Source: Oribacterium sp. WCC10 (GTDB taxonomy: Bacteria > Bacillota > Clostridia > Lachnospirales > Lachnospiraceae). From it: a stretch of DNA of 64,000 nt. The DNA lies in NCBI RefSeq assembly GCF_900113415.1, contig NZ_FOPH01000007.1, positions 1 to 64,000 of the forward strand, written 5' to 3'. The stretch's first letter is position 1; every line of letters begins with the position of its first letter. The position numbers and the translations under genes are program-made. Below are positions 1-64,000 of the stretch, one piece after another. The notes under the pieces were generated by a model, which ran no database searches, was not told the origin of the DNA, and was given only the letters and a program-made list of their open reading frames with translations.

Positions 1-236
1 AGCTGAAACATCTCCTTTATAATAAGAGCACCTATAATTACGTTAATCGGAGTGTTACGGCGTGAAGGCTGATCACTGTACAATACTCGGAAAGGCTCTT
101 CATCTATAGCTGGAAAAATATTTTCAGAAAAAAATTTAGCCCATGATTTTTCAAGCATTTTTACTTCTCTTTGGGTTAAATTAGAAGTAGAATCAAACAA
201 GCTGATTTGCTGAGATGAATTTGTTGCAAATGACAT
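1..236 (-). mobile_element. IS1182-family transposase, N-terminal fragment (cut by window edge)
   Basis: The minus strand from the ATG at 236 reads open to the window edge (about 78 codons). The visible protein contains the stretch FPAIDEEPFRVLYSD followed by TPINVIIGALIIKEMF, which I recognise as the conserved N-terminus (DUF772-like) of IS1182-type transposases. A GGAGG ribosome site sits 9-10 bases before the ATG and a TATAAT-like box lies near 265. The catalytic DDE part would be outside the window, so intactness cannot be judged. The outer end of the element was not located; it should lie between about 260 and 340, before the first family-B repeat. Confidence 0.8.
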
Positions 237-340
237 AAACTATACCTCCAACAGATCCTATCTCTATTATACTATTTAGAAAAGGTAATGTATTAGGTTT
301 TTAAGGTTCTAGCGCCCCATTTGTCGGGCGACTCATATCA

Positions 341-411
341 TGATGTAAGAGGCAAAAATACCAAATCTTGTGCTTCTACAATGATTTGTGACTTTATGAC
401 ACACCTGAGCA
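341..411 (+). repeat. family-B repeat, solo end (copy B1)
   Basis: Matches, with scattered changes, the right-hand end of the long element at 28227-28503: a GTAAG box, a GGCAAAAATACC segment, then a GATTTGTGACTTTATGAC segment. The same units occur at 22630 in the same orientation. It retains the hairpin layout but has lost perfect pairing, so it is probably an old copy. Confidence 0.65.
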
Positions 412-424
412 CTAATTTCCTTAT

Positions 425-545
425 GGGAACTCTGATTAAAGCGTTTCCCTGGCCGGATTTTCGATGCGAAGCATCAACTTTCTTTGAAAATCCGTGTCCC
501 GACGCCGGATGCTCTGGGGAAACACTGATATAATCAATGCTTCTT
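425..545 (+). repeat. family-A palindromic repeat (copy A1)
   Basis: About 120 bp with three hairpin units: a left arm with GATTAAAGCGTTTCCC, a central unit in which GGATTTTC and GAAAATCC pair around GATGCGAAGCATC, and a right arm GGGGAAACACTGATATAATCA. The same order, reverse-complemented, is found at 16371-16488 and 14207-14329. No open reading frame of note is carried. Confidence 0.8.
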
Positions 546-633
546 TAGATATGTTTACCTAAATGTAACACATTGTTGCATCATTAAGTTCACATATCGC
601 AAACTTATACTAATTGGATTCAGGAGAAAAATA

Positions 634-1251
634 ATGGATATCATTGATATGAAACAAAAACGATTTCAACCGGCAATAGATGCGATGAATGATCTTTTGT
701 CTGATGACGAATTTATGGATGAGGAAGTTCTGATGATCGCCATCGATGGACGTTCTGGAAGTGGAAAGACCACTCTCGCACACTTTCTTGCAGATATGTA
801 CGATGCTAACGTCTTTCATATGGACGACTTTTTCCTCAGAGAAGAACAAAGAACTGAAGAACGTATGTCAGAGATAGGCGGTAATGTAGATTATGAAAGA
901 TTCCGTGAAGAAGTAATGATACCTATATGGTATGGGGATGCAGTCACCTATCGTCCCTTTAACTGCAAGACCATGAAAATAGACAAAGCCATGGAAAAAA
1001 TCATAAAGCCCAAGCGAATCAATATCATCGAAGGTTCCTATAGTCAGCATCCTTACTTTGGAGAACCCTATCAGCTTCGCATATTCTGTGATATAGAGCC
1101 GGAATCTCAGATTGAAAATGTAATCGCACGTGTAGGCGATAACAAAGATCTGATTGAAAAATACAAAACAATATGGATTCCTAAAGAAGATGCTTACATC
1201 AATGAGTTCGATATAGATGAAAACTCAGATGTATACATAAGCTGGGACTGA
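634..1251 (+). CDS. uridine kinase-like P-loop NTPase
   Basis: A 205-residue cytoplasmic protein with a Walker A motif GRSGSGKTT at residues 39-47 and a following HMDDFF (62-67), the arrangement seen in uridine/phosphoribulokinase-type nucleoside kinases. NIIEGSYS near residue 147 resembles the strand that carries the second acidic site of this family. A likely role is phosphorylation of a nucleoside or similar small molecule with ATP; the substrate cannot be fixed from sequence. It stands alone: repeats lie upstream, and a small gene on the other strand ends seven bases after its stop. The start is supported by AGGAG seven to eight bases upstream. Confidence 0.7.
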   Translation: MDIIDMKQKRFQPAIDAMNDLLSDDEFMDEEVLMIAIDGRSGSGKTTLAHFLADMYDANVFHMDDFFLREEQRTEERMSEIGGNVDYERFREEVMIPIWYGDAVTYRPFNCKTMKIDKAMEKIIKPKRINIIEGSYSQHPYFGEPYQLRIFCDIEPESQIENVIARVGDNKDLIEKYKTIWIPKEDAYINEFDIDENSDVYISWD

Positions 1252-1257
1252 CAAATA

Positions 1258-1485
1258 TCATGAAAACAATTTCTGTTCTATAAGCTTGTACATACGTCTA
1301 TGAAATCTTGCTCTATGACGTTTGCGTTCTATCTCTTTTTCAATCTGATACATAAGATATATGCTGCCTGCGCTGATCATATATCCAAGGTATCTCACCT
1401 CATTAAATTCACAAAGAGATGCAACGATTCCAATCACTAACAGAAACTCTACTACGAATTCAAATGTTTTCATATTGATTCTCAT
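1258..1485 (-). CDS. small membrane protein of unknown function
   Basis: About 75 residues. I place the start at the ATG at 1485, not the ATG at 1500, because GGAGG lies just inside the longer frame and eight bases before the 1485 ATG. A hydrophobic stretch at roughly residues 8-24 and a second, weaker one at 30-45 suggest one or two membrane segments, followed by a very basic tail (ERKRHRARFHRR) likely to be cytoplasmic. It converges with the kinase gene. No family is recognised. It could be a short regulator or accessory membrane peptide, but nothing visible shows which. Confidence 0.5.
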   Translation of the reverse strand: MRINMKTFEFVVEFLLVIGIVASLCEFNEVRYLGYMISAGSIYLMYQIEKEIERKRHRARFHRRMYKLIEQKLFS

Positions 1486-1740
1486 GATGATTTCCTCCAT
1501 TGTTTAAACGTCATGTCTTCATGGAAAACTCAAAACAACTGTTCTTAACACTGAATGTATTTTATCACTGTACAAACGTTTTGTAAACAGCTGTTCCCAA
1601 ATATTTGTTTGCAGAATATTTGTTCTTATTCAATCATCTTCGAACTGGATAAAACATATGTTTGTCGGACAGAAATCCGTATTATACCCGAGTTATTCTC
1701 TAACGGATGATACCTGATAAATTGTACGGTCAGAATCTAA

Positions 1741-1786
1741 AAAAGTCTCCGGGAAAAGATCAGATAATCTTCTCCCGGAGACTCTT
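1741..1786 (-). terminator. rho-independent terminator of the GltD-like gene
   Basis: AGTCTCCGGGA pairs with TCCCGGAGACT around a short AT-rich loop; on the minus strand it is followed by a run of T. It lies 90 bases after the stop at 1874. The rest of the gap 1486-1740 holds no coding or structured feature that I can support. Confidence 0.85.
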
Positions 1787-1873
1787 ATTTTATTATGCGG
1801 TTCTCAGAAGCACCACAACTTGTTATTATGCAACATATGCTCACATTTTGTATGTTCTGCGCCTTACAACTTA

Positions 1874-3097
1874 TCAGTCAAGAAGCCCCTGCATATACTT
1901 ATCCATATCATCTGCAATCTGCTTTGATACATTTACAGCTGCTACTACAGTCTTGGCACCGGTTACTACATCACCTGATGCGAATACACCCGGCATAGTA
2001 GTCTCACCGTTCTCATCTGTCTGAAGTGTACCCTTTTCATTGAGAGTAAGTTCCTTATCTCTTGATACAAGACGGTCCTTAGGAACCTGAGAAACTGAGA
2101 TGATAACAAAATCACAAGGAACTTCCACTGCTTCTTCCTTATGCACTGTACTCTTACCATCCTCATCGAATGTTACAGGTGCCATAACGATAGAGTCATC
2201 CTTTATCTCAAGAGGCGACTTGCAATACTCGAACTTAACCCCGTCAAGCTTTGCGTACTCGATTTCCTTGATAGATGCAGCCGCAGTATCTCGTCTGCAA
2301 TAAACGGTAACATTTCTTGCACCTTTACGGATCGCAGTACGTGCAGCATCCATGGCAGCATTACCGGCACCTATGATGGCAACATTCTCTCCGATATGAT
2401 ATACATCAGGATTGTTAAGATAATTGATAGCATAAGCAACATTACCAAAAGTCTCGCCAGGAATACGAAGGTGCTTTGGACGCCATGCTCCGGTTCCGAT
2501 AAATACTGACTTATATCCGTCTGCAAAAAGATCCTTTATGCTTGTTGAACCACCGATATTGAAGTTAGGGCGGAACAGAATTCCAAGCTCATGAAGTCTT
2601 GCTGCATATCTGTCAAGAACAGTTCTCGGAAGACGGAAGTCAGGAATACCGTATCTCATGACACCGCCAAGCTTCTCACGTCCCTCAAATATAGTGATCT
2701 TGTACCCTCTCTGAGCAAGAAGAACCGCGATAGTGATTCCGGCAGGGCCTCCACCGATAACCGCAACTTTCTTACCGTTGTATGGCTTCTTTTCAAGCTT
2801 GATTCTCTCAAAGCATGAATCTGAAATGTAGTTCTCTATAGCAGAGATATGAACCGGAGTTCCCTTGATACCACGAACACAATGACCTTCACACTGCTTC
2901 TCATGATCACATACCAGTGAACATACGATAGAAAGCGGGTTGTTATTGAAAAGCATAACCGCTGCATCCATCATCTGCTCTTCTTTAAGAAGTCTGATCA
3001 TCTCCGGAATGTTTGTATTGATAGGACAACCTGTGCGACAACGTGGATTCTTGCACTGAAGGCAACGATTTGCCTCATCTAAAACATGTACAGCCAT
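1874..3097 (-). CDS. GltD-like NAD(P)-dependent flavoprotein oxidoreductase
   Basis: 407 residues, homologous to the small subunit of NADPH glutamate synthase and its relatives such as NfnB and dihydropyrimidine dehydrogenase subunits. The N-terminus carries two cysteine clusters (Cys12/15/20/24 and Cys59/63/69/73) typical of the 4Fe-4S domain of this family. An FAD-binding GGGPAG lies at 115-120 and a second, NAD(P)-type GAGNAA near 240; the C-terminus has GVFASGDVV, which contacts flavin. Its usual partner (GltB, or a PyrK-like alpha subunit) is not adjacent, so it may act alone or with a distant gene to pass electrons between NAD(P)H and a ferredoxin-type acceptor. The length is somewhat short of the usual 460. 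Good GGAGG before the start. Confidence 0.85.
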   Translation of the reverse strand: MAVHVLDEANRCLQCKNPRCRTGCPINTNIPEMIRLLKEEQMMDAAVMLFNNNPLSIVCSLVCDHEKQCEGHCVRGIKGTPVHISAIENYISDSCFERIKLEKKPYNGKKVAVIGGGPAGITIAVLLAQRGYKITIFEGREKLGGVMRYGIPDFRLPRTVLDRYAARLHELGILFRPNFNIGGSTSIKDLFADGYKSVFIGTGAWRPKHLRIPGETFGNVAYAINYLNNPDVYHIGENVAIIGAGNAAMDAARTAIRKGARNVTVYCRRDTAAASIKEIEYAKLDGVKFEYCKSPLEIKDDSIVMAPVTFDEDGKSTVHKEEAVEVPCDFVIISVSQVPKDRLVSRDKELTLNEKGTLQTDENGETTMPGVFASGDVVTGAKTVVAAVNVSKQIADDMDKYMQGLLD

Positions 3098-3355
3098 AAT
3101 TATCTCCTCCCTGATTTCGGAACTTCAATTATTTTATCTTCTCTATCAGATAAAAATAAAACGATGATTTCCATACGCGAACATAGATAAATTTAATCAC
3201 AAAGGCATTTTTAGTCAATAAAAGTTAATTTATTGACAGAAGGTATAACCTTTAATACATTCAAGCATCATTCTCTGGTATATCCGCTTTCACGACAAAA
3301 CCATAACTTCCCGACAGCAAAATGAAAACCGCCTCCATCAGGCCTTACCTGTTGA

Positions 3356-5014
3356 TCAGGACTTCTTCACACACATTATATCTCTTGTATCCTCAACAGA
3401 TTTTGTATAATGCAGCTTACATCCCATATCGCACATTCTGCCCAGCATTTCAATGCATTTTTCGGTCAGTATCTCTCCCGGAACCACCATCGGGATACCC
3501 GGCGGATAGCAGTAAATATATTCTGCCGAAATATTTCCTGCCGCATCCGGAAAAGAGAAACACTCCGATGAACTTTCGGTTGCTTCCTGAAGAGTCAAAC
3601 TCTGTTCCATCTTAGTGGAAAGAAGTTCGTGATATGCATCAGTATGTCCGTTAAATCCATGTCTATCCCGAAAGTCAACATTGGAATCATGGGATTTATC
3701 TAACCGATCGTCAATGTTATCAACTGCCTCTTCCCGCATTTCCATATCTCTTTCGGATAATACCTTTGATGATAACTCACCTAAGCATCGATTCTCTTTT
3801 CCTGCTTCTGATATCAGCTCTTCTTCCCTGTCAAGTTCAAGGATAGCATCGGCAAATCTCAGTATTTCACCCGGTTCATCTCCGGGACCCGTCATGGCCA
3901 GCCCGTTGTCAGAGAGACTCATCTCAAGTTCAAAACTGAATCTATCCCTCATTATCTTCATTAAGGAGCCACCATCTAAATGGGTATCCCTGCAATTCAC
4001 AAGAAGCTTACTCTTGTCAAAATCATAAAAAACATGTTTCGAACTATTATCTCTACCGTGACACATCACTTTGAAATGCTTTAAGCCCCTGACCTTTTCA
4101 TCGAAACGTTTAAGCATCCCCGACCACTTTGAAAACACCGCCTCTCCACTGTCAAGAATCATCTCAGTACAGGAATCAAGAGATATCATAAGCGGATACG
4201 AAGGCGACGATGTTTCGTAGATATCTATGAAACGGTCCACCGTATCTTCATTTACCAGGTCACTCTTTATATGCAAAAATGCAGTCTGGGTCATACCGAT
4301 AAGCGTCTTGTGGGCAGACTGTACCGCTATGTCAGCGCCGCACTGAATCGCACTCTTTGGAAAGCCTGCTGATTCCACAAGACCAAAGTGAGCTCCATGA
4401 GCTTCATCAACAAAAAGCGGAATACCATGTCTGTGACAAATATCGGCAATTGCTTCTATATCGGAAACCACCCCTTCATAAGTCGGGCTTGTAATGACAA
4501 CACCTCTGCTTTCAGGATAGTCTTCAAGAAGCTTTTCCACCTGACAGGCATCAATATCCGTCAGGATGCCAAACTCCTCATCGTATTGAGGATACAGCCA
4601 GTGTGGAGTAATATTTCTTATCTCTAATGCGTGAAAAACTGATCTATGGCAATTTCTTGCCACGATCAGTTCCCCGTTTAACGGGCATATAGCACTTATT
4701 CCGATAAGATTACCTGAGGTACTTCCATTGACAAGAAATCTGGTCTTATCGGCGCCGAACACTTCAGCCGTACGTTTCATGGATTCCAAAAGAATCCCCT
4801 CGGGGTGATGAAGATCATCAGTCCCGGAAACCTCTGTAAAGTCATACGTCATCGGATTCCCGAAGGTTTTTTCCCTGATCACATCCGGAAAGCAACAGCT
4901 TTCAGAGGTTTCTGATAATGTCATACGCCTTTTATGTCCTGGCATATGCAAAGGATATATGCCCTTTTCATTATATATTTTCAGTTCTTCGAATAAGCTT
5001 TTATTCTGCTTCAT
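3356..5014 (-). CDS. Orn/Lys/Arg decarboxylase family (PLP enzyme)
   Basis: 552 residues of the fold-type I decarboxylase family of Gram-positive bacteria (YaaO/SpeA type). PLP is expected on Lys236 in SAHKT, with the preceding DEAHGAH (203-209) and an N-terminal MPGHK, both hallmarks. The C-terminal domain ends with PPGIPMVVPGE. Which amino acid is used (arginine, lysine or ornithine) is not readable. Between the main domain and the C-terminal domain, around residues 400-480, there is an acidic stretch rich in Glu, Asp and Ser that makes the protein about 60-70 residues longer than usual. Its start lies inside the last 14 bases of the SCIFF maturase gene, indicating translational coupling. 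Confidence 0.85.
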   Translation of the reverse strand: MKQNKSLFEELKIYNEKGIYPLHMPGHKRRMTLSETSESCCFPDVIREKTFGNPMTYDFTEVSGTDDLHHPEGILLESMKRTAEVFGADKTRFLVNGSTSGNLIGISAICPLNGELIVARNCHRSVFHALEIRNITPHWLYPQYDEEFGILTDIDACQVEKLLEDYPESRGVVITSPTYEGVVSDIEAIADICHRHGIPLFVDEAHGAHFGLVESAGFPKSAIQCGADIAVQSAHKTLIGMTQTAFLHIKSDLVNEDTVDRFIDIYETSSPSYPLMISLDSCTEMILDSGEAVFSKWSGMLKRFDEKVRGLKHFKVMCHGRDNSSKHVFYDFDKSKLLVNCRDTHLDGGSLMKIMRDRFSFELEMSLSDNGLAMTGPGDEPGEILRFADAILELDREEELISEAGKENRCLGELSSKVLSERDMEMREEAVDNIDDRLDKSHDSNVDFRDRHGFNGHTDAYHELLSTKMEQSLTLQEATESSSECFSFPDAAGNISAEYIYCYPPGIPMVVPGEILTEKCIEMLGRMCDMGCKLHYTKSVEDTRDIMCVKKS

Positions 5015-6398
5015 TTTCCTGTTCCTGAGCCATCTCGGCTTCAGCCACCTTCATCATGAGAGCACATTCCATTCTCTTACGGAAAAGCTTACATCCATAC
5101 TCATAAACGCCCTTGATATCTCCTGTAGCATGAAGAGCATTGGCTGAACAGCCGCCTGCGCAGTACATTCTTGCCCAGCACTTCTTACACTCAGGGCGGG
5201 AATAAACATTACACTCCTTAAAAGTATCAACAAGGTCTGTGCGATCAACTCCGTCGAAGACATTACCAAGCTTATACTCAGGATCATTTACAAACTGGTG
5301 ACACGGATAGAGATCTCCCCATGCAGTAACTGCCATGTACTCTGTTCCTGATCCGCAGCCTGATACTCTCTTGTATACACAAGGACCATGCTCAAGGTCT
5401 ATCATATAATGATAGAATGTGATCGGCTTTCCATCCTTCTCACGGCGAAGCATATCCTTTGCAAGAATCTCATACTGCTCGTAAAGAACAGGAAGATCTT
5501 CCTCTGTAAGGGTACTTGGACTCTTTCCGTCTGTGACAACAGGCTCCATGGAAAGCTCTGTGAAGCCAAGATCATCTGCCATGTGGAAGATGTCCTTTGT
5601 GAAATCTGTATTGTAGTGAGAGAATGTTCCTCTCATGTAATATGCCTTGTCTCCTCTTGCCTTGACAAACTTCTGGAAGTTTGGAACGATTCGATCATAG
5701 GATCCCTGACCTGCTCGATTCACACGGAATCTGTCATTAACTTCCTTACGTCCGTCAAGAGAAAGAACTACATTGTAACACTCCTTGTTAGCCCACTCGA
5801 TAACTTCGTCTGTAACATTTACTCCGTTAGTGGTAAGAGTGAACCTGAAATTCTTATTATGCTCTTTCTCGATGGATCTGGCATACTCTACTGTCTTCTT
5901 ACATACATCAAAGTTTACAAGAGGCTCACCACCGAAGAAATCCACCTCAAGGTTACGACGGTTTCCGGAATTCTCAACAAGAAAATCGATCGCTCTCTTT
6001 GCTGTCTCAAAAGTCATGAGACCTTCATCACCCTTGAACTTTCCCTGGGAGGCAAAGCAGTAGCTGCAATTGAGATTGCAGGTATGAGCTACAAGAAGAC
6101 AAAGTGCCTTAACTACTGTTGTCTGCTTTTTCAGATAGCCGGCAGCCTTTTCATAGATGTCCTCTGTAAAAAGCTTTCCATTATCCTTTAACTCCTGAAT
6201 ATCTGAAAAAGTATCATCTATATCTTCAGCTGATGCATCCTTATACATCTCTGCAAGTTCTTTTCGGGCTTCATCTACAGACTTTCCCTCGTCGAGAAGA
6301 TGAATAGCATCATATGCCAGATCATCAGTTACATGTACACTTGCACTGTAAACGTCAAGCACAATGTTGTAACCGTTCATTTTATACTGATGTATCAT
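5001..6398 (-). CDS. SCIFF peptide maturase, radical SAM/SPASM enzyme
   Basis: 465 residues. Installs thioether cross-links in the SCIFF peptide encoded just upstream. The radical-SAM cluster motif is Cys107-x3-Cys111-x2-Cys114 in HTCNLNCSYCF; the C-terminal SPASM region has many cysteines (for example CGSGTEY, YPCHQF, CKKCWARMYCAGGC) that would hold auxiliary 4Fe-4S clusters. The N-terminal 90 residues form a RiPP-recognition-like domain that should bind the leader of the precursor. A GGAG site precedes the start. It overlaps the decarboxylase gene by 14 bases. The SCIFF precursor 246 bases upstream, with the right cysteine pattern, makes the assignment secure. Confidence 0.95.
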   Translation of the reverse strand: MIHQYKMNGYNIVLDVYSASVHVTDDLAYDAIHLLDEGKSVDEARKELAEMYKDASAEDIDDTFSDIQELKDNGKLFTEDIYEKAAGYLKKQTTVVKALCLLVAHTCNLNCSYCFASQGKFKGDEGLMTFETAKRAIDFLVENSGNRRNLEVDFFGGEPLVNFDVCKKTVEYARSIEKEHNKNFRFTLTTNGVNVTDEVIEWANKECYNVVLSLDGRKEVNDRFRVNRAGQGSYDRIVPNFQKFVKARGDKAYYMRGTFSHYNTDFTKDIFHMADDLGFTELSMEPVVTDGKSPSTLTEEDLPVLYEQYEILAKDMLRREKDGKPITFYHYMIDLEHGPCVYKRVSGCGSGTEYMAVTAWGDLYPCHQFVNDPEYKLGNVFDGVDRTDLVDTFKECNVYSRPECKKCWARMYCAGGCSANALHATGDIKGVYEYGCKLFRKRMECALMMKVAEAEMAQEQENEAE

Positions 6399-6599
6399 TT
6401 ATACTCCTAATCTCCTTTAAAACAATAAACACCGTATCCATACTCTATCTCCGCACATACATAAGCCCTGCCGCAGGTATCTCTGATTCGCCCTGTAACT
6501 CTGCTGACCGATCCCTGCTGCCATGTCATACAACCTCATTTGACTTCATTTGCAGTCATATGTGACGATGGCATATAGCAAATACTTATACAGTACATT

Positions 6600-6630
6600 A
6601 AAAAGCCGGGGCTTTATCTGCCCCGGCTTA
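6600..6630 (-). terminator. hairpin between SCIFF gene and maturase gene
   Basis: AAGCCGGGGC and GCCCCGGCTT form a ten-base-pair stem followed on the minus strand by five T. It lies right after the SCIFF stop and before the maturase, so it probably lets most transcripts end after the peptide gene and a minority read on into the enzyme. Confidence 0.85.
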
Positions 6631-6643
6631 GCTCACCTGAATA

Positions 6644-6790
6644 TTAAGCGTTCTTGTTCTCGCACTTCTGGTTTGCAATACCGCAGCTTGTCTTGCAAGC
6701 TGACTGGCAAGATGTCTGGCACTCGCCGCATCCGCCCTTCTCTTCTGATCTCTTCATATCTCTAGTATTTAATGTAACGATATGCTTCAT
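6644..6790 (-). CDS. SCIFF ribosomally made peptide precursor (six cysteines in forty-five)
   Basis: A 48-residue gene. It starts MKHIVTLNTRDM and has six cysteines at 21, 24, 28, 32, 36 and 43 with the core GGCGECQTSCQSAC, the classic SCIFF arrangement of Clostridia. The leader is the first 17-20 residues, the core is the rest; the maturase next door is expected to join cysteine sulfurs to alpha-carbons of acceptor residues, commonly threonine in this family. An AGAGGTG ribosome site lies five bases before the ATG, and a consensus promoter lies 50 bases further up. The biological role of SCIFF is not established. Confidence 0.93.
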   Translation of the reverse strand: MKHIVTLNTRDMKRSEEKGGCGECQTSCQSACKTSCGIANQKCENKNA

Positions 6791-6838
6791 TCTAACACCT
6801 CTTTCTTAAATAGGTACTTAATAACTATAAGTACAAAA

Positions 6839-6868
6839 ATTATAACTAGTATGAATATACATTGTCAA
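6839..6868 (-). promoter_or_regulatory. sigma-A promoter of the SCIFF gene
   Basis: Perfect TTGACA (6868-6863) and perfect TATAAT (6844-6839) separated by 18 bases, reading on the minus strand. One of the best promoter matches in the window, suggesting strong constitutive expression of the peptide. Confidence 0.85.
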
Positions 6869-6915
6869 GGAAATTGCTGTTCAATCTTGTACTAACAAAG
6901 AAAATATCCGCTTTT

Positions 6916-7677
6916 TTACTTGCTGTAGATTGGCTCAGCGCCCTCGATAGCTCTGTCAGCTACAGGTGCCTTTGAAGAAATAAGTGCAACACTGCGTCCA
7001 TGAGAGTGATTCTTACAGATATCCATAATCTTTGTGAATGTCTCATTCATAGAACCTGTATGCTCGATAACAACAAGATAATCGAGATTTCCGTTTCTGA
7101 TCATATCTCTAAGGTAACCTTTGGTTACATTATCATTGTTACGCATAGCCATAACAAGTGCATTCTGAAGTTCCTCTGTAACTTCATCCTGACGGACATC
7201 CTGGAATGTTACATCATCATCAGCATGAGCCTTCTCACCTTCCAGACCGCCTTCGATTCCCTTCATTCTGGCACGAAGCTGTGAAATAACAGGACGTGCT
7301 ATGATGAAATCATCTGTTCCGGGATTCACAACAAGGCCGAAAATGCGATCATCACCGAAAGCAAGATCAGCAATCATATCGAACTTGTTTACTTCCGTCT
7401 CTGAATGCTTTATGCTTTTATTCCAGCTCTTAAGCTTCTCCTTACTGGTGAATAATGTATAGAAAGGACGTGCATCCTTAAATGCAACTACTCCGTAAAG
7501 TGTCTTCTTTCCCTCTTTAGGATCTTCTACTGTTCTTGCAGGCATGATGAACTCAGCATTTGAAATAAGCTCCTCTGAAATCACATTCTGTGCTTCCTTA
7601 TCTCTGCCCTCTGACTCCTTGAATCTGTTGATGGCCTCTACGAGCTTCTGATTGGCTCTCTCTGTATAATCTGCCAT
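6916..7677 (-). CDS. SseB-domain protein
   Basis: 253 residues. The N-terminal half (residues 5-135) matches the SseB N-terminal domain pattern: an early helix with LVEAINRFKE, a strand with FIMPA, then ARPFYTLFTSKEKLKSW and a GLVVNPGTDDFII block. The C-terminal part is probably the SseB C-terminal domain or an unrelated alpha/beta extension. Proteins of this kind are widespread in Clostridia and Enterobacteria, with no agreed biochemical function; the Salmonella name refers to serine sensitivity enhancement. No signal peptide or membrane segment. AGGAGG precedes the start. It lies 125 bases upstream of the SCIFF gene, which has its own promoter, so the two need not share a message. Confidence 0.75.
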   Translation of the reverse strand: MADYTERANQKLVEAINRFKESEGRDKEAQNVISEELISNAEFIMPARTVEDPKEGKKTLYGVVAFKDARPFYTLFTSKEKLKSWNKSIKHSETEVNKFDMIADLAFGDDRIFGLVVNPGTDDFIIARPVISQLRARMKGIEGGLEGEKAHADDDVTFQDVRQDEVTEELQNALVMAMRNNDNVTKGYLRDMIRNGNLDYLVVIEHTGSMNETFTKIMDICKNHSHGRSVALISSKAPVADRAIEGAEPIYSK

Positions 7678-7848
7678 ATATAAACCTCCTGGTTAATACA
7701 GATGCAAATGCATTCCGTCGTTTAGCAACATCAGCTTAAAGCATCTGTTTAATATCAATAAACATACCGATGTAGTTTATCATAATTTGCGTTCACTGTC
7801 GATACGCTAATGCTTATATGGCACCTGCAGATTATCTCACATTTACCT

Positions 7849-7898
7849 CTGATGATACCGGGAAAACAATGATTAAAGTGTTTCCCCGGTATCATCAG
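7849..7898 (-). terminator. trpA terminator built from half of a family-A repeat
   Basis: CTGATGATACCGGG pairs perfectly with CCCGGTATCATCAG around AAAACAATGATTAAAGTGTTTCC-type sequence. The loop-side segment GATTAAAGTGTTTCCCCGG is the left arm of the family-A repeats (16450-16488 reverse-complemented). No clear T run follows, so termination strength is uncertain. Confidence 0.6.
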
Positions 7899-7912
7899 AG
7901 CATAATCATCAC

Positions 7913-8692
7913 TTATGAAGCTTTGTGAACCGCGTCAGACATGGCTTTAACCAGTGCTCCGACTTTTTGGGGAGCATTTGCACCCTCTTCAGCCACAATC
8001 TTTACTATGGATGAGCCAACGATGGCTCCGTCACTGAGCGCTGCCATTGATCCGGCCTGCTCAGGACTGGATATACCAAAGCCAACGGCACAAGGTACAT
8101 CTGTATTTTCCTTCACAAGTTTAACCATCGACCCTATATCTGCTGTGATATCCGAACGTTCGCCTGTCACTCCGAGGGATGACACCACATAGATATATCC
8201 CTTTGCTTCCTTTGCTATCATCCTGATTCTGTCATTGGACGCGGGAGTTATCATCGATATAAGTTCAACCCCGTATCTGTCGCAGATTTCCTCAAAATCC
8301 CCTTTTTCCTCATAAGGAACATCAGGAAGTATCAATCCGCTTACTCCTGCTTCCGAAGCCGCTTTCATAAACTTCTCTGTACCGTAGGAGAAGACAACAT
8401 TAGCATAAGTCATATAAAGAAACGGTACATCAACTTCTTTACGGAGTTCTTTTGTAAATTCAAATATCTTATCTGTAGTCACTCCGCTTTTAAGTGCTCT
8501 GTTATCAGCCTCCATGATCACCGGACCCTCAGCTGTAGGATCTGAAAAAGGTATACCAAGTTCAATGATATCGGCTCCGTTTTTCACCATCTCAAGGACA
8601 CAGGCTCTTGTGGTTTCAAGATCCGGATCTCCGCAGGTTATAAATGGAATAAATGCTTTATGGTCTTTAAATGCTTCTGTGATTCTGCTCAT
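7913..8692 (-). CDS. trpA: tryptophan synthase alpha chain
   Basis: 259 residues, normal length. Cleaves indole-3-glycerol phosphate to indole and glyceraldehyde 3-phosphate; the indole is channelled to TrpB. The catalytic acid pair is Glu44 and Asp51 in [14 protein letters not shown], and the phosphate-binding end has GFGIS and GAIVGSSIV. The start ATG overlaps the trpB stop (ATGA) with GGGGAGG upstream, the usual translationally coupled B-A arrangement. It is the last gene of the T-box-controlled trp operon. Confidence 0.97.
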
Positions 8693-9879
8693 TCGCTTAT
8701 ATCCTCCCCTCTGTAACGGGCTATAGCCGCACAGTCCTTATCTCCTCTTCCGGATACTGTCACAACTATTATCTTGTCTTTACTCAGTGTCGGTGCAAGC
8801 TTCTTTGCGTAGGCAAGCGCATGTGATGACTCAATAGCAGGAATGATTCCCTCTGCTCTTGAAACATATTCGAATGCATCAACCGCCTCATCATCTGTTA
8901 TGGCAACATACTCGGCTCTGCCTATATCATGAAGATAAGCATGCTCCGGCCCTACTCCCGGATAGTCGAGTCCTGCAGAGATCGAGTAAACCGGTGCGAT
9001 CTGACCATACTCATTCTGGCAGAAATATGACTTCATTCCATGGAAGATTCCAAGTCGTCCTGTATTGATGGTCGCGGCTGTTTCAAATGTGTCAATACCT
9101 CTGCCGGCAGCCTCACATCCTATAAGACGTACATCCTTGTCCCCGATAAAATGATAGAAAGAACCTATGGCATTGGAACCGCCTCCTACGCAGGCTATAA
9201 CCGCATCAGGAAGTCTTCCCTCCTTTTCAAGCATCTGTTCCTTTATCTCACGGGAGATGATCGCCTGAAAGTCACGGACTATGGTAGGGAAAGGATGAGG
9301 TCCCATAACGGATCCCAGGCAGTAATGTGTATCTGATATTCTTCTTGTCCACTCTCTCATGGCCTCTGATACCGCATCCTTGAGAGTCCCGGTACCGGTT
9401 GTGACAGGAACAACTTCTGATCCGAGGAGACGCATCTTGTAAACATTAAGCGCCTGTCTCTCCATATCCTCTTTTCCCATGAAAACAACACATTCCATAC
9501 CCATGAGTGCTGCCACTGTAGCTGTTGCAACCCCATGCTGTCCTGCGCCGGTTTCAGCGATGAGACGTGTCTTTCCCATCTTCTTCGCAAGCAGAGCCTG
9601 TCCGAGACAGTTATTGATCTTGTGTGCTCCTGTATGGTTCAGATCCTCTCGCTTCAAATATATCTTTGCCCCGCCAAGCTCCTTTGTTAATCTCTCTGCA
9701 TAGTACAGTCTCGAAGGACGGTTAGCATATTCGTTGTATAACTCTATGAGTTCTCTGTTAAACTCAGGGTCGTCCTTATATCTGTTGTATGCTTCCTCAA
9801 GCTCTATAACCGCATTCATCAGAGTCTCAGGTATGTATTGTCCTCCATGAACACCAAATCTTCCTTTTATCTCAAACAT
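8689..9879 (-). CDS. trpB: tryptophan synthase beta chain
   Basis: 396 residues. Condenses indole with L-serine using PLP. Lys87 in HTGAHKINN is the PLP lysine, GAGQHG follows, and the phosphate cup GGGSNAIG lies near residue 230. N-terminal [15 protein letters not shown] is typical of the TrpB1 type that pairs with TrpA. Ribosome site AAGGAG before ATG. The trpF stop is nine bases upstream. Confidence 0.97.
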
Positions 9880-9888
9880 CTCTTCTCC

Positions 9889-10545
9889 TTACTTTTCTGT
9901 CAAATCCAAACTTCTCACCGCTTCTACAAATGTTTTCATCCTGACCGGATCCTTGAAGCCACCGGTTTCCACCCCGGAACTCACATCAAGAGCATATGGA
10001 TTGAGTTTTCTTACTGCTTCTGAAACATTGTCAGGATTGAGTCCTCCCGCAAGAAAATACGGTCTTTGGAGCCCTTTGATCAGCTCCCAGTTAAATGTTT
10101 CCCCGTCTCCCATTCCCTTATCGAGTAGGATATAATCTGCAGGTGACATTTCAGCGTTCTTCACATCCGAAGAAGTCCTTACCAGAAATGCCTTCATCAC
10201 CTTTCCGTCGATACTGTACGGTGTTCCGTCAGGAAATTCTCCCGGCTTCTTCAGCTCTTCCTGCAGTTCCTTTATATATTCCGCGGACTCGTCACCATGA
10301 AGCTGTGCTATAGATATTATCCCCTTCCTCATGAGTCTGAGGATAATGTCTCTGTCCTCTGATACAAACACCCCCACCGCACTGATGGAAGGTAAAAGCA
10401 TGTTGCTGAGCTGTTCCGCTTCTGCTTCCGTGACATAACGCCTGCTTTTTTTGTAAAACACAAAACCTATGTACTCAGGCTTCAGTTCATTTACCGCTTC
10501 TATATCCTCAGGTCTTCTTAAGCCACAGATTTTAATCCCTGACAT
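9889..10545 (-). CDS. trpF: phosphoribosylanthranilate isomerase
   Basis: 218 residues from the ATG at 10545, chosen because GGAGG lies four to five bases upstream of it; a longer frame from 10578 has no such site. An (beta-alpha)8 barrel enzyme that isomerises N-phosphoribosylanthranilate. Catalytic Cys7 is in KICG, the catalytic Asp is in the YILLDKG strand, and ALDVSSGVE is the phosphate-binding loop. Sits between trpD and trpB in the operon. Confidence 0.95.
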   Translation of the reverse strand: MSGIKICGLRRPEDIEAVNELKPEYIGFVFYKKSRRYVTEAEAEQLSNMLLPSISAVGVFVSEDRDIILRLMRKGIISIAQLHGDESAEYIKELQEELKKPGEFPDGTPYSIDGKVMKAFLVRTSSDVKNAEMSPADYILLDKGMGDGETFNWELIKGLQRPYFLAGGLNPDNVSEAVRKLNPYALDVSSGVETGGFKDPVRMKTFVEAVRSLDLTEK

Positions 10546-10599
10546 ATACCCTCCATCCCGCAGTCTTTGCTTTCTCAAAGTATATAAAGTTGCAATTCA

Positions 10600-11652
10600 T
10601 CAGGCAGGAATATCAGCCAGCATTGCAGGTTCATTACTGCATCTGATGTACTCTTCAAGTTTATCAAGAGCCTTTCCGTTATCTATGAGTTCTGCTGCGA
10701 GCTTCACTCCTTCCTCCATACAGTCTGCCTTGCCACCGACGTAAATTGCAGCTCCTGCATTGAGAAGCACCGCAGTTCTCTTGGTTCCCTGAATCTTTCC
10801 TGAAAGGATGCCTCTTGTGATTTCGGCATTTTCTTCAGGTGTACCGCCTACTATATCCTCTTTCCTGCCTCTCTCAAGGCCAAAATCCTCAGGCTTTATA
10901 ACTGTTGTTCTATAGTAGCCGTTTCTAAGTTCGCAAACGGTAGTCTCACAGGATGCTGAGATTTCATCCATTCTGTCCTGACCGTAAACCACAAATGCTC
11001 TTTTTACTCCAAGCTTATCAAGTACCTTTGCAACAGGTTCAACCAGATACTCGTCATAAACCCCAAGAAGAAACATATCAGGATTTGCAGGATTGGTAAG
11101 AGGGCCGAGGATATTGAAAACTGTTCTGAATCCAAGTTCCTTTCTGATAGGTCCTACATACTTCATTGCCGCATGATACTTTTGTGCGAAAAGGAAACAT
11201 AATCCCACATCGGCCAAGAGTTGCTGTGCCTTATTCACATCCTGATTAATGTTTACACCAAGTGCCTCCTGACAATCCGCTGTTCCCGAAAGTGACGATG
11301 CAGCTCTGTTACCGTGCTTGGCGACCTTGATTCCTGCAGCGGCGATAACCATTGCTGCAGTTGTGGAGATATTAAAGCTATGTGCTCCGTCTCCGCCTGT
11401 TCCGACGATCTCAAGCACCTCCATACCTGGATGAGGTACCTTTGTTGCCTGCTCTCTCATCGCAGCCGCGCAGCCCGAAATCTCGTCTATTGTCTCAGCC
11501 TTCGTCGACTTGGTTGATAGAGCAGCCAAAAATGCTGCATTCTGTGTAGGTGTAGTCTGCCCTGTCATGATCTCCGTCATAACTGTGTAGGCCTCATCGT
11601 AAGTAAGGTCTCCTTTTAATGTTGCAATCTTGTCAATAGCATTCTTGATCAT
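10600..11652 (-). CDS. trpD: anthranilate phosphoribosyltransferase
   Basis: 350 residues from the ATG at 11652, which has GAAAGGAG seven bases upstream; the frame is open to 11748 but without a ribosome site. Transfers phosphoribose from PRPP to anthranilate. Signature [14 protein letters not shown], then [12 protein letters not shown], and GPLTNPANP near the C-terminal half. First gene of the operon after the T-box; a GGGG-loop-CCCC hairpin lies directly before its ribosome site. The anthranilate synthase genes trpE and trpG, usually upstream in this operon type, are missing here. Confidence 0.96.
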
Positions 11653-11761
11653 CTTATTCTCCTTTCGGGGCTGATCCCCTTTGAAAATTACGATCTCACG
11701 CTGCGCGGATTCAGGAATAAGGGGCATCCATGGTTCCTTCGGAAACATGGATATATACTAA

Positions 11762-12018
11762 AAAGTCCCCGGCAGAACCAGACTATGATTCTGCCAGGGA
11801 CGATAAAATCGCGGTGCCACCCTGTTTCACGATATGACTCGTGCGCTTTGCGAGATACCAACATATCTCCGACAACTAACGTATGTCTTACGTCACAGGA
11901 TACTAAGCATATTCATGCCTTTCATTGTGCCCTTAGCGGTCCATTTGCAATGCTGTTTTCTGCCGGATTCGCACCATCGCCGGCTCTCTGTGAGATCATA
12001 CATAGCTTTATCTCCGCT
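11762..12018 (-). promoter_or_regulatory. T-box riboswitch, tryptophan-specific, with terminator
   Basis: On the minus strand the invariant T-box AGGGTGGCACCGCG lies at 11823-11810. Stem I is bounded by AGCGG (12018-12014) and CCGCT (11939-11935); the codon TGG at 11943-11941 sits in the specifier position just before the closing strand, giving Trp. Downstream, GTCCCTGGCAGAA pairs with TTCTGCCGGGGAC followed by five T (11762), the terminator that the T-box competes with. Uncharged tRNA-Trp would stabilise the antiterminator and allow trpDFBA expression. Confidence 0.95.
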
Positions 12019-12048
12019 TCAACGGTTTAAATTATTAACTTGATAACT

Positions 12049-12077
12049 ACGATAATGCTTTTGAAAAAGAATGTCAA
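12049..12077 (-). promoter_or_regulatory. sigma-A promoter of the T-box/trp operon
   Basis: Perfect TTGACA (12077-12072), 17-base spacer, TATCGT (12054-12049). The start site would fall about 25 bases before stem I of the T-box. Confidence 0.7.
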
Positions 12078-12241
12078 TTCTTATTCAATAAATAAAAATA
12101 TTGAAATTTTATAGCAGTGATAACCTCATGTACAACTCCACATAACATGACCCTGTAACAGCTTATACAATCACTAATCTTTGAATATCAGGTACATATC
12201 CGGAGGTCATATTCATATACATGAATGCATAAAGATTCAAC

Positions 12242-12283
12242 AAAAAACCCTGCGGCAGCTTATAAAAAAGCTGTCACAGGGGC
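12242..12283 (-). terminator. terminator of the zinc-ribbon DUF4234 gene
   Basis: CCCTGTGACAGCTT and AAGCTGCCGCAGGG form an imperfect stem followed by TTTTTTG on the minus strand, 25 bases after the stop at 12309. It isolates this gene from the trp T-box leader downstream. Confidence 0.85.
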
Positions 12284-12308
12284 CTCTATCACATTATATA
12301 TTCAACCA

Positions 12309-12914
12309 TCAAAGTCCGTTTGATCTGTTGTAAGCAGCACAAATCTTATTTGTGTTATTGATAAGGATATTCATGGCGATGAATGGTCCGATTCCGCAAA
12401 GCAGAATACCGAAAAGATCCCACATAAGAACTGTTGTACCATTCTCCTGGAATGCAAGGTTATATCTGTAAGCATTGGAAGCAAGTCTGTTTCCAAGACA
12501 ATACTGCCAATAGAATGAATAGATACCACAAGTTATAACAGATAATAAAATATACTTTACAAGACCGGCAGTCTCCTGTCCGTCCCCGTTACAAGCTGTA
12601 TTCACATCCTGAGCAAGCTTATAAACAAAGTAATATGAATAAATGCCGCATGTAACGATGGTTAAAAGAATATACATCAAAAGACTTCTGTCTTCTTTCA
12701 GTCTCTCACCACCATAATAACCGCCATTGTTGCCGGCAATGTTACGGGCTGCATCTCCAAGCTCATTTTCCGCTTTGTTCAATGCAGAGTTTGCCGCATT
12801 GTACGCACCCTGGCTGAACTCCTTAAAGTTATTGATAGAATTGACCTGTTCTCCACAAACCGGGCAAAACTTGGCATCATCAGCCAACTGATTTCCACAC
12901 TTCTTACAAAACAT
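12309..12914 (-). CDS. zinc-ribbon membrane protein with DUF4234 domain
   Basis: 201 residues from the ATG at 12914, preceded by GGAGGGG at seven to eight bases. The N-terminus is a four-cysteine zinc ribbon (CKKCGNQ...CPVCGEQ, residues 3-22). After a 50-residue polar linker come at least three hydrophobic segments with repeated GIYSYY/GIYSFYW motifs (around 85-185), the DUF4234 signature. Function unknown; such proteins are common in Firmicutes and may sense or scaffold at the membrane. It separates trpC from the rest of the trp genes and has no obvious link to tryptophan. Confidence 0.8.
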   Translation of the reverse strand: MFCKKCGNQLADDAKFCPVCGEQVNSINNFKEFSQGAYNAANSALNKAENELGDAARNIAGNNGGYYGGERLKEDRSLLMYILLTIVTCGIYSYYFVYKLAQDVNTACNGDGQETAGLVKYILLSVITCGIYSFYWQYCLGNRLASNAYRYNLAFQENGTTVLMWDLFGILLCGIGPFIAMNILINNTNKICAAYNRSNGL

Positions 12915-13130
12915 AACTTCCCCTCCAAAACTATATTTTTCACGACAACCATGCATTTTTACTCCTTAAAGAGTCAATTGCCGCATATAAAAAAGTTATG
13001 TTGCCATTTTAGCATAAGATAGTAAACATTTAATACAAAATCATAAATTCATGGCAAAAATATCTTTTTTTACCAAAAATACCACAGTCTTTTTTATTGA
13101 TATATGTCAAACAGTCAAAGCCTTTCGGCA

Positions 13131-13937
13131 TTACACCGCCTGCTCATGAAGTATCCCCAAACGCAGTTCATCAAGCATTGCTTTCTTGTCTGCCGCTCTC
13201 ATGAGCGTCTCTCCTATGAGAACACCGTTAACATGCCCCGCCTCAAGCTCTTCTATATCATCATGACTCTTTATGCCGCTTTCTGCAATGAAGAGAATAT
13301 CTTCAGGCACATTTTCTCTGAGTCTTATGCTGTTACTGATGTCTACAGTGAAGTCTTTGAGATTTCTGTTGTTGACCCCGATGATTCTTGCACCTGCATT
13401 AACAGCCTTTCTGACTTCATCTTCATCATGAGCCTCTACTATAGCTGAGAGTCCCAGACTGTCTGCTATGCCGATATACTCTTTCAATGTTTCTTCATCA
13501 AGAAGAGCACATATAAGAAGTATGATCTGTGCGCCCAGAACCTTAGCCTCATAAATCATATACGGATCAATGGTAAAGTCCTTTCTCAGACACGGAAGCT
13601 TCACTGTTTCCGCAATTTGTCTAAGATACTCATTGCTGCCCTTGAACCACTTCGGCTCCGTAAGTACAGATATAGCAGTCGCTCCTGCCTTCTCATACTC
13701 ATATGCAATCTTAAGATAAGGAAAATCAACTGTGATAAGTCCCTTCGATGGGGATGCCTTCTTACATTCACATATGAAACTTATCCCCGGCTCCTTCAGC
13801 TTCTTTTCAAAAGGAAAACCGGTATTCACATCCATTGATTCTGCTCTTTGCTTCATCTCCTGAAGCGGTACGATTCTCTTTGCCTTTTCCACTCGCTTTC
13901 TTGTGTGCTCAGCGATGTCTTCCAGAATATTAGCCAT
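13131..13937 (-). CDS. trpC: indole-3-glycerol-phosphate synthase
   Basis: 268 residues from the ATG at 13937, which has GGGGAG nine bases upstream; the frame runs open to 13991 without a ribosome site. Catalyses ring closure to indole-3-glycerol phosphate. Visible signatures: ECKKASPSKG, SVLTEPKWFKGS, the catalytic Lys in RKDF, and IAESGI. It supplies TrpA with substrate but lies over 1 kb upstream of the trpDFBA operon, beyond an unrelated gene and its terminator, and no T-box motif precedes it. Its control must therefore differ from the rest of the pathway. Confidence 0.96.
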   Translation of the reverse strand: MANILEDIAEHTRKRVEKAKRIVPLQEMKQRAESMDVNTGFPFEKKLKEPGISFICECKKASPSKGLITVDFPYLKIAYEYEKAGATAISVLTEPKWFKGSNEYLRQIAETVKLPCLRKDFTIDPYMIYEAKVLGAQIILLICALLDEETLKEYIGIADSLGLSAIVEAHDEDEVRKAVNAGARIIGVNNRNLKDFTVDISNSIRLRENVPEDILFIAESGIKSHDDIEELEAGHVNGVLIGETLMRAADKKAMLDELRLGILHEQAV

Positions 13938-14206
13938 GTTTATCTTCTCCCCATTTCTGACATAAGCGCTTAGATACGACTTATGCTTCACTCTGATAAT
14001 TGACTGATTTCCGACCGAGACATTCTTATAAAGACAACTGTCGAATGCTCGTTTTCACATTAAGCTATGGTCTGTGCCATAACTATACATAATTCCATAT
14101 CAGCATCGTATCACAGGGAGTTATGTATGTAATCTATCAAAAAGGACTATCAGATATAACAAAAAACCGTCATTATATATATGCTTCCAACCGTAACATG
14201 ATTTCT

Positions 14207-14329
14207 GAGGAAACATCTATTACATCAATGTTTCCTCAACGCCTTCGACGTCGGGCACGGTTATTAAAAGGAAGTTGATGCTTCATATCGAAAATCCGGC
14301 CGGGGAAACACTTTAATCAGCGGTTCCCT
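14207..14329 (-). repeat. family-A palindromic repeat (copy A2)
   Basis: Same order as the 16371 copy: AAACAT..ATCAATGTTTCC right arm, GACGTCGGGCACGG, GATGCTTCATATCGAAAATCCGG-type centre, and GGGGAAACACTTTAATCAG left arm. It lies between the trpC promoter region and the beta-glucuronidase terminator. The central stem has diverged (GGTTATTAAAAGG instead of GGATTTTCAAAGG). The remaining gap 13938-14206 shows no gene. Confidence 0.8.
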
Positions 14330-14334
14330 AAAAA

Positions 14335-14396
14335 ATAAAATAAGCCATCTTCAAAACAGAATACTTTTCCGTTTTGAAAACAGCTTATTATGAACA
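14335..14396 (-). terminator. terminator of the beta-glucuronidase gene
   Basis: AATAAGCTGTTTTCAAAAC pairs imperfectly with GTTTTGAAGATGGCTTATT, followed on the minus strand by a T-rich tract ending TTTTTTA; it begins eight bases after the stop at 14404. Confidence 0.75.
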
Positions 14397-14403
14397 AACT
14401 CTT

Positions 14404-16332
14404 TTACAGTTCTTCCCAACGGCTTTTAAGCACAAATGCTGCCGACTTAGGCTGACGGTCTCTTGTGAAGATTCCCTTTTTATTGCCGCCCACTCTGAAG
14501 ATGCCTTCGGAAGTTGCAAAATCGGCGAAATTCCAGACAAGTTCACCCTGTATGAAATCATAATCATCAATTACTCTGAAATTCATCTCATAGTAGTCAT
14601 TCTGATATTCCTCTGACCACATGGTTCCGGGAAGTGAATGATTTCCTGCCAATGTATCTGTTCCGAACTCAGTCATGATGAAAGGTTTATTTACCCCCAA
14701 AGCTTTCCAGCGATCAAGTTCATCCCTGAACTTTCCTTCCGCTTCCTCAAAGTCCTCTCCGCCGCTGATGTACCAGCCATAATATCTGTTCAGGCTGATG
14801 AAATCGAGAAGAGGATGGCATTTACACTTCTCAGGGCTGCTGTTCTTCTCCAGAGCCCCTGTGAGAGGGCGCTTCTCAGGATCCAGTTTTCTTGCCTCTT
14901 CAAAAATATCCGAGAAATAATCGTATGCATAGTCACTTGTGGTTTCCGGCTCATTAAACAGACTGAAGGCAATGACACTTGGATGATTTTTATCTCTCGT
15001 GATCATCTCCCGAACCTGCTGAATGTGATTATTCTTGAGTTTCGACACCGTCGGTGTCTCAAAGAAATATGTGTACTTTCCTGTTCCGGCATCAACGAAA
15101 TTGTGAGTTGATCTCATCATTCCCACAGCCGGTACCTCATCGATGATAAGGAATCCCTCTTCATCCGCCATACGATACCACTCATCAGCGTATGGATAGT
15201 GGCTGGTCCTGAAGCAGTTTGCCCCGTTCCATTTCATGCACTCAAAATCACGCCTGGCAACAGAGTAGTTAAAGGTTCTTCCCAAAATGTTGAAGTCTTC
15301 ATGTTTTCCGTAACCCTTGAGATAAACCGGCTTTCCGTTTACAAGTATCTCTTTTCCTTTTACCTCTACGGTTCTAAGCCCTATTCTGTCTGTATACTCA
15401 TCAAGAAGTTTTCCTGTTTTGTCAGTCACTCTTATGATAATGTCATAGAGATGCGCATCTCTCACATTCCAAAGGAATGGACTTTCCACTGACAGACTTT
15501 TTGTATAGCGCAGGCACTCTATCTCTGAAACACAACCGGCTTCACTTGAAACAAAGTCACAAGTTTTATTTTCCATTGTTTTTCCGGATAATGATTCCTT
15601 ATCATAATTGTAAAGTCTCTCTTCCAAAACAACCTTTCCGTTTTCATCAATGAGTTTAACGGAAACATTAACATCTCCGGAAACTTCTCCGTTTCTCAGC
15701 TTTACCTTTAAATCAATCTTTGCAGTTCCGTCAACAAGTTCTGTAACATAACTGTAATCCTCTACAGAAGTATTAGGTACCAGTAAAAGCTCTACACTGC
15801 GCTGGATTCCGGAATAATTGAAGAAATCAAAATACGGCTTTGCCGTGAGACTTCCGTCTTTGTTTTTCCTGACTGTTCCGCATGGAAGACACTCTTCATT
15901 AAGCTCGTTGTTGGCTTTAACAGACAATCGATTGATTCCGGGATATACACAATCTGTCACATCGAATACAAAAGGTAGAAATCCGCCTTCATGCTCCCCG
16001 ATCCTTTGACCATTAACATATACAACAACCCTGTGAGTCACACTTCCGAAGCGAAGAAGTATTCTCTTTTCACAGCGTTTACTTTCGGATATTCCCGGTA
16101 CCACAAAATCCGTCTCATACCAGAAATCCCCGCAGTAATTCTTTTTCTTCTTGTCCGTATATAAATCTGCAAAGCTCCCCGGAACCGGCATCATTTCATA
16201 TTCTGAAAGCCCCTTTTCCCAATGATTCTCTTCTCCTGTTTTTTCTCTGTCAAAAGAAAATTTCCACATCCCATCCAAAGAAAGCTTCATCCTTGTCACT
16301 GTCATACAGGGATATAAAAGTGATTCCATCAT
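14404..16332 (-). CDS. uidA: beta-glucuronidase, glycoside hydrolase family 2
   Basis: 642 residues, cytoplasmic (no signal peptide). GH2 layout: N-terminal jelly-roll (to about 190), immunoglobulin-like middle domain, catalytic barrel from about 330. Acid/base Glu461 in FNEPE, nucleophile Glu555 in MTEFG. Asn617-Lys618 in GGNKKGIFTRD is the NK pair that contacts the glucuronate carboxylate and distinguishes beta-glucuronidases from beta-galactosidases. The active-site loop between AVG (402-404) and HIQQ (436-439) is about as long as in the E. coli enzyme, so it may be a Loop-1-type enzyme acting on small glucuronides. GGAGAG precedes the start. Follows a PTS gene on the same strand. Confidence 0.93.
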   Translation of the reverse strand: MMESLLYPCMTVTRMKLSLDGMWKFSFDREKTGEENHWEKGLSEYEMMPVPGSFADLYTDKKKKNYCGDFWYETDFVVPGISESKRCEKRILLRFGSVTHRVVVYVNGQRIGEHEGGFLPFVFDVTDCVYPGINRLSVKANNELNEECLPCGTVRKNKDGSLTAKPYFDFFNYSGIQRSVELLLVPNTSVEDYSYVTELVDGTAKIDLKVKLRNGEVSGDVNVSVKLIDENGKVVLEERLYNYDKESLSGKTMENKTCDFVSSEAGCVSEIECLRYTKSLSVESPFLWNVRDAHLYDIIIRVTDKTGKLLDEYTDRIGLRTVEVKGKEILVNGKPVYLKGYGKHEDFNILGRTFNYSVARRDFECMKWNGANCFRTSHYPYADEWYRMADEEGFLIIDEVPAVGMMRSTHNFVDAGTGKYTYFFETPTVSKLKNNHIQQVREMITRDKNHPSVIAFSLFNEPETTSDYAYDYFSDIFEEARKLDPEKRPLTGALEKNSSPEKCKCHPLLDFISLNRYYGWYISGGEDFEEAEGKFRDELDRWKALGVNKPFIMTEFGTDTLAGNHSLPGTMWSEEYQNDYYEMNFRVIDDYDFIQGELVWNFADFATSEGIFRVGGNKKGIFTRDRQPKSAAFVLKSRWEEL

Positions 16333-16370
16333 ATTTCTAACTCTCCGTTTTTCAGATTATTTCTAAAAAA

Positions 16371-16488
16371 ACACTGATTGCATCAGTGTTTCCTTAGCGC
16401 CTCCGGCGTCGTGGCACGGATTTTCAAAGGAAATTGATGCTTCGCATCGAAAATCCGGCCGGGGAAACGCTTTAATCAGCGGTTTCCT
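16371..16488 (-). repeat. family-A palindromic repeat (best copy, A3)
   Basis: 118 bp between the PTS gene and the beta-glucuronidase gene. Reading the minus strand: GGAAACCGCTGATTAAAGCG then TTTCCCC (hairpin 1), CCGGATTTTC GATGC gaa GCATC ... GAAAATCCG (nested hairpin 2), and AAGGAAACACTGAT gca ATCAGTGTTT (hairpin 3, 11-bp stem). This is the cleanest copy and defines the family. Confidence 0.88.
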
Positions 16489-16580
16489 GAATTAAAGACC
16501 ACCCGACAAGTCTCTGATTCATCAGTCATGCTTTGATACATTTTCTTTTGTAATCCGGCTCCGATGGTCTTTTCAAATTC

Positions 16581-18035
16581 TCAGGCAGAGGCCTTCTGAG
16601 CTGTCACTGATTTTACCTTTATACTTTTTTTATCGCCATCTTCCCTGAAGGTCACAAAAGCTGCTGTAAAAGCTCCCACGATGGAGATAACGATGGCTAC
16701 GATGCCCCATGGACCGTATACTGCATAGATGGCAGGCAGTGTCAGAGCATTAACAGAAATCTGTACATCTCTTGTTACATGCATGATAGCGCAAAGTGCA
16801 CCGCCGATTCCGTTGATGATACACATTGCGGCGAAGACCTTCTTTCTTGCCAGAAGCACACCGTAGATTGCAGGCTCTGTAACACCTCCGATAAATGCTG
16901 ATAATGCCGATGTTCCGGAAAGCTCCTTCAGCTTCTTGTCACGGGTTCTCAGGAAAACTGCAAATGTTGCTGCCGCGATACCGAAATTTGTTCCTACAGT
17001 TAAAGGAAGGATGTAGTCATATCCCAAAACTGCATAGTTGTTCATGCAGATAGGGATGAGTCCCCAGTGCACGCCGAAGATGATCATTACAGGCCAGAGG
17101 GCTGCCATCAGGAATCCAGCAAGAAGAGGAACTGTATTAAGTCCAAGTTCGATCATTACAGCAATGCCTCTTCCGAGGTAATCTGTCACAGGTCCCACTA
17201 CTATAAGTGTCAGCGGGAATATGACAAGAAGGTCAAGCAGCGGAATAAATATTCCGGCCACCACTTCAGGAAGGAACTTCTTGAGAAGCTTTTCCCACTT
17301 AGCCTGAACATATGCTGCTGCAATGATAGGAAGCACTGAACTTGTGTAGCTTATCATGTTCACAGGTATGCCCATGAATGTAACTGCTGTTTCCGCAGAC
17401 TTAAGGGCTACTATATTCGGATAAACCATAGCTGCCGCTATAGCCATGGTAAGAAATGGCTTTGCACCGAATTTCTTTCCTGCTGTGTATCCGATAAAGA
17501 CAGGCAGGAAATAGAACACTCCGTCTGCTGCCGAATAAAGAATCTGATAGGTTGAAGACTCTTTTGAAAGCATTCCTATAGTCACAAAAAGCACCACAAA
17601 GCCCTTTAAAAGTCCGGCTCCCATAAAGGCTTCCATGAATGGTGTAAATATAGCTGAAACATACTCTACAAACTTGTCTCCGAAGACATTTTTCTTTGCC
17701 TTCTTCTTGTTTTCGGCAACTATATCTTCAGGCTCTTCCGTATCTTCCACAGAAACGGTTCCACTGCTCTTTCCCCAATCTGCCGCCTCAGGAAGTGCCA
17801 TAACCGCATCAAATGCCTTTGTAACATCCTGACCTATAACCACCTGAGTCTGTCCGCTTGCTTCTATAACTTTCAAAACTCCGTTAATGCTTTCAAGGGC
17901 TTCTTTGTCTGCCTTTGATTTATCTTTAAGTATAAATCTTAATCTTGTCACACAATGTGTCAGTTCTTTTATATTGTCGCTGCCGCCTACGTTCTTAACA
18001 ACTTCTCTGGCTATAAGTTCATAATCCTTTGCCAT
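16581..18035 (-). CDS. PTS sugar transporter, IIB and IIC domains (beta-glucoside family)
   Basis: 484 residues from the ATG at 18035 (GGGGAG ten bases upstream). IIB domain at 1-85 with the phospho-cysteine Cys28 in ELTHCVTRLRF; charged linker about 95-125; membrane IIC domain with about ten hydrophobic segments and the signature FIGGVTEPAIYG. No IIA domain follows (BglF-type proteins with IIA reach about 620), so a separate IIA must supply phosphate. Lies directly upstream of beta-glucuronidase and opposite an AraC regulator, which points to glycoside uptake. The substrate is not determined; see the finding on glucuronide chemistry. Confidence 0.9.
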   Translation of the reverse strand: MAKDYELIAREVVKNVGGSDNIKELTHCVTRLRFILKDKSKADKEALESINGVLKVIEASGQTQVVIGQDVTKAFDAVMALPEAADWGKSSGTVSVEDTEEPEDIVAENKKKAKKNVFGDKFVEYVSAIFTPFMEAFMGAGLLKGFVVLFVTIGMLSKESSTYQILYSAADGVFYFLPVFIGYTAGKKFGAKPFLTMAIAAAMVYPNIVALKSAETAVTFMGIPVNMISYTSSVLPIIAAAYVQAKWEKLLKKFLPEVVAGIFIPLLDLLVIFPLTLIVVGPVTDYLGRGIAVMIELGLNTVPLLAGFLMAALWPVMIIFGVHWGLIPICMNNYAVLGYDYILPLTVGTNFGIAAATFAVFLRTRDKKLKELSGTSALSAFIGGVTEPAIYGVLLARKKVFAAMCIINGIGGALCAIMHVTRDVQISVNALTLPAIYAVYGPWGIVAIVISIVGAFTAAFVTFREDGDKKSIKVKSVTAQKASA

Positions 18036-18097
18036 CTCTGTTTCTCCCCGATAATTCATGATATTAACTTTTTGCACTCATGTTATTGATTGATTTT

Positions 18098-18109
18098 TGA
18101 ATCGATTCA
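18098..18109. promoter_or_regulatory. palindrome in the AraC/PTS divergent promoter region
   Basis: A perfect 12-bp palindrome TGAATCGATTCA 62 bp before the PTS start. It is a candidate operator; AraC proteins usually bind direct repeats, so another regulator is possible. Confidence 0.35.
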
Positions 18110-18279
18110 GCTGATGGTGACATTATAGCAGTGTAAGCAAAAAGGCATTAGAACATTATTGAAAATATAGCAGTATATTGTATGGTGTGATATTATTTTT
18201 TACAGTATCAATCACGGAAAGGAGGTCCCGGACATCTATATTTCTATTATGATGTGTATAATTTGACCGGGTAAATGCT

Positions 18280-19464
18280 ATGAATCTGTATGACGCCTGC
18301 CGCTTTCTCGAAAACCTGGAACTGATTCCCGTTCATATCCTTGACTCTGAATCTGCAGTTTCGGAATTTATCAGTAAATACCGTATCCACCCGGCTCAGC
18401 TTCTGTTTTCCAAAAGTGAGATTGACTACCTTTTGACATCTCTCAACGATTCCGAATTCCTGCTGTATGAAGATCCTTTCCATATAAAATTTCTCTTCGG
18501 CAAATGCATGGACACCCCTGTTGCCTATGGCCCCTACTGCACAGAACTCCTTTCCACAGAAGAGATCACTATACTTCTTTCACATCTGAAAATAAGAGAT
18601 CTCTCTGCAGAGGATCTTGCCCGTCAGCGAAGCCGCTACACCGTTAAGCCTCTGCAGAATGTGCATTATCATCTTAATATCCTGTTTTCTGAAGTCACCG
18701 GAGATACAGCTATCCGTAATGTCAGGACATATGCCCCTTCGCAAAGCTCTGTAGTCATGGATGAGCCTTCAGACAAGAAGGAACTCAGAACTCAACTGGT
18801 TCGTGAACACTATACTAACGAGAAACGACTTATGGACGCTGTCAAAAAGGGGGATTTTACAGAAGCTTTGGATGCATGGCACTTTCTTCACAAGGCGGTT
18901 TCATATACGAAAATCGGACATACTCTTGAAACAGCCAGGGTATCCGCCGGCATTACCAGAACCCTTATACGTATAGGTGCCGTAAATGCAGGACTTCCTG
19001 CCGAAATAAATGACCGGATATCCGGCACCAGTTCCATGAATATAACTAAAGCAAGAAGCATTGACAGTATCTACGCTGAACACGAAAGACTTATACGTGA
19101 ATACTGCGACACTATAAAAACTTATCATGATAATAAATTCAGCAGCACTGTTCAAAGCCTCATATACCTTTTGGAAAATGACTACCATAAGTCTCTGACA
19201 CTTGATGAACTGGCATCGGAACTCAATATCAGCAGCAGCACTCTTATTCATCAGTTCAAGAAAGAAACCGGCACAACACCTATGGCATACCTTAACCACA
19301 TACGAGCCACAAAAGCAGCCGACCTCCTGAGACAGACTGATACTTCTGTACAGGAGGTAGCAGCTTCCGTTGGAATACTGGATTCCAACTATTTTGTAAA
19401 ATGTTTCAGGAAAGAATACGACATGACTCCCAGCGCATACAGAAAAAAATTCGGGGCTTCGTAA
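18280..19464 (+). CDS. AraC/XylS-family transcription regulator
   Basis: 394 residues. The C-terminal 100 residues hold two helix-turn-helix units: LTLDELASELNISSSTLIHQF and SVQEVAASVGILDSNYFVKC, ending DMTPSAYRKKF, a textbook AraC DNA-binding domain. The N-terminal 280 residues are an unassigned effector domain seen in other Lachnospiraceae regulators. Divergent from the PTS-glucuronidase pair, which is the likely target. The start at 18280 has only a weak ribosome site (GGGTAAATGCT); an in-frame stop just upstream prevents an earlier start. Confidence 0.88.
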   Translation: MNLYDACRFLENLELIPVHILDSESAVSEFISKYRIHPAQLLFSKSEIDYLLTSLNDSEFLLYEDPFHIKFLFGKCMDTPVAYGPYCTELLSTEEITILLSHLKIRDLSAEDLARQRSRYTVKPLQNVHYHLNILFSEVTGDTAIRNVRTYAPSQSSVVMDEPSDKKELRTQLVREHYTNEKRLMDAVKKGDFTEALDAWHFLHKAVSYTKIGHTLETARVSAGITRTLIRIGAVNAGLPAEINDRISGTSSMNITKARSIDSIYAEHERLIREYCDTIKTYHDNKFSSTVQSLIYLLENDYHKSLTLDELASELNISSSTLIHQFKKETGTTPMAYLNHIRATKAADLLRQTDTSVQEVAASVGILDSNYFVKCFRKEYDMTPSAYRKKFGAS

Positions 19465-19475
19465 CAAATCCGAGC

Positions 19476-19545
19476 CTATGATGCGAATGTCAAAAGTCGC
19501 TATCGAACCGAAAAATGCGTTCCTACGTGCTACATGCAGGCACAA
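19476..19545 (+). repeat. family-B repeat, left-end remnant (copy B5)
   Basis: TATGATGCGAATGTCAAAAG matches the left end of the long element at 28227 (TATGACGTGAGTGTCAAAAG) at most positions, followed by a short GTGC...GCAC hairpin. The rest of the element is absent. Confidence 0.5.
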
Positions 19546-19604
19546 CATGGTATACTTTACTATGATTATTATAAAATGTATCTTAGTACCGAGGATGGTT
19601 CACA

Positions 19605-21179
19605 ATGAGCAAAATGAATAATGATCAACGTACCTACGAGGGTGGCAAAGCAGCAAAAAACGGTGTTAAACGAATGATTTTAGTCGGGATTTCCCTGACG
19701 GTTGAAGTTGTGCTTATAGTATTGATGTTCACCAGATTATGGGACTATGCCGAATGGATAAACATCAGTATGCGAATTATTGCTTTAATGCTGGTTCTAG
19801 GAATATATGCAGAGAGCAAGACATCATCTATGAAGATGCCCTGGGTTATTCTGATACTTGTGGCACCTGTCATGGGAGTTTCGCTGTATCTCATGATTGG
19901 TCTTAACGGCCATACACGAAAGATGAGGGAACGATACAGAACAATAGACGATGTACTTCTGCCCATGCTTCCCGAAAATACTGATGTTTATGAAGAGCTG
20001 AAGGATTTAGACAGCGCAGCAGCAGGAGTTTCACACTATATTTCATCCAAGGCATCATATCCGGTTTACCAGAATACCCGCATTGAATATTTTGATAGTG
20101 CCTCCTCCGGTCTTGAAGCACAGCTTCGTGCAATGTCAAAAGCAAAATCATTCATTTTCATGGAATACCATGCTATCGAGGACTCTGTTTCATGGAATCG
20201 TATCGAGGAGGTTCTGGCTGAAAAGGTGAAACAGGGCCTTGAAGTCCGTGTTTTCTATGACGATATGGGCAGCATCGGATTCATAACCACGGATTTCTGC
20301 AAAAAGCTTGAAGCCAGAGGCATTCAATGCCGTGTATTTAATCCGCTGGCACCGGGGCTTAACTTCTTTCTGAATAACAGGGATCATAGAAAAATAACGG
20401 TCATAGACGGATATATCGGATTTACAGGTGGATATAATCTTGCAGATGAGTATTTCGGCATTACACATCCCTTTGGATTATGGAAAGACACAGGAATCAG
20501 GCTTGAAGGTGAGGCAGTGAAATCTCTCACCGTCACTTTCCTTGAAATGTGGAATGCAGTAAGTGCTACAGATAAGGATGATGCTGAGTTTGACAGATTT
20601 TTCCCGGAGAATCCAACTATTGCAGGCGAAAAATCCTTTATTCAGCCTTATGCGGACAATCCCATGGATAATGTTCATGTCGGTGAGGACGTCTATATCA
20701 GCATCGTTGAAAAAGCGGTAAACTACTGCTACTTCATCACTCCATATCTCATCATAACAGATGAGATGACCCATGCCATTACGCTGGCAGCGGAAAGAGG
20801 CGTGGATGTCAGGATCATTACTCCGGGAATACCGGATAAGAAGCTGGTTTACAGCGTAACCCGCTCATTCTATAACTCTCTTGCAAGACATGGAGTGCGA
20901 ATGTACGAATGGACCCCGGGATTCTGTCATGCGAAAATGTGCGTTTCAGATGATACTATGGCCACCTGTGGAACCATAAATCTTGACTACAGAAGCCTCT
21001 ATCATCATTTTGAAAACGGCTGCTTCATCGCTCACAGTGATGTTGTGACAGATATCCGTCGTGACTTCGAAAAGATGTTTTCCGAAAGCAGAGAGGTCAC
21101 AGAAGAATACAGTACTGTGAAGAGTTCATATCTAAAGCTTTCACAACTGTTCCTGAGACTTTTCGCGGAGCTGATGTGA
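19605..21179 (+). CDS. cls: cardiolipin synthase (phospholipase D family)
   Basis: 524 residues. Joins two phosphatidylglycerols to cardiolipin at the membrane. Two N-terminal membrane segments (about 20-45 and 50-90) precede two HKD motifs: HRKITVID (near 261) and HAKMCVSD (near 442), each followed by a Gly/Asn-rich loop (GFTGGYN; CGTINLDYRS). Full length for a Gram-positive ClsA-type enzyme. GAGG before ATG. Plus-strand gene converging with the NhaC gene, sharing a two-way terminator. Confidence 0.93.
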   Translation: MSKMNNDQRTYEGGKAAKNGVKRMILVGISLTVEVVLIVLMFTRLWDYAEWINISMRIIALMLVLGIYAESKTSSMKMPWVILILVAPVMGVSLYLMIGLNGHTRKMRERYRTIDDVLLPMLPENTDVYEELKDLDSAAAGVSHYISSKASYPVYQNTRIEYFDSASSGLEAQLRAMSKAKSFIFMEYHAIEDSVSWNRIEEVLAEKVKQGLEVRVFYDDMGSIGFITTDFCKKLEARGIQCRVFNPLAPGLNFFLNNRDHRKITVIDGYIGFTGGYNLADEYFGITHPFGLWKDTGIRLEGEAVKSLTVTFLEMWNAVSATDKDDAEFDRFFPENPTIAGEKSFIQPYADNPMDNVHVGEDVYISIVEKAVNYCYFITPYLIITDEMTHAITLAAERGVDVRIITPGIPDKKLVYSVTRSFYNSLARHGVRMYEWTPGFCHAKMCVSDDTMATCGTINLDYRSLYHHFENGCFIAHSDVVTDIRRDFEKMFSESREVTEEYSTVKSSYLKLSQLFLRLFAELM

Positions 21180-21216
21180 TTATATAAAGAATAGCAAATG
21201 ATAAACATAAACGCTT

Positions 21217-21260
21217 AAAAAGCATCAATGAAGTTCTGATCACTTCATTGATGCTTTTCT
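21217..21260. terminator. bidirectional terminator between cls and nhaC-like gene
   Basis: AAAAAGCATCAATGAAGT pairs with ACTTCATTGATGCTTTT around TCTGATC; A and T runs on both sides serve both convergent genes. A close relative is at 22850. Confidence 0.9.
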
Positions 21261-21270
21261 TTTAAACGTT

Positions 21271-22602
21271 TTATTTTGCTCTGATGATGGATGCCACAAC
21301 AAATATCAAAAGTATGAAGGGATAGAAAAGCCATGGAATGATCTCAATACTGCTTATGCCTGAGAGTGATGAAGCTATCAGAAGTTGTGCTCCGTAAGGG
21401 ATGATTCCCTGGGCTATACAGGAACATGTATCCAGGAGTGATGCTGTAACTCTGCCGGATACATCATACTCATCACTTATTTCTTTGGCTATCGGAGCAG
21501 CTATCACTATCGCCACTGTATTGTTTGCTGTCGCAATATCAAGAAATGCTGTCAAAAGACCAATACCTGCCATGCCTCCTCTTTTACCGGTTGCCCGCTT
21601 TTTTATGAATTCGAGAATTGCTGCAAATCCTCCTCCCGCTTTCATGAGGGCTGATATTGATGCCACAAGCACTGTTACTATCATGGTTTCAAACATTCCT
21701 GCCGTTCCGCTTCCCATGGCAGAAAATGCGCTGACATAATCAAGTGAACCAAGCAGTAAGCCGGCACCAAGATAAAGAACAATGCCTATCATAAGTACCG
21801 CAAAAACATTGACTCCCAGCAATGCCAGTATAAGCACTGCAAAATACGGCGCTGCAAGCCAGGGATTATATTCAAAATTTTCCATGGGTGCAGATTCACT
21901 GTTAAGTGACAGGAAAAGGATCACCATAAGAGTCAGTATTGCAGAAGGAAGTGCTGTTTTTATATTGGTCCGGAACTTATCCGACATTTGAACTCCCTGG
22001 GTCTTTGTGGCAGCTATAGTCGTGTCCGATATAAAGGAAAGGTTATCCCCGAACATGGCGCCTCCTACCACAGTTCCTACACACATAGGAATCGAAAAAC
22101 CGCCATTCTGAGCCACTGTGGTGGCTATGGGGACAAGCACTGTGATGGTTCCCACACTGGTTCCCATGGCCATGGATATAAGACATGCGATAATGAAAAG
22201 TCCCATCTCCGCAAATCCAGGTGGGATGATATTTAAGAGCATGTTGGCTGTACTGACTGCTCCTCCCGCTTTTCCCGCTATTCCGCTGAAGGCTCCCGAG
22301 AGCAGAAAAATGAACAGCATTATAGTGATATTATCATCACCTATTCCCTGTGCACACAGATGTATCTTTTCATCAAATGACAGTTTTCTGTTCTGAAAGA
22401 ATGCTGCAATCAGTGCCACACCGAAGGCTACCACCACCGAAATGATGTAAAATCCCATCTCACCTTCAATCGGTCTGATGCATTCAAAGAATATACCGTT
22501 TCCAAGATACAATACAAGAAATATCAATATGGGCATAAGAGCCCATCCGTTTGCTGCCGGTGTTACTATGCTATTAGTTTCACTTTTATTATTACTTTCC
22601 AT
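21271..22602 (-). CDS. NhaC-family Na+/H+ antiporter
   Basis: 443 residues, about eleven hydrophobic segments. Features of the NhaC group: GAFSGIAGKAGGAVSTANM near 105-125, SMAMGTSVGTITVLVPIA around 150, and GGAMFGDNLSFISDTTIAATKTQGV near 185-210, which includes the acidic and polar residues of the ion site. Could exchange sodium for protons or, as in relatives, carry an organic acid or amine. Single gene; its 3' end faces cls and a family-B repeat lies upstream. Confidence 0.85.
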   Translation of the reverse strand: MESNNKSETNSIVTPAANGWALMPILIFLVLYLGNGIFFECIRPIEGEMGFYIISVVVAFGVALIAAFFQNRKLSFDEKIHLCAQGIGDDNITIMLFIFLLSGAFSGIAGKAGGAVSTANMLLNIIPPGFAEMGLFIIACLISMAMGTSVGTITVLVPIATTVAQNGGFSIPMCVGTVVGGAMFGDNLSFISDTTIAATKTQGVQMSDKFRTNIKTALPSAILTLMVILFLSLNSESAPMENFEYNPWLAAPYFAVLILALLGVNVFAVLMIGIVLYLGAGLLLGSLDYVSAFSAMGSGTAGMFETMIVTVLVASISALMKAGGGFAAILEFIKKRATGKRGGMAGIGLLTAFLDIATANNTVAIVIAAPIAKEISDEYDVSGRVTASLLDTCSCIAQGIIPYGAQLLIASSLSGISSIEIIPWLFYPFILLIFVVASIIRAK

Positions 22603-22629
22603 CGTTTAACCCCAGTTTCTATAATTTGA

Positions 22630-22702
22630 TGATCTAAGGGTCAAAAGTACCAAATCACGTGCTTGTACGTTGATTTGAGACTTTATGACCCGCCCGAACA
22701 CG
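22630..22702 (+). repeat. family-B repeat, solo right end (copy B2)
   Basis: From AAGGGTCAAAAGTACC to CGCCCGAACACG it differs from the right end of the 28227 element at a single base over about 67 positions. GGGTCA and TGACCC at its ends, and AAATCACGT with ACGTTGATTT inside, form one long hairpin. Located 30 bases upstream of the NhaC start; a pseudo-fresh copy. Confidence 0.85.
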
Positions 22703-22849
22703 CATATCATATCCTTTTTATGGTCAAGCCTTCTGATTCAAGTATTATGGATCCGACGTGATACTATACTTACTCTATGAGTCGCAGAATACAATATTAT
22801 ACCCGTCGCAGCAGATAAAAGAAACAAAAAATACAGTTATAAATACTAA

Positions 22850-22893
22850 AAAAGCATCAATGAAAATATTTAAATCATTTCATCGATGCTTTT
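22850..22893 (-). terminator. terminator of the acetolactate-synthase-like gene
   Basis: AAAAGCATCGATGAAATG pairs with CATTTCATTGATGC-type sequence around an AT loop, followed by T-rich sequence. Ten bases after the stop at 22903. Its arms share AAAGCATCAATGAA with the hairpin at 21217. The gap 22703-22849 shows nothing else. Confidence 0.8.
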
Positions 22894-22902
22894 ATTTATT
22901 CA

Positions 22903-24555
22903 TCATGTCAACTTCTTAAGATGCTCTGTCAGCTTATCGTTTTCCGCGTAGTCAACGGGGCACTCTACAACTGCAGGTCGTCCGCATTGAAACGCCTTAT
23001 CCATGACGGGAATAAAACTCTCAGCAGAATCAACCCTGAAACCTGCACAACTCATTGATTCCGCAAGCTTCACAAAATCGGGATTGGTGAAATTTACACA
23101 GAAATCTTCATGGAATATGGTGGACTCCTTCCACTTGATAAGCCCATAACTGTTATCAACAAGCACAAGGATCACCATGGCAACATTAAGTCTTGCCGCA
23201 GTTTCCAGTTCCTGAACATTCATCATGAACCCACCGTCTCCACATATGGCAAGAACACGTTTCTCAGGATATATCATTTTTGCCGCAATGGCTCCCGGAA
23301 GAGATATTCCCATGGTTGCAAAACCGTTTGATATGAGGCAGGTGTTTGGCTTATAGCAATTATAGTATCTGGAAATCCACATTTTATGGGCGCCTACATC
23401 CGAGATAACTATATCCTCAGGTCCCAAAATCTTACGCACATCAAAAAGTATCCTTTGAGGCTTCATCGGAAAAGAAGTGTCCTTTTCATATTCCGACAGC
23501 TCACTGTCAAACCGCTTCTTAAGATCAAGAAACTCCTTGGGCTCTGCCTTTACATCGCAGTTCAGCATTATTTCTTCAAGGGAGTGACTGATATCTCCCA
23601 CCACATCCACATCCGGCTGATAATGCTTATTTACGTCAGCTATCCTTTCATCGATATGAATGATTCTGTGGCAGACATCCTTATTCCACTTTGAGGGAGC
23701 AAGTTCAACGATATCATAGCCGATACAGATGACAAGATCCGCTTTATCAAGCATGATATTCGGGTAGTCCTTCCATGGAATACCCAAAGTACACATATAG
23801 TATGGATTTTTATAGGACACTATTCCCTTGGCCATCATGGTATTTATGACAGGAATATGAAGTCTGTTCACAAACTCTGTCAATGCCTTTCCCGCACCTG
23901 CAAGCACTGCCCCGTGACCTACAAGTATCACCGGATGCTGTGCCCTGTTTATCTCCGCCGAAGCTTCAGCGATTTCATCTTCATCGGCACGTTCATAACC
24001 CAAAACCGGTCTTTTTATGAGCTTTTGTGAAGCCCCCTCCGGAACCTGCATCTGAGCCACATCCTGAGGTATGCAAATGTGGGTTGCGCCGGGTCTGTCC
24101 CCCTCCGCATACTTAAAGGCCAGTCTGGTTATCTCCGTTACCGAAGCCGGAGACATCAGCATCTTTGTCCTCTTGGTGATGGGATGGAACAATGTATCCA
24201 GATCCAGGTACTGGTGAGAAGTCAGCGGCATTTTCTCGGTGGTTACCTGTGCGGTGATAGCTACAAGAGGCGCACCGTCACCATTGGCATCCGCGACTCC
24301 TGTGATAAGATTAGTTGCTCCCGGGCCGAGAGTTGAAAAACACACTCCCGCTTTACCTGTCAATCTTCCGTAAACATCCGCCATAAAAGCAGCTCCCTGC
24401 TCGTGGCGCACAAGCACAGTCTTTATCTGTTCAGAGTCGCACAAAGCCTTAACAAAATCCAGATTTTCCTCTCCCGGAATACCAAATGCGTACTTCACCC
24501 CTTCGTGTTCCAGGGCCTTCACCAACATCTCAGCTACATTCATACTGTTATCCAA
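22903..24555 (-). CDS. acetolactate synthase large-subunit-like TPP enzyme
   Basis: 550 residues of the thiamine-diphosphate family. Glu52 in RHEQGAAFMAD activates the cofactor; STLGPGATNL is the usual second segment; the Mg-TPP motif begins GDGGFMMNVQELETA near 445. The middle domain (about 190-330) is the FAD-like domain. Best fit is the catabolic, small-subunit-independent acetolactate synthase group (pyruvate to acetolactate and CO2), though other pyruvate decarboxylating members cannot be excluded. No regulatory subunit gene is adjacent. Its leader region contains a remarkable nested hairpin (24604-24680). Confidence 0.78.
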   Translation of the reverse strand: MDNSMNVAEMLVKALEHEGVKYAFGIPGEENLDFVKALCDSEQIKTVLVRHEQGAAFMADVYGRLTGKAGVCFSTLGPGATNLITGVADANGDGAPLVAITAQVTTEKMPLTSHQYLDLDTLFHPITKRTKMLMSPASVTEITRLAFKYAEGDRPGATHICIPQDVAQMQVPEGASQKLIKRPVLGYERADEDEIAEASAEINRAQHPVILVGHGAVLAGAGKALTEFVNRLHIPVINTMMAKGIVSYKNPYYMCTLGIPWKDYPNIMLDKADLVICIGYDIVELAPSKWNKDVCHRIIHIDERIADVNKHYQPDVDVVGDISHSLEEIMLNCDVKAEPKEFLDLKKRFDSELSEYEKDTSFPMKPQRILFDVRKILGPEDIVISDVGAHKMWISRYYNCYKPNTCLISNGFATMGISLPGAIAAKMIYPEKRVLAICGDGGFMMNVQELETAARLNVAMVILVLVDNSYGLIKWKESTIFHEDFCVNFTNPDFVKLAESMSCAGFRVDSAESFIPVMDKAFQCGRPAVVECPVDYAENDKLTEHLKKLT

Positions 24556-24603
24556 CCTTCACTCTTTTTTCTAAATAAATCTCCCATCACTGATGGTCGA
24601 TTC

Positions 24604-24680
24604 CGCGTTGCCCGTCAAATGACTAACCGGTCTTTTGTGCGAGCACAACGCCCGGTTGGGCGCTTGATGGGCTTATCGCG
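24604..24680. repeat. 77-nt nested hairpin in the leader of the acetolactate-synthase-like gene
   Basis: Pairs in order: CGCG/CGCG, GCCCGTCAA/TTGATGGGC, AACCGG/CCGGTT, and TTGTGC/GCACAA with a two-base GA loop. More GC-rich than the surrounding spacer. It has no T run, so it is not a simple terminator. See findings. Confidence 0.7.
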
Positions 24681-24714
24681 AAAAAAGGCACAGCCGAAAT
24701 AATCCAGCTGCGCC
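24681..24714 (-). terminator. terminator of the threonine aldolase gene
   Basis: GGCGCAGC pairs with GCTGTGCC (minus strand) followed by six T. Directly abuts the nested hairpin at 24604-24680. Confidence 0.75.
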
Positions 24715-24806
24715 CTTGCAATTTTATTGAATTACTTTGTACTATACTTAGATGTAAGCACATTAACAAATAACCATTATTTATGTTACATATTCTTTTG
24801 CCGATA

Positions 24807-25847
24807 TCACAGTATCTCTATCAGCCTTTCCACGTCTTCATCCTTCGTGGCCCAACTTGTAACTATACGAAGAACCGTATGCTCTGCATCGGGTTTTTCC
24901 CAGAAGCCAAGCTCAACTTTTTCTCTGAGCTCTGCTGCTTTCTCATCAGTAAGAAGCACAAAAATCTGGTTTGTCGGTGCTAGTATCGGTGAGCTGTATC
25001 CCTTATCTTTAAGGGCCTTTCTTATCTTATCAGCAGCCTTTATGGCCGTAACACCGATTTTTCCATATAAGTCATCGGTAAATAATGTCTCGAACTGTAT
25101 CGCAGCGATGCGTCCTTTGGCAAGAAGGGCTCCGTGCTGCTTTATGATGGTAAAAAGATGGGGAATGAAATCATGCTTCGGAATAACCACCGCCTCTCCG
25201 AACAGAGCTCCGCACTTGGTTCCGCCGATGTAAAATACATCACAGAGCTTTGCTATATCCGGAAGTGTCACATCATTTTCAGGACAGGCCAAAGCATATG
25301 CAAGTCTCGCACCGTCCATATAAAGCGGGATATGGTTTTCCCTGCATATATCACTTATTTCTTTAAGTTCATTTGAGGAATAAAGGGTTCCGTACTCCGT
25401 AGGCTGTGAGATATAAACCATACCCGGCATAACTGTATGATCACGATTATCATCCTGTTTATATCTGTTGATGCAGTCACGGATATCAGAAGCCGAAAGC
25501 TTTCCGTCGTGATGGGGAAGCTCCAGGACCTTGTGTCCACCGAACTCGATCGCTCCTGCTTCATGTCCACTTATATGACCTGTCTTTGCCGCCATAACTC
25601 CCTGATAGGGACGGAGCAATGCATCCACCATGGTGGCATTGGCCTGAGTCCCTCCCACAAGGAAATATACATCCGCATCCGGTGATTCGCAGGCTGCTCT
25701 TACCTTTTCCCTTGCTGATTCCGAATATTCATCCAGCCCGTACCCCACAGACTTTTCCAGATTGGTTTCCATAAGTCTTTTAAGTATTTCGGGATGTGCC
25801 CCTTCCATGTAGTCAGAAGTAAATGTGAGTCTGGTTTCCTTATGCAT
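24807..25847 (-). CDS. low-specificity threonine aldolase
   Basis: 346 residues. PLP enzyme of the beta-eliminating lyase fold that splits L-threonine or allo-threonine into glycine and acetaldehyde. Lys211 in FYIGGTKCGALFGEA binds PLP; Asp178 in LYMDGARL contacts the pyridine ring; GHISGHEAGAIE (90-101) has the catalytic histidine region. Start has AGGAGATAC-type ribosome site. The mscS-like gene stop is 14 bases upstream, so the two are likely cotranscribed. Confidence 0.9.
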   Translation of the reverse strand: MHKETRLTFTSDYMEGAHPEILKRLMETNLEKSVGYGLDEYSESAREKVRAACESPDADVYFLVGGTQANATMVDALLRPYQGVMAAKTGHISGHEAGAIEFGGHKVLELPHHDGKLSASDIRDCINRYKQDDNRDHTVMPGMVYISQPTEYGTLYSSNELKEISDICRENHIPLYMDGARLAYALACPENDVTLPDIAKLCDVFYIGGTKCGALFGEAVVIPKHDFIPHLFTIIKQHGALLAKGRIAAIQFETLFTDDLYGKIGVTAIKAADKIRKALKDKGYSSPILAPTNQIFVLLTDEKAAELREKVELGFWEKPDAEHTVLRIVTSWATKDEDVERLIEIL

Positions 25848-25861
25848 CGTAAGTATCTCCT

Positions 25862-26707
25862 TTATGTGTAGTGTAGTATAGCGTTTTTCTGGTTCTCCTT
25901 AACGAGTACCTTCATTTCCGGGGCAGAAATACCGGCTGTACCAAGTGACATGGTTATTTCCTGCAAAAGTTCATAGTATACCGTCCAGTAGTCCCCGGTC
26001 TTAACCCATGCTCTTGCTGTAAAAATGATTGATTCATTAGTCCCGCCATCTATGGAGGCAAAAGGCATATGGGCCGGTGAATCCGTAAGGACTTTGGCAT
26101 GGTTCTTCATTACCTCAAGGAGAATGTTCTGAACCTTAACAACATCCTCTCCTTTTCCTGTGCTGAACTGAAGATCCACTCTTCTAAACTCCTCCGATGA
26201 GAAGTTGGTAATGCTCTTATTCATGAGCTCGCCGTTAGGTATCATTATCTTCTTGTTATCGTTTGTGAGAAGTGTTGTGTACATGATGCTGATGGCTCTT
26301 ACTGCTCCTTCAACCCCGTTTGCCTGAATATACTCTCCTACGTTAAACGGTCTGAATATCAGAAGCATTATTCCACCGGCGATGTTGCTGAGAGCCCCCT
26401 GAAGTGAAAGACCGATAGCCATACCTGCCGAAGCCAGGATGGTTATAACCGAAGCCATGGGAACTCCCAAAACACTTATGATACTGAGAAGCAATACTAT
26501 ATTAAGGACTATCTTCACACCACTAATGATGAAACCTGCAACGGTCTTATCCGCCCTGTCGATGGCATGGATTTTCTTAACAAGCTTCATGATGTGATCG
26601 ATGACTATCCGCCCGGCGATAAAGATGACAAGCGCAAGCAATAGCTTACTTCCGGCCTGCATACAGATGGTTGTAATTTCAGACATTATTTTTTCTACAT
26701 CTAACAC
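25862..26707 (-). CDS. MscS-family small mechanosensitive channel
   Basis: About 281 residues when begun at the GTG at 26707, which has GGAGG eight bases upstream; the frame extends nine codons further to an ATG whose own upstream site is poor. Three N-terminal membrane segments, the third with the Gly/Ala-rich helix GMAIGLSLQGALSNIAGGIM that lines the pore, then the beta-domain FNVGEYI, and a C-terminal alpha/beta domain. It relieves turgor when the membrane is stretched. Same length as E. coli MscS. Shares a message with the threonine aldolase gene. Confidence 0.9.
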   Translation of the reverse strand: MLDVEKIMSEITTICMQAGSKLLLALVIFIAGRIVIDHIMKLVKKIHAIDRADKTVAGFIISGVKIVLNIVLLLSIISVLGVPMASVITILASAGMAIGLSLQGALSNIAGGIMLLIFRPFNVGEYIQANGVEGAVRAISIMYTTLLTNDNKKIMIPNGELMNKSITNFSSEEFRRVDLQFSTGKGEDVVKVQNILLEVMKNHAKVLTDSPAHMPFASIDGGTNESIIFTARAWVKTGDYWTVYYELLQEITMSLGTAGISAPEMKVLVKENQKNAILHYT

Positions 26708-26794
26708 TAATATTTCCTCCCCCGTCTTTTTCATACCCCAATTCTACAATAAAAATCATAAACATAAACTCAGAAAATAACTTAACTTAATTCT

Positions 26795-26818
26795 TTGGTA
26801 CTTTTGACCCTTACAATT
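26795..26818 (-). repeat. family-B repeat, terminal fragment (copy B6)
   Basis: TGTAAGGGTCAAAAGTACC on the minus strand, identical to the end of the 28227 element, then sequence identity stops. Only about 20 bases survive. Confidence 0.55.
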
Positions 26819-26828
26819 CTATACCATC

Positions 26829-26859
26829 CAAAAAGCCTTTCCCATGACGGGAAAGGCTT
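26829..26859 (-). terminator. terminator of the gluconate 5-dehydrogenase-like gene
   Basis: AAGCCTTTCCC and GGGAAAGGCTT form an 11-bp perfect stem around GTCAT, followed by TTTTT on the minus strand, 87 bases after the stop. Confidence 0.88.
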
Positions 26860-26946
26860 CTTATCACATAGGGGGATTTGTTTATATATTTATGCAGAAA
26901 AACTACATTATAAATATCAGAGAATTCAAATAATACCGGTTCCGGA

Positions 26947-27819
26947 TCACTTATCAATTACATTTACTTCTTCTACACCTGTAACTTCCTGGAATTTTGA
27001 CTCATCAAGCTGGCTTGGATCCTGACCAATGTAGGCAAGGATACCACCATCAATGTAAACTACCTGACCGTTGATGAAATCAGACGCAGGTGAAGCAAGG
27101 AATACAGCAAGTCCCTGAAGATCCTCTGTCTCGCCCCATCTCTGAGCAGGTGTCTTTGAACGGATGAAACGGTCAAACGGCGCCATTGAACCATCAGGCT
27201 GCTTCTCACGAAGAGCTGCTGTCTGTGGAGTTGCAATGTAACCTGGTCCTATAGCATTACACTGAATGTTATACTGACCATACTCTGAGCAAACATTCTT
27301 TGTGAGCATCTTGAGACCGCCCTTTGCAGCAGCATAAGCAGAAACTGTCTCACGACCAAGCTCTGACATCATTGAGCATGCATTGATGATCTTTCCAGCC
27401 TTTTTCTTTATCATTCCGGGAAGAACAGCCTTTGAGCAAAGGAATGGACCTGTAAGGTCAACATTGATAACCTGATCCCACTGCTGCTTTGTCATCTCAG
27501 TCATAGGGATTCTCTTGATGATACCTGCGTTGTTTACAAGAATGTCTACACCTCCGAACTTCTCTTCAACATCCTTGACAAGAGCATTAACCTGCTCCTC
27601 GTTTGTGACATCACATACAACACCGTAAGCATCAATACCGGCCTTTTTATACTCAGCCATACCTCTGTCTACAAGTTCCTGATTGATATCATTGAAAACA
27701 ATCTTCTTTGCTCCGGCCTCTGCAAATGCCTTTGCATACGCAAGTCCAAGTCCGTAAGAAGCTCCTGTAACCCATGCAACCTTGCCATCAAGTCTAAACT
27801 TATCAAGTATTCCAGCCAT
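26947..27819 (-). CDS. gluconate 5-dehydrogenase-like short-chain dehydrogenase
   Basis: 290 residues from the ATG at 27819 (AAAGGAG upstream). Rossmann TGASYGLG at 18-25, NNAG near 96-99, catalytic Ser149, Tyr162 and Lys166 (YAAAK). The closest pattern I recall is gluconate 5-dehydrogenase/2-deoxy-D-gluconate 3-dehydrogenase (KduD-like), acting on aldonate or uronate derivatives with NAD(P). This would fit a glucuronate-using strain but the substrate is not proven. The C-terminus has about 20 extra residues after GGILAYIGQDPSQ. Single-gene unit with LacI-type operators 200 bases upstream. Confidence 0.82.
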   Translation of the reverse strand: MAGILDKFRLDGKVAWVTGASYGLGLAYAKAFAEAGAKKIVFNDINQELVDRGMAEYKKAGIDAYGVVCDVTNEEQVNALVKDVEEKFGGVDILVNNAGIIKRIPMTEMTKQQWDQVINVDLTGPFLCSKAVLPGMIKKKAGKIINACSMMSELGRETVSAYAAAKGGLKMLTKNVCSEYGQYNIQCNAIGPGYIATPQTAALREKQPDGSMAPFDRFIRSKTPAQRWGETEDLQGLAVFLASPASDFINGQVVYIDGGILAYIGQDPSQLDESKFQEVTGVEEVNVIDK

Positions 27820-27979
27820 GTTATATCTCCTTTTTATTATTCGCCTTAAATCTGATACCAAGTATGAATCTATCCCTTATCATCTTCCTCGAATATATAT
27901 TGTGGTATCGATAGACGAGACAGGATAAATCCCTTCTAATCTCTATTGTTTTCGGCGTTTATATTAACTTTACGAGATT

Positions 27980-28008
27980 ATGATAGTTTATTAACAGACT
28001 CGGTTCAA
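27980..28008 (-). promoter_or_regulatory. sigma-A promoter of the SDR gene
   Basis: TTGAAC (28008-28003), 17-base spacer, TATCAT (27985-27980), minus strand. About 160 bases from the start codon, leaving a long untranslated leader. Confidence 0.55.
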
Positions 28009-28025
28009 GGCTTTTGGGTCAAAAA

Positions 28026-28039
28026 TGTAAGCGATTTCA
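28026..28039. promoter_or_regulatory. cre-like operator upstream of the SDR gene
   Basis: TGAAATCGCTTACA on the minus strand fits the CcpA/LacI consensus TGWNANCGNTNWCA at every fixed position. Its centre lies near -60 of the predicted start, a place consistent with activation or a second regulator's repression. Confidence 0.65.
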
Positions 28040-28057
28040 AAACTTTGTGAAATGTGT

Positions 28058-28073
28058 TGTAAACCGGTTCACC
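28058..28073. promoter_or_regulatory. second LacI-type palindrome upstream of the SDR gene
   Basis: GTAAACCGGTTCAC has a CCGG centre with near-perfect arms, the shape of operators used by KdgR-like LacI regulators. Its centre is 33 bp (about three helical turns) from the cre-like box. Confidence 0.5.
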
Positions 28074-28180
28074 ATTTTGGGCATTTTTTCCTCTTGTATT
28101 CGTATCCGGTAGGATAATCACCTTAATCAGCGCTCTCAAAGATATCTGACCTTAAATACTAATAAAGCCGTGACTGTAAT

Positions 28181-28219
28181 AAAACAGAACCGCCTTGCCA
28201 AAATGACAAGACGGTTCTA
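28181..28219 (-). terminator. terminator of the TAXI-TRAP operon
   Basis: AGAACCG and CGGTTCT close a stem with CTTG/CAAG inside, followed by TTTTATT on the minus strand. A family-B element lies between it and the operon's last stop codon. Confidence 0.8.
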
Positions 28220-28226
28220 TATAATC

Positions 28227-28503
28227 TTATGACGTGAGTGTCAAAAGTATTTGCCACTCACTGATTAGCGCTAACGCACACATTCGTGTGCATAGAGCAG
28301 GAATCCTTACAGATTCCTTTGAAGCGCTCAAAGCCGCGTGGCTCCTTCGATTAAAAATCGAAGGCAGTTGTGCTGCTGAACACTCAAACTTCGGTCCTTT
28401 TGCTATGCAAAACGACTACGTTATTCGTGTTCGGGCGGGTCATAAAGTCTCAAATCAACGTGCAAGCACGTGATTTGGTACTTTTGACCCTTACATCATC
28501 TTA
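28227..28503. mobile_element. family-B full-length element, MITE-like, about 270 bp
   Basis: The ends are imperfect inverted repeats: left ATGACGTGAGTGTCAAAAG, right (reversed) ATGATGTAAGGGTCAAAAG. Inside lie a chain of hairpins: GTGAGTG/CACTCAC (28234-28261), GCACAC/GTGTGC (near 28275), GGAATC/GATTCC (28300-28320), CCTTCGAT/ATCGAAGG (28345-28365), and a 54-nt hairpin 28437-28490 closed by GGGTCA/TGACCC. No long open frame of transposase kind. A 9-bp direct repeat ATCTTATGA flanks it (28224-28232 and 28498-28506), a candidate target duplication. Confidence 0.75.
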
Positions 28504-28536
28504 TGATTTATTATTTTCTTTCATAAAGGTCTGACA

Positions 28537-30543
28537 TCATGCCGCTTTCTCTGCTTTCCTGGGACCTTTTCCCTGTACTATCTCCATACCTATGATAGCA
28601 GCGATGATAACAATACCGATTATATCGGTAACTGTTCCGGGATACAGCATCATGAGTCCGGCTACGGCACATATGATACGTGTGACCATGTTGATAGGTC
28701 TGATAGTGTAGCCTTCAAGAGCTGCCGAAATCGCAAACATACCGATGAAACTTGTTATAACAATCATCACTACCCCTATGCCATTAGTATTGATAAGAAG
28801 CATAGCAGGATTCAGTGAGAAAATGTACGGCACCAGGAATGCTCCGATAGCAAGTCTTGTAGCATTGACTGCTGTCTTCATAGGGTCAGCCTTTGCAATA
28901 GCTGAACCGGCATATGCAGCCAACGCAACAGGAGGTGTGATATCCGCAACTATTCCGAAGTAAAATACAAACATGTTGGCACTTAATGCATTAAGTCCCA
29001 TACCTGTTGTAAGAATAGGTGCACATGTGGTTGCCATGATGATATATGTTGCTGTAGTAGGAACACCCATTCCAAGGATGATACAGCAGATCATGGTAAG
29101 GAAGAGTGCAATAAGCAGATTTCCGTGCGATACACCTACGATAGCAGATATAAACACCTGACCAAGACCTGTCATGGTGACTACTCCGGCGATGATACCG
29201 GCGATACCGCAGGCTGCTGCGATGGAAAGAGTATTCTTTGCACCGGTCACAAGAGCATTAAAGATGTCTTTAGGTGACATACGGTGATTCTTGTCAAACA
29301 TGCTGACAACGATACAGAGCACTGTTGCAATGATGGCCGCACGGCTCATAGTATAACCGGCACAGATAAGATAAATCAGTGCAACAAGCGGAATAAGAAG
29401 ATAAATCCTGGGAAGAAGGTCTTTCCACTTTGGAAGATTCTCCTTTGGGATACCCTTGAGTCCAAGTCTCTTTGCACGAAGATGAACCATAAGGAAAATA
29501 CCGGTGAAGTACAGTATAGCCGGGAGTATAGCTCTGACTACGATGTCTGAATAACGTACACCGATCATCTCAGCCATAAGAAAGGCTGCAGCTCCCATGA
29601 TAGGCGGCATGATCTGTCCGCCTGTTGAAGAGGCTGCCTCAACAGCGCCGGCAAAGTCTCCAGGGAAACCTGTATCCTTCATCATAGGGATAGTAACAGA
29701 ACCTGTAGTAACGGTATTTCCAACCGATGAACCTGAAACCATACCGCAAAGAGCACTGGAGATAACCGAAACCTTTGCAGGACCGCCGGTGGCAGAACCG
29801 GCAAGAGCATTGGCACACTGGATAAAGAAATCGGAAATGCCTGTTGCCTCAAGGAATGCACCGAAAATGATAAAGAGAACGATATATGTACTACATACAC
29901 CGATTGGTGTACCGATAACACCTGTTGTTGTATAGAACAGATTGTAAACTATCTTTCTGAGAGACGCTCCTGTTGTAAATGCATATATCACAAACAGTGA
30001 AGCAACTACTACGATAGGAATACCTGTAACTCTTCTGCAACACTCTGCAAGAACCACTATTCCTATAACACCAAGGATAATCTCAGTCTGATTGATCCTC
30101 GTTGCATGGTTAATTATCTCACGATTGTTGATTACAAAATAGAAAAAGCTTCCTGAACCAATAAGTGCCAGTATCACATCATAGAAAGGTATGTAGTTCA
30201 CCTTTTGAGCTGCTTTATGATTCTTTCCCGCCGGAAAAAGAATGAAAATAAACAGAATGACGATGCCTACAAACAAAGGACGTCTGATACGTTCATCCCA
30301 CACAGCAAAAAGATTCATATAGATCATAAAAAGAGAGAATACAGCAAGTGCCGCCTTAATCACAATGTCCGGCACGCCCTTCCACTGTCTCGTATTCGAC
30401 TCACGATCATACTTTTTCATGATCTCATCCACAGCTGCCTGAGCTTCAGCAGACTGTGCCGGCTGTGCCATAACGCCTGTCTTGCCAACGTCCACAGCTT
30501 TTGTTGTGTTATTTGTTCTTTCTTCCAATGTTGTGTCCTCCAT
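28537..30543 (-). CDS. TRAP transporter fused permease, TAXI type (DctQM fusion)
   Basis: 668 residues with roughly eighteen hydrophobic segments: a short N-terminal DctQ-like half and a long DctM-like half with GTPIGVCSTY, SGSSVGNTVTTGSVTIPMMK, SSTGGQIMPPIMGAAAFLMAEM and GMGVPTTATYIIM, all landmarks of TRAP 4TM/12TM fusions. Imports a small anion, driven by sodium or protons, with the TAXI binding protein upstream. An internal TTG at 30528 has GGAGG eight bases ahead and may be the true start; the outer ATG (30543) has little upstream support. Last gene of a three-gene operon. Confidence 0.92.
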   Translation of the reverse strand: MEDTTLEERTNNTTKAVDVGKTGVMAQPAQSAEAQAAVDEIMKKYDRESNTRQWKGVPDIVIKAALAVFSLFMIYMNLFAVWDERIRRPLFVGIVILFIFILFPAGKNHKAAQKVNYIPFYDVILALIGSGSFFYFVINNREIINHATRINQTEIILGVIGIVVLAECCRRVTGIPIVVVASLFVIYAFTTGASLRKIVYNLFYTTTGVIGTPIGVCSTYIVLFIIFGAFLEATGISDFFIQCANALAGSATGGPAKVSVISSALCGMVSGSSVGNTVTTGSVTIPMMKDTGFPGDFAGAVEAASSTGGQIMPPIMGAAAFLMAEMIGVRYSDIVVRAILPAILYFTGIFLMVHLRAKRLGLKGIPKENLPKWKDLLPRIYLLIPLVALIYLICAGYTMSRAAIIATVLCIVVSMFDKNHRMSPKDIFNALVTGAKNTLSIAAACGIAGIIAGVVTMTGLGQVFISAIVGVSHGNLLIALFLTMICCIILGMGVPTTATYIIMATTCAPILTTGMGLNALSANMFVFYFGIVADITPPVALAAYAGSAIAKADPMKTAVNATRLAIGAFLVPYIFSLNPAMLLINTNGIGVVMIVITSFIGMFAISAALEGYTIRPINMVTRIICAVAGLMMLYPGTVTDIIGIVIIAAIIGMEIVQGKGPRKAEKAA

Positions 30544-30610
30544 TCTCTCGCTTATTTAAAAACGTTTTTAACGTTATTTAATCGGGAGTTATCGGATAGC
30601 TCCGATAGAA

Positions 30611-31120
30611 TCAAAAAAGCCTCCACTTCTCATATGAGAATCTCACCTCAGAATTCCTTCCGCAAAGGTCTCTCAGGCTTATGCCCTCTCCGTTATTAAT
30701 AGTCAAAGTATGGTCAGATACAGTACCGACAAAATAGATGAGATCATCCATTCTCTTGTCAAAACCTGATACAATCATACTTCCGTCCGGTCCATACTCC
30801 AGCTTCTCCCCCTCAGAGAGTTCTGTCTGAACACCTGCTCCGAATCCGTAATATATCGTTTTCTCAACATAGATTCCGTCCTCTTTAATCTCATAACAAT
30901 CTATCAGAGGGCTCTTGTTTACCGAATGTATGAAACCAATGCTGAATCTGTCGCCTTGAGAAACATGATACTTTGCATATATTATATCATTCGAAGCATC
31001 TCTCAGAACCAGAAAACCTATTCCAACTGCCTCTATATAAATAACAACGGTAGCGGCAACCGCCACCAAGGCAATCACCGCTACTAAAATCCTTTTTTTT
31101 ATCTTTGATTCAAAGGCCAT
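30611..31120 (-). CDS. DUF1850 protein of TAXI-TRAP operons
   Basis: About 169 residues. One N-terminal membrane anchor (about residues 10-30), then an extracytoplasmic beta-rich domain with FSIGFIHSVNKSPLIDCYEI, the DUF1850 signature. In many genomes this family sits between TAXI binding protein and TRAP permease, as here; it may help docking of the binding protein. The ATG shares one base with the stop of the TAXI gene (TGATG), so translation is coupled. Function is inferred from context only. Confidence 0.82.
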   Translation of the reverse strand: MAFESKIKKRILVAVIALVAVAATVVIYIEAVGIGFLVLRDASNDIIYAKYHVSQGDRFSIGFIHSVNKSPLIDCYEIKEDGIYVEKTIYYGFGAGVQTELSEGEKLEYGPDGSMIVSGFDKRMDDLIYFVGTVSDHTLTINNGEGISLRDLCGRNSEVRFSYEKWRLF

Positions 31121-32160
31121 CACTCAACTGTGATCCCCTGCTCCTCATAATACTTCTTTGCACCCGGATGGAATGGAATGCTGATACCCTTTGTTGCATC
31201 ATCAAGGCTGAGAAGTTCAAACTTGGCATGACCTGAAGCAAGTGCATCCTTGTTGTCGAACATAGCCTTAAGCATCTCGTAAACAACGTCATCGGAAAGC
31301 TTTGTTGAAGCAATGATAGTAGCTCTTACGGAAACTGTCTTTGCATCTGCATCTGTTCCCTTATATGTTCCGCCCGGAATAGTTGTAGCTGTGTAGAAAT
31401 TGTACTTATCCTGTAATGTCTTGATATGTTCATCATCAAGCTCTACAAGATGAACATCCTTTGTTGTAGCAAGGTCAACAACTGCTGTTGTAGGCGCACC
31501 TGCTACGATGAATGCTGCATCGATCTTCTCGTCCTTAAGTGAATCAGCTGAATCGCCGAAAGATGCATTAACAACCTTGATATCATCAAAGCTGAGTCCG
31601 TAAGCATCAAGAATCTGACGGGCATTGAACTCAACACCTGAACCGGCATCACCTACTGATACTGTCTTGCCCTTAAGATCTGCTACTGTCTTTATCTCGT
31701 CACCACATGTAATGATCTGAACTGTCTCATCATAAAGGCCTGCTACAGGTGCAAATGTCTCATATGCGCCTTCATCTGCAAACAGATCTGTTCCCTCATG
31801 AGCATATGTCATAACATCATTCTGTACGATAGCGATGTCTGCATCTCCGTCGTCGATAAGCTGAATGTTTGCCTTTGAAGCACCGGTTGAAGTAACAGTG
31901 AGATGAGAGTTCTGCATAAGAGGATTCAGAACTGTAGCCATAACACCGCCAACTGCGTAATATGTTCCTGTTGTTCCACCTGTACCGAATACAACTTCCT
32001 CACCTGAAGCAGCACCGGCATTGGCAGCGGCTGCAGCAGCAGTGGTCTCTGTTCCTGCAGAAGCAGCTGTTGTTGTTTTTACCTCTTCAAGGTTCCCGCA
32101 TGCTGTCAATGCACTCGCTGCAATCACGCCTGTCATCACTAATGATAATAACTTCTTCAT
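31120..32160 (-). CDS. TAXI-family TRAP solute-binding lipoprotein
   Basis: 346 residues from the ATG at 32160 (GAGGGAGAG upstream). Lipoprotein signal with SALTAC, lipid-modified Cys21, then an Ala/Thr-rich linker to about residue 50. The mature part starts VVFGTGGTTGTYYAVGGVMA, matching the TAXI (TRAP-associated extracytoplasmic immunogenic) family, which binds ligands such as glutamate or other carboxylates in other bacteria. The ligand is unknown here. First gene of the operon; the message should continue through DUF1850 into the permease. Confidence 0.92.
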   Translation of the reverse strand: MKKLLSLVMTGVIAASALTACGNLEEVKTTTAASAGTETTAAAAAANAGAASGEEVVFGTGGTTGTYYAVGGVMATVLNPLMQNSHLTVTSTGASKANIQLIDDGDADIAIVQNDVMTYAHEGTDLFADEGAYETFAPVAGLYDETVQIITCGDEIKTVADLKGKTVSVGDAGSGVEFNARQILDAYGLSFDDIKVVNASFGDSADSLKDEKIDAAFIVAGAPTTAVVDLATTKDVHLVELDDEHIKTLQDKYNFYTATTIPGGTYKGTDADAKTVSVRATIIASTKLSDDVVYEMLKAMFDNKDALASGHAKFELLSLDDATKGISIPFHPGAKKYYEEQGITVE

Positions 32161-32667
32161 AAACTCTCCCTCTCTGAAGACCAGCAGTATAGTTTTTGTT
32201 ATGAAATCAAAAGATCCCATAACTTTTTCTTCAGTTAATGATTAAATGGTAAAACTTTGAGGCGGTTTTGTCAACTTTTTTATATATGCACTATTTATAC
32301 ATTTATTCCACACTCATGCTCGGTTAGTTGACCTTATAATGCATAATTATGCTTTAGTAGAATGTTTATGCATTTTTATTTGCGTGTTTCAATAAAGACG
32401 CAATGTCTTTATGTCCTTATTGCCCGACAGTTATTCTCAATAATTTGTATATTTTTAAGTCGCAAATTTTAGGTTATGTCTGATATTCTTCTATAGCATT
32501 AATACTATAGTCGTCATAGCAAATATCTAATAGCATTTAATATTCCATATTTCTGCATCCGGTTAATTTTTTTCTCCGCTCAGGCGATTTTAAGTATTAT
32601 CGCTTTAAAGTATTCATCTCTAAATTAGGTCTTCATTTTCCCGTCATTAATTTAAGACTTTAACGAC

Positions 32668-32711
32668 AAAAAAGCCGACCTATATACGCAATGTATATAC
32701 GACGGCTTCTT
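32668..32711 (-). terminator. terminator of the lacZ-AraC transcription unit
   Basis: AAGCCGTCGTATATAC pairs with GTATATAGGTCGGCTT with one mismatched pair, then TTTTTT on the minus strand; 60 bases after the AraC stop. The rest of 32161-32667 is AT-rich; only a small ATAAAGAC/GTCTTTAT inverted repeat near 32391 was noticed. Confidence 0.87.
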
Positions 32712-32773
32712 TGCAATCTGATCTTATAGAATTTTTCTGAATTATAGCACTAAAAGGAAAAATATTTCAAGTC

Positions 32774-33724
32774 TTACCATCCCTCATAAGTGCTTATCTT
32801 ATATTGCTGCAGCTTATATTCGTAATTCTCCGGATGATTCCTCCACTCATGAGTCGGCATTCCCACAAATTTAAAGAAATTCCTTTGGAATGTAGAAATC
32901 GAAGTAAATCCTGTTTCAAAAGCAACTGTACGAATCGGTTTATCCGTTGTCCTCAGCGCTTTACACGCCTCATGTATACGAATGGAATTCACATACTCAA
33001 GGGGTGACAGATGAATGTTGTCATTAAACAGTCTTCTGAAGTGAGTTTCGGAAAGAGCGCAAAGGTCAGCAAGTTCTCCGATATATATTTCCTCCATGTA
33101 ATGACTCTTTATATAACTCAGAGCCGGTTCCAGGCGTTCCATATCTCCGGACTCTTCTTTGATAACTTTCTTTTCATCCTTCAGATGATCCGATTTATCT
33201 TCACTCATGCGTATGATATCAATGAACATGCTCACAAGGTAAGAGTTGCTCTTCTGCTTATAGAGATGCTTCTTCTCCTTCTGCTCCCTTAATATGGAAT
33301 CAATACAGGTCATCAGTTCTTTTCCCTGCCCATCCTTAAAGAAATACGGCCTTTTATACAGTTCATCGACAGCTATCCTTGCATTGTCTGCTTTAGAGTC
33401 AAATACATGCTGTACAAGTCCCTCACAATCAACAAAAAGGTATTCCCAAAAGCTGAAGGTCTCCGGATCGGAATTGGTAGTATGAGGATAGTTTGGCGGG
33501 ATAATGGTGAAGCAACCCGGTTCAAAACGATAAACCGTGTCCTCAAAAACCATCTCTCCTGTCCCCTTATGGCATACTCCTATCTCCATGTAATTGTGAA
33601 AATGGAGATAGTCGATACCATCACCGTATTTTCTCACCCAGCTTTCACCCAGGAGCGGCAATATATAGGAATCTTCCGGCATCTCATAATAGCGATACTG
33701 CATCTCCTGTTTCTTCTTTGGCAT
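32774..33724 (-). CDS. AraC-family regulator of the beta-galactoside operon
   Basis: 316 residues from the ATG at 33724, preceded by GAGAGGAG. N-terminal cupin-like sensor domain (about 25-110, with LHFHNYMEIGVCHKGTG) that should bind a sugar; C-terminal AraC domain with IGELADLCALSETHFRRLF and PIRTVAFETGFTSISTFQRNFFK. The gene follows lacZ by 55 bases on the same strand and has a terminator after it. Its place at the end of the ABC-lacZ run suggests it controls that run, probably as an activator responding to the imported sugar. The promoter it acts on was not identified. Confidence 0.88.
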   Translation of the reverse strand: MPKKKQEMQYRYYEMPEDSYILPLLGESWVRKYGDGIDYLHFHNYMEIGVCHKGTGEMVFEDTVYRFEPGCFTIIPPNYPHTTNSDPETFSFWEYLFVDCEGLVQHVFDSKADNARIAVDELYKRPYFFKDGQGKELMTCIDSILREQKEKKHLYKQKSNSYLVSMFIDIIRMSEDKSDHLKDEKKVIKEESGDMERLEPALSYIKSHYMEEIYIGELADLCALSETHFRRLFNDNIHLSPLEYVNSIRIHEACKALRTTDKPIRTVAFETGFTSISTFQRNFFKFVGMPTHEWRNHPENYEYKLQQYKISTYEGW

Positions 33725-33779
33725 CAATTATCTCCTCTCACTCAAATTTTCAGATACTTTTTAATCAGTGTACCGGGAA

Positions 33780-36700
33780 TCAAACCCCCTTGAATTCAAA
33801 ACTGAACTTCAGTGAATTCTTATTATCAACAAGGAATTCCTCATGCGTTCTTGCACCCCAGGAATCGTCACCCGCGATACCCATCTGCTTCATAGAACAA
33901 CGTACCACAGTATTTTCAACTCTTGGAAGCTCATGCCAATGCCTTGCCTCCTCCAGTTGTTCCGGAGTATACGGAATAGCCGAAAAATCCATTCCCTCAG
34001 ATGAAAAACATCTGAATCTCATACCGCGTCCTCTTCGATCTGTGACCAGAGCCCATCTCACGCCTGTATGATTTCCGGTCTCCTGCGGTACAAGATAAGG
34101 AGCCATCGAATCCCTTGCTGTTGTTTCATATATACCGAGTCTTGCTCCGGCATTTCTGTCACAGTAGTTTTCTTCAGGACCATATCCGTAAAACTTTATC
34201 CTGTCAAAATCTGAATCAAGTTTCATCATGAACCCGAATTCCGGCATAGGCGGAAGTTCTTTTTCCGGCTTATAATCCATAGTTACTCTGCAGGTTCCGT
34301 CACCGTAAACGCTGTAGGTCACTGTTGCAAAAACCGATTTATCCGAAGGGAACAACCAATGCTTAAAGCATACATCCACATGATCCTCATACTCTGACAC
34401 CTCAGGATACTTCATGGCTTCCTTCATCCATCCGTCATCAAATCTTGCTTCCTGTGGTGCCGTAGTCTGATACAGGCTAGCCAGCTTCCAGATACCATAT
34501 CTTCCTGCCATCTGGTTTCCCTCATCATTGGCCGTCGGAGCTCTCCAGAAGTTAGGTCTCGGTACTGCTCCAACCAATTCTTTTCCACCATAACGGTACG
34601 AAGTTATTCCGCCTCTCAATGTAGAGATAAGTATATCAAAGTTCTCACCCTTTACACCTACATTAACAGAACCGCGAATCACCTTAAATGGCTTCTTCAT
34701 CGACTCCTCATGCATTACCTTAAGCTGAGACTCTCCTACTTTTACGATCCCCTGAGCATAAGCCACTTCATGTCCCTTCTTTGCCCAAGAGGTATTTTCT
34801 CTCAGTCTGAATGAAACATCAATGGTATATTCGCCCGGCTCATCCGGCATATCGAAAGGAACCTGATAGTTCCTCTCTGCAAGTGGTTCAACGTCTGTCT
34901 CAAGTTCCTGTCGTTTAAGCTCTGTTCCCTGTTTTTTGAGACTTACAATGCATCTCCATTCAGAAGAAGCAGTAAACAGATTTCTGTTGAAAATGTTTAT
35001 CTTCCCATCTTCAACTCTTATCCTTAATCCCTGGAAGCAATACTTTACTTCCTGCATCTTTCCGGCATACTCCTGACGGTTCCCGTCCATTATACCGTTT
35101 CCGCTGAATTCATAGTCCGTAGGTCTCTCTCCACAATCCCCACCGTAAGCCTGGTACTCCTCACCGAACCGGTTCTTTCTTCTAAGGGACTGATCCACAT
35201 AATCCCATATGAAGCCTCCCTGATATCTCGCTTCTCTGTCAGCAAGATCAGTATACTTGAACATTCCTCCATTGGAATTGCCCATGGAATGTGTATACTC
35301 ACAAAGAATAAAGGGCTTGTCTGTATGAATTTTCAAGTATTCTTCTATTTTCGCAGCCGGTGTATACATCTGTGAATACATATCCGTAGTATCAGGATAC
35401 CTGTCATCATGATCCACACCTTCATAGTGCACCAGTCTGTCCGGATCCAATTCTCTGAATTTATCCGACATCATAAGCGGCACCCTGCCGCCAAAGGATT
35501 CATTACCTATGGACCAAATGATAACAGACGGATGATTCTTATCCAGCTGATATGTGCTGTTAATTCTGTCCATAAGCATCGGGATGTACTCTTCCCTGTT
35601 CCCGGGAAGTGCATATTCAAGAGGTTTCTGGCCTCTTGCTATCATATCCCAGACACCGTGAGTCTCCATGTTGTTCTCGGCTATCATATAGAGTCCGTAC
35701 TCATCACACAGACGATATATGTAAGGAGCATTCTGATAATGAGATGTTCTTACGGCATTGATATTGTTTCTCTTCATTGCGATGACATCTTCTCTCACAT
35801 CTTCCAATGTCACTGCCGCACGTCCTTTATCGGTATAAAATTCATGTCGGTTAACACCATTAAATACGATCCTCTTACCGTTTATCTTCATGATGCCGTT
35901 ATCCATCTCGAAACGACGGAATCCGACAACCTGTTCAATAACCTCGGTAACAACCCCACCATCATTCTTAAGTGTCAATCTTAACCTGTAAAGATTCGGA
36001 GCTTCTGCCGACCAGAGTTCCGGAGAATCAACATTTCCTGTTATACGAAGAGAGCCCGTTGCATTCTTCACTTCCCCACTGAGTACAACATCATCACCAT
36101 ATGATAATGCATACTCCGTAGAACCTCCTGCCTTTCCGAGATCAAGCGTCACCTCAAGTGTACCGTCTTTTAATGTCTTATCAAGAGATGCCTTCACCTT
36201 GAGATCGTAAACATGAACTTCCGGAACGGTATAGAGATATACATCCCTGAAGATTCCGGAAAAACGGTAGAAATCCTGATCCTCAAGCCAGCTTGAGGCG
36301 GTCCACTTAAACACCTGCACGCTTAGCTTATTCACCCCTGCCTTCACATATGGAGTAAGCAGAAAATCAGAAGGTGTAAAGCTGTCCTCGCTGTAGCCTA
36401 CAAACTGTCCGTTCATCCAAAGAGCAAACCCTGATTCCACTCCTTGAAAAGATATATAAAGCGGTTTGTTTTTAAAGTTTTCCGGTACAGTGAAATACTT
36501 CACATAGCTTCCTACAGGATTAAAACTCTCAGGTATCTCTCCCGGTTCAATCTGTTCTCTTCCATCCCATGGGTACTGGGTATTAACATATGCCGGGATA
36601 TCGTATCCCTCCATCTGTATGTGAGCAGGTACTCTTATATCCTCCCAATCTTCGGCATCATAACCTTCTTCATAGAACCCTGGGATTGTACTTCTATAGT

Positions 36701-36869
36701 TTTTGGCATACGAAAACTTCCATAGACCGTTAAGCGAGAATCTCAATCCTGAGTTTCCTGTCATTAACTCTTCTTCATTCCTGTATGCTATATGGTCAGA
36801 TAGCTGAGGTAACACATTTATCTTAAAGATCTTTGGATCCTTTACGATACTATAATCAAACTTTTCCAT
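33780..36869 (-). CDS. lacZ: beta-galactosidase, glycoside hydrolase family 2, LacZ type
   Basis: 1029 residues from the ATG at 36869; a TTG eight codons earlier is in frame but less well placed. No signal peptide: cytoplasmic. Five-domain LacZ layout: jelly roll with PAYVNTQYPWDG, immunoglobulin-like domains, barrel with acid/base Glu in IGNESFGG (near 455) and nucleophile in ILCEYTHSMGNS (near 523), and C-terminal domain 5 with YGPEENYCDR. Cleaves terminal beta-galactose from imported oligosaccharides. Comes after three ABC-importer genes and before the AraC gene, with a hairpin at 36935-36966 after the permease that may trim expression. Confidence 0.95.
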   Translation of the reverse strand: MEKFDYSIVKDPKIFKINVLPQLSDHIAYRNEEELMTGNSGLRFSLNGLWKFSYAKNYRSTIPGFYEEGYDAEDWEDIRVPAHIQMEGYDIPAYVNTQYPWDGREQIEPGEIPESFNPVGSYVKYFTVPENFKNKPLYISFQGVESGFALWMNGQFVGYSEDSFTPSDFLLTPYVKAGVNKLSVQVFKWTASSWLEDQDFYRFSGIFRDVYLYTVPEVHVYDLKVKASLDKTLKDGTLEVTLDLGKAGGSTEYALSYGDDVVLSGEVKNATGSLRITGNVDSPELWSAEAPNLYRLRLTLKNDGGVVTEVIEQVVGFRRFEMDNGIMKINGKRIVFNGVNRHEFYTDKGRAAVTLEDVREDVIAMKRNNINAVRTSHYQNAPYIYRLCDEYGLYMIAENNMETHGVWDMIARGQKPLEYALPGNREEYIPMLMDRINSTYQLDKNHPSVIIWSIGNESFGGRVPLMMSDKFRELDPDRLVHYEGVDHDDRYPDTTDMYSQMYTPAAKIEEYLKIHTDKPFILCEYTHSMGNSNGGMFKYTDLADREARYQGGFIWDYVDQSLRRKNRFGEEYQAYGGDCGERPTDYEFSGNGIMDGNRQEYAGKMQEVKYCFQGLRIRVEDGKINIFNRNLFTASSEWRCIVSLKKQGTELKRQELETDVEPLAERNYQVPFDMPDEPGEYTIDVSFRLRENTSWAKKGHEVAYAQGIVKVGESQLKVMHEESMKKPFKVIRGSVNVGVKGENFDILISTLRGGITSYRYGGKELVGAVPRPNFWRAPTANDEGNQMAGRYGIWKLASLYQTTAPQEARFDDGWMKEAMKYPEVSEYEDHVDVCFKHWLFPSDKSVFATVTYSVYGDGTCRVTMDYKPEKELPPMPEFGFMMKLDSDFDRIKFYGYGPEENYCDRNAGARLGIYETTARDSMAPYLVPQETGNHTGVRWALVTDRRGRGMRFRCFSSEGMDFSAIPYTPEQLEEARHWHELPRVENTVVRCSMKQMGIAGDDSWGARTHEEFLVDNKNSLKFSFEFKGV

Positions 36870-36934
36870 CACATTCACTTCTTTCTTTATCAATCAAAAC
36901 CCTTAATGTCTTCACTTGTTGTATGTATCAATAG

Positions 36935-36966
36935 TTTTGTCAGGTTTTACAAGAAAACCTGACAAA
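36935..36966 (-). terminator. hairpin between ABC permease and lacZ
   Basis: TTGTCAGGTTTT and AAAACCTGACAA make a 12-bp perfect stem, followed on the minus strand by AACTATTG, so the T tract is poor. Probably an mRNA 3' stabiliser or leaky terminator rather than a full stop. Confidence 0.6.
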
Positions 36967-36984
36967 TCATTGACTGATATTTCA

Positions 36985-37830
36985 TTACTTTACAGAACCT
37001 GTGATACCTTCCGCGAACTGCTTTTGTAATATGAAGAAAATGATCATTGTGGGAACAGAGCAGAAAAGTACGCCCATCATAAGCTGACCATAATCAACAG
37101 TGTAACCGGCAGAAAGGTTGGCAATAAGCATCGGCATATTCATGGCACTGGTATCTGTATTCATGACAACCTTAGGCCACATATATGAATTCCATGCATT
37201 CATAAAACTGATAACCGCTGCTGCCGCATAAGTTGACTTCATTACAGGAAGATACATCTTAAAGAAGATCTCCCACTCACTGAGTCCGTCAAGTCTCGCC
37301 GCTTCCATGATATCTATCGGAAAATTTCGCGAGTTCTGTCTGAACATCATGATCATGAAGGGTGTTGAGATGGATGGAAGTATAAATGCCCATACAGTGT
37401 TCAGAAGATGTGCATTAGATACCATTCTGAACAGAGGAATCATAGTTGCAACCTGAGGTACCATCATGGCCAGAAGAAGCACTCCGAACAGTTTATCCTT
37501 TTTGCTGTCATGATAAAGTTCGAATCCGTATCCTGCAAGTGAACATATGAAGAGACAGAGAACCGTCTGAACAATCGAATACTTGAAGGAATTCATAAGT
37601 GATTTGAATAGTGGTTCCGCAGCAAGAAGATTCTTGAAATTGGTGGCCGCATAGGTACCAAACACTATCTTACCTCTTGCTATCTCTATAGAAGCATTGG
37701 TGGCCGCCGTTATCATCCAGTAAAGTGGAAACACTGAAAACAGGCACCAGAATATCAAAAACACATAAGTTGGTATAAGTCTTTTCTGTATGGCCGAAGA
37801 ATTGGCTTTTATTTCATTATTCTTAGTCAC
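36985..37830 (-). CDS. ABC sugar permease, MalG/GanQ type
   Basis: About 281 residues. Six hydrophobic segments and the permease loop EAARLDGLSEWEIFFKMYLPVMK, which contacts the ATPase. The start overlaps the end of the preceding permease gene: GTG at 37830 has AGGTGA upstream, GTG at 37839 is an alternative. Partner of the MalF-type permease; a common MsmK-type ATPase must come from elsewhere. Likely part of a galacto-oligosaccharide importer because lacZ follows. Confidence 0.92.
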   Translation of the reverse strand: MTKNNEIKANSSAIQKRLIPTYVFLIFWCLFSVFPLYWMITAATNASIEIARGKIVFGTYAATNFKNLLAAEPLFKSLMNSFKYSIVQTVLCLFICSLAGYGFELYHDSKKDKLFGVLLLAMMVPQVATMIPLFRMVSNAHLLNTVWAFILPSISTPFMIMMFRQNSRNFPIDIMEAARLDGLSEWEIFFKMYLPVMKSTYAAAAVISFMNAWNSYMWPKVVMNTDTSAMNMPMLIANLSAGYTVDYGQLMMGVLFCSVPTMIIFFILQKQFAEGITGSVK

Positions 37831-38725
37831 GCTTGTCACCTACTTTCAGATTGATAAATGCAAGAACTGCAACCATTATGAATACTACAAAGCTTAGTGC
37901 TGAGGAGTATCCAAAGTTTCCAACCCCCTGCCCGAAGGAGTTATTGTAGATATAGTGGGACATGGTGATAGTTGAGTTTGCAGGTCCGCCTCCTGTAAGG
38001 TTCATTGACTCATCGAAGAGCTGAAGTGTACCATTGATAGACATTATAAAAGTCATGACGATAACAGGTCTGAGAAGCGGTACTGTTATTCCCCAAAAGG
38101 TCTCCCATCCGTTTGCTCCGTCAATCTTTGCAGCCTCATAAACTGAATACTCGATATTCTGAAGTCCTGCAAGATAGAATACCATGTTGTAGCCTGTCCA
38201 TCTCCAAATGAGAGCTATGATGATGACCATCTTAGCAGACCATGGAGTTCCCAGAAAATTGAAATTCTCTTTAAAGATTCCAATATTTACAAGAACAGAA
38301 TTGATGAGTCCCTGTGTTGCAAATAAAGATTTAAAAATCAATGCATAGGATACCAGTGATGTGGCACAAGGCAGGAATACCATAGTGCGGAACAGTCCAC
38401 GGAATTTTAAATCCTTATTGTTGAGAAGCTGAGCCAGAAGTATGGCAAGAATCAGCATGATAGGGACCTGTATGAGCAGATAAAGAAATGTGTTACCCAC
38501 GGAACGTATAAACAGCTTGTCCTGGAACATACGTGTGTAGTTGTTGAATATCGGTGTAGTCCACTGTAATGCTGCCGGAGAACCTTTCTTTAAAGAAATG
38601 ATGAACGCCTGAAGCATCGGATAAAAGTTTAATACAAAGATCAGTATGGTTGCCGGCAGTAGGAAAAACCATCCTGCTCGATGCTGTTTGGCAAGAACAC
38701 TGCTTCCTTTCTTTTCTGTATTCAT
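37823..38725 (-). CDS. ABC sugar permease, MalF type
   Basis: 300 residues from the ATG at 38725 with a perfect AAGGAGG site. Six membrane segments; the loop is EAAKIDGANGWETFWGITVPLLRP. Forms a heterodimer with the next permease. Overlaps it by eight bases. A strong terminator-like hairpin (38899-38934) and a family-B-like remnant separate it from the binding-protein gene, so its level should be lower than that of the binding protein. Confidence 0.92.
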   Translation of the reverse strand: MNTEKKGSSVLAKQHRAGWFFLLPATILIFVLNFYPMLQAFIISLKKGSPAALQWTTPIFNNYTRMFQDKLFIRSVGNTFLYLLIQVPIMLILAILLAQLLNNKDLKFRGLFRTMVFLPCATSLVSYALIFKSLFATQGLINSVLVNIGIFKENFNFLGTPWSAKMVIIIALIWRWTGYNMVFYLAGLQNIEYSVYEAAKIDGANGWETFWGITVPLLRPVIVMTFIMSINGTLQLFDESMNLTGGGPANSTITMSHYIYNNSFGQGVGNFGYSSALSFVVFIMVAVLAFINLKVGDKRD

Positions 38726-38898
38726 ATAAGTCCTCCTTATTGCACTATTCAGGTCATTTTCCTGTCTAATGCCGTATTTCATTCACGATAAAATTTAGAT
38801 TAAGAAAATACTGTGGGAATAGTATTTACTACCCACACATTGGCGATAGCACACTTTTTCGTGCAGGATTTTCAGAATCATATTACCTTTGGATACAA

Positions 38899-38934
38899 TA
38901 CGGGCGGGGAGGGTTTGGCGTCTCCCCGCCCGTA
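38899..38934 (-). terminator. leaky terminator between binding protein and permeases
   Basis: TACGGGCGGGGAG pairs perfectly with CTCCCCGCCCGTA (13 bp, ten-base loop). On the minus strand it is followed by TTGTATCC, with no T run. Position between binding-protein and permease genes is typical of differential expression hairpins. Confidence 0.65.
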
Positions 38935-38984
38935 TATTTCTTCATTGTTGATTCTGTGTAATTGCTGTCAGTCATTTTATGATA

Positions 38985-39060
38985 TGAGTGTCAAACGTAC
39001 CTGCCACTCACTATTTAGCATCAACACACATTCATGTGCAATGTGCTGCATCATTTTACA
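38985..39060 (+). repeat. family-B repeat, left half (copy B4)
   Basis: TTATGATATGAGTGTCAAACGTA followed by CTGCCACTCAC repeats the left end of the 28227 element (GAGTG...CACTC hairpin, then ACACACATTCATGTGC). A more diverged relative, TGTGGG...CCCACA then GCACAC, lies at 38810-38860. Confidence 0.6.
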
Positions 39061-39108
39061 TTCATCATCAAGTCAATCAGGTGATTCCGGCAGATTCGTA
39101 TCTGCTTA

Positions 39109-40494
39109 TTATCCCTGCATTGCGAATCTTACCTGATCCTCTGCATCCTTGATAGAAGCATCTGCATCTGCACCGCTGATGATATTCTGGATAGCAGCTG
39201 CAACCTGTGTACGTGTAGGATAGTGATAATCGCTCTGCTCAACGATAGGAACATTTGCACCCATAGCTACGATCTCTGCATAAACAGGTGTGTTGTTGAA
39301 GTACTCTATACCCTCGTTGTAAACATCTGACTTACCGGCTGAAATTGAACATGTGATAACACCGCCCTCTTTAAGAGCTGTATCATATGTTTCTGTTGAA
39401 CCTGCACCAAATGTCTTTCCAAGGAAATCCTGAGCAAGCTCAAGGTTCTTGCAGTTAGATGTGATGTAAAGTGATGAACCACCGTTAGAAGCAAATCCTT
39501 CCTTGCCATTTCCTTCGAGTGTAGGCATGCTTGTGATCTCCCACTTTCCTGAGTTGTCAGAAACCTGTTTGATTGTAGGGATGATCCAGTTACCATTCAT
39601 AACACCTGCAACCATATCGCCAACGATTGTCTGATCTGTGTAATCTGACCAGTCATTTGCAAGGTAGATAGCATTAGCCTGAACACCTCTTACGATAACG
39701 TCGATTATCTTCTTAAAGGTCTCATTCTCTGTAAGGTTTACATCTCCGTCCTTGAACTGTGAAACGCCCTCGGCCTGAAGCATCATGTAAGGAAGATCAT
39801 TTCCATCTCCATCCATTGAAAGAAGATACTTGCCTGTCTTGTCATAAACCTTCTTACCAACTTCGATCCACTCGTCCCATGAGATGCCCTTCATATCATC
39901 GATTGTGTATCCGGCCTCCTGAAGGAGATCTGTTCTGTATGCAAAGATAACTGTACCGTTATCTACAGGCATTCCGTAATGTACTCCATCAATGGTTGAA
40001 TATGAAAGCTTTTCCTGTCCGAAATCATCCCAATTGATGTCTGCTCCTTCAAAACTTGCCCATGCATCAGGGAAATCCGTTACATACTTCTTAAAGTAGT
40101 GATCCTGGAAAAGAACGATATCAGGAAGTGTACTGTAGTCACCTGCAGAGCCGGCAAGTGTTACTGCATTTTCTACATCTGATGACTGTGACTGCTCAAC
40201 AATTTCGAGCTTGAAATCAGGATTAACATTCTTCTGATAATCAGCTTCAGCAGCCTTAAGTGCCGGGATGTTGAAGTTTTTGTCCCATGCGTAAACAGTA
40301 AGAGTATTGCCGTCTGCCGATTTCTCTTCTGTTGCAGCCTTCGTTTCTCCGGAAGCCTCTGTAGCAGCTTCTGTTGCCTTGGATGTTTCCTTGGCATTGC
40401 CGCCATCCTGAGGTGCTGTTGGCGATGGGCTGCAGGCAGCAAGTGATGCTACCATAGTTCCTGCCATCAAAGCCGATAAAAGTCTCTTCTTCAT
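39109..40494 (-). CDS. ABC sugar-binding lipoprotein
   Basis: 461 residues from the ATG at 40494 (CGGAGG upstream). Lipoprotein signal peptide with LAAC, Cys21 lipidated, Thr/Glu/Ala-rich linker to about residue 55. Mature domain is the type-1 family that binds oligosaccharides (LTVYAWDKNFNIPALKAAE; WTDQTIVGDMVAGVMNGNW is typical). Its ligand is probably a galactoside, by context. First gene of the ABC-lacZ-AraC run. The spacer 38726-39108 holds a hairpin and repeat remnants. Confidence 0.92.
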   Translation of the reverse strand: MKKRLLSALMAGTMVASLAACSPSPTAPQDGGNAKETSKATEAATEASGETKAATEEKSADGNTLTVYAWDKNFNIPALKAAEADYQKNVNPDFKLEIVEQSQSSDVENAVTLAGSAGDYSTLPDIVLFQDHYFKKYVTDFPDAWASFEGADINWDDFGQEKLSYSTIDGVHYGMPVDNGTVIFAYRTDLLQEAGYTIDDMKGISWDEWIEVGKKVYDKTGKYLLSMDGDGNDLPYMMLQAEGVSQFKDGDVNLTENETFKKIIDVIVRGVQANAIYLANDWSDYTDQTIVGDMVAGVMNGNWIIPTIKQVSDNSGKWEITSMPTLEGNGKEGFASNGGSSLYITSNCKNLELAQDFLGKTFGAGSTETYDTALKEGGVITCSISAGKSDVYNEGIEYFNNTPVYAEIVAMGANVPIVEQSDYHYPTRTQVAAAIQNIISGADADASIKDAEDQVRFAMQG

Positions 40495-40770
40495 AAATTT
40501 TCCTCCGTTTAATAACTTACTCATGAGATCATGAAAGTCCATGAGCTTAATCTACACGCCGAATACTGAATATCCGGCATTGTTTTACAGTTTTTATTGT
40601 GCAATCTTTATCATTTTCTCACATCGATCGCCTCACATATGTGTATTTTAACAGCATTATATGCATAAATGTTCACATTTTTGCCTACAAGATATGCATT
40701 TTCGACCATATAGGCATATATTAACAACTTCCTCATCATTTTACATCTGGTTTTAGATATTTTTAACAAC

Positions 40771-40803
40771 AAAAATGGCTGTCCGCTTAAGCGAACAGCC
40801 ATT
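40771..40803 (-). terminator. terminator of the amino-acid permease gene
   Basis: AATGGCTGT and ACAGCCATT with inner CGCTTAAGCG make a nearly uninterrupted 14-bp stem; TTTTTG follows on the minus strand. The APC gene stop is 93 bases before it. Confidence 0.85.
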
Positions 40804-40896
40804 ATAATGATCATTTTCAGTCAATAGTTTGATTTGTGAGCGATATTGCAAGAATGCCGTCAATTTCGACCTGTTCCTTATAATATCAATAGGCTA

Positions 40897-42336
40897 TCAG
40901 CCTACTTTTCTCTCATGAAGTTTAGAGTTATTCTTCTCGTTCTTCTTAATGATAGGAAGAATAACGCCAAGTGCTGTAAGAACAACAGGTGTTACGATGT
41001 TGAGACACATTGTGAATGCATCTGTATCATATACACCAAGCAGACAGCATGCTGCTGTTACAAAGAAGCACCAGCCACCGGCAACAAGTGCGATGGTGTT
41101 GTTCTTTACGAAACGATACTCAGGTGCATACTTCTCGCCTGCCTTACGAAGCGCAATATATGCTGTAAATACCCAAAGGTATCTCATAGGCATACATACT
41201 GAGTTAAGCTTTGTAAGCTGCTTAAGTACGGCAGCAGCACCCGGAACGAATGACTGGATAAGGATGATAGCACCTGAAAGGACTGCAACCATCTTGATAC
41301 CATTTACATAAGCACCAGCATCGTTCTTCTTAAGAAGAGCTGTAGGGATGAACTCCTGTGCATCCTCGTTGTCAAGAAGCATACGAAGAGGAGCATCGAT
41401 ACTGATAACAAGTGTTGAAAGCTGTCCTACAGCATTGCAAAGAGCATAAACCATGAGAAGTGTATCACCAATGCCATAGTAGTTTCCAAGCTTCTGGAAT
41501 GCCCAGTAAGAACCATTTGAAACATAAGCATTGAAGTTCTCATTGATAGCTACAGGATCGAACATCATACCCATAGCAATAGTTCCGAGGATAGCACAAA
41601 CAACTACCATGATTGCAAGAGTGATCATTGATCTAGGGAAGCCCTTGCTTGGATTCTCTACCTTATTAACGTAAGGAGAGATCTTCTCGCATCCGCCGAC
41701 AGCGAATACAAGGATTGAAAGTGAAGTGAAGTACTTTACATCAAACTGTGGGATAAGGCTCTTCATGCTGAAATCCATAGATACATAGTCTGCATTAGGG
41801 TTGATAGCACGGGCACTGAAGATCATGATGATGTAAAGGATAGACATTACAAACATACTTGAACCTGCGATTGTTGCAAGCTTCTTAAGAGGGTTAAGTC
41901 CACGGCTGGCAACCCAACAGAAGAAAAGAAGTACTGCAAATGTCACAAGCTGAACTCCCAGTGTAGGGAATGTGTCATAAGTTTCTGCATTACGGAAAAC
42001 TGCCCAGCTGAGAGCCTTAAGTCCTCCTGATGACTTACTTGCGATGTAAGTAATGTGGCAGGCCCAATATGTCCAGCCTGCATAGTATGCAAGCTTGGGA
42101 CCTGTGGTCTTTAAAATCCATGAGCTTACGCCACCGCCGGACTCCTTGAATGCTGAGCCAAGCTCTCCAACCATAAGTGCATATGGAATGAAGTAAAGTG
42201 CAAACATGAGAATCCAGCTGAAAATAACCTGGATACCGTTGAAGTAGACGAAACCATTCAGAACGTTACCAAAGCCCCATACTGTTGAGAACGCCATGAA
42301 TGCGAGAGTCGTCCATTTGATACGTTTTGAATCCAT
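40897..42336 (-). CDS. APC-superfamily amino-acid permease
   Basis: 479 residues from the ATG at 42336 (AAAGGAGAG upstream). About twelve membrane segments. First segment TVWGFGNVLNGF, helix 3-6 WTYWACHITYIASKS and FAVGGCEKISPYVNKVENP are as in the glutamate/GABA-antiporter branch. Imports or exchanges an amino acid; the exact one cannot be told. It is a lone gene with a terminator behind it; downstream in the minus direction lies the sugar-binding gene promoter. Confidence 0.85.
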   Translation of the reverse strand: MDSKRIKWTTLAFMAFSTVWGFGNVLNGFVYFNGIQVIFSWILMFALYFIPYALMVGELGSAFKESGGGVSSWILKTTGPKLAYYAGWTYWACHITYIASKSSGGLKALSWAVFRNAETYDTFPTLGVQLVTFAVLLFFCWVASRGLNPLKKLATIAGSSMFVMSILYIIMIFSARAINPNADYVSMDFSMKSLIPQFDVKYFTSLSILVFAVGGCEKISPYVNKVENPSKGFPRSMITLAIMVVVCAILGTIAMGMMFDPVAINENFNAYVSNGSYWAFQKLGNYYGIGDTLLMVYALCNAVGQLSTLVISIDAPLRMLLDNEDAQEFIPTALLKKNDAGAYVNGIKMVAVLSGAIILIQSFVPGAAAVLKQLTKLNSVCMPMRYLWVFTAYIALRKAGEKYAPEYRFVKNNTIALVAGGWCFFVTAACCLLGVYDTDAFTMCLNIVTPVVLTALGVILPIIKKNEKNNSKLHERKVG

Positions 42337-42711
42337 AACAAAACTCTCCTTTTCATACCTGCAAAACATTTCCTGTCCTGCTTTTTCAGAGATACCGCAT
42401 GAGTTTTTGTATCTCTGTTTATGCCCTTCGATTCCTCACCCACCATGAGAAACCTTAGGACTTATGTCAGCCATATAGCAATATCTCTCCCTAAAAAATC
42501 TCTATATGACTGTAAAAAGCGAAGGCTGACTCTTTCTTCTGCCTTAATCAGTCTCCGCTTTAATTACATAATAATGATTTGTTCTTTTAAAGATCATATA
42601 TAATAATGAACCATTAAACAAAATCATATAATACTGAAATCTCACATATTTTTAAGAAGCAGTACCTTTATAAATACTTTTATAAAGCCAATATCAAATT
42701 ACTGCTCTTCA

Positions 42712-42741
42712 GGGGAACCTGATATAATCAGTGTTTCCTTA
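42712..42741 (-). repeat. family-A half-repeat forming the 3' end of the M18 peptidase gene (copy A5)
   Basis: Minus strand CTAAGGAAACACTGATT then ATATCAGGTTCCCC. It equals the right arm of family A (CTAAGGAAACACTGAT in the 16371 copy). The TAA in CTAAGG is the stop codon of the peptidase. The hairpin lacks a T run. Confidence 0.65.
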
Positions 42742-44058
42742 GAATTTCAGTTTGTAATTACCGTCCCCTGTTCCTTCCATTGAGCCTGAGAACAGGACTC
42801 TTGCAGCCTCAATGAGATAAGCGGTATCCCTTGCACCCGCTGTCTCGAAAGGTGAATGCATGGCAAGCTGTGGAAGTCCTATATCCACAGTATTTAAAGC
42901 TACCTGACTCTGGGAAATGTTTCCGAGAGTTGAACCGCCGAGCATATCGGAACGGTTGGTAAATGTCTGATAAGGAACCTCCGCTTTCTTACAGATAGCG
43001 CGCATAATAGCTCCTGAGACAGCATCAGTTGTATACTTCTGATTAGCACTGTACTTGATCACGATGCCCTTATTCAGATAAGGACGGTTTGTCGGATCAG
43101 ATTTATCTTTATGGTTAGGATGAACCGCATGAGCGTTATCTGCTGACACAAGGAAACTTGAAGCGATGCTCATGAGATACTCATCTTCAGTCTTGCCTAA
43201 GGCACTGTTTATACGGTGAAGTGTATCCTTAAGGAATGTACTTGCAGCACCCTGTTTTGTACCTGAACCTACTTCTTCATTATCAAATACGCAATGTACA
43301 GCTACTGAATCCTTTGGCTCCGCCTTAAGGAATCCCTGAAGTGAAGCATAAGCACACTGGAGATCATCAAGACGTCCGCTTGCCACAAACTCTCTGTTTA
43401 ATCCGAGCATGGTTCCCTTCATACGGTTGTACAGGAAAAGATCTGTATCAAGGATGTCTTCCGGTTTTACACCGGCCTCTTCTGCTATAAGTTTTATGAA
43501 TACATCAGACTCTTCACCCTTCTCGCAGAAAAGCGGAAGCATATCCACCTGTGCATTAAATGCATATCCGTCGTTCACCTGACGATTCATATGAATAGCA
43601 AGATTAGGTATGATCATGAGATCGCGATCGACATTTACAAGCTTTGTCTCTATACCCTCTTCTGTTTGAACAACAACACGTCCGGCTACAGAAAGCGGTC
43701 TGTCAAGCCACGGTGCGCAAAGCATTCCGCCATACTTTTCAACATTAAGCTTCACATACTGATTGTCTATTGTTATCTCCGCATTGGTCTTAATCTTGAA
43801 AACCGGAGAATCACAATGGCTGGCCATCATCTGGAATCCTGTGTAATTCTTCTTTGGTATACGGAATGCAATAACTGCGGAATCGTTTCTGGTTACGTAG
43901 TATCCTTTCCCCTCTTCAAGTTCCCAGGCCTTCCCCTCATACAAACGGATAATTCCGGCCTCATCCAACGTTTTACACATATTGCTCACTGCAAAAAATG
44001 CATTAGGACTGTTATCTAAAAAAGAGATAAGCTCTTTGTTTACTTCATCAAAATTCAT
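42739..44058 (-). CDS. M18-family aminopeptidase
   Basis: 439 residues from the ATG at 44058, preceded by GGGAGGG at six bases. Metal-dependent aminopeptidase (ApeB/DNPEP family). Visible metal and catalytic motifs: SHCDSP near residue 75, SGRLDDLQCA near 225, CVFDNEEVGSGTKQG near 255, and SADNAHAVHPN near 300. The C-terminal HSPFETAGARD holds another metal histidine. Removes N-terminal acidic or other residues from peptides in the cytoplasm. The stop codon and 3' hairpin match a family-A half-repeat. Confidence 0.93.
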   Translation of the reverse strand: MNFDEVNKELISFLDNSPNAFFAVSNMCKTLDEAGIIRLYEGKAWELEEGKGYYVTRNDSAVIAFRIPKKNYTGFQMMASHCDSPVFKIKTNAEITIDNQYVKLNVEKYGGMLCAPWLDRPLSVAGRVVVQTEEGIETKLVNVDRDLMIIPNLAIHMNRQVNDGYAFNAQVDMLPLFCEKGEESDVFIKLIAEEAGVKPEDILDTDLFLYNRMKGTMLGLNREFVASGRLDDLQCAYASLQGFLKAEPKDSVAVHCVFDNEEVGSGTKQGAASTFLKDTLHRINSALGKTEDEYLMSIASSFLVSADNAHAVHPNHKDKSDPTNRPYLNKGIVIKYSANQKYTTDAVSGAIMRAICKKAEVPYQTFTNRSDMLGGSTLGNISQSQVALNTVDIGLPQLAMHSPFETAGARDTAYLIEAARVLFSGSMEGTGDGNYKLKF

Positions 44059-44489
44059 TTTGCCCTCCCATGTTGTCAACAAAAGAAATCATATAAATCA
44101 AATTTATGTCTTATATTTAATATTATTTGTGTCAATATTTAACATGCCTTGTGATTATATCATCCTGTTAAATAATCTACAACCAATTGAAATAATTAAG
44201 CTTCTTATAACACATAAGCATTTTTAATGTGATGGATAACTTTTAATTATGTCTTTTATTCTTTCTGTGCATACACATGTCCGTACAAAAAAGACACCCT
44301 AATATCGCCGCTTTAAATCGTTGATGAACATAATCATAAAAATCAAGCTCGATAATGAGATACCTTTTTGACTCTGTATACAATATAAGACGTCTATAAT
44401 GTCTTTTTAATTTTTGAACTATTTCTTTTTGTTCGTTTTTTACTTAGTTCAGGTATAAACATTCCATTGGTTCCAATGAAATGCATATT

Positions 44490-44598
44490 TTATCAGTGTT
44501 TCATAAAAGCCATCGGCGGTTGGGTTGGATTTTCAATGGAAATTAATACTTTGTATTAATAATCCGGCCGTAGGAAACACGTTACTCAGCATTTCCAC
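44490..44598 (-). repeat. family-A palindromic repeat, diverged (copy A4)
   Basis: TTTTATCAGTGTTTCATAAAAGCC, GGATTTTCAATGGAAATTAAT, AATCCGGCCGTAGGAAAC and ACTCAGCATTTCC follow the order of the 16371 copy with many changes. The flanking spacer 44059-44489 is AT-rich and shows no gene. Confidence 0.7.
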
Positions 44599-44633
44599 AA
44601 ATCTATCACTCTGTCTGCATTTTTTCTGCTTTT

Positions 44634-44678
44634 AAAAAAGTCCGGTTGATGGACTTCACCAATCCATCAACCGGACTA
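44634..44678 (-). terminator. terminator of the potassium RCK gene
   Basis: AGTCCGGTTGATGGA pairs with TCCATCAACCGGACT (15 bp), then TTTTTT on the minus strand. Begins about 20 bases after the stop at 44698. Confidence 0.92.
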
Positions 44679-44697
44679 TCATTAACCCTTCCTTTAA

Positions 44698-45117
44698 TTA
44701 TCTTCCCATTATTTTTGTAACAGTGAGATGTGCCATGGTCTTCTCCGGATATACTATCTCATCCGCTCCAAGCTTCTTCAGCACCTTGCCCATTCGTTCA
44801 GAACCGGCCTTGGCTATAACCTTGTGAACCCCTTGTTCCTTTGCAATCTGCGTACACATGATGCTTGAATCCAGATTACTTCCCATGCACACAATGACTA
44901 TATCCATATTACCAAGCCCCAGCTTCTCTATAGCCTCAGGATCCGAAAGATCACATGTCACTGCAATCTCCGCAATTTCAGCCATCTGATTTATCACTTC
45001 CTCATCATTATCCGCAATCAAAAGATCTGCCCCGTTTTCAAACAGTTCTCTGGCTGTATATTTTCCAAATCTTCCCAGTCCAAGTACTGCAATGGATAAT
45101 GTTTTTTTATCTCCCAT
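44698..45117 (-). CDS. KtrA/TrkA-like potassium channel regulator, RCK N-domain only
   Basis: 139 residues. NAD(H)-binding RCK_N fold: GLGRFGKYTAREL at 13-25 and the acidic DNDE after the second strand (near 35-38). It binds nucleotide and gates the KtrB/TrkH-type channel encoded next (stop 199 bases upstream on the same strand). Proteins of this family usually reach about 215-220 residues with a TrkA_C domain; here the frame ends at HLTVTKIMGR and a strong terminator follows at once, so the C-terminal ligand-binding domain is absent. Confidence 0.85.
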   Translation of the reverse strand: MGDKKTLSIAVLGLGRFGKYTARELFENGADLLIADNDEEVINQMAEIAEIAVTCDLSDPEAIEKLGLGNMDIVIVCMGSNLDSSIMCTQIAKEQGVHKVIAKAGSERMGKVLKKLGADEIVYPEKTMAHLTVTKIMGR

Positions 45118-45316
45118 CTCGTTCTCCCATATAAAAGCATGTTTTTGACCGTAATATACGGCTCACAGATGTTATATATCTTACAGACTATATAAAACTA
45201 TGTTTTTTAGCCATTTTTATTCTATCCGTTTTTTCAATCTAATCCGATATACAACAACACTTCTTGTCTCTTACCGCCTAACTATATGTGTCTGTTGTAC
45301 TATAACAACCCGAATA

Positions 45317-46744
45317 TCATCCTATATAATACTTTCCTTCTGCGCAGTTCAGCAAGGTCTCTCTGTCTTTTTGTCCTCTAAAAAACATAACAAGAGATAT
45401 CGGTCCGATTCTTCCGAGATACATCGCAATAATAATCACAAGTTTACCTGCCGGATTCAGGCTTGCTGTAAGGTTTCTTGACAGCCCCACCGTAGCAGTG
45501 GCACTAAAGGTTTCATACAGCGCATCCGAAAGCACTACCCACGGGTTCGTAAGCATTAGCAAGATACTCAGGATAACAGTAACAAGGAAACTGATGATAA
45601 TGATAGCTACTGCCTTGTGTATGGTTTCAAAGGAAAATGACCTGTTGTAAATCACCGGCTTCTGATGGTGATTAAGTGAACTAATGGCATAAAGTATCAA
45701 AGCAAAAAATGTCACAGACTTCACGCCTCCGGCCGTCCCCATAGGTGAACCTCCTATAAACATATAGAGAAGTCCGAAGAACGCCGTTACATCCCTTAGA
45801 CCCTTCTGAGACACAGTCATAAATCCGGCTGTTCTGAATGTTACAGACTGAAATACACTGTTCCAGAGTTTTCCGCTTAATGACATATTACCCAGAGTTT
45901 CTGGATTTCCCCGTTCTGCGATAAATGTGAGCACTGCTCCACTAAGTATCAAAACCGCAGTCAAAGCAATCACCAGTCTGGTCTGTTCCTGAAGTCTTAT
46001 GCGTTTGGGATCTTCGGTTTTTGTAAACAGAGTCTTCACTGCGCCAATCACGTCAAACCATACCACAAAGCCTAATCCTCCAAGTACTATAAGCATCATT
46101 GTGATTCCGAGCATATAGTAATTTCCGCTATACCTTATCAAGCTGTCTGAACCGATGAGATCGATTCCTGCATTACAGAATGCCGATATTGAATGAAATA
46201 CAGAAATGAAAATGCCCTTGTCTTTACCGAATTCCGGAACAAACACAAAAGCCGAAAGCAGTGCTCCTATTCCTTCAACTATGAAGATATCTCTTATTAC
46301 CCGACGACAGAATTTAACCACGCCTTTTATGGAATCAAGATTGAATGAATCCATCATCAGAACTCTGGTCTTGAGAGACAATCCCTTCCTGAATAGAAGC
46401 ATGAGTATCGCAGACAAACATACCACTCCTATACCACCAACCTGAATAAGCATGAGTATCACTATCTGCCCGAATACAGTCCAGTGTGAAAATGTATCAA
46501 CCACCACAAGTCCCGTTATACACACAGATGTGGTGGCAGTAAAAAGTGCAGTAAGTAGTGATGTTGTCTCCCCGGGAACTGTAGCCCAGGGTAGCATCAG
46601 AAGCGCGGTACCAGCCAGTATCGTAAACAGAAAACTCAGCGCAATCATCTGGGTGGTGCTCAGCTGCAGCCTCCCCTTCTTTCTTTTCTTTTTAACTATC
46701 GCTTTTTTTGTCCCCTCATTCATAGTCCCACTACCATAGCCCAT
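45317..46744 (-). CDS. TrkH/KtrB-family potassium transporter
   Basis: 475 residues. Four M1-P-M2 repeats, with filter-like loops TATTSVCITGL, SAFCNAGIDLIG, VTFRTAGFMTV and SATATVGLSRN. Uses the membrane potential (and sodium in the Ktr type) to import K+. The basic N-terminal tail KKAIVKKKRKKGRLQL is cytoplasmic. The start is uncertain: neither the ATG at 46744 nor that at 46723 has a clear ribosome site. Transcribed with the RCK gene. Confidence 0.92.
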   Translation of the reverse strand: MGYGSGTMNEGTKKAIVKKKRKKGRLQLSTTQMIALSFLFTILAGTALLMLPWATVPGETTSLLTALFTATTSVCITGLVVVDTFSHWTVFGQIVILMLIQVGGIGVVCLSAILMLLFRKGLSLKTRVLMMDSFNLDSIKGVVKFCRRVIRDIFIVEGIGALLSAFVFVPEFGKDKGIFISVFHSISAFCNAGIDLIGSDSLIRYSGNYYMLGITMMLIVLGGLGFVVWFDVIGAVKTLFTKTEDPKRIRLQEQTRLVIALTAVLILSGAVLTFIAERGNPETLGNMSLSGKLWNSVFQSVTFRTAGFMTVSQKGLRDVTAFFGLLYMFIGGSPMGTAGGVKSVTFFALILYAISSLNHHQKPVIYNRSFSFETIHKAVAIIIISFLVTVILSILLMLTNPWVVLSDALYETFSATATVGLSRNLTASLNPAGKLVIIIAMYLGRIGPISLVMFFRGQKDRETLLNCAEGKYYIG

Positions 46745-46971
46745 AAAAGAATTAACGCAGACGCGTTATTGGTATAAGTATATCATTACAGGTGGGCAGT
46801 TTTAACATCTTTTATCAGGAATCGCAGGAGTCATATTCAAAGCGGACTAAAATATATTTTCATCACACCAGTCCAGTTATCCAATCCCCCAAGAAGTCAT
46901 TTTGCCATTTCGAAAACCAGAAAAAATGAGTTTTCAATGTCAACTAGGCTTGCTGCTTGAAAGAACATGGA

Positions 46972-47032
46972 GAGAAAAAAGTCCGTCAGGGACGAACACC
47001 AAGGTATTCAGGACCTGACGGACTTTTTTCTC
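46972..47032. terminator. perfect 19-bp bidirectional terminator
   Basis: GAGAAAAAAGTCCGTCAGG and its exact complement CCTGACGGACTTTTTTCTC bound a 23-base loop. Can act in both directions. It lies 256 bases downstream of the ppdK stop and after an earlier ppdK terminator. Confidence 0.8.
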
Positions 47033-47056
47033 GGAATGTACTTTCAACGCAGTAGG

Positions 47057-47166
47057 AAAACACTTTTTCTTCAGAAAAAGTGCTTTCAGTATATGTCGGT
47101 TTTTCCGCCAGAAAAACCGATCTCACGCAGTGAGATTATCGAACGCCTTCTTTGGGCGTTCGATAA
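47057..47166. repeat. array of four hairpins
   Basis: In order: CACTTTTTC/GAAAAAGTG (47061-47082), CGGTTTTTC/GAAAAACCG (47097-47119), CTCACGCAGTGAG (47122-47134), TTATCGAACGCC/GGGCGTTCGATAA (47136-47166). Loops are three to six bases. No T runs inside. Together with the terminators on both sides they fill the spacer behind ppdK; 46745-46971 shows nothing else. Confidence 0.6.
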
Positions 47167-47227
47167 CCAGGGACGTTGACATGAATACTCATTTTTTGTC
47201 CCATATCCACAGCCTTCCTCATCAGCA

Positions 47228-47258
47228 TTAAAAACGCCGGGGATAACTCCCCGGCGTA
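47228..47258 (-). terminator. first terminator of ppdK
   Basis: ACGCCGGGG and CCCCGGCGT form a nine-base-pair stem around AGTTAT; TTTTTAATG follows on the minus strand, 30 bases after the stop. Confidence 0.9.
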
Positions 47259-47287
47259 CAACTTTGCTATTAATTGATTTGTAACTA

Positions 47288-49930
47288 TTACTTTCTTGGG
47301 TTCTTGATCTGTGCCTGAGCAGCTGCAAGACGTGCTACAGGTACACGGAACGGTGAACATGATACATAGTCAAGGCCGATCTCGTGGCAGAACTCTACAG
47401 ATGATGGATCACCACCGTGCTCACCACAGATACCTACATGAAGAGCAGAGTTTACAGGCTTTCCAAGCTTGAGTGACATCTCCATAAGCTTACCAACACC
47501 AGTCTGATCAAGCTTAGCGAATGGATCTGACTCAAATATCTTTGTATCATAGTAAGCATTAAGGAACTTACCTGCATCATCACGAGAGAATCCGAATGTC
47601 ATCTGTGTAAGGTCGTTTGTACCGAAACAGAAGAAGTCAGCCTCCTTGGCGATCTCGTCAGCAGTAAGAGCCGCTCTTGGGATCTCGATCATTGTACCAA
47701 CCTCGTACTTAAGATCTGCTCCTGCAGCTGCAATCTCAGCATCTGCTGTTTCAACTACGATGTTCTTAACGAACTTAAGCTCCTTAACCTCGCATACAAG
47801 CGGGATCATGATCTCAGGCTTAACATTCCACTCAGGATGGTTCTTCTGAACCTCAAGAGCTGCACGGATAACAGCCTTTGTCTGCATCTTTGCAATCTCA
47901 GGATATGTAACTGCAAGACGGCATCCTCTGTGACCCATCATAGGGTTAAACTCATGAAGAGAATTGATGATAGCCTTGATCTCTTCCACAGACTTATGTT
48001 TAGCATCAGCAAGCTTCTTGATCTCATCCTCTGTTGTAGGAACGAACTCGTGAAGAGGTGGGTCAAGGAATCTGATTGTTACAGGGCAACCCTCAAGAGC
48101 CTCATAGAGAGCCTTGAAGTCATTCTGCTGATATGGAAGGATCTTCTCAAGAGCTTCCTCTCTCTCCTCAACTGTATCTGAGCAGATCATCTCACGGAAT
48201 GCAGCAATTCTGTCTTCCTCAAAGAACATATGCTCTGTACGGCAGAGACCGATACCCTCAGCGCCGAGCTCTCTTGCTTTCTTGGCATCAGCAGGTGTAT
48301 CAGCATTTGTACGAACCTTAAGCTTTCTGAACTCATCAGCCCATGCCATGATACGGCCAAACTCACCTGCGATCTGAGCATCAACTGTTGCGATCTTTCC
48401 ATCGTAAATGTTACCTGTTGTACCATCGATAGAGATGAAATCTCCCTCGTGGAATTCCTTGCCGCCGAGAGTGAACTTCTTGTTCTCCTCATCCATGATG
48501 ATGTCGCCGCAACCTGATACGCAGCACTCACCCATACCACGGGCAACAACGGCAGCGTGTGATGTCATACCACCACGAACTGTAAGGATACCCTGAGCAG
48601 CCTTCATACCTGTGATATCCTCAGGTGAAGTCTCAAGACGAACGAGAACTACCTTCTCCCCTCTTGCAGCCCACTCTACAGCATCATCAGCTGTGAATAC
48701 AACCTTACCGCAGGCAGCTCCCGGAGAAGCACCAAGTCCCTTTCCAAGTGGTGTTGCAGCCTTAAGAGCAGCAGCATCGAACTGAGGATGAAGAAGTGTA
48801 TCAAGGTTACGAGGATCGATCATAGCGACAGCCTCTTCAGGTGTCTTATGTCCCTCGTCTACGAGATCACAAGCGATCTTGAGAGCTGCAGGAGCTGTTC
48901 TCTTACCGTTACGGCACTGGAGCATGTAGAGCTTCTTGTTCTCAACTGTGAACTCCATATCCTGCATGTCATGATAGTGGTTCTCAAGAGTCTCACAAAC
49001 CTTGATGAACTCTGCATAAGCCTCAGGGAACTCCTTCTCCATCTGAGCGATAGGCATAGGTGTACGAACACCTGCAACTACGTCCTCGCCCTGAGCATTG
49101 ATAAGGAACTCACCCATGAGCTTGTTCTCACCTGTAGCCGGATCACGTGTAAATGCAACACCTGTACCTGACTGGTTGTTAAGGTTACCGAATACCATCG
49201 GCATAACATTTACAGCTGTTCCCCATGAATAAGGAATATCGTTATCACGACGATATACGTTGGCACGTGGGTTGTCCCATGAACGGAATACAGCCTCGAT
49301 AGCAAGTTTTAACTGCTCTACAGGATCTGAAGGGAAATCCTTGCCAAGCTGATTCTTGTACTCAGCCTTGAACTGCTCTGCAAGCTCCTTAAGGTCAGCT
49401 GCTGTAAGGTCAACGTCGAACTTAACGCCCTTCTTCTCTTTCATCTTGTCGATAAGCTGCTCGAAATACTTCTTACCAACTTCCATAACTACGTCTGAGA
49501 ACATCTGAATGAAACGACGATATGAATCATATACAAAACGCTCAAATGCAGGATCAGGATTGCCCTTGATCATAGCAGCAACGACTTCGTCATTAAGACC
49601 AAGATTGAGAATAGTGTCCATCATACCAGGCATTGATGCACGTGCACCTGAACGAACCGATACAAGAAGAGGATTCTGAAGATCACCGAACTTCTTTCCG
49701 TTCTCTTTCTCCATCCATGCTACACCTTCCATAGCCTGGCTCATGATCTCATCGTTAATCTTACGACCATCCTCATAGTACTGTGTACAAGCCTCTGTAG
49801 TAATTGTGAAACCCTGTGGAACAGGAAGACCGATCTCAGTCATCTCAGCAAGGTTAGCACCCTTACCTCCAAGCAAGTTTCTCATAGACATGTTACCTTC
49901 TTTGAAGGTATAAACCCATTTCTTAGCCAT
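47288..49930 (-). CDS. ppdK: pyruvate, phosphate dikinase
   Basis: 880 residues, normal length. Interconverts PEP + AMP + PPi with pyruvate + ATP + Pi, used by many anaerobes in glycolysis with pyrophosphate or for PEP supply. N-terminal ATP-grasp domain begins FKEGNMSMRNLLGGKGANLAEM; the phosphohistidine is in GGMTSHAAVVARGMG (near 456); the C-terminal PEP barrel has RTEHMF and the catalytic Cys in VGICGEHGGDP (near 833). AGGAGGAG precedes the ATG. Expression likely responds to sugar supply through the cre box upstream. Confidence 0.97.
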   Translation of the reverse strand: MAKKWVYTFKEGNMSMRNLLGGKGANLAEMTEIGLPVPQGFTITTEACTQYYEDGRKINDEIMSQAMEGVAWMEKENGKKFGDLQNPLLVSVRSGARASMPGMMDTILNLGLNDEVVAAMIKGNPDPAFERFVYDSYRRFIQMFSDVVMEVGKKYFEQLIDKMKEKKGVKFDVDLTAADLKELAEQFKAEYKNQLGKDFPSDPVEQLKLAIEAVFRSWDNPRANVYRRDNDIPYSWGTAVNVMPMVFGNLNNQSGTGVAFTRDPATGENKLMGEFLINAQGEDVVAGVRTPMPIAQMEKEFPEAYAEFIKVCETLENHYHDMQDMEFTVENKKLYMLQCRNGKRTAPAALKIACDLVDEGHKTPEEAVAMIDPRNLDTLLHPQFDAAALKAATPLGKGLGASPGAACGKVVFTADDAVEWAARGEKVVLVRLETSPEDITGMKAAQGILTVRGGMTSHAAVVARGMGECCVSGCGDIIMDEENKKFTLGGKEFHEGDFISIDGTTGNIYDGKIATVDAQIAGEFGRIMAWADEFRKLKVRTNADTPADAKKARELGAEGIGLCRTEHMFFEEDRIAAFREMICSDTVEEREEALEKILPYQQNDFKALYEALEGCPVTIRFLDPPLHEFVPTTEDEIKKLADAKHKSVEEIKAIINSLHEFNPMMGHRGCRLAVTYPEIAKMQTKAVIRAALEVQKNHPEWNVKPEIMIPLVCEVKELKFVKNIVVETADAEIAAAGADLKYEVGTMIEIPRAALTADEIAKEADFFCFGTNDLTQMTFGFSRDDAGKFLNAYYDTKIFESDPFAKLDQTGVGKLMEMSLKLGKPVNSALHVGICGEHGGDPSSVEFCHEIGLDYVSCSPFRVPVARLAAAQAQIKNPRK

Positions 49931-50065
49931 TGCTTTCTCCTCCTAAGCAAACATATATTTATGAGCCTTTTGCATACGATTGTCTTTTTGTAAAAACACC
50001 CATGACAAACCTTACAAAATTACTCGTGATTTATCCCCTTGAGTCAGATAAAATCACCATTTGAG

Positions 50066-50094
50066 ATTATACTCGACGAATATTTTTTAGTAAA
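50066..50094 (-). promoter_or_regulatory. sigma-A promoter of ppdK
   Basis: TTTACT (50094-50089), 17-base spacer, perfect TATAAT (50071-50066). Leaves a leader of about 130 bases before the ATG. Confidence 0.6.
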
Positions 50095-50107
50095 GTACAC
50101 TTATTGA

Positions 50108-50121
50108 TGTAAGCGTTTACA
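50108..50121. promoter_or_regulatory. perfect palindromic cre box upstream of ppdK
   Basis: TGTAAGCGTTTACA, an exact palindrome matching the CcpA consensus. It is centred near -56 of the predicted start, upstream of the -35 box, a place typical of CcpA activation. Confidence 0.75.
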
Positions 50122-50145
50122 TTTCGAAAAAATTTTTCACTCATC

Positions 50146-50194
50146 AAAAAAGCCTTGGAAATTCTAAGAAAATCAAAGAATATCTAAGGCTTTA
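50146..50194 (-). terminator. terminator-like hairpin upstream of ppdK
   Basis: AAGCCTTAGATATTCTT pairs with AAGAATTTCCAAGGCTT, six T follow on the minus strand. No gene is visible between it and the terminator at 50436, so what it ends is unclear. The spacer 50195-50435 shows no coding potential. Confidence 0.7.
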
Positions 50195-50435
50195 TATCAG
50201 GGATTTTTAGAAAATATTTTTTATTTCATGGCCTGAAACGGATATTTTGTTTCGTCACCCTAATATGTGCAAAATTACCACTGTTAAAATGACATCCCAT
50301 CCCGATAAGATTATTTCGCATCCTGACATTCCAGCCAGTCTGTATCGGACTAAACACGGACTGTTATCTTGAAGCATTTCTTTACGATAATACCGCCCGG
50401 AATATCCTTATTTAAGTGATTACTAAAATTTACGC

Positions 50436-50466
50436 AAAAGGGCCAGACCATAACGTCTGACCCTTA
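50436..50466 (-). terminator. terminator of the two-component operon
   Basis: AAGGGTCAGACG and TGGTCTGGCCCTT form the stem, TTTTGCG follows on the minus strand; 120 bases after the response-regulator stop. Confidence 0.8.
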
Positions 50467-50586
50467 ACAGCTCCTGATACCCCACTCTGTTTTGCAAATC
50501 CCGATTGTGGTTTTGAAAGTATCATTTATAAAAATATATTCACAGCCGGAAATAGTGCAAATTTGACTTTGCTCCATTCGGAAACA

Positions 50587-51288
50587 TCAAACCTTAAATC
50601 TGTATCCGACTCCCCATATTGTTTCTATATACTGGGGCTTTGCAGTATCCATCTCTATCTTTTCTCTTATCTTCTTGATATGCACAGTTACTGTAGCAAT
50701 ATCACCGACCGAATCCATCTTCCATATCTCCTTAAAGAGCTCCGCCTTTGTGTAGACATGGTTCGGATGGGATGCAAGGAAATACAAAAGATCAAATTCT
50801 TTGGTAGTGAAAATCTTTTCATCTCCTGTCACCCATACACGTCTTGCCGCAGGATCGATCTTTAGGCCACGGATCTCTATCATGTCATTCTCTTCCTTGC
50901 CTGTTCCTATGAGTCTCTCATATCTTGCAAGATGAGCTTTTACCCTTGCAACCAGTTCTGATGCAGAAAAAGGTTTGGTCATGTAGTCATCCGCTCCCAA
51001 ACCAAGACCTCTGATTTTGTCGATGTCGTCCTTTCTTGCTGATACAATGATGATAGGAATATCCTTAACTGCACGAATGTCCTTGCATACCTCGAATCCG
51101 TCTCTTCCGGGAAGCATGAGATCAAGAATGATAAGGTCATAGTTTTCATTAAGCGCCATATCAAGTCCCTTTTCTCCATCTCCCGTGATAGTTACCAAAA
51201 ACCCGGAGAGTTCCAGATAGTCTCTCTCCAGTTCAGCTATAGACTGTTCATCCTCAACTATCAGAATTCTCTTCTTCTCATCATCCAT
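50587..51288 (-). CDS. OmpR-family response regulator
   Basis: 233 residues. Receiver domain with acidic pair Glu12-Asp13, phospho-acceptor Asp56 in LIILDLMLPG and Lys105 in MTKPF; C-terminal winged helix with FTTKEFDLLYFLASHPNHV and TVTVHIKKIREKIE, ending WGVGYRFKV. VanR-like in length and layout. Overlaps the kinase gene's end by eight bases. Targets are unknown; no transporter or resistance gene is adjacent. Confidence 0.94.
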   Translation of the reverse strand: MDDEKKRILIVEDEQSIAELERDYLELSGFLVTITGDGEKGLDMALNENYDLIILDLMLPGRDGFEVCKDIRAVKDIPIIIVSARKDDIDKIRGLGLGADDYMTKPFSASELVARVKAHLARYERLIGTGKEENDMIEIRGLKIDPAARRVWVTGDEKIFTTKEFDLLYFLASHPNHVYTKAELFKEIWKMDSVGDIATVTVHIKKIREKIEMDTAKPQYIETIWGVGYRFKV

Positions 51289-52339
51289 CGATCAGTACCT
51301 CCTGTACGCTTCGAATATACTTACGTAAAACAAAATGTATCGTTGTTCCATCACCTTCAACCGAGGATGCCCAAATACGTCCTCCGCTGTCCTCTACTAT
51401 CTTTTTAACTATAGAAAGACCTATTCCGGATCCTCCCTTCATTGAATTTCTCGAGCTGTCAGCTCTGAAAAACCTTTGGAATATGTATGGCAAATCCGTT
51501 TTGGCTATGCCTTTTCCGTTATCCGTTATATTAACCTGTATGAAGTCTCCGGCGTCTTCCAGCGTCAATGCTATCTTCCTGTAATCTTTATCCATGTATT
51601 TGACGGAATTGGAGATAATATTGTTTATTACTTTTCTAAGTTGTTCAGGATCCGCAATCATCTCAACATCTTTATCGATGCTGTTTTCAAATGTGAAATC
51701 TATGCCCTGGGATTCCATATCGAGCCCTATCTCATCAGCACAATCCTGAAAATAGTCCTGAACTCTCATATGCTGGAAATCATAAGGAATCTTATTGGAC
51801 TCAACTTTGACATAGTACCTTAACTCATCAATGAGCCTGTCCATATCATTGGCTTTTATGTTGATAGTCTGGATGTACTTTTTCTGCATCTCAGGACTCT
51901 GGGCAATGCCGTCAAGTATTCCTTCTGAATAACCTTTGATTGCTGTAAGAGGCGTTTTAAGATCATGGGCAATGTTGGTTATCAGTTCCCTGTTGGCATT
52001 ATCATTACGTATCTTCTCGTCCTGAGTTTCCTTCAGCCTCATACGCATCTCGTCAAATGCCTGCATCAGTTCACCAAACTCATCATTGGTCTCCGCTTCA
52101 AGAGTAAAATCAAGGTCTCCCGACTCTATCCTTCTGGCGGCTGCCTTAAGTTCATCAACCGGCTTAACTATGCCCATGTATATCCAGCCTATAAAGAAAA
52201 GACCCGCCACTATAAGCGTTACCACATTCATACTCATGGTTGTATAACCCATGAACATCAGATACATCAAAATCAAAGGCAAGATCGTACTTATACAAAA
52301 GCTTACTGCCACTCGCCCCATAAGACCAACATGTTTCAT
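51281..52339 (-). CDS. HAMP-containing sensor histidine kinase
   Basis: 352 residues. Two membrane segments (about 9-31 and 39-57) with almost no external loop, so the stimulus is probably felt within the membrane. HAMP domain about 58-112; phospho-accepting His125 in NIAHDLKTPLTAIKGYSEG; N-box NIISNSVKYMDK; G-boxes ITDNGKGIAKTDL and GGSGIGLSIVKKIVE. First gene of a two-gene operon with its response regulator. GAGGGATG precedes the start. Small loops of this kind are seen in envelope-stress kinases of Firmicutes. Confidence 0.94.
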   Translation of the reverse strand: MKHVGLMGRVAVSFCISTILPLILMYLMFMGYTTMSMNVVTLIVAGLFFIGWIYMGIVKPVDELKAAARRIESGDLDFTLEAETNDEFGELMQAFDEMRMRLKETQDEKIRNDNANRELITNIAHDLKTPLTAIKGYSEGILDGIAQSPEMQKKYIQTINIKANDMDRLIDELRYYVKVESNKIPYDFQHMRVQDYFQDCADEIGLDMESQGIDFTFENSIDKDVEMIADPEQLRKVINNIISNSVKYMDKDYRKIALTLEDAGDFIQVNITDNGKGIAKTDLPYIFQRFFRADSSRNSMKGGSGIGLSIVKKIVEDSGGRIWASSVEGDGTTIHFVLRKYIRSVQEVLIDG

Positions 52340-52621
52340 TTGTCATCCCTCAGATCAGCTACACTGTCCATCAATATATTCAATAAAGAACCTATCCTCC
52401 TTTAATATCAGACCAAAAGTTTACACAATCTATATAGCAAATTCCAAACTCATCTGTCATACCTCATCTGTCAATGCTGTTTTTATACTTTTTATCTGAC
52501 ACCAACATACAATCTATATAAAAACAGCATATAACTGAAGATAAACTCTTTATACTTTATTTATCGATTAATTATAACATAACTATAAATTCTTAATATA
52601 AGAAAACCTCAGTTTATAAAG

Positions 52622-52657
52622 AAAAATCCGGCATGAACCGAATGTTCATACCGGATC
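52622..52657 (-). terminator. terminator of glyS
   Basis: ATCCGGTATGAAC pairs with GTTCATGCCGGAT with one mismatch, then TTTTTC on the minus strand. The spacer 52340-52621 is AT-rich and probably holds the two-component promoter. Confidence 0.85.
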
Positions 52658-52691
52658 TGATAGTTATTATGCGATTTTACTTATGATGCAC

Positions 52692-54086
52692 TTAGAATGC
52701 AAGCTTCTCCTCAAAGTAGCTCTTAAGCTGATCGATAGGGATACGCTCCTGCTTCATGGAATCTCTCTCACGAATAGTAACACAGTGATCTGTCTCTGAA
52801 TCAAAATCATATGTTACGCAGTAAGGAGTTCCGATCTCATCCTGTCTTCTGTATCTCTTTCCGATGTTTCCTCTGTCATCGTACTCAACATACCAGTACT
52901 TGGCAAGTTCGTCGTGTATAGCCTGTGCACCCTCAGCAAGCTTCTTTGAAAGTGGAAGGATACCGATCTTTACAGGTGCAAGTGCAGGATGGAAATGAAG
53001 AACTGTTCTCTCATCACCACCCTCAAGCTCCTCAACATCATATGCTGCGCAAAGGAATGCGAGAGTCACACGGTCAGCGCCGAGAGATGGCTCTACTACA
53101 TATGGAATATAATGCTCGTTTGTCTCATCATCAAAATATGTCATATCCTGACCCGAAACCTCTGCATGACGTCCAAGGTCATAGTTGGTTCTGTCAGCGA
53201 TACCCCAAAGCTCGCCCCAACCGAACGGGAAAAGGAACTCAAGGTCTGTTGTTGCCTTTGAGTAGAAGCTGAGCTCTTCCTTCTCATGATCTCTTGCACG
53301 AAGCATCTCCTTAGGCATACCAAGGCTCAGGAGCCAGTCCTGACAGAACTGCTTCCAGTAAGCAAACCACTCAAGATCTGTATCCGGCTTGCAGAAGAAC
53401 TCAAGCTCCATCTGCTCAAACTCTCTTGTACGGAATGTAAAGTTACCAGGTGTGATCTCATTACGGAATGACTTACCGATCTGACCGATGCCGAAAGGAA
53501 GCTTCTTACGTGATGTTCTCTGAACATTCTTGAAGTTTACAAAGATACCCTGTGCAGTCTCAGGGCGAAGGTAAACCGCATTCTTTGCATCCTCTGTTAC
53601 ACCCTGGAAGGTCTTAAACATAAGATTGAACTGACGGATACCTGTGAAATTATGCTTACCACAAGTTGGGCACTCTACCTTGTTATCCTCGATGAATTTC
53701 TCCATCTCCTCGTTGCTCCATCCGTCTACGGAACCATTAAGCTCCATAGCATTTTGAGCCGCGAAATCCTCGATGATCTTGTCAGCACGGAATCTCTCGT
53801 GACATTCCTTACAGTCCATAAGAGGATCAGAGAAAGATGCAAGATGTCCTGATGCAATCCATGTCTGAGGGTTCATAAGGATAGCACAATCAATACCTAC
53901 ATTGTACTTTGACTCCTGAATGAACTTCTTCCACCAGGCCTTCTTAACGTTGTTCTTCAGCTCAACACCAAGATTACCATAATCCCATGTGTTGGCGAGT
54001 CCGCCGTAGATCTCTGAGCCCGGATAAACAAATCCTCTTGACTTTGCAAGGGAAACGATTGTGTCCATTGTGTATTCTTTTGCCAT
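52692..54086 (-). CDS. glyS: glycyl-tRNA synthetase, dimeric type
   Basis: 464 residues, class II synthetase of the alpha-2 type used by most Firmicutes and eukaryotes. Start region with [17 protein letters not shown]; motif 2 [15 protein letters not shown]; motif 3 near [11 protein letters not shown]-terminal anticodon-binding domain begins [13 protein letters not shown] zinc-like CKECH...CPTCG lies in the insertion. No T-box sequence appears in the 180-base leader, although many synthetase genes in this phylum have one; control is thus probably constitutive. Confidence 0.97.
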
Positions 54087-54196
54087 TTTTTCCTCTTTCT
54101 GCCGCCGGAGTGCGGCTAAGAATAAAGTATATAGTTATTATTTCCGCTTTTCGCGTTGCTTTTCACTATACATCCTGAAGCTCAAAAAATCCAGCA

Positions 54197-54246
54197 AAAA
54201 ATCAGACTGATATGGCTTATAAACACCAGCCCTATCAGTCTGATTC
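54197..54246 (-). terminator. terminator of the rnj-to-recO run
   Basis: AATCAGACTGATA pairs with TATCAGTCTGATT (13 bp), then TTTTTTG on the minus strand; 25 bases after the recO stop. Marks the end of the long co-directional block. Confidence 0.9.
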
Positions 54247-54270
54247 AGATCTTATTCTACAGTTTCATGC

Positions 54271-54918
54271 TCACTTCAATGTCTTAAGTATCTCCAGTGA
54301 TCTGAAATTATGCGGCATTACACCCTTCAGCAGCATATCGATATTTTGCGAAAACTCATACATTACCTCATCCTTAAGCGTAAATGTATAGAGTTTCATC
54401 ACAGGTGTTCCAAGCACAAACTGCCATGCAAACCTGCATGCCTGGCTGCAGGGTATAGGCGGTTCTTCGGTATATTCACCGCTTATATATAAAAGTCTAA
54501 GTTCAAATATCCTTCGAACCAGATCATTGTCAAGATTCGGATTGAGTATTGCTTTCAAAGACATGTATATAAGATTCACTGTCTCAGTCGCCTCAAGATT
54601 CTCTTGAGCGATATAATCGGCAAATTCCAGAATATATGATCCGTAGCAGGCATTCACAAGGTCATTGGCGATCTCTTCAAAGTAATTATTAACTTTAACA
54701 GATTTCAGGTTGTAACCGCTTCTTCCTTTTGTAACGGAAAATGTTCCGAATACAAAATTTCTGGTACCGGCCATAAGCTGTGACCCGGTTTTCTTTGCTC
54801 CGGATGCCCATACGGTTATCTTACCGCACTCATTTGTCAAAACAGACAGTCTTTTATCAAAGTCACGGGATGGCGCAGAACAAAGCACCACCCCGTGAAG
54901 TTCAAGTTCATCTCTCAT
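54271..54918 (-). CDS. recO: DNA repair protein RecO, short form
   Basis: About 215 residues from the ATG at 54918 (a TTG at 54930 overlapping the era stop is the alternative). Loads RecA with RecF/RecR. N-terminal OB fold starts LHGVVLCSAPSRDFDKRLSVLT with AGTRNFVFGTFSV; helical C-terminal domain follows. The C-terminal zinc-finger cysteines found in many RecO proteins are reduced to one CSQAC pair and the tail is about 25-30 residues shorter than usual. Directly after era, as in most Firmicutes. Confidence 0.9.
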   Translation of the reverse strand: MRDELELHGVVLCSAPSRDFDKRLSVLTNECGKITVWASGAKKTGSQLMAGTRNFVFGTFSVTKGRSGYNLKSVKVNNYFEEIANDLVNACYGSYILEFADYIAQENLEATETVNLIYMSLKAILNPNLDNDLVRRIFELRLLYISGEYTEEPPIPCSQACRFAWQFVLGTPVMKLYTFTLKDEVMYEFSQNIDMLLKGVMPHNFRSLEILKTLK

Positions 54919-54926
54919 AAGATCAA

Positions 54927-55835
54927 TCAACTTTCGTCTTTATACCCGTAATTTCTCAGGAATGTATCGGAATCTCTCCAGTCCTTACGTACCTTTACAA
55001 AAAGCTGAAGGTTCACTCTGTCACCAGTCATCTTCTCTATCTGTATACGCGCTCCTGTACCTATACGCTTCAGCATGGATCCACCCTTGCCTATGATGAT
55101 ACCCTTATGTGCATCTCTCTCACAGACTATTGTAGCCTTGATATCCCACATACCATCTGATCTCTGATGCATCTGATCTATCAGAACAGCTATACCATGA
55201 GGTACTTCATCCTGGAGCTTTCTCAGAGCCTGTTCACGGATAAGCTCCGCAGCTATCTCTCTCATGGACTGATCCGTGACCGTATCCTGATCATAGTATC
55301 TTGGACCTTCCGGCAGGTATTTAAAAACTGCCTTCTTGAAGCCCTCTATATTCTGCGCGCGCATTGCAGAAAGCGGAACTATCTCGTCAAACTCCATGAG
55401 AGACTTATACTTCTCTATGGCAGCATCAAGCTCATCGGGCTTATCTTTCATGGTATCTATCTTGTTGACAACAAGTATCTTAGGCTTATTGGACGCCTTT
55501 ATAACCTCAGCAATATGTTGCTCTCCGGCTCCTATATATGTGGTTGGTTCCACGAGCCATACTACGACGTCAACATCCTGAAGAGTCTTTTCCGCAACAT
55601 TATCCATATACTCTCCAAGCTTGTTCTTGGCCTTATGAATACCCGGGGTATCAAGGAATATAATCTGTCCGCGTTCATCGTCATAAACTGTCTGTATCCT
55701 TCCTCTTGTGGTCTGAGGCTTGTTGGAAACGATGGCTATCTTCTGCCCGATGACATGATTCATCAATGTTGATTTGCCCACATTTGGTCTTCCAACCAAT
55801 GCAACAAATCCGGTTTTTACTTTCTTTTCACTCAT
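54927..55835 (-). CDS. era: GTPase Era
   Basis: About 302 residues from the ATG at 55835; a GTG four codons earlier is possible. G1 GRPNVGKS at 15-22, G2 TTRGRI, G3 DTPGI, G4 NKID, G5 SAM; C-terminal KH domain with GIIIGKGGSMLKRIG. Binds 16S rRNA 3' end and helps mature the small subunit. Overlaps the recO start region. Follows the M16C protease gene by 72 bases. Confidence 0.97.
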   Translation of the reverse strand: MSEKKVKTGFVALVGRPNVGKSTLMNHVIGQKIAIVSNKPQTTRGRIQTVYDDERGQIIFLDTPGIHKAKNKLGEYMDNVAEKTLQDVDVVVWLVEPTTYIGAGEQHIAEVIKASNKPKILVVNKIDTMKDKPDELDAAIEKYKSLMEFDEIVPLSAMRAQNIEGFKKAVFKYLPEGPRYYDQDTVTDQSMREIAAELIREQALRKLQDEVPHGIAVLIDQMHQRSDGMWDIKATIVCERDAHKGIIIGKGGSMLKRIGTGARIQIEKMTGDRVNLQLFVKVRKDWRDSDTFLRNYGYKDES

Positions 55836-55907
55836 TATATTTCTCACTTGCTAATCAAATCCGGTGACATATCAGGGATATGGACCTCACTATGACACCG
55901 GAATAAA

Positions 55908-58871
55908 TCATTTAAACAGTTCCTCTGTTGTCAGGAATTCTTTTTTATTCTCATCTATAAGCTGACTGTTTCCTATGGTGCAGACTGCTCCCTTTTTAAG
56001 TATTGCCTCCATATACGGCGCAAGAGCCCTGATATCCTTCTCCTTTGAAGCGATAACCTGATCTCTTTCTTTCTGAAGCATCTCGTTGGTTACATTTGAC
56101 ATATATGCGCTTATGGTAAGTGCAGCCTTGGCAGAATTTGTTCTCGGTGTATCAAGTTCAGAAACAGCACCTATGATGTACTTTGTCATATCACGTTCAG
56201 ATGTACTGAACTCACGAACAAACTCCGGAAGAGCCTCATATATATCAAGAGTCTCCTTGAGATGTGGATCTCTGTAGGATGCAAAGTATCCCTCTCCGGA
56301 TCTTCCGAACCCGGACATACATCCGTAAGCGCCTCCCTTTACTCGCAGATTAAGCCAAAGATACTGATAGTTCAGGATGACTTTGAGTACTCTGAGAGCA
56401 CCGGTATATGGCAGCTTCTTTGTATCATACAGTCCGGTTCTTGCAACATAGTTTACCTGTGAAGGTGTCTTGAAGCCTTCATTGAGATTACCTGAGAGAA
56501 GTATCTGTGGAGATACTTTTGCCTCTGCTTTCTCAAAAGGCTTGTACTTCTTGTCAAGCTTCAGGCAGCGGTTCTTCTTAGCCTCTGTTTCTTTACTGAA
56601 TCTCTTCTTAAAGGCTGCAAATCCCTTTGCAAATGCCTCATATCCGTTCTTTTCTGCAGCTATGGTGACAAACATATTCTCCGCACGGAAAAGCTTGTCC
56701 GAAACCTCCCACAGCTTTCTCACAAGTGCATCCGGGTCCTTGCGGAACTGTTCTGAAATCCTGTTAATAAACTGATAATATGCGATTCCTCCTGTCAGAT
56801 CGGCAAATCTGCCCGTTCCTGAGAAGTATGAAGTTGCTCTGTTTACAGCATAGCTGTGGCTTGCACCTTCTACGCGCATTCTTTCACGGGAACGTGATTC
56901 ATTGAGAATCTCCTGCATTCTCTTCTTATCTTCAAATCTGGTTGTATGAAGTATCTCATCGACGATATCATAGCCAAATCTGAAGCCATCATAGAGAAGC
57001 TTTATCTCAACACTGAACACCCCGGTATAGTGTCCGTAATTATCAATGTCAGGGTATGCATTCGTATCAAAGTTTATGCCTCCTGCATTAAGCAGAATAT
57101 CCGATGTAAGATCCTGGAATGTATGGTTGCTTGTGTCCATATATCCAAGAACGGTCTTCAGGAAACCTGCATACTGAAGTTCCTCTTCTGTAAGCGTAGA
57201 AGTATTGAAATTAAAGCGGATGTAGGCAATGCCTCTTGTATTGAGCTCTGTGTTAAGAATAAGGGTATCCGCAAGTCGTTCTTCCTTCCAGCTGTATTTC
57301 TCTGCTTCCTTACTGATATCACTAATGCTTAAAAGTGGAAGTTTCTTTAAATCCTCTTCAGAGGTAGGCTCTGCCTGATACTCCTTAAGCATCCTTGTGT
57401 CATCAATGCACTTCCTGATGTCAGCCTTTGACATTTTCTTCTTAATATCGGCAAGTTTCTTTGCAAGCTGCTTCTCACGTTTCTCAGTAAGTCCACGTTC
57501 AGGCTCACATATTACAAGTGCAGAATGTTTATTGCCAAGAAGATACTTCCCGATGAGTGCCTCAAAATATCCCTTTTCTGTATCCTCACGAAGTTCCTTA
57601 TAGTATTTTTCACACTCAAGATAATCCCATGGCTTACCACCGTACAGCCATGTATCGAGCGAAGTAAGTGAATAAACAAGTCCCTTTGGAGTCCGACCGT
57701 AATCAGCCTCTCTATACTGGAACTCATCATGATTAATGGCAGCAAGAAGAGTCTTTTTGTCAAGACCTTCCCTGGCAATTTTCTTAAGTGTAGTATCAAT
57801 AACCTCAAGGAACTTATCTTTATCCTTCTTATCAGTGCCCTTTGCCGTTACTGAAAAATAAGGCTGTCTGATACCATCCTGGAAGCCTCCGAATATGTCT
57901 TCTCCGATACCCGCATCCAAAAGAGCCTGTTTAAGAGGAGCACCCGGTGATGAAAGAAGTGCATAATCAAGTACATCAAATGCCATATTCAGCTTACTGT
58001 CCACTGCATCAACAACAGCATTCCATGACAGGTACGTATTTTTCTCAAGAGGTTCATTATCACCTACAGAATAAGTAATTTCCTCTGTGTGCATCTTATC
58101 GAAAGGCTTCTGATATGCAATATCGGAGTTGGGTTCGATGGCAGAATACGCTGAAAGATACTCTTTATCAAGCCAGTCCAGCTTCTTCTCCATATCCATA
58201 TCTCCATAAAGGAAAATGTAGGAATTGGACGGATGATAGAAGCGGGCATGGAATGCCTTGAAATCTTCAAAAGTCAGATCCGGGATATCCACAGGATCTC
58301 CGCCGGATTCATTGCCATAAGTAGTATCCGGGAAAAGTGCATGCATGATATAACGTTCAAGCACTGACTCCGGATTTGAGAAAACGCCCTTCATCTCATT
58401 ATAAACAACACCGTTATATATAAGCGCGTCCTTCTCATCCTGCATCTCATAATGCCATCCCTCCTGCATCATAATACGTGGATCCTTCACAGAATTGGGA
58501 TGGAATACTGCATCCATATAAACATTCATCAGATTGTCAAAATCCTTATCGTTTCTTGATGCGATAGGATAAACAGTCTTATCCGGATATGTCATGGCAT
58601 TAAGGAATGTGTTAAGTGAACCCTTTGCCAGTTCAACAAACGGATCCTTAAGCGGAAACTTTTCAGATCCGCAAAGCACGGAGTGCTCGGTTATATGAGC
58701 CACACCTGTACTGTCCTCCGCCGGAGTACGGAATGCGATACCGAAAACCTTATTGTCATCATCATTCTTCATGGTGAAGATACGTGCACCGCTCTTCCTG
58801 TGCCTGTAAATGCAGGCATCCGTAGACAGCTCCTCTATTCTTTTTGTCTCAATCAGCTCATAGTTTTTCAT
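55908..58871 (-). CDS. M16C zinc metalloprotease, presequence-protease type
   Basis: 987 residues from the ATG at 58871 (GGAG upstream; a TTG just before is in frame). Inverted zinc motif HITEH at 59-63 with GLVxLVS-like downstream Glu (NEMKGVFSNPE near 172). Two M16 halves form a closed chamber (PreP family; cytosolic in bacteria such as Hyp-type homologues) that degrades short unstructured peptides. C-terminal half has the Arg/Tyr pair region YLWLNLRVKGGAYG. Length matches the family. In the middle of the co-directional block upstream of era. Confidence 0.92.
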   Translation of the reverse strand: MKNYELIETKRIEELSTDACIYRHRKSGARIFTMKNDDDNKVFGIAFRTPAEDSTGVAHITEHSVLCGSEKFPLKDPFVELAKGSLNTFLNAMTYPDKTVYPIASRNDKDFDNLMNVYMDAVFHPNSVKDPRIMMQEGWHYEMQDEKDALIYNGVVYNEMKGVFSNPESVLERYIMHALFPDTTYGNESGGDPVDIPDLTFEDFKAFHARFYHPSNSYIFLYGDMDMEKKLDWLDKEYLSAYSAIEPNSDIAYQKPFDKMHTEEITYSVGDNEPLEKNTYLSWNAVVDAVDSKLNMAFDVLDYALLSSPGAPLKQALLDAGIGEDIFGGFQDGIRQPYFSVTAKGTDKKDKDKFLEVIDTTLKKIAREGLDKKTLLAAINHDEFQYREADYGRTPKGLVYSLTSLDTWLYGGKPWDYLECEKYYKELREDTEKGYFEALIGKYLLGNKHSALVICEPERGLTEKREKQLAKKLADIKKKMSKADIRKCIDDTRMLKEYQAEPTSEEDLKKLPLLSISDISKEAEKYSWKEERLADTLILNTELNTRGIAYIRFNFNTSTLTEEELQYAGFLKTVLGYMDTSNHTFQDLTSDILLNAGGINFDTNAYPDIDNYGHYTGVFSVEIKLLYDGFRFGYDIVDEILHTTRFEDKKRMQEILNESRSRERMRVEGASHSYAVNRATSYFSGTGRFADLTGGIAYYQFINRISEQFRKDPDALVRKLWEVSDKLFRAENMFVTIAAEKNGYEAFAKGFAAFKKRFSKETEAKKNRCLKLDKKYKPFEKAEAKVSPQILLSGNLNEGFKTPSQVNYVARTGLYDTKKLPYTGALRVLKVILNYQYLWLNLRVKGGAYGCMSGFGRSGEGYFASYRDPHLKETLDIYEALPEFVREFSTSERDMTKYIIGAVSELDTPRTNSAKAALTISAYMSNVTNEMLQKERDQVIASKEKDIRALAPYMEAILKKGAVCTIGNSQLIDENKKEFLTTEELFK

Positions 58872-58892
58872 CAAGCCATTCTCCTCTCTACC

Positions 58893-59744
58893 TTATATAT
58901 TCCCTATCAGTCTATCTTTAAACAGTGCAACTGCCTCTCTCACCGCAAGGTGTGCAAGCATAAGTTCATCTGTTTTTGTCGCCATAGGACAGGCATCCGG
59001 AACTCCATACCTTCTTGCTATCTCTCTTGCCCTGAAAAGATTAAACTCTGAAGTTATGATGCCTATAGATAACGGACGGTCAACTCCGTTAATTATATCA
59101 TCTTCTGAATGATTCCGCTTTACCGGAGTAACATTACTGTGCCTTACACGATTGGCCATAAGCTTCTGCTCATGATCCTGATTAATGGTTCTCAGTGAAA
59201 ACCCGATTTTTTCCTGTGTTGAATCGGAGTAGAACTCAAGAAGAAGATTTTTCTCAGGAATGCCCTCCCTGATCATATACTGATACATAACAGTGGCTTC
59301 CGTACTTCTGTCATAGTCACTTCTTCCGCCAGAAAGAACAAATACTGTATTCGGATTTTCATCAGCATATTCCAGAGCTTTATCCAGTCTTCTTTTCAGT
59401 GATTTAGAAATTTTGTTATCCACCAGATCGGTTCCGACGACTATAACATAGTCCAGATTATTCTGAACCCTGCTTGCAGAATTGGAAAAAATGACCGCAA
59501 GAACACTCAGTAATGTGCAGACACATATTCCATAAGTAGTGAAATAGAAAATATATGGTTTAAGATTGATTTCTTTCTTATCCCTGTGTTTCACCCTTAG
59601 ATATCTGATAAGGGCAAACATGAGAAAATTCATAAACGCAAATAAGGGCCAAAACCACATAAATGTGGTCAGCCCATAATTTACAAAGATCGCAGCTACA
59701 TAGGCAAGCGATGCTATTCCCATTGCTATAAAGATAAGTTCCAT
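58893..59744 (-). CDS. YdcF-like DUF218 membrane protein
   Basis: 283 residues. Three N-terminal hydrophobic segments (about 5-20, 24-45, 65-88) and a DUF218 domain (about 100-270): YVIVVGTDLV, SGGRSDYDRSTEA and IGIITSEFNLFRARE. DUF218 proteins (ElyC, SanA, YdcF) are linked to cell-envelope polymer synthesis and vancomycin sensitivity. Possibly binds a polyprenyl phosphate or nucleotide. No clear ribosome site at the ATG. Between the U32 and M16C genes with short spacers. Confidence 0.82.
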   Translation of the reverse strand: MELIFIAMGIASLAYVAAIFVNYGLTTFMWFWPLFAFMNFLMFALIRYLRVKHRDKKEINLKPYIFYFTTYGICVCTLLSVLAVIFSNSASRVQNNLDYVIVVGTDLVDNKISKSLKRRLDKALEYADENPNTVFVLSGGRSDYDRSTEATVMYQYMIREGIPEKNLLLEFYSDSTQEKIGFSLRTINQDHEQKLMANRVRHSNVTPVKRNHSEDDIINGVDRPLSIGIITSEFNLFRAREIARRYGVPDACPMATKTDELMLAHLAVREAVALFKDRLIGNI

Positions 59745-59786
59745 ACTTTTCAGTCAACACCTTAAAGAAAGGTGTCTCCTCTCTCT

Positions 59787-61037
59787 TTAGTCAACATCCT
59801 GCTTATCAGGTGTTTCCTTTCTGATGATGTCTCTTGCCTCAGGTGCAACAGAAAATCTCACCTTGATCTTCTGACATGCATGCGGGCAGGACTCCTGTGG
59901 AACATCAGTCTCGGCATCACGTATCTCAAGAACCTCGATAGGTATATCATCACCGTTAGGCTTCATGATTTCGATAGTCTCACCTACAGAAAACTTGTTT
60001 TTCTGTTCAAGATAGCTCCATCCGTCTTCTGTTCTCTCGATAGTGCCGAGATATACAGAACCTGTAACATAAGTATTATTATCGTAGATATGATCCTCCT
60101 GAGAAGGCTTACCATAGTAGAAGCCTGTCGTGAACTCACGATATGTGCACTTGGCTATCTCAGACTTATACCACTCCATATTGGCACGATACTTTTCTTC
60201 GCTCTCCTTGAGATCATCCAGAGCCTTACGATATGTTCTTGCTACCGTAGCCACATAAAGAGCCGTCTTCATTCTTCCTTCAATCTTGAGAGAATCTATT
60301 CCTGCTTCTATAAGCTCAGGTACATGCTCTATCATGCAAAGATCCTTTGAATTGAAAATGAAGGTTCCTCTGTCATTCTCATATATAGGATAATACTGCC
60401 CGGGTCTCTTTTCTTCAACGATATTATACTTCCATCTGCATGGATGTGTACACTCTCCGCGATTGGCATCTCTTCCTGTAAAGAAATTGCTGAGCATACA
60501 GCGGCCTGAATATGACATACACATAGCACCGTGAATAAAGGCTTCTATATCAAGTTCCACAGGTATATGCTCTCTGATTTCCTTGATTTCCTTAAGACTA
60601 AGCTCACGGGCACATACCACACGCTTCGCCCCCATCTTCCACCAGAATAGGAATGTTTCGTAGTTGGTATTGTTTGCCTGTGTGGAGATATGAAGTTCAA
60701 CACTCTCAGGTAATGTTTCCTTGGCGATCATAAACATTCCCGGATCGGCTACCAGAACAGCATCAATTCCTGTTGTAGAAAGCTCCTTGAAATATTCACG
60801 GGCCTCATCCATATCACCATTATGTGCCAGAATGTTCGCAGTTACAAATACTTTGACATTTCTCTCATGTGCGTAAGCTACACCCTCCCGTATCTCATCA
60901 ATACTGAAGTTCTTGGCATTGGCGCGAAGTCCGAAGGCTTCACCGCCGATATATACTGCATTTGCACCGTAGTTTACTGCAGTCTTAAGCACATCCAAAG
61001 AACCTGCAGGAATCAGTAACTCTGTTTCTTTTAACAT
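59787..61037 (-). CDS. U32-family protein (TrhP/YrrO type)
   Basis: 416 residues. N-terminal half is the U32 barrel with FIHGAMCMSYSGRC (near 190) and ECTHPCRWKY (near 220), whose cysteines form the 4Fe-4S site. Homologues take part in tRNA wobble uridine 5-hydroxylation using prephenate; YrrO and YrrN together in Bacillus. Here only one U32 gene follows the yrrM-like methyltransferase. C-terminal beta domain has FSVGETIEI. GAGAAA near the start. Confidence 0.9.
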   Translation of the reverse strand: MLKETELLIPAGSLDVLKTAVNYGANAVYIGGEAFGLRANAKNFSIDEIREGVAYAHERNVKVFVTANILAHNGDMDEAREYFKELSTTGIDAVLVADPGMFMIAKETLPESVELHISTQANNTNYETFLFWWKMGAKRVVCARELSLKEIKEIREHIPVELDIEAFIHGAMCMSYSGRCMLSNFFTGRDANRGECTHPCRWKYNIVEEKRPGQYYPIYENDRGTFIFNSKDLCMIEHVPELIEAGIDSLKIEGRMKTALYVATVARTYRKALDDLKESEEKYRANMEWYKSEIAKCTYREFTTGFYYGKPSQEDHIYDNNTYVTGSVYLGTIERTEDGWSYLEQKNKFSVGETIEIMKPNGDDIPIEVLEIRDAETDVPQESCPHACQKIKVRFSVAPEARDIIRKETPDKQDVD

Positions 61038-61064
61038 CTTTTCTCCTTGTGAAAATATATATTA

Positions 61065-61715
61065 CTATTTCTTCACGCTGATCGATATACCGTCTCCATC
61101 GGTAAGGATGGATGTCTCAAGCACCTCCATGTGCTTAAGTTCAAAAAGATACTCTCTCATGCGACTGTGAATTGTCCGGTCTCTTCGCTTGATCTGATAC
61201 CGGCTGTCAACTATGGAGCCGTCCTGAAGTATATTGTCGCTGAAAAGGACAGCCCCCTCAGGCATCATCTTTATGATATCCGGAAGCCACACTATATACT
61301 GTGCCTTGGCGGCATCCATAAATATAAAATCAAACTGCCGGCCTTCCGCAGCAAATTCTCTTATGATCTTACCGGCATCATCATCTATCAGATGAATCCT
61401 GTCCCGATACACACTTCCGGAAATGTTTCTGGTTGCTGTCTTCACACGCGGCTCATAGTTCTCAACAGTTATTATCTCAGCATCCAAAGGCATGACGTGA
61501 GCCATAGTGAGAGCTGAATATCCGACTGCCGTCCCTATCTCCAATATACGCTTCGGACGGAGCATGGTTATGAAACATTTAAGAAGCGCCGCTGTTTCAT
61601 CCCTTATGATAGGAATTTCCGCCGCAAGCGCTTCTTTTCTGACATTTTCCAGAAGCTCACTCCGATCGGGTTCAAGTGAATGTATATAATTCACCAGTCT
61701 CTCATTTGCAATCAA
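61065..61715 (-). CDS. YrrM-like O-methyltransferase
   Basis: 216 residues. SAM-binding ILEIGTAVGYSALTMA near residue 75, an acidic loop VENYEPR, and FIFMDAAKAQY near 135 whose Asp pairs bind Mg2+. Belongs to the catechol-O-methyltransferase-like group; in Bacillus the YrrM (TrmR) protein methylates 5-hydroxyuridine at tRNA position 34. The next gene in transcription is the U32 protein that would make the hydroxyuridine, supporting this role. Short 27-base spacer. Confidence 0.88.
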   Translation of the reverse strand: MIANERLVNYIHSLEPDRSELLENVRKEALAAEIPIIRDETAALLKCFITMLRPKRILEIGTAVGYSALTMAHVMPLDAEIITVENYEPRVKTATRNISGSVYRDRIHLIDDDAGKIIREFAAEGRQFDFIFMDAAKAQYIVWLPDIIKMMPEGAVLFSDNILQDGSIVDSRYQIKRRDRTIHSRMREYLFELKHMEVLETSILTDGDGISISVKK

Positions 61716-61752
61716 AGCTCCACTTCCTCATTTTCAATAATACCTCTCGGAA

Positions 61753-62358
61753 TCATCCGAGAGATGAATCGGTTTCTGCCGTATTACCTGCTGAAGCATT
61801 ACCTCCGGCATACTGCTCGGCCTCCTGAGACCTGAGTGCAGCATCTGCCGCATCCTGTTCTATCATTTGCTCATCCTCGGTTCCGCCGATAACCTCAATT
61901 CCGTTTGCGTCAGTCTCTACCTCAGCAGCCGCTGTAGTAGTAGCTTCCGCATCAACCAGATTCTTGTCCACAAGCTCCTGATACTTCTTCCCTTCCTGAG
62001 TAAGAAGCTGAATTATCTCAACCATAGTCATAGACTTACTTATGGTATAAACACCCGGAACGAATTCAGCCTCATACAGCTTAGCCTGAACGTTGAATGC
62101 ATCAGCATTGTCAATAAACCCCTCTTTCAGAAGTCTTTCGGCTACATCTGCAGATTTATCCCCTTCAGAAATGACAAAGTCCTCATCTATAGCATTGTCC
62201 CCCGCCATGGCGTGTGAATACAGCAGTCCGTGGCCGTAGCTGTAAGCTGCCCGGACTCCGTTCATAAGTGCATAAACCAAAAGAGCAATGACGATGACAC
62301 GCCATGCGATGCCTATCAGAAAGTTGGCAACTCTCTCAATAGTATCCTGATGCCCCAT
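61753..62358 (-). CDS. MltG (YceG)-like protein, N-terminal domain only
   Basis: 201 residues from the ATG at 62358 with GGAGG eight bases upstream. One N-terminal membrane segment (about 12-32), then a LysM-like subdomain (about 55-120, EGDKSADVAERLLKEGFIDNADAFNVQ, SMTMVEIIQLL) as in the endolytic transglycosylase MltG. The catalytic domain of MltG, with its conserved Glu, is missing; instead there is an acidic, Ala/Glu-rich tail of 70 residues. Bacillus yrrL (mltG) is likewise followed by yrrM, so gene order confirms the family. May be a non-catalytic adapter of peptidoglycan synthesis. Confidence 0.75.
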   Translation of the reverse strand: MGHQDTIERVANFLIGIAWRVIVIALLVYALMNGVRAAYSYGHGLLYSHAMAGDNAIDEDFVISEGDKSADVAERLLKEGFIDNADAFNVQAKLYEAEFVPGVYTISKSMTMVEIIQLLTQEGKKYQELVDKNLVDAEATTTAAAEVETDANGIEVIGGTEDEQMIEQDAADAALRSQEAEQYAGGNASAGNTAETDSSLG

Positions 62359-62361
62359 GCA

Positions 62362-64000
62362 TTAAACCTCCATGATAATCGGAAGAATGACCGGATTTCT
62401 CTTTATACGCTTCCAGAGGAAGTCACTTAGCGAATCCTTGATGATATTTTTGATCTTGCCCCAGTCATTAACATGACGTACAAGACAGTCATCAACCGCA
62501 TCCTGTACATGAACTCTTGCCTCTTCCATAAGATCCTCTGACTCACGGACATAAACAAAGCCGCGGGAAACAAGATCAGGGCCTGCAAGAAGATGTCCGG
62601 AATACTTCTCCAAAGTTAAAACTACAACGATTATACCATTCTGAGCGAGATTCTGACGATCCCTCAGAACTATATTACCGACATCCCCGACTCCGAGACC
62701 ATCGACAAATACGCCTCCGGCCTGAACATGTTCTTTGATTTCCGCCTTGTTCTTTCCATCCTTGGAAGAAAGTTCAAGCACATCTCCATTCTCGATAAGA
62801 AGACACTTTTCCTTGTCAACACCCACTGATTCACAGATTTTCGCAGCTGCCATACGATGATGATACTCGCCGTGGACAGGAATAGCATACTCCGGCTTAA
62901 CAAGTGAATACAGAAGCTTGATGTCATCAGCACAGGCATGACCTGAAACATGGGTATCCTGAAGGATGACATGTGCATGAAGCATGCAAAGCTCGTTAAC
63001 AACCTTGTCCACTGCCTTTTCATTACCGGGAATCGGATGTGACGAAAGCACCACAACGTCATTTGGCTTGATACGCACCTTCCTGTGCATTCCGCCCGCC
63101 ATTCGGCTAAGAGCTGCCATAGACTCTCCCTGAGATCCTGTGGTGATAAGTACAGTCTGCTCATCCGGATAATTCTTGAGCTGATCGATATCGATAAGCG
63201 TTCCATCCGGAATATCGATATAGTCAAGTTCCGAAGCCACAGTGATAACATTAACCATGGAACGGCCTTCCACAACCACCTTGCGTCCATGCTTTGCCGC
63301 AGTGTTTATGATCTGCTGAACACGGTCAACATTGGATGCAAATGTTGCAACTATGATTCGATTCTCTCTGTGCTCGGCAAATATCCTTTCAAGAGTCACA
63401 CCTACGGAGCGCTCTGACATGGTCGAACCCGGCTTTCCTGCATTGGTAGAGTCGGACATCATGGCAAGAACTCCCGCCTTTCCAAGCTCGGCAAATCTCT
63501 GAAGATCGATCTGATCTCCAAATACCGGTGTGTAATCTATCTTGAAATCACCTGTATGAACGATAGTACCTGCAGGAGTGAAAATCGCAAATGCCGCAGC
63601 ATCCTGAATAGAATGGTTGGTCTTAATAAACTCAACCTTGATATCACCGAAATCAACCACACCGCCAAATGGTATCACATTCATATCGATAACCTGATCA
63701 AGGCCGTTTTCCTTCAGTTTGTTTTCGATGAGCGCCATAGTAAGTTTTGTTCCGTATACAGGCGCCTTTATCTGCTGAAGCACATAAGGAAGAGCTCCTA
63801 TATGATCCTCGTGTCCGTGAGTAATCACAAATCCCTTAACCTTTGATATATTGCTCTTCAGATACGTGATATCAGGTATTACAAGATCGATTCCCAACAT
63901 ATCCCCGGACGGGAACGCAAGTCCACAGTCAACGATCATGATACTGTCATCTGTCTCAAAGGCAGTGATATTCATACCTATCTGATCGAGTCCGCCGAGC
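62362..64000 (-). CDS. rnj: ribonuclease J (5' end beyond the window)
   Basis: At least 545 residues are visible; the frame runs through the right edge, where GLDQIGMNITAFE is the beginning of the core. Metallo-beta-lactamase motif THGHEDHIGALPYV, metal Asp in HTGDFKIDY, beta-CASP domain (residues about 200-420) with TGSQGE, HVSGHA and PVHGEYHH, and a C-terminal domain. Digests RNA 5' to 3' and cleaves endonucleolytically. Its last codons overlap the ribosome site of the mltG-like gene. A full protein would be about 555-570 residues. Confidence 0.95.
   Translation of the reverse strand, partial: LGGLDQIGMNITAFETDDSIMIVDCGLAFPSGDMLGIDLVIPDITYLKSNISKVKGFVITHGHEDHIGALPYVLQQIKAPVYGTKLTMALIENKLKENGLDQVIDMNVIPFGGVVDFGDIKVEFIKTNHSIQDAAAFAIFTPAGTIVHTGDFKIDYTPVFGDQIDLQRFAELGKAGVLAMMSDSTNAGKPGSTMSERSVGVTLERIFAEHRENRIIVATFASNVDRVQQIINTAAKHGRKVVVEGRSMVNVITVASELDYIDIPDGTLIDIDQLKNYPDEQTVLITTGSQGESMAALSRMAGGMHRKVRIKPNDVVVLSSHPIPGNEKAVDKVVNELCMLHAHVILQDTHVSGHACADDIKLLYSLVKPEYAIPVHGEYHHRMAAAKICESVGVDKEKCLLIENGDVLELSSKDGKNKAEIKEHVQAGGVFVDGLGVGDVGNIVLRDRQNLAQNGIIVVVLTLEKYSGHLLAGPDLVSRGFVYVRESEDLMEEARVHVQDAVDDCLVRHVNDWGKIKNIIKDSLSDFLWKRIKRNPVILPIIMEV

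Follow-up and report, generated by a model that had tools for sequence, protein, structure and literature searches.

A recently active, multi-hairpin MITE in Oribacterium sp. WCC10 matching the Clostridiales-1 RNA family, with an IS1182-type insertion sequence as its likely mover

The window -- the whole 64,000-nucleotide stretch of Oribacterium sp. WCC10 DNA that was analysed -- carries, flanked by genes for a short-chain dehydrogenase (26947-27861) and a DctM-type transporter (28537-30543), both on the minus strand, the element whose limits and parts are listed in Table 1. The original prediction, made from the letters alone, described a noncoding element with several hairpins, no transposase and ends recurring nearby, and such an element is indeed there: no reading frame of at least 80 aa overlaps it, the stretch 28215-28515 folds at -106.5 kcal/mol on the plus strand (z -8.3) and -112.9 on the minus strand (z -8.6) with 0 of 100 shuffles as good on either, and BLAST of 28200-28520 against its own genome (3.64 Mb, 53 contigs) gives at least 55 matching pieces (scoring covered the best 40 of 242 candidates). 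Its identity to the 11 best-matching other full copies in that scored set is 92-98%, which with the many copies bears out the idea of recent copying. Its ends are inverted as in a MITE, as judged by end alignment, a degenerate end pattern and the set of 71 elements described below. The window also holds a T-box leader (RF00230, 93.7 bits, 11793-12031, minus strand) and a second repeat family, 84-89% alike, at 432-552, 14254-14332 and 16359-16491.

Table 1. Positions of the element, its parts and related sequences in the window.
Feature	Positions	Strand	Basis
IS1182-type insertion sequence end; GAGTCGCCCGACAAATG reads inward from 334	1-334	-	end match and transposase
7-bp flank of the insertion sequence, ATGATAT on minus	335-341	-	equal flank, direct orientation, at an opposite insertion sequence end, contig C34
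Decayed right-type end adjoining the insertion sequence copy, outer limit approximate	342-440	+	end match
Left end, 3 mismatches, of a seemingly canonical Clostridiales-1 type copy	19480-19496	+	end match
Right-type end without left end	22631-22702	+	70/72 bases equal to the window element
Right-end fragment	26799-26817	-	end match
Left target duplication copy, ATCTTAT	28224-28230		7-bp rule across 71 TIR-defined elements
Element, subtype F, 267 bp, GACGTGAGTGTCAAAAGTA...TACTTTTGACCCTTACATC	28231-28497		aligned copies, flank reading
Left terminal inverted repeat, the commoner end in the genome	28231-28249	+	0 mismatches to degenerate end pattern
75-bp insert marking subtype F versus S	28293-28367		alignment; core 28300-28367 is a separate hairpin module
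Rfam RF01699 Clostridiales-1 RNA match	28348-28498	-	54.3 bits, gathering cut-off 48
Right terminal inverted repeat GATGTAAGGGTCAAAAGTA	28479-28497	-	0 mismatches to degenerate end pattern
Right target duplication copy, ATCTTAT	28498-28504		7-bp rule
Complete 72-bp mini-element	38981-39052	+	duplication ATTTTAT/ATTTTAC, 6/7

In copies aligned at both ends, a 7-bp direct repeat sits outside GACG/GATG...CATC. When elements were defined by two inverted ends alone (at most 3 mismatches, 34-420 bp apart), 71 distinct ones were obtained, 30 in the own genome and 41 in others, and the repeat is exact in 42 of them (23/30 and 19/41), with 29 lacking an exact duplication; over 1000 runs with shuffled flanks, exact repeats among the 71 averaged 2.5 and never exceeded 8. 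Together with the high copy number, this upholds the MITE-like mobility that had been proposed. The target is mostly ATNNNAT (A, T, A and T at positions 1, 2, 6 and 7 in 41, 38, 39 and 39 of the 42) with an A/T-rich middle. Just beyond the 7 bp, flank identity across the 71 elements collapses to 0.24 and 0.20, which rules out a 9-bp duplication: the flanking repeat first described as 9 bp long is a target duplication as suggested, of 7 bp, with the extra GA there by chance. Four left ends at different loci (L108, L110, L128, L130) all follow the same 7-mer, ATGTTAT; two tiny elements of 36 and 67 bp (L122, L136) have duplications of 7/7 and 6/7; and two 37-bp palindromic mini-elements in Coprococcus comes and Ruminococcus faecis (L214, L217) have flanks that seem to be inverted rather than direct repeats.

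With up to 3 mismatches, the degenerate end GAYGTRAGKGTCAAAAGTA has 121 + 115 = 236 matches in the own genome, against 4 + 5 = 9 for its reversed control. The exact-duplication elements of this genome span 36 to 333 bp, with size clusters at 195 bp (n=6, subtype S) and 266-270 bp (n=10, subtype F), and alignment of the copies makes F equal to S plus the 75-bp insert. The 68-nt core of that insert forms several short hairpins and is found alone in relatives of the same genus (G004, G005, G006, G012, G014, G016 and others, among L060-L084), where the stem arms vary yet stay complementary; it lies within stop-free frames of at least 340 codons at L077, L083 and L084 and near the edge of such a frame at L063 and L065. 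The window copy belongs to a subtype that took up this module, and other lineages appear, by our own reading, to hold other hairpin inserts (L160, L192). Further G+C-rich hairpin modules were seen by eye inside canonical-type elements at L176 and L212.

Several of the other ends in the window, described at first as solo, turn out to be small elements complete in themselves or insertions that were truncated. At 38985 the left end exists and is not solo, since it opens the complete mini-element of Table 1. The left end at 19476 runs on into GTCGCTATCGAACCG, by our reading interior sequence of the canonical Clostridiales-1 subfamily, while the right end at 341 belongs to a decayed copy abutting the IS1182-type insertion sequence, and the fragment at 26795 is present as a truncated right end on the minus strand. 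The near-identity of the ends at 22630 and 28430 stands, with a changed figure: 2 of 72 bases differ, not one in about 67.

Copies elsewhere, the absence of which would have told against the original prediction, are plentiful. In a set of 61 genomes (the own genome, 16 of the same genus and others of the family and order), the element or its 68-nt module was matched in 13, and genomes of Oribacterium, Lachnospira, Agathobacter and others share its ends and duplications. When named genomes were searched for one end exactly, at least 86 stretches were found; among the 80 matches listed (L145-L224), most titles name Lachnospiraceae, such as Oribacterium (C9, P6A1 and UBA4274), Lachnospira UBA5912, Agathobacter SUG487, Butyrivibrio, Coprococcus comes and strain JC7. 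Five listed matches outside the Lachnospiraceae (L149, L155, L180, L203, L206) have neither an ATNNNAT flank nor element-like sequence and look like chance matches. Viral contigs gave 3 and 45 exact matches. Around one element end, Butyrivibrio M55, Treponema bryantii B25 and Butyrivibrio LB2008 (L157, L173, L221) have the same DNA over the stretch compared, perhaps reflecting a large element common to different phyla.

A precise empty site, also proposed as a check, was not obtained. In G010 the dehydrogenase and transporter genes are adjacent, with 87 bp between alignable blocks versus 532 bp, including the element, in the window; the G010 interval lacks the element, and its intergenic DNA is too diverged for the junction to be aligned. 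Among 113 entries in the examined loci (both strands, some elements entered twice) there was no clear empty site; four spanning matches are read as probable element-on-element similarity or chance, and at one junction, once joined, a 151-codon reading frame runs straight through.

An autonomous partner was the remaining item to be sought, and a candidate has been found in the own genome. Some right ends, including that at window position 341, abut GAGTCGCCCGACAAATG, which in G015 forms the inverted terminus of an insertion sequence 1,843 bp long that encodes a 530-aa transposase; window positions 3-236 correspond to transposase codons 1-78 and are 100% identical to the G015 copy. The protein has three domains over cut-off (PF13751, PF05598 and PF01609; DDE and DUF772), and the best of five NCBIfam models is IS1182 at 146.2 bits; since the curated cut-off of 270 is not reached, it is called IS1182-type here. 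Its end has 17 matches in the own genome. The insertion sequence continues beyond 13 of them, each lying no more than a few hundred bases from where its contig stops, as a repeated insertion sequence should; the other 4 have no such continuation. ATNNNAT makes up the adjoining outer 7 bases in 13/13 of the former and 3/4 of the latter. When flanks were paired across contigs, 5/6 flanks of one end equalled, in direct orientation, an opposite-end flank on another contig. In a simulation with flanks taken at random from MITE target sites, 5 or 6 were equal in 175 of 20000 runs (about 0.9%). The ATNNNAT flanks and this pairing indicate that the insertion sequence uses the MITE target and apparently makes the same 7-bp duplication. 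The G015 copy, the only one with both flanks on one contig, has a 6-bp rather than a 7-bp repeat.

Insertion sequence and MITE are also physically joined. At five insertion sequence ends (L350, L351, L359, L361, L363, with L361 diverged), a MITE right end stops with its CATC immediately before the 7 flank bases. L364 (109 bp, ATATCAT) and L365 (132 bp, ACATAAT) are elements that have exact 7-bp duplications and carry the insertion sequence end on one side, the other side being GAGTCAAGAGACAAAAG or GAGCCAAGGGACAAAG. L365 is the site of an RF01699 match of 44.9 bits, and similar ends occur at matches of 40.4 and 27.8 bits; all RF01699 matches at elements with IS-like ends (L042, L044, L050), these included, fall below the cut-off. 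G012 has a piece of an IS1182-type transposase (41% identity over 125 aa) and, some 130 bp past the matching part, an exact MITE end, GATGTGAGGGTCAAAAG, which points inward and has ATTCTAT outside it. No stop codon stands directly at the end of the protein match (L369), and because the contig ends inside the piece, a MITE end may adjoin the insertion sequence copy there by coincidence.

Between the resident insertion sequence end and the MITE ends only 8-9 of 17 positions agree, and the transposase of this insertion sequence was found at E <= 1e-20 in 4/61 genomes (own, G012, G015, G041) and not in G002, G004, G010 (73% complete), G011, G014 or G016, all of which have element sequence. Both observations would be expected if the MITE were moved by a transposase of some other family and the IS1182 link reflected a common taste for ATNNNAT sites. 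This must be considered, and seems unlikely: it sits poorly with L364 and L365, with the G012 transposase beside an exact MITE end, and with the exclusion of one such family, IS256, for which PF00872 was found in 0/8 relatives with element sequence (G002, G004, G010, G011, G012, G014 with one stretch beside the module, G015 and G016). The matching search for IS256 ends gave none below 3 mismatches in 28 loci (3 had exactly 3) and none at up to 5 mismatches in the five loci of the own genome. The transposon in the same genome is the element's probable mover. Among the genomes and loci examined, no autonomous copy was found that is complete and has exact MITE ends; five pattern matches in viral contigs included no relative of the transposase, and eight plasmid records have 23-35% identity to it, seven of them presumably haloarchaeal.

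Other partners were tried and set aside. The 7-bp duplications contradict an IS200/IS605-REP type, which is not known to make a target duplication. When an autonomous element was sought by end pairs in the 80 matches listed, of at least 86, a single pair, L209, combined a spacing of about 2 kb with one long frame and at most 3 mismatches; it encloses a 569-codon frame, presumably DinB/UmuC, which appears to lie between two separate elements. End pairs 1.3-3.2 kb apart at L146, L177, L190 and L192 have mismatching flanks or a MITE inside. Candidate ends in G011 and G015 gave no transposon among the matches listed, and one recurring match lies within a gene that we take to be rpsT.

The RF01699 match of the window element is one of 41 in the own genome, 25 of them over the cut-off. 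Of ten loci scanned against Rfam, seven have RF01699 over the cut-off, from 70.8 bits (L028) to 134.3 (L167), and three do not (L042, L195, L364). Elements of other Lachnospiraceae with exact 7-bp duplications match the model at up to 134.3 bits, which argues that the "RNA family" is, here, a MITE superfamily. At L167 the model spans 4508-4676 and the element with exact duplications 4509-4709, so that the match ends 33 nt before the true element end and omits a 3' hairpin. The accessible text of the motif's source (Weinberg 2010) describes Clostridiales-1 as probably an RNA, probably not cis-regulatory, of Clostridiales and the human gut; neither "transposon" nor "transposable" appears anywhere in its main text as accessible here. 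A literature search, with most subscription journals outside its reach, found no report that RF01699 or Clostridiales-1 is mobile.

For covariation, 14 distinct RNA-strand sequences were kept from 18 aligned; L186 was left out as seemingly unrelated save for its ends, and L151, L199 and L215 as resembling kept rows. RF01699 is over the cut-off in 7 of the 8 rows scanned, L195 being the exception. RNAalifold gives 38 pairs, 28 of them with double changes between subfamilies, so that the fold and covariation analysis first proposed comes out in favour of a conserved structure. Paired cells amount to 86.8% (shuffle mean 67.6, 0/500 as high; slid versions at most 47.2%, a comparison in which the structure is favoured by having been predicted from the same 14-row alignment), and cells with double changes to 102 versus a shuffle mean of 35. 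Further pair types are not unusual (45 vs 42.9 in shuffles, 142/500).

Covariation this strong, in a family whose authors call it a probable RNA in the text accessible here, might suggest a functional small RNA or cis-regulator that is repeated by happenstance. That is very unlikely: against it stand the exact duplications and many copies, the lack of orientation bias to neighbours (upstream gene on the same strand in 11/19 own and 28/53 other cases), and the lack of a clear excess of G-U over A-C among distinct stem changes within young subfamilies, at 36:28 (F), 27:27 (S), 9:6 (canonical) and 8:5 (Agathobacter type) in four partly overlapping sets. The last two results fit a structure kept for mobility, and our reading is that the structure persists in lineages that spread, not through a task performed by the single copy; such conservation is compatible with RNA and with single-stranded DNA alike. 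The early suggestion of a function as RNA or transposition substrate accordingly holds for the RNA shape, seen in the covariation between subfamilies and in Rfam, and finds no sign in its favour where a job at the individual site is concerned.

The two ends are not equally common. A hand count of 73 exact end matches in the own genome gives 51 left-type, 18 right-type and 4 mixed. Among 97 left ends examined, 28 are full, 26 of these with a duplication at no more than 1 mismatch, 10 are short copies with an ATC end and a duplication, and 59 are truncated, a number that includes 15 with an alignment ending at reference base 260, believed to be misread right ends. An exact 7-bp duplication marks the break in six of the 59 (permutation mean 0.53, 0/2000 runs as high). 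One of these, L112, ends in CGTC, a normal terminus, which leaves five (L025, L124, L131, L134, L140) with a left end and 7-bp duplication and no normal right end; at four of them 1-2 bases appear, by our own reading, to be shared at the junction. Most truncated copies, having no duplication, may simply have decayed. A SINE-like retroposon, in which a minus-strand RNA would be copied into DNA from its 3' end (the window left end) and inserted, would account for the fixed and variable ends, the truncated copies with duplications at the break and their junction bases, and is nevertheless highly improbable, faced with the fixed 7-bp duplication, palindromic target and terminal inverted repeats, with 10 short copies that keep a proper right terminus and duplication as internal deletions do, with the IS1182-type link, and with reverse transcriptase genes (RVT_1) that are present in 35/61 genomes in a distribution not following the elements, none being found in G010, G014 or G024 though these have element matches.

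The element is thus a real, recently active and structured MITE, and probably a non-autonomous member of a Lachnospiraceae-wide superfamily, the Clostridiales-1 of Rfam, moved by an IS1182-type enzyme. Its ends, duplication length and palindromic target are read directly from the DNA. A DDE transposase would cut at the GAYGTRAG... ends and join the element into ATNNNAT targets with a 7-bp stagger, and this enzyme would be the transposase of the resident IS1182-type insertion sequence, a choice suggested by the same target, the apparently same duplication, the loosely related ends, the elements that carry an insertion sequence end and, in G012, the related transposase with an exact MITE end next to it. 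The fold with its several hairpins may be kept between lineages because copies with it spread better, whereas an inserted copy seems to decay freely. Some events would use a left end and an abnormal right end, giving the five truncated copies with a duplication. One rather doubtful extension is that the fold is itself part of transposition, the IS1182-type transposase acting on a single strand in folded form (RNA-templated or single-stranded DNA), anchored at a fixed left end; this would explain the polarised truncations and would make all Clostridiales-1 a transposition substrate, not a regulatory RNA.

What surprises most is that a curated RNA family is the body of a MITE, for which there is also a candidate mover. 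In these genomes at least, an RNA family listed without a function turns into a family of transposons whose borders, target rule and candidate enzyme can be stated. Covariation usually serves to prove that an RNA is functional, yet it can arise in copies that are mobile. The system also lends itself to asking what makes a MITE maintain an elaborate fold and acquire additional hairpins.

The Clostridiales-1 model matches the window element at 54.3 bits, a short subtype S copy at 70.8 and elements of other genera at up to 134.3, while the family is listed, in the part of its record accessible here, as a probable RNA, with a model that stops short of the L167 terminus. Like bacterial MITEs in general, the element is short and geneless, with inverted ends and a target duplication, and is likely moved in trans; unlike them, it has a covarying multi-hairpin body across genera, hairpin modules that were taken up, and polarised truncation. 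The resident transposase resembles the IS1182 family in its best NCBIfam match and its DUF772 and DDE_Tnp_1_6 domains, and differs from it in a score of 146 bits, below the cut-off of 270, and in its 7-bp ATNNNAT targets, the target of IS1182 being a 4-bp palindrome. The bcr1-bcr3 repeats of the Bacillus cereus group are, in the accessible parts of PMC3446304 and PMC6542083, similarly MITE-like and abundant, with an average of 39 bcr1 copies per strain, often in transcripts, and some other bcr families have conserved structures; they belong to another host, their mobility is linked to TTTAT motifs, and neither a 7-bp ATNNNAT duplication nor an IS1182 link is described for bcr in those parts. 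One fixed and one variable end also recall the one-ended transposition of IS801 and IS91, in which, according to the accessible part of PMC3189936, IS801 fragments end in a tetranucleotide and IS91 is without proper inverted repeats, unlike the MITE described here with its inverted ends and 7-bp duplications.
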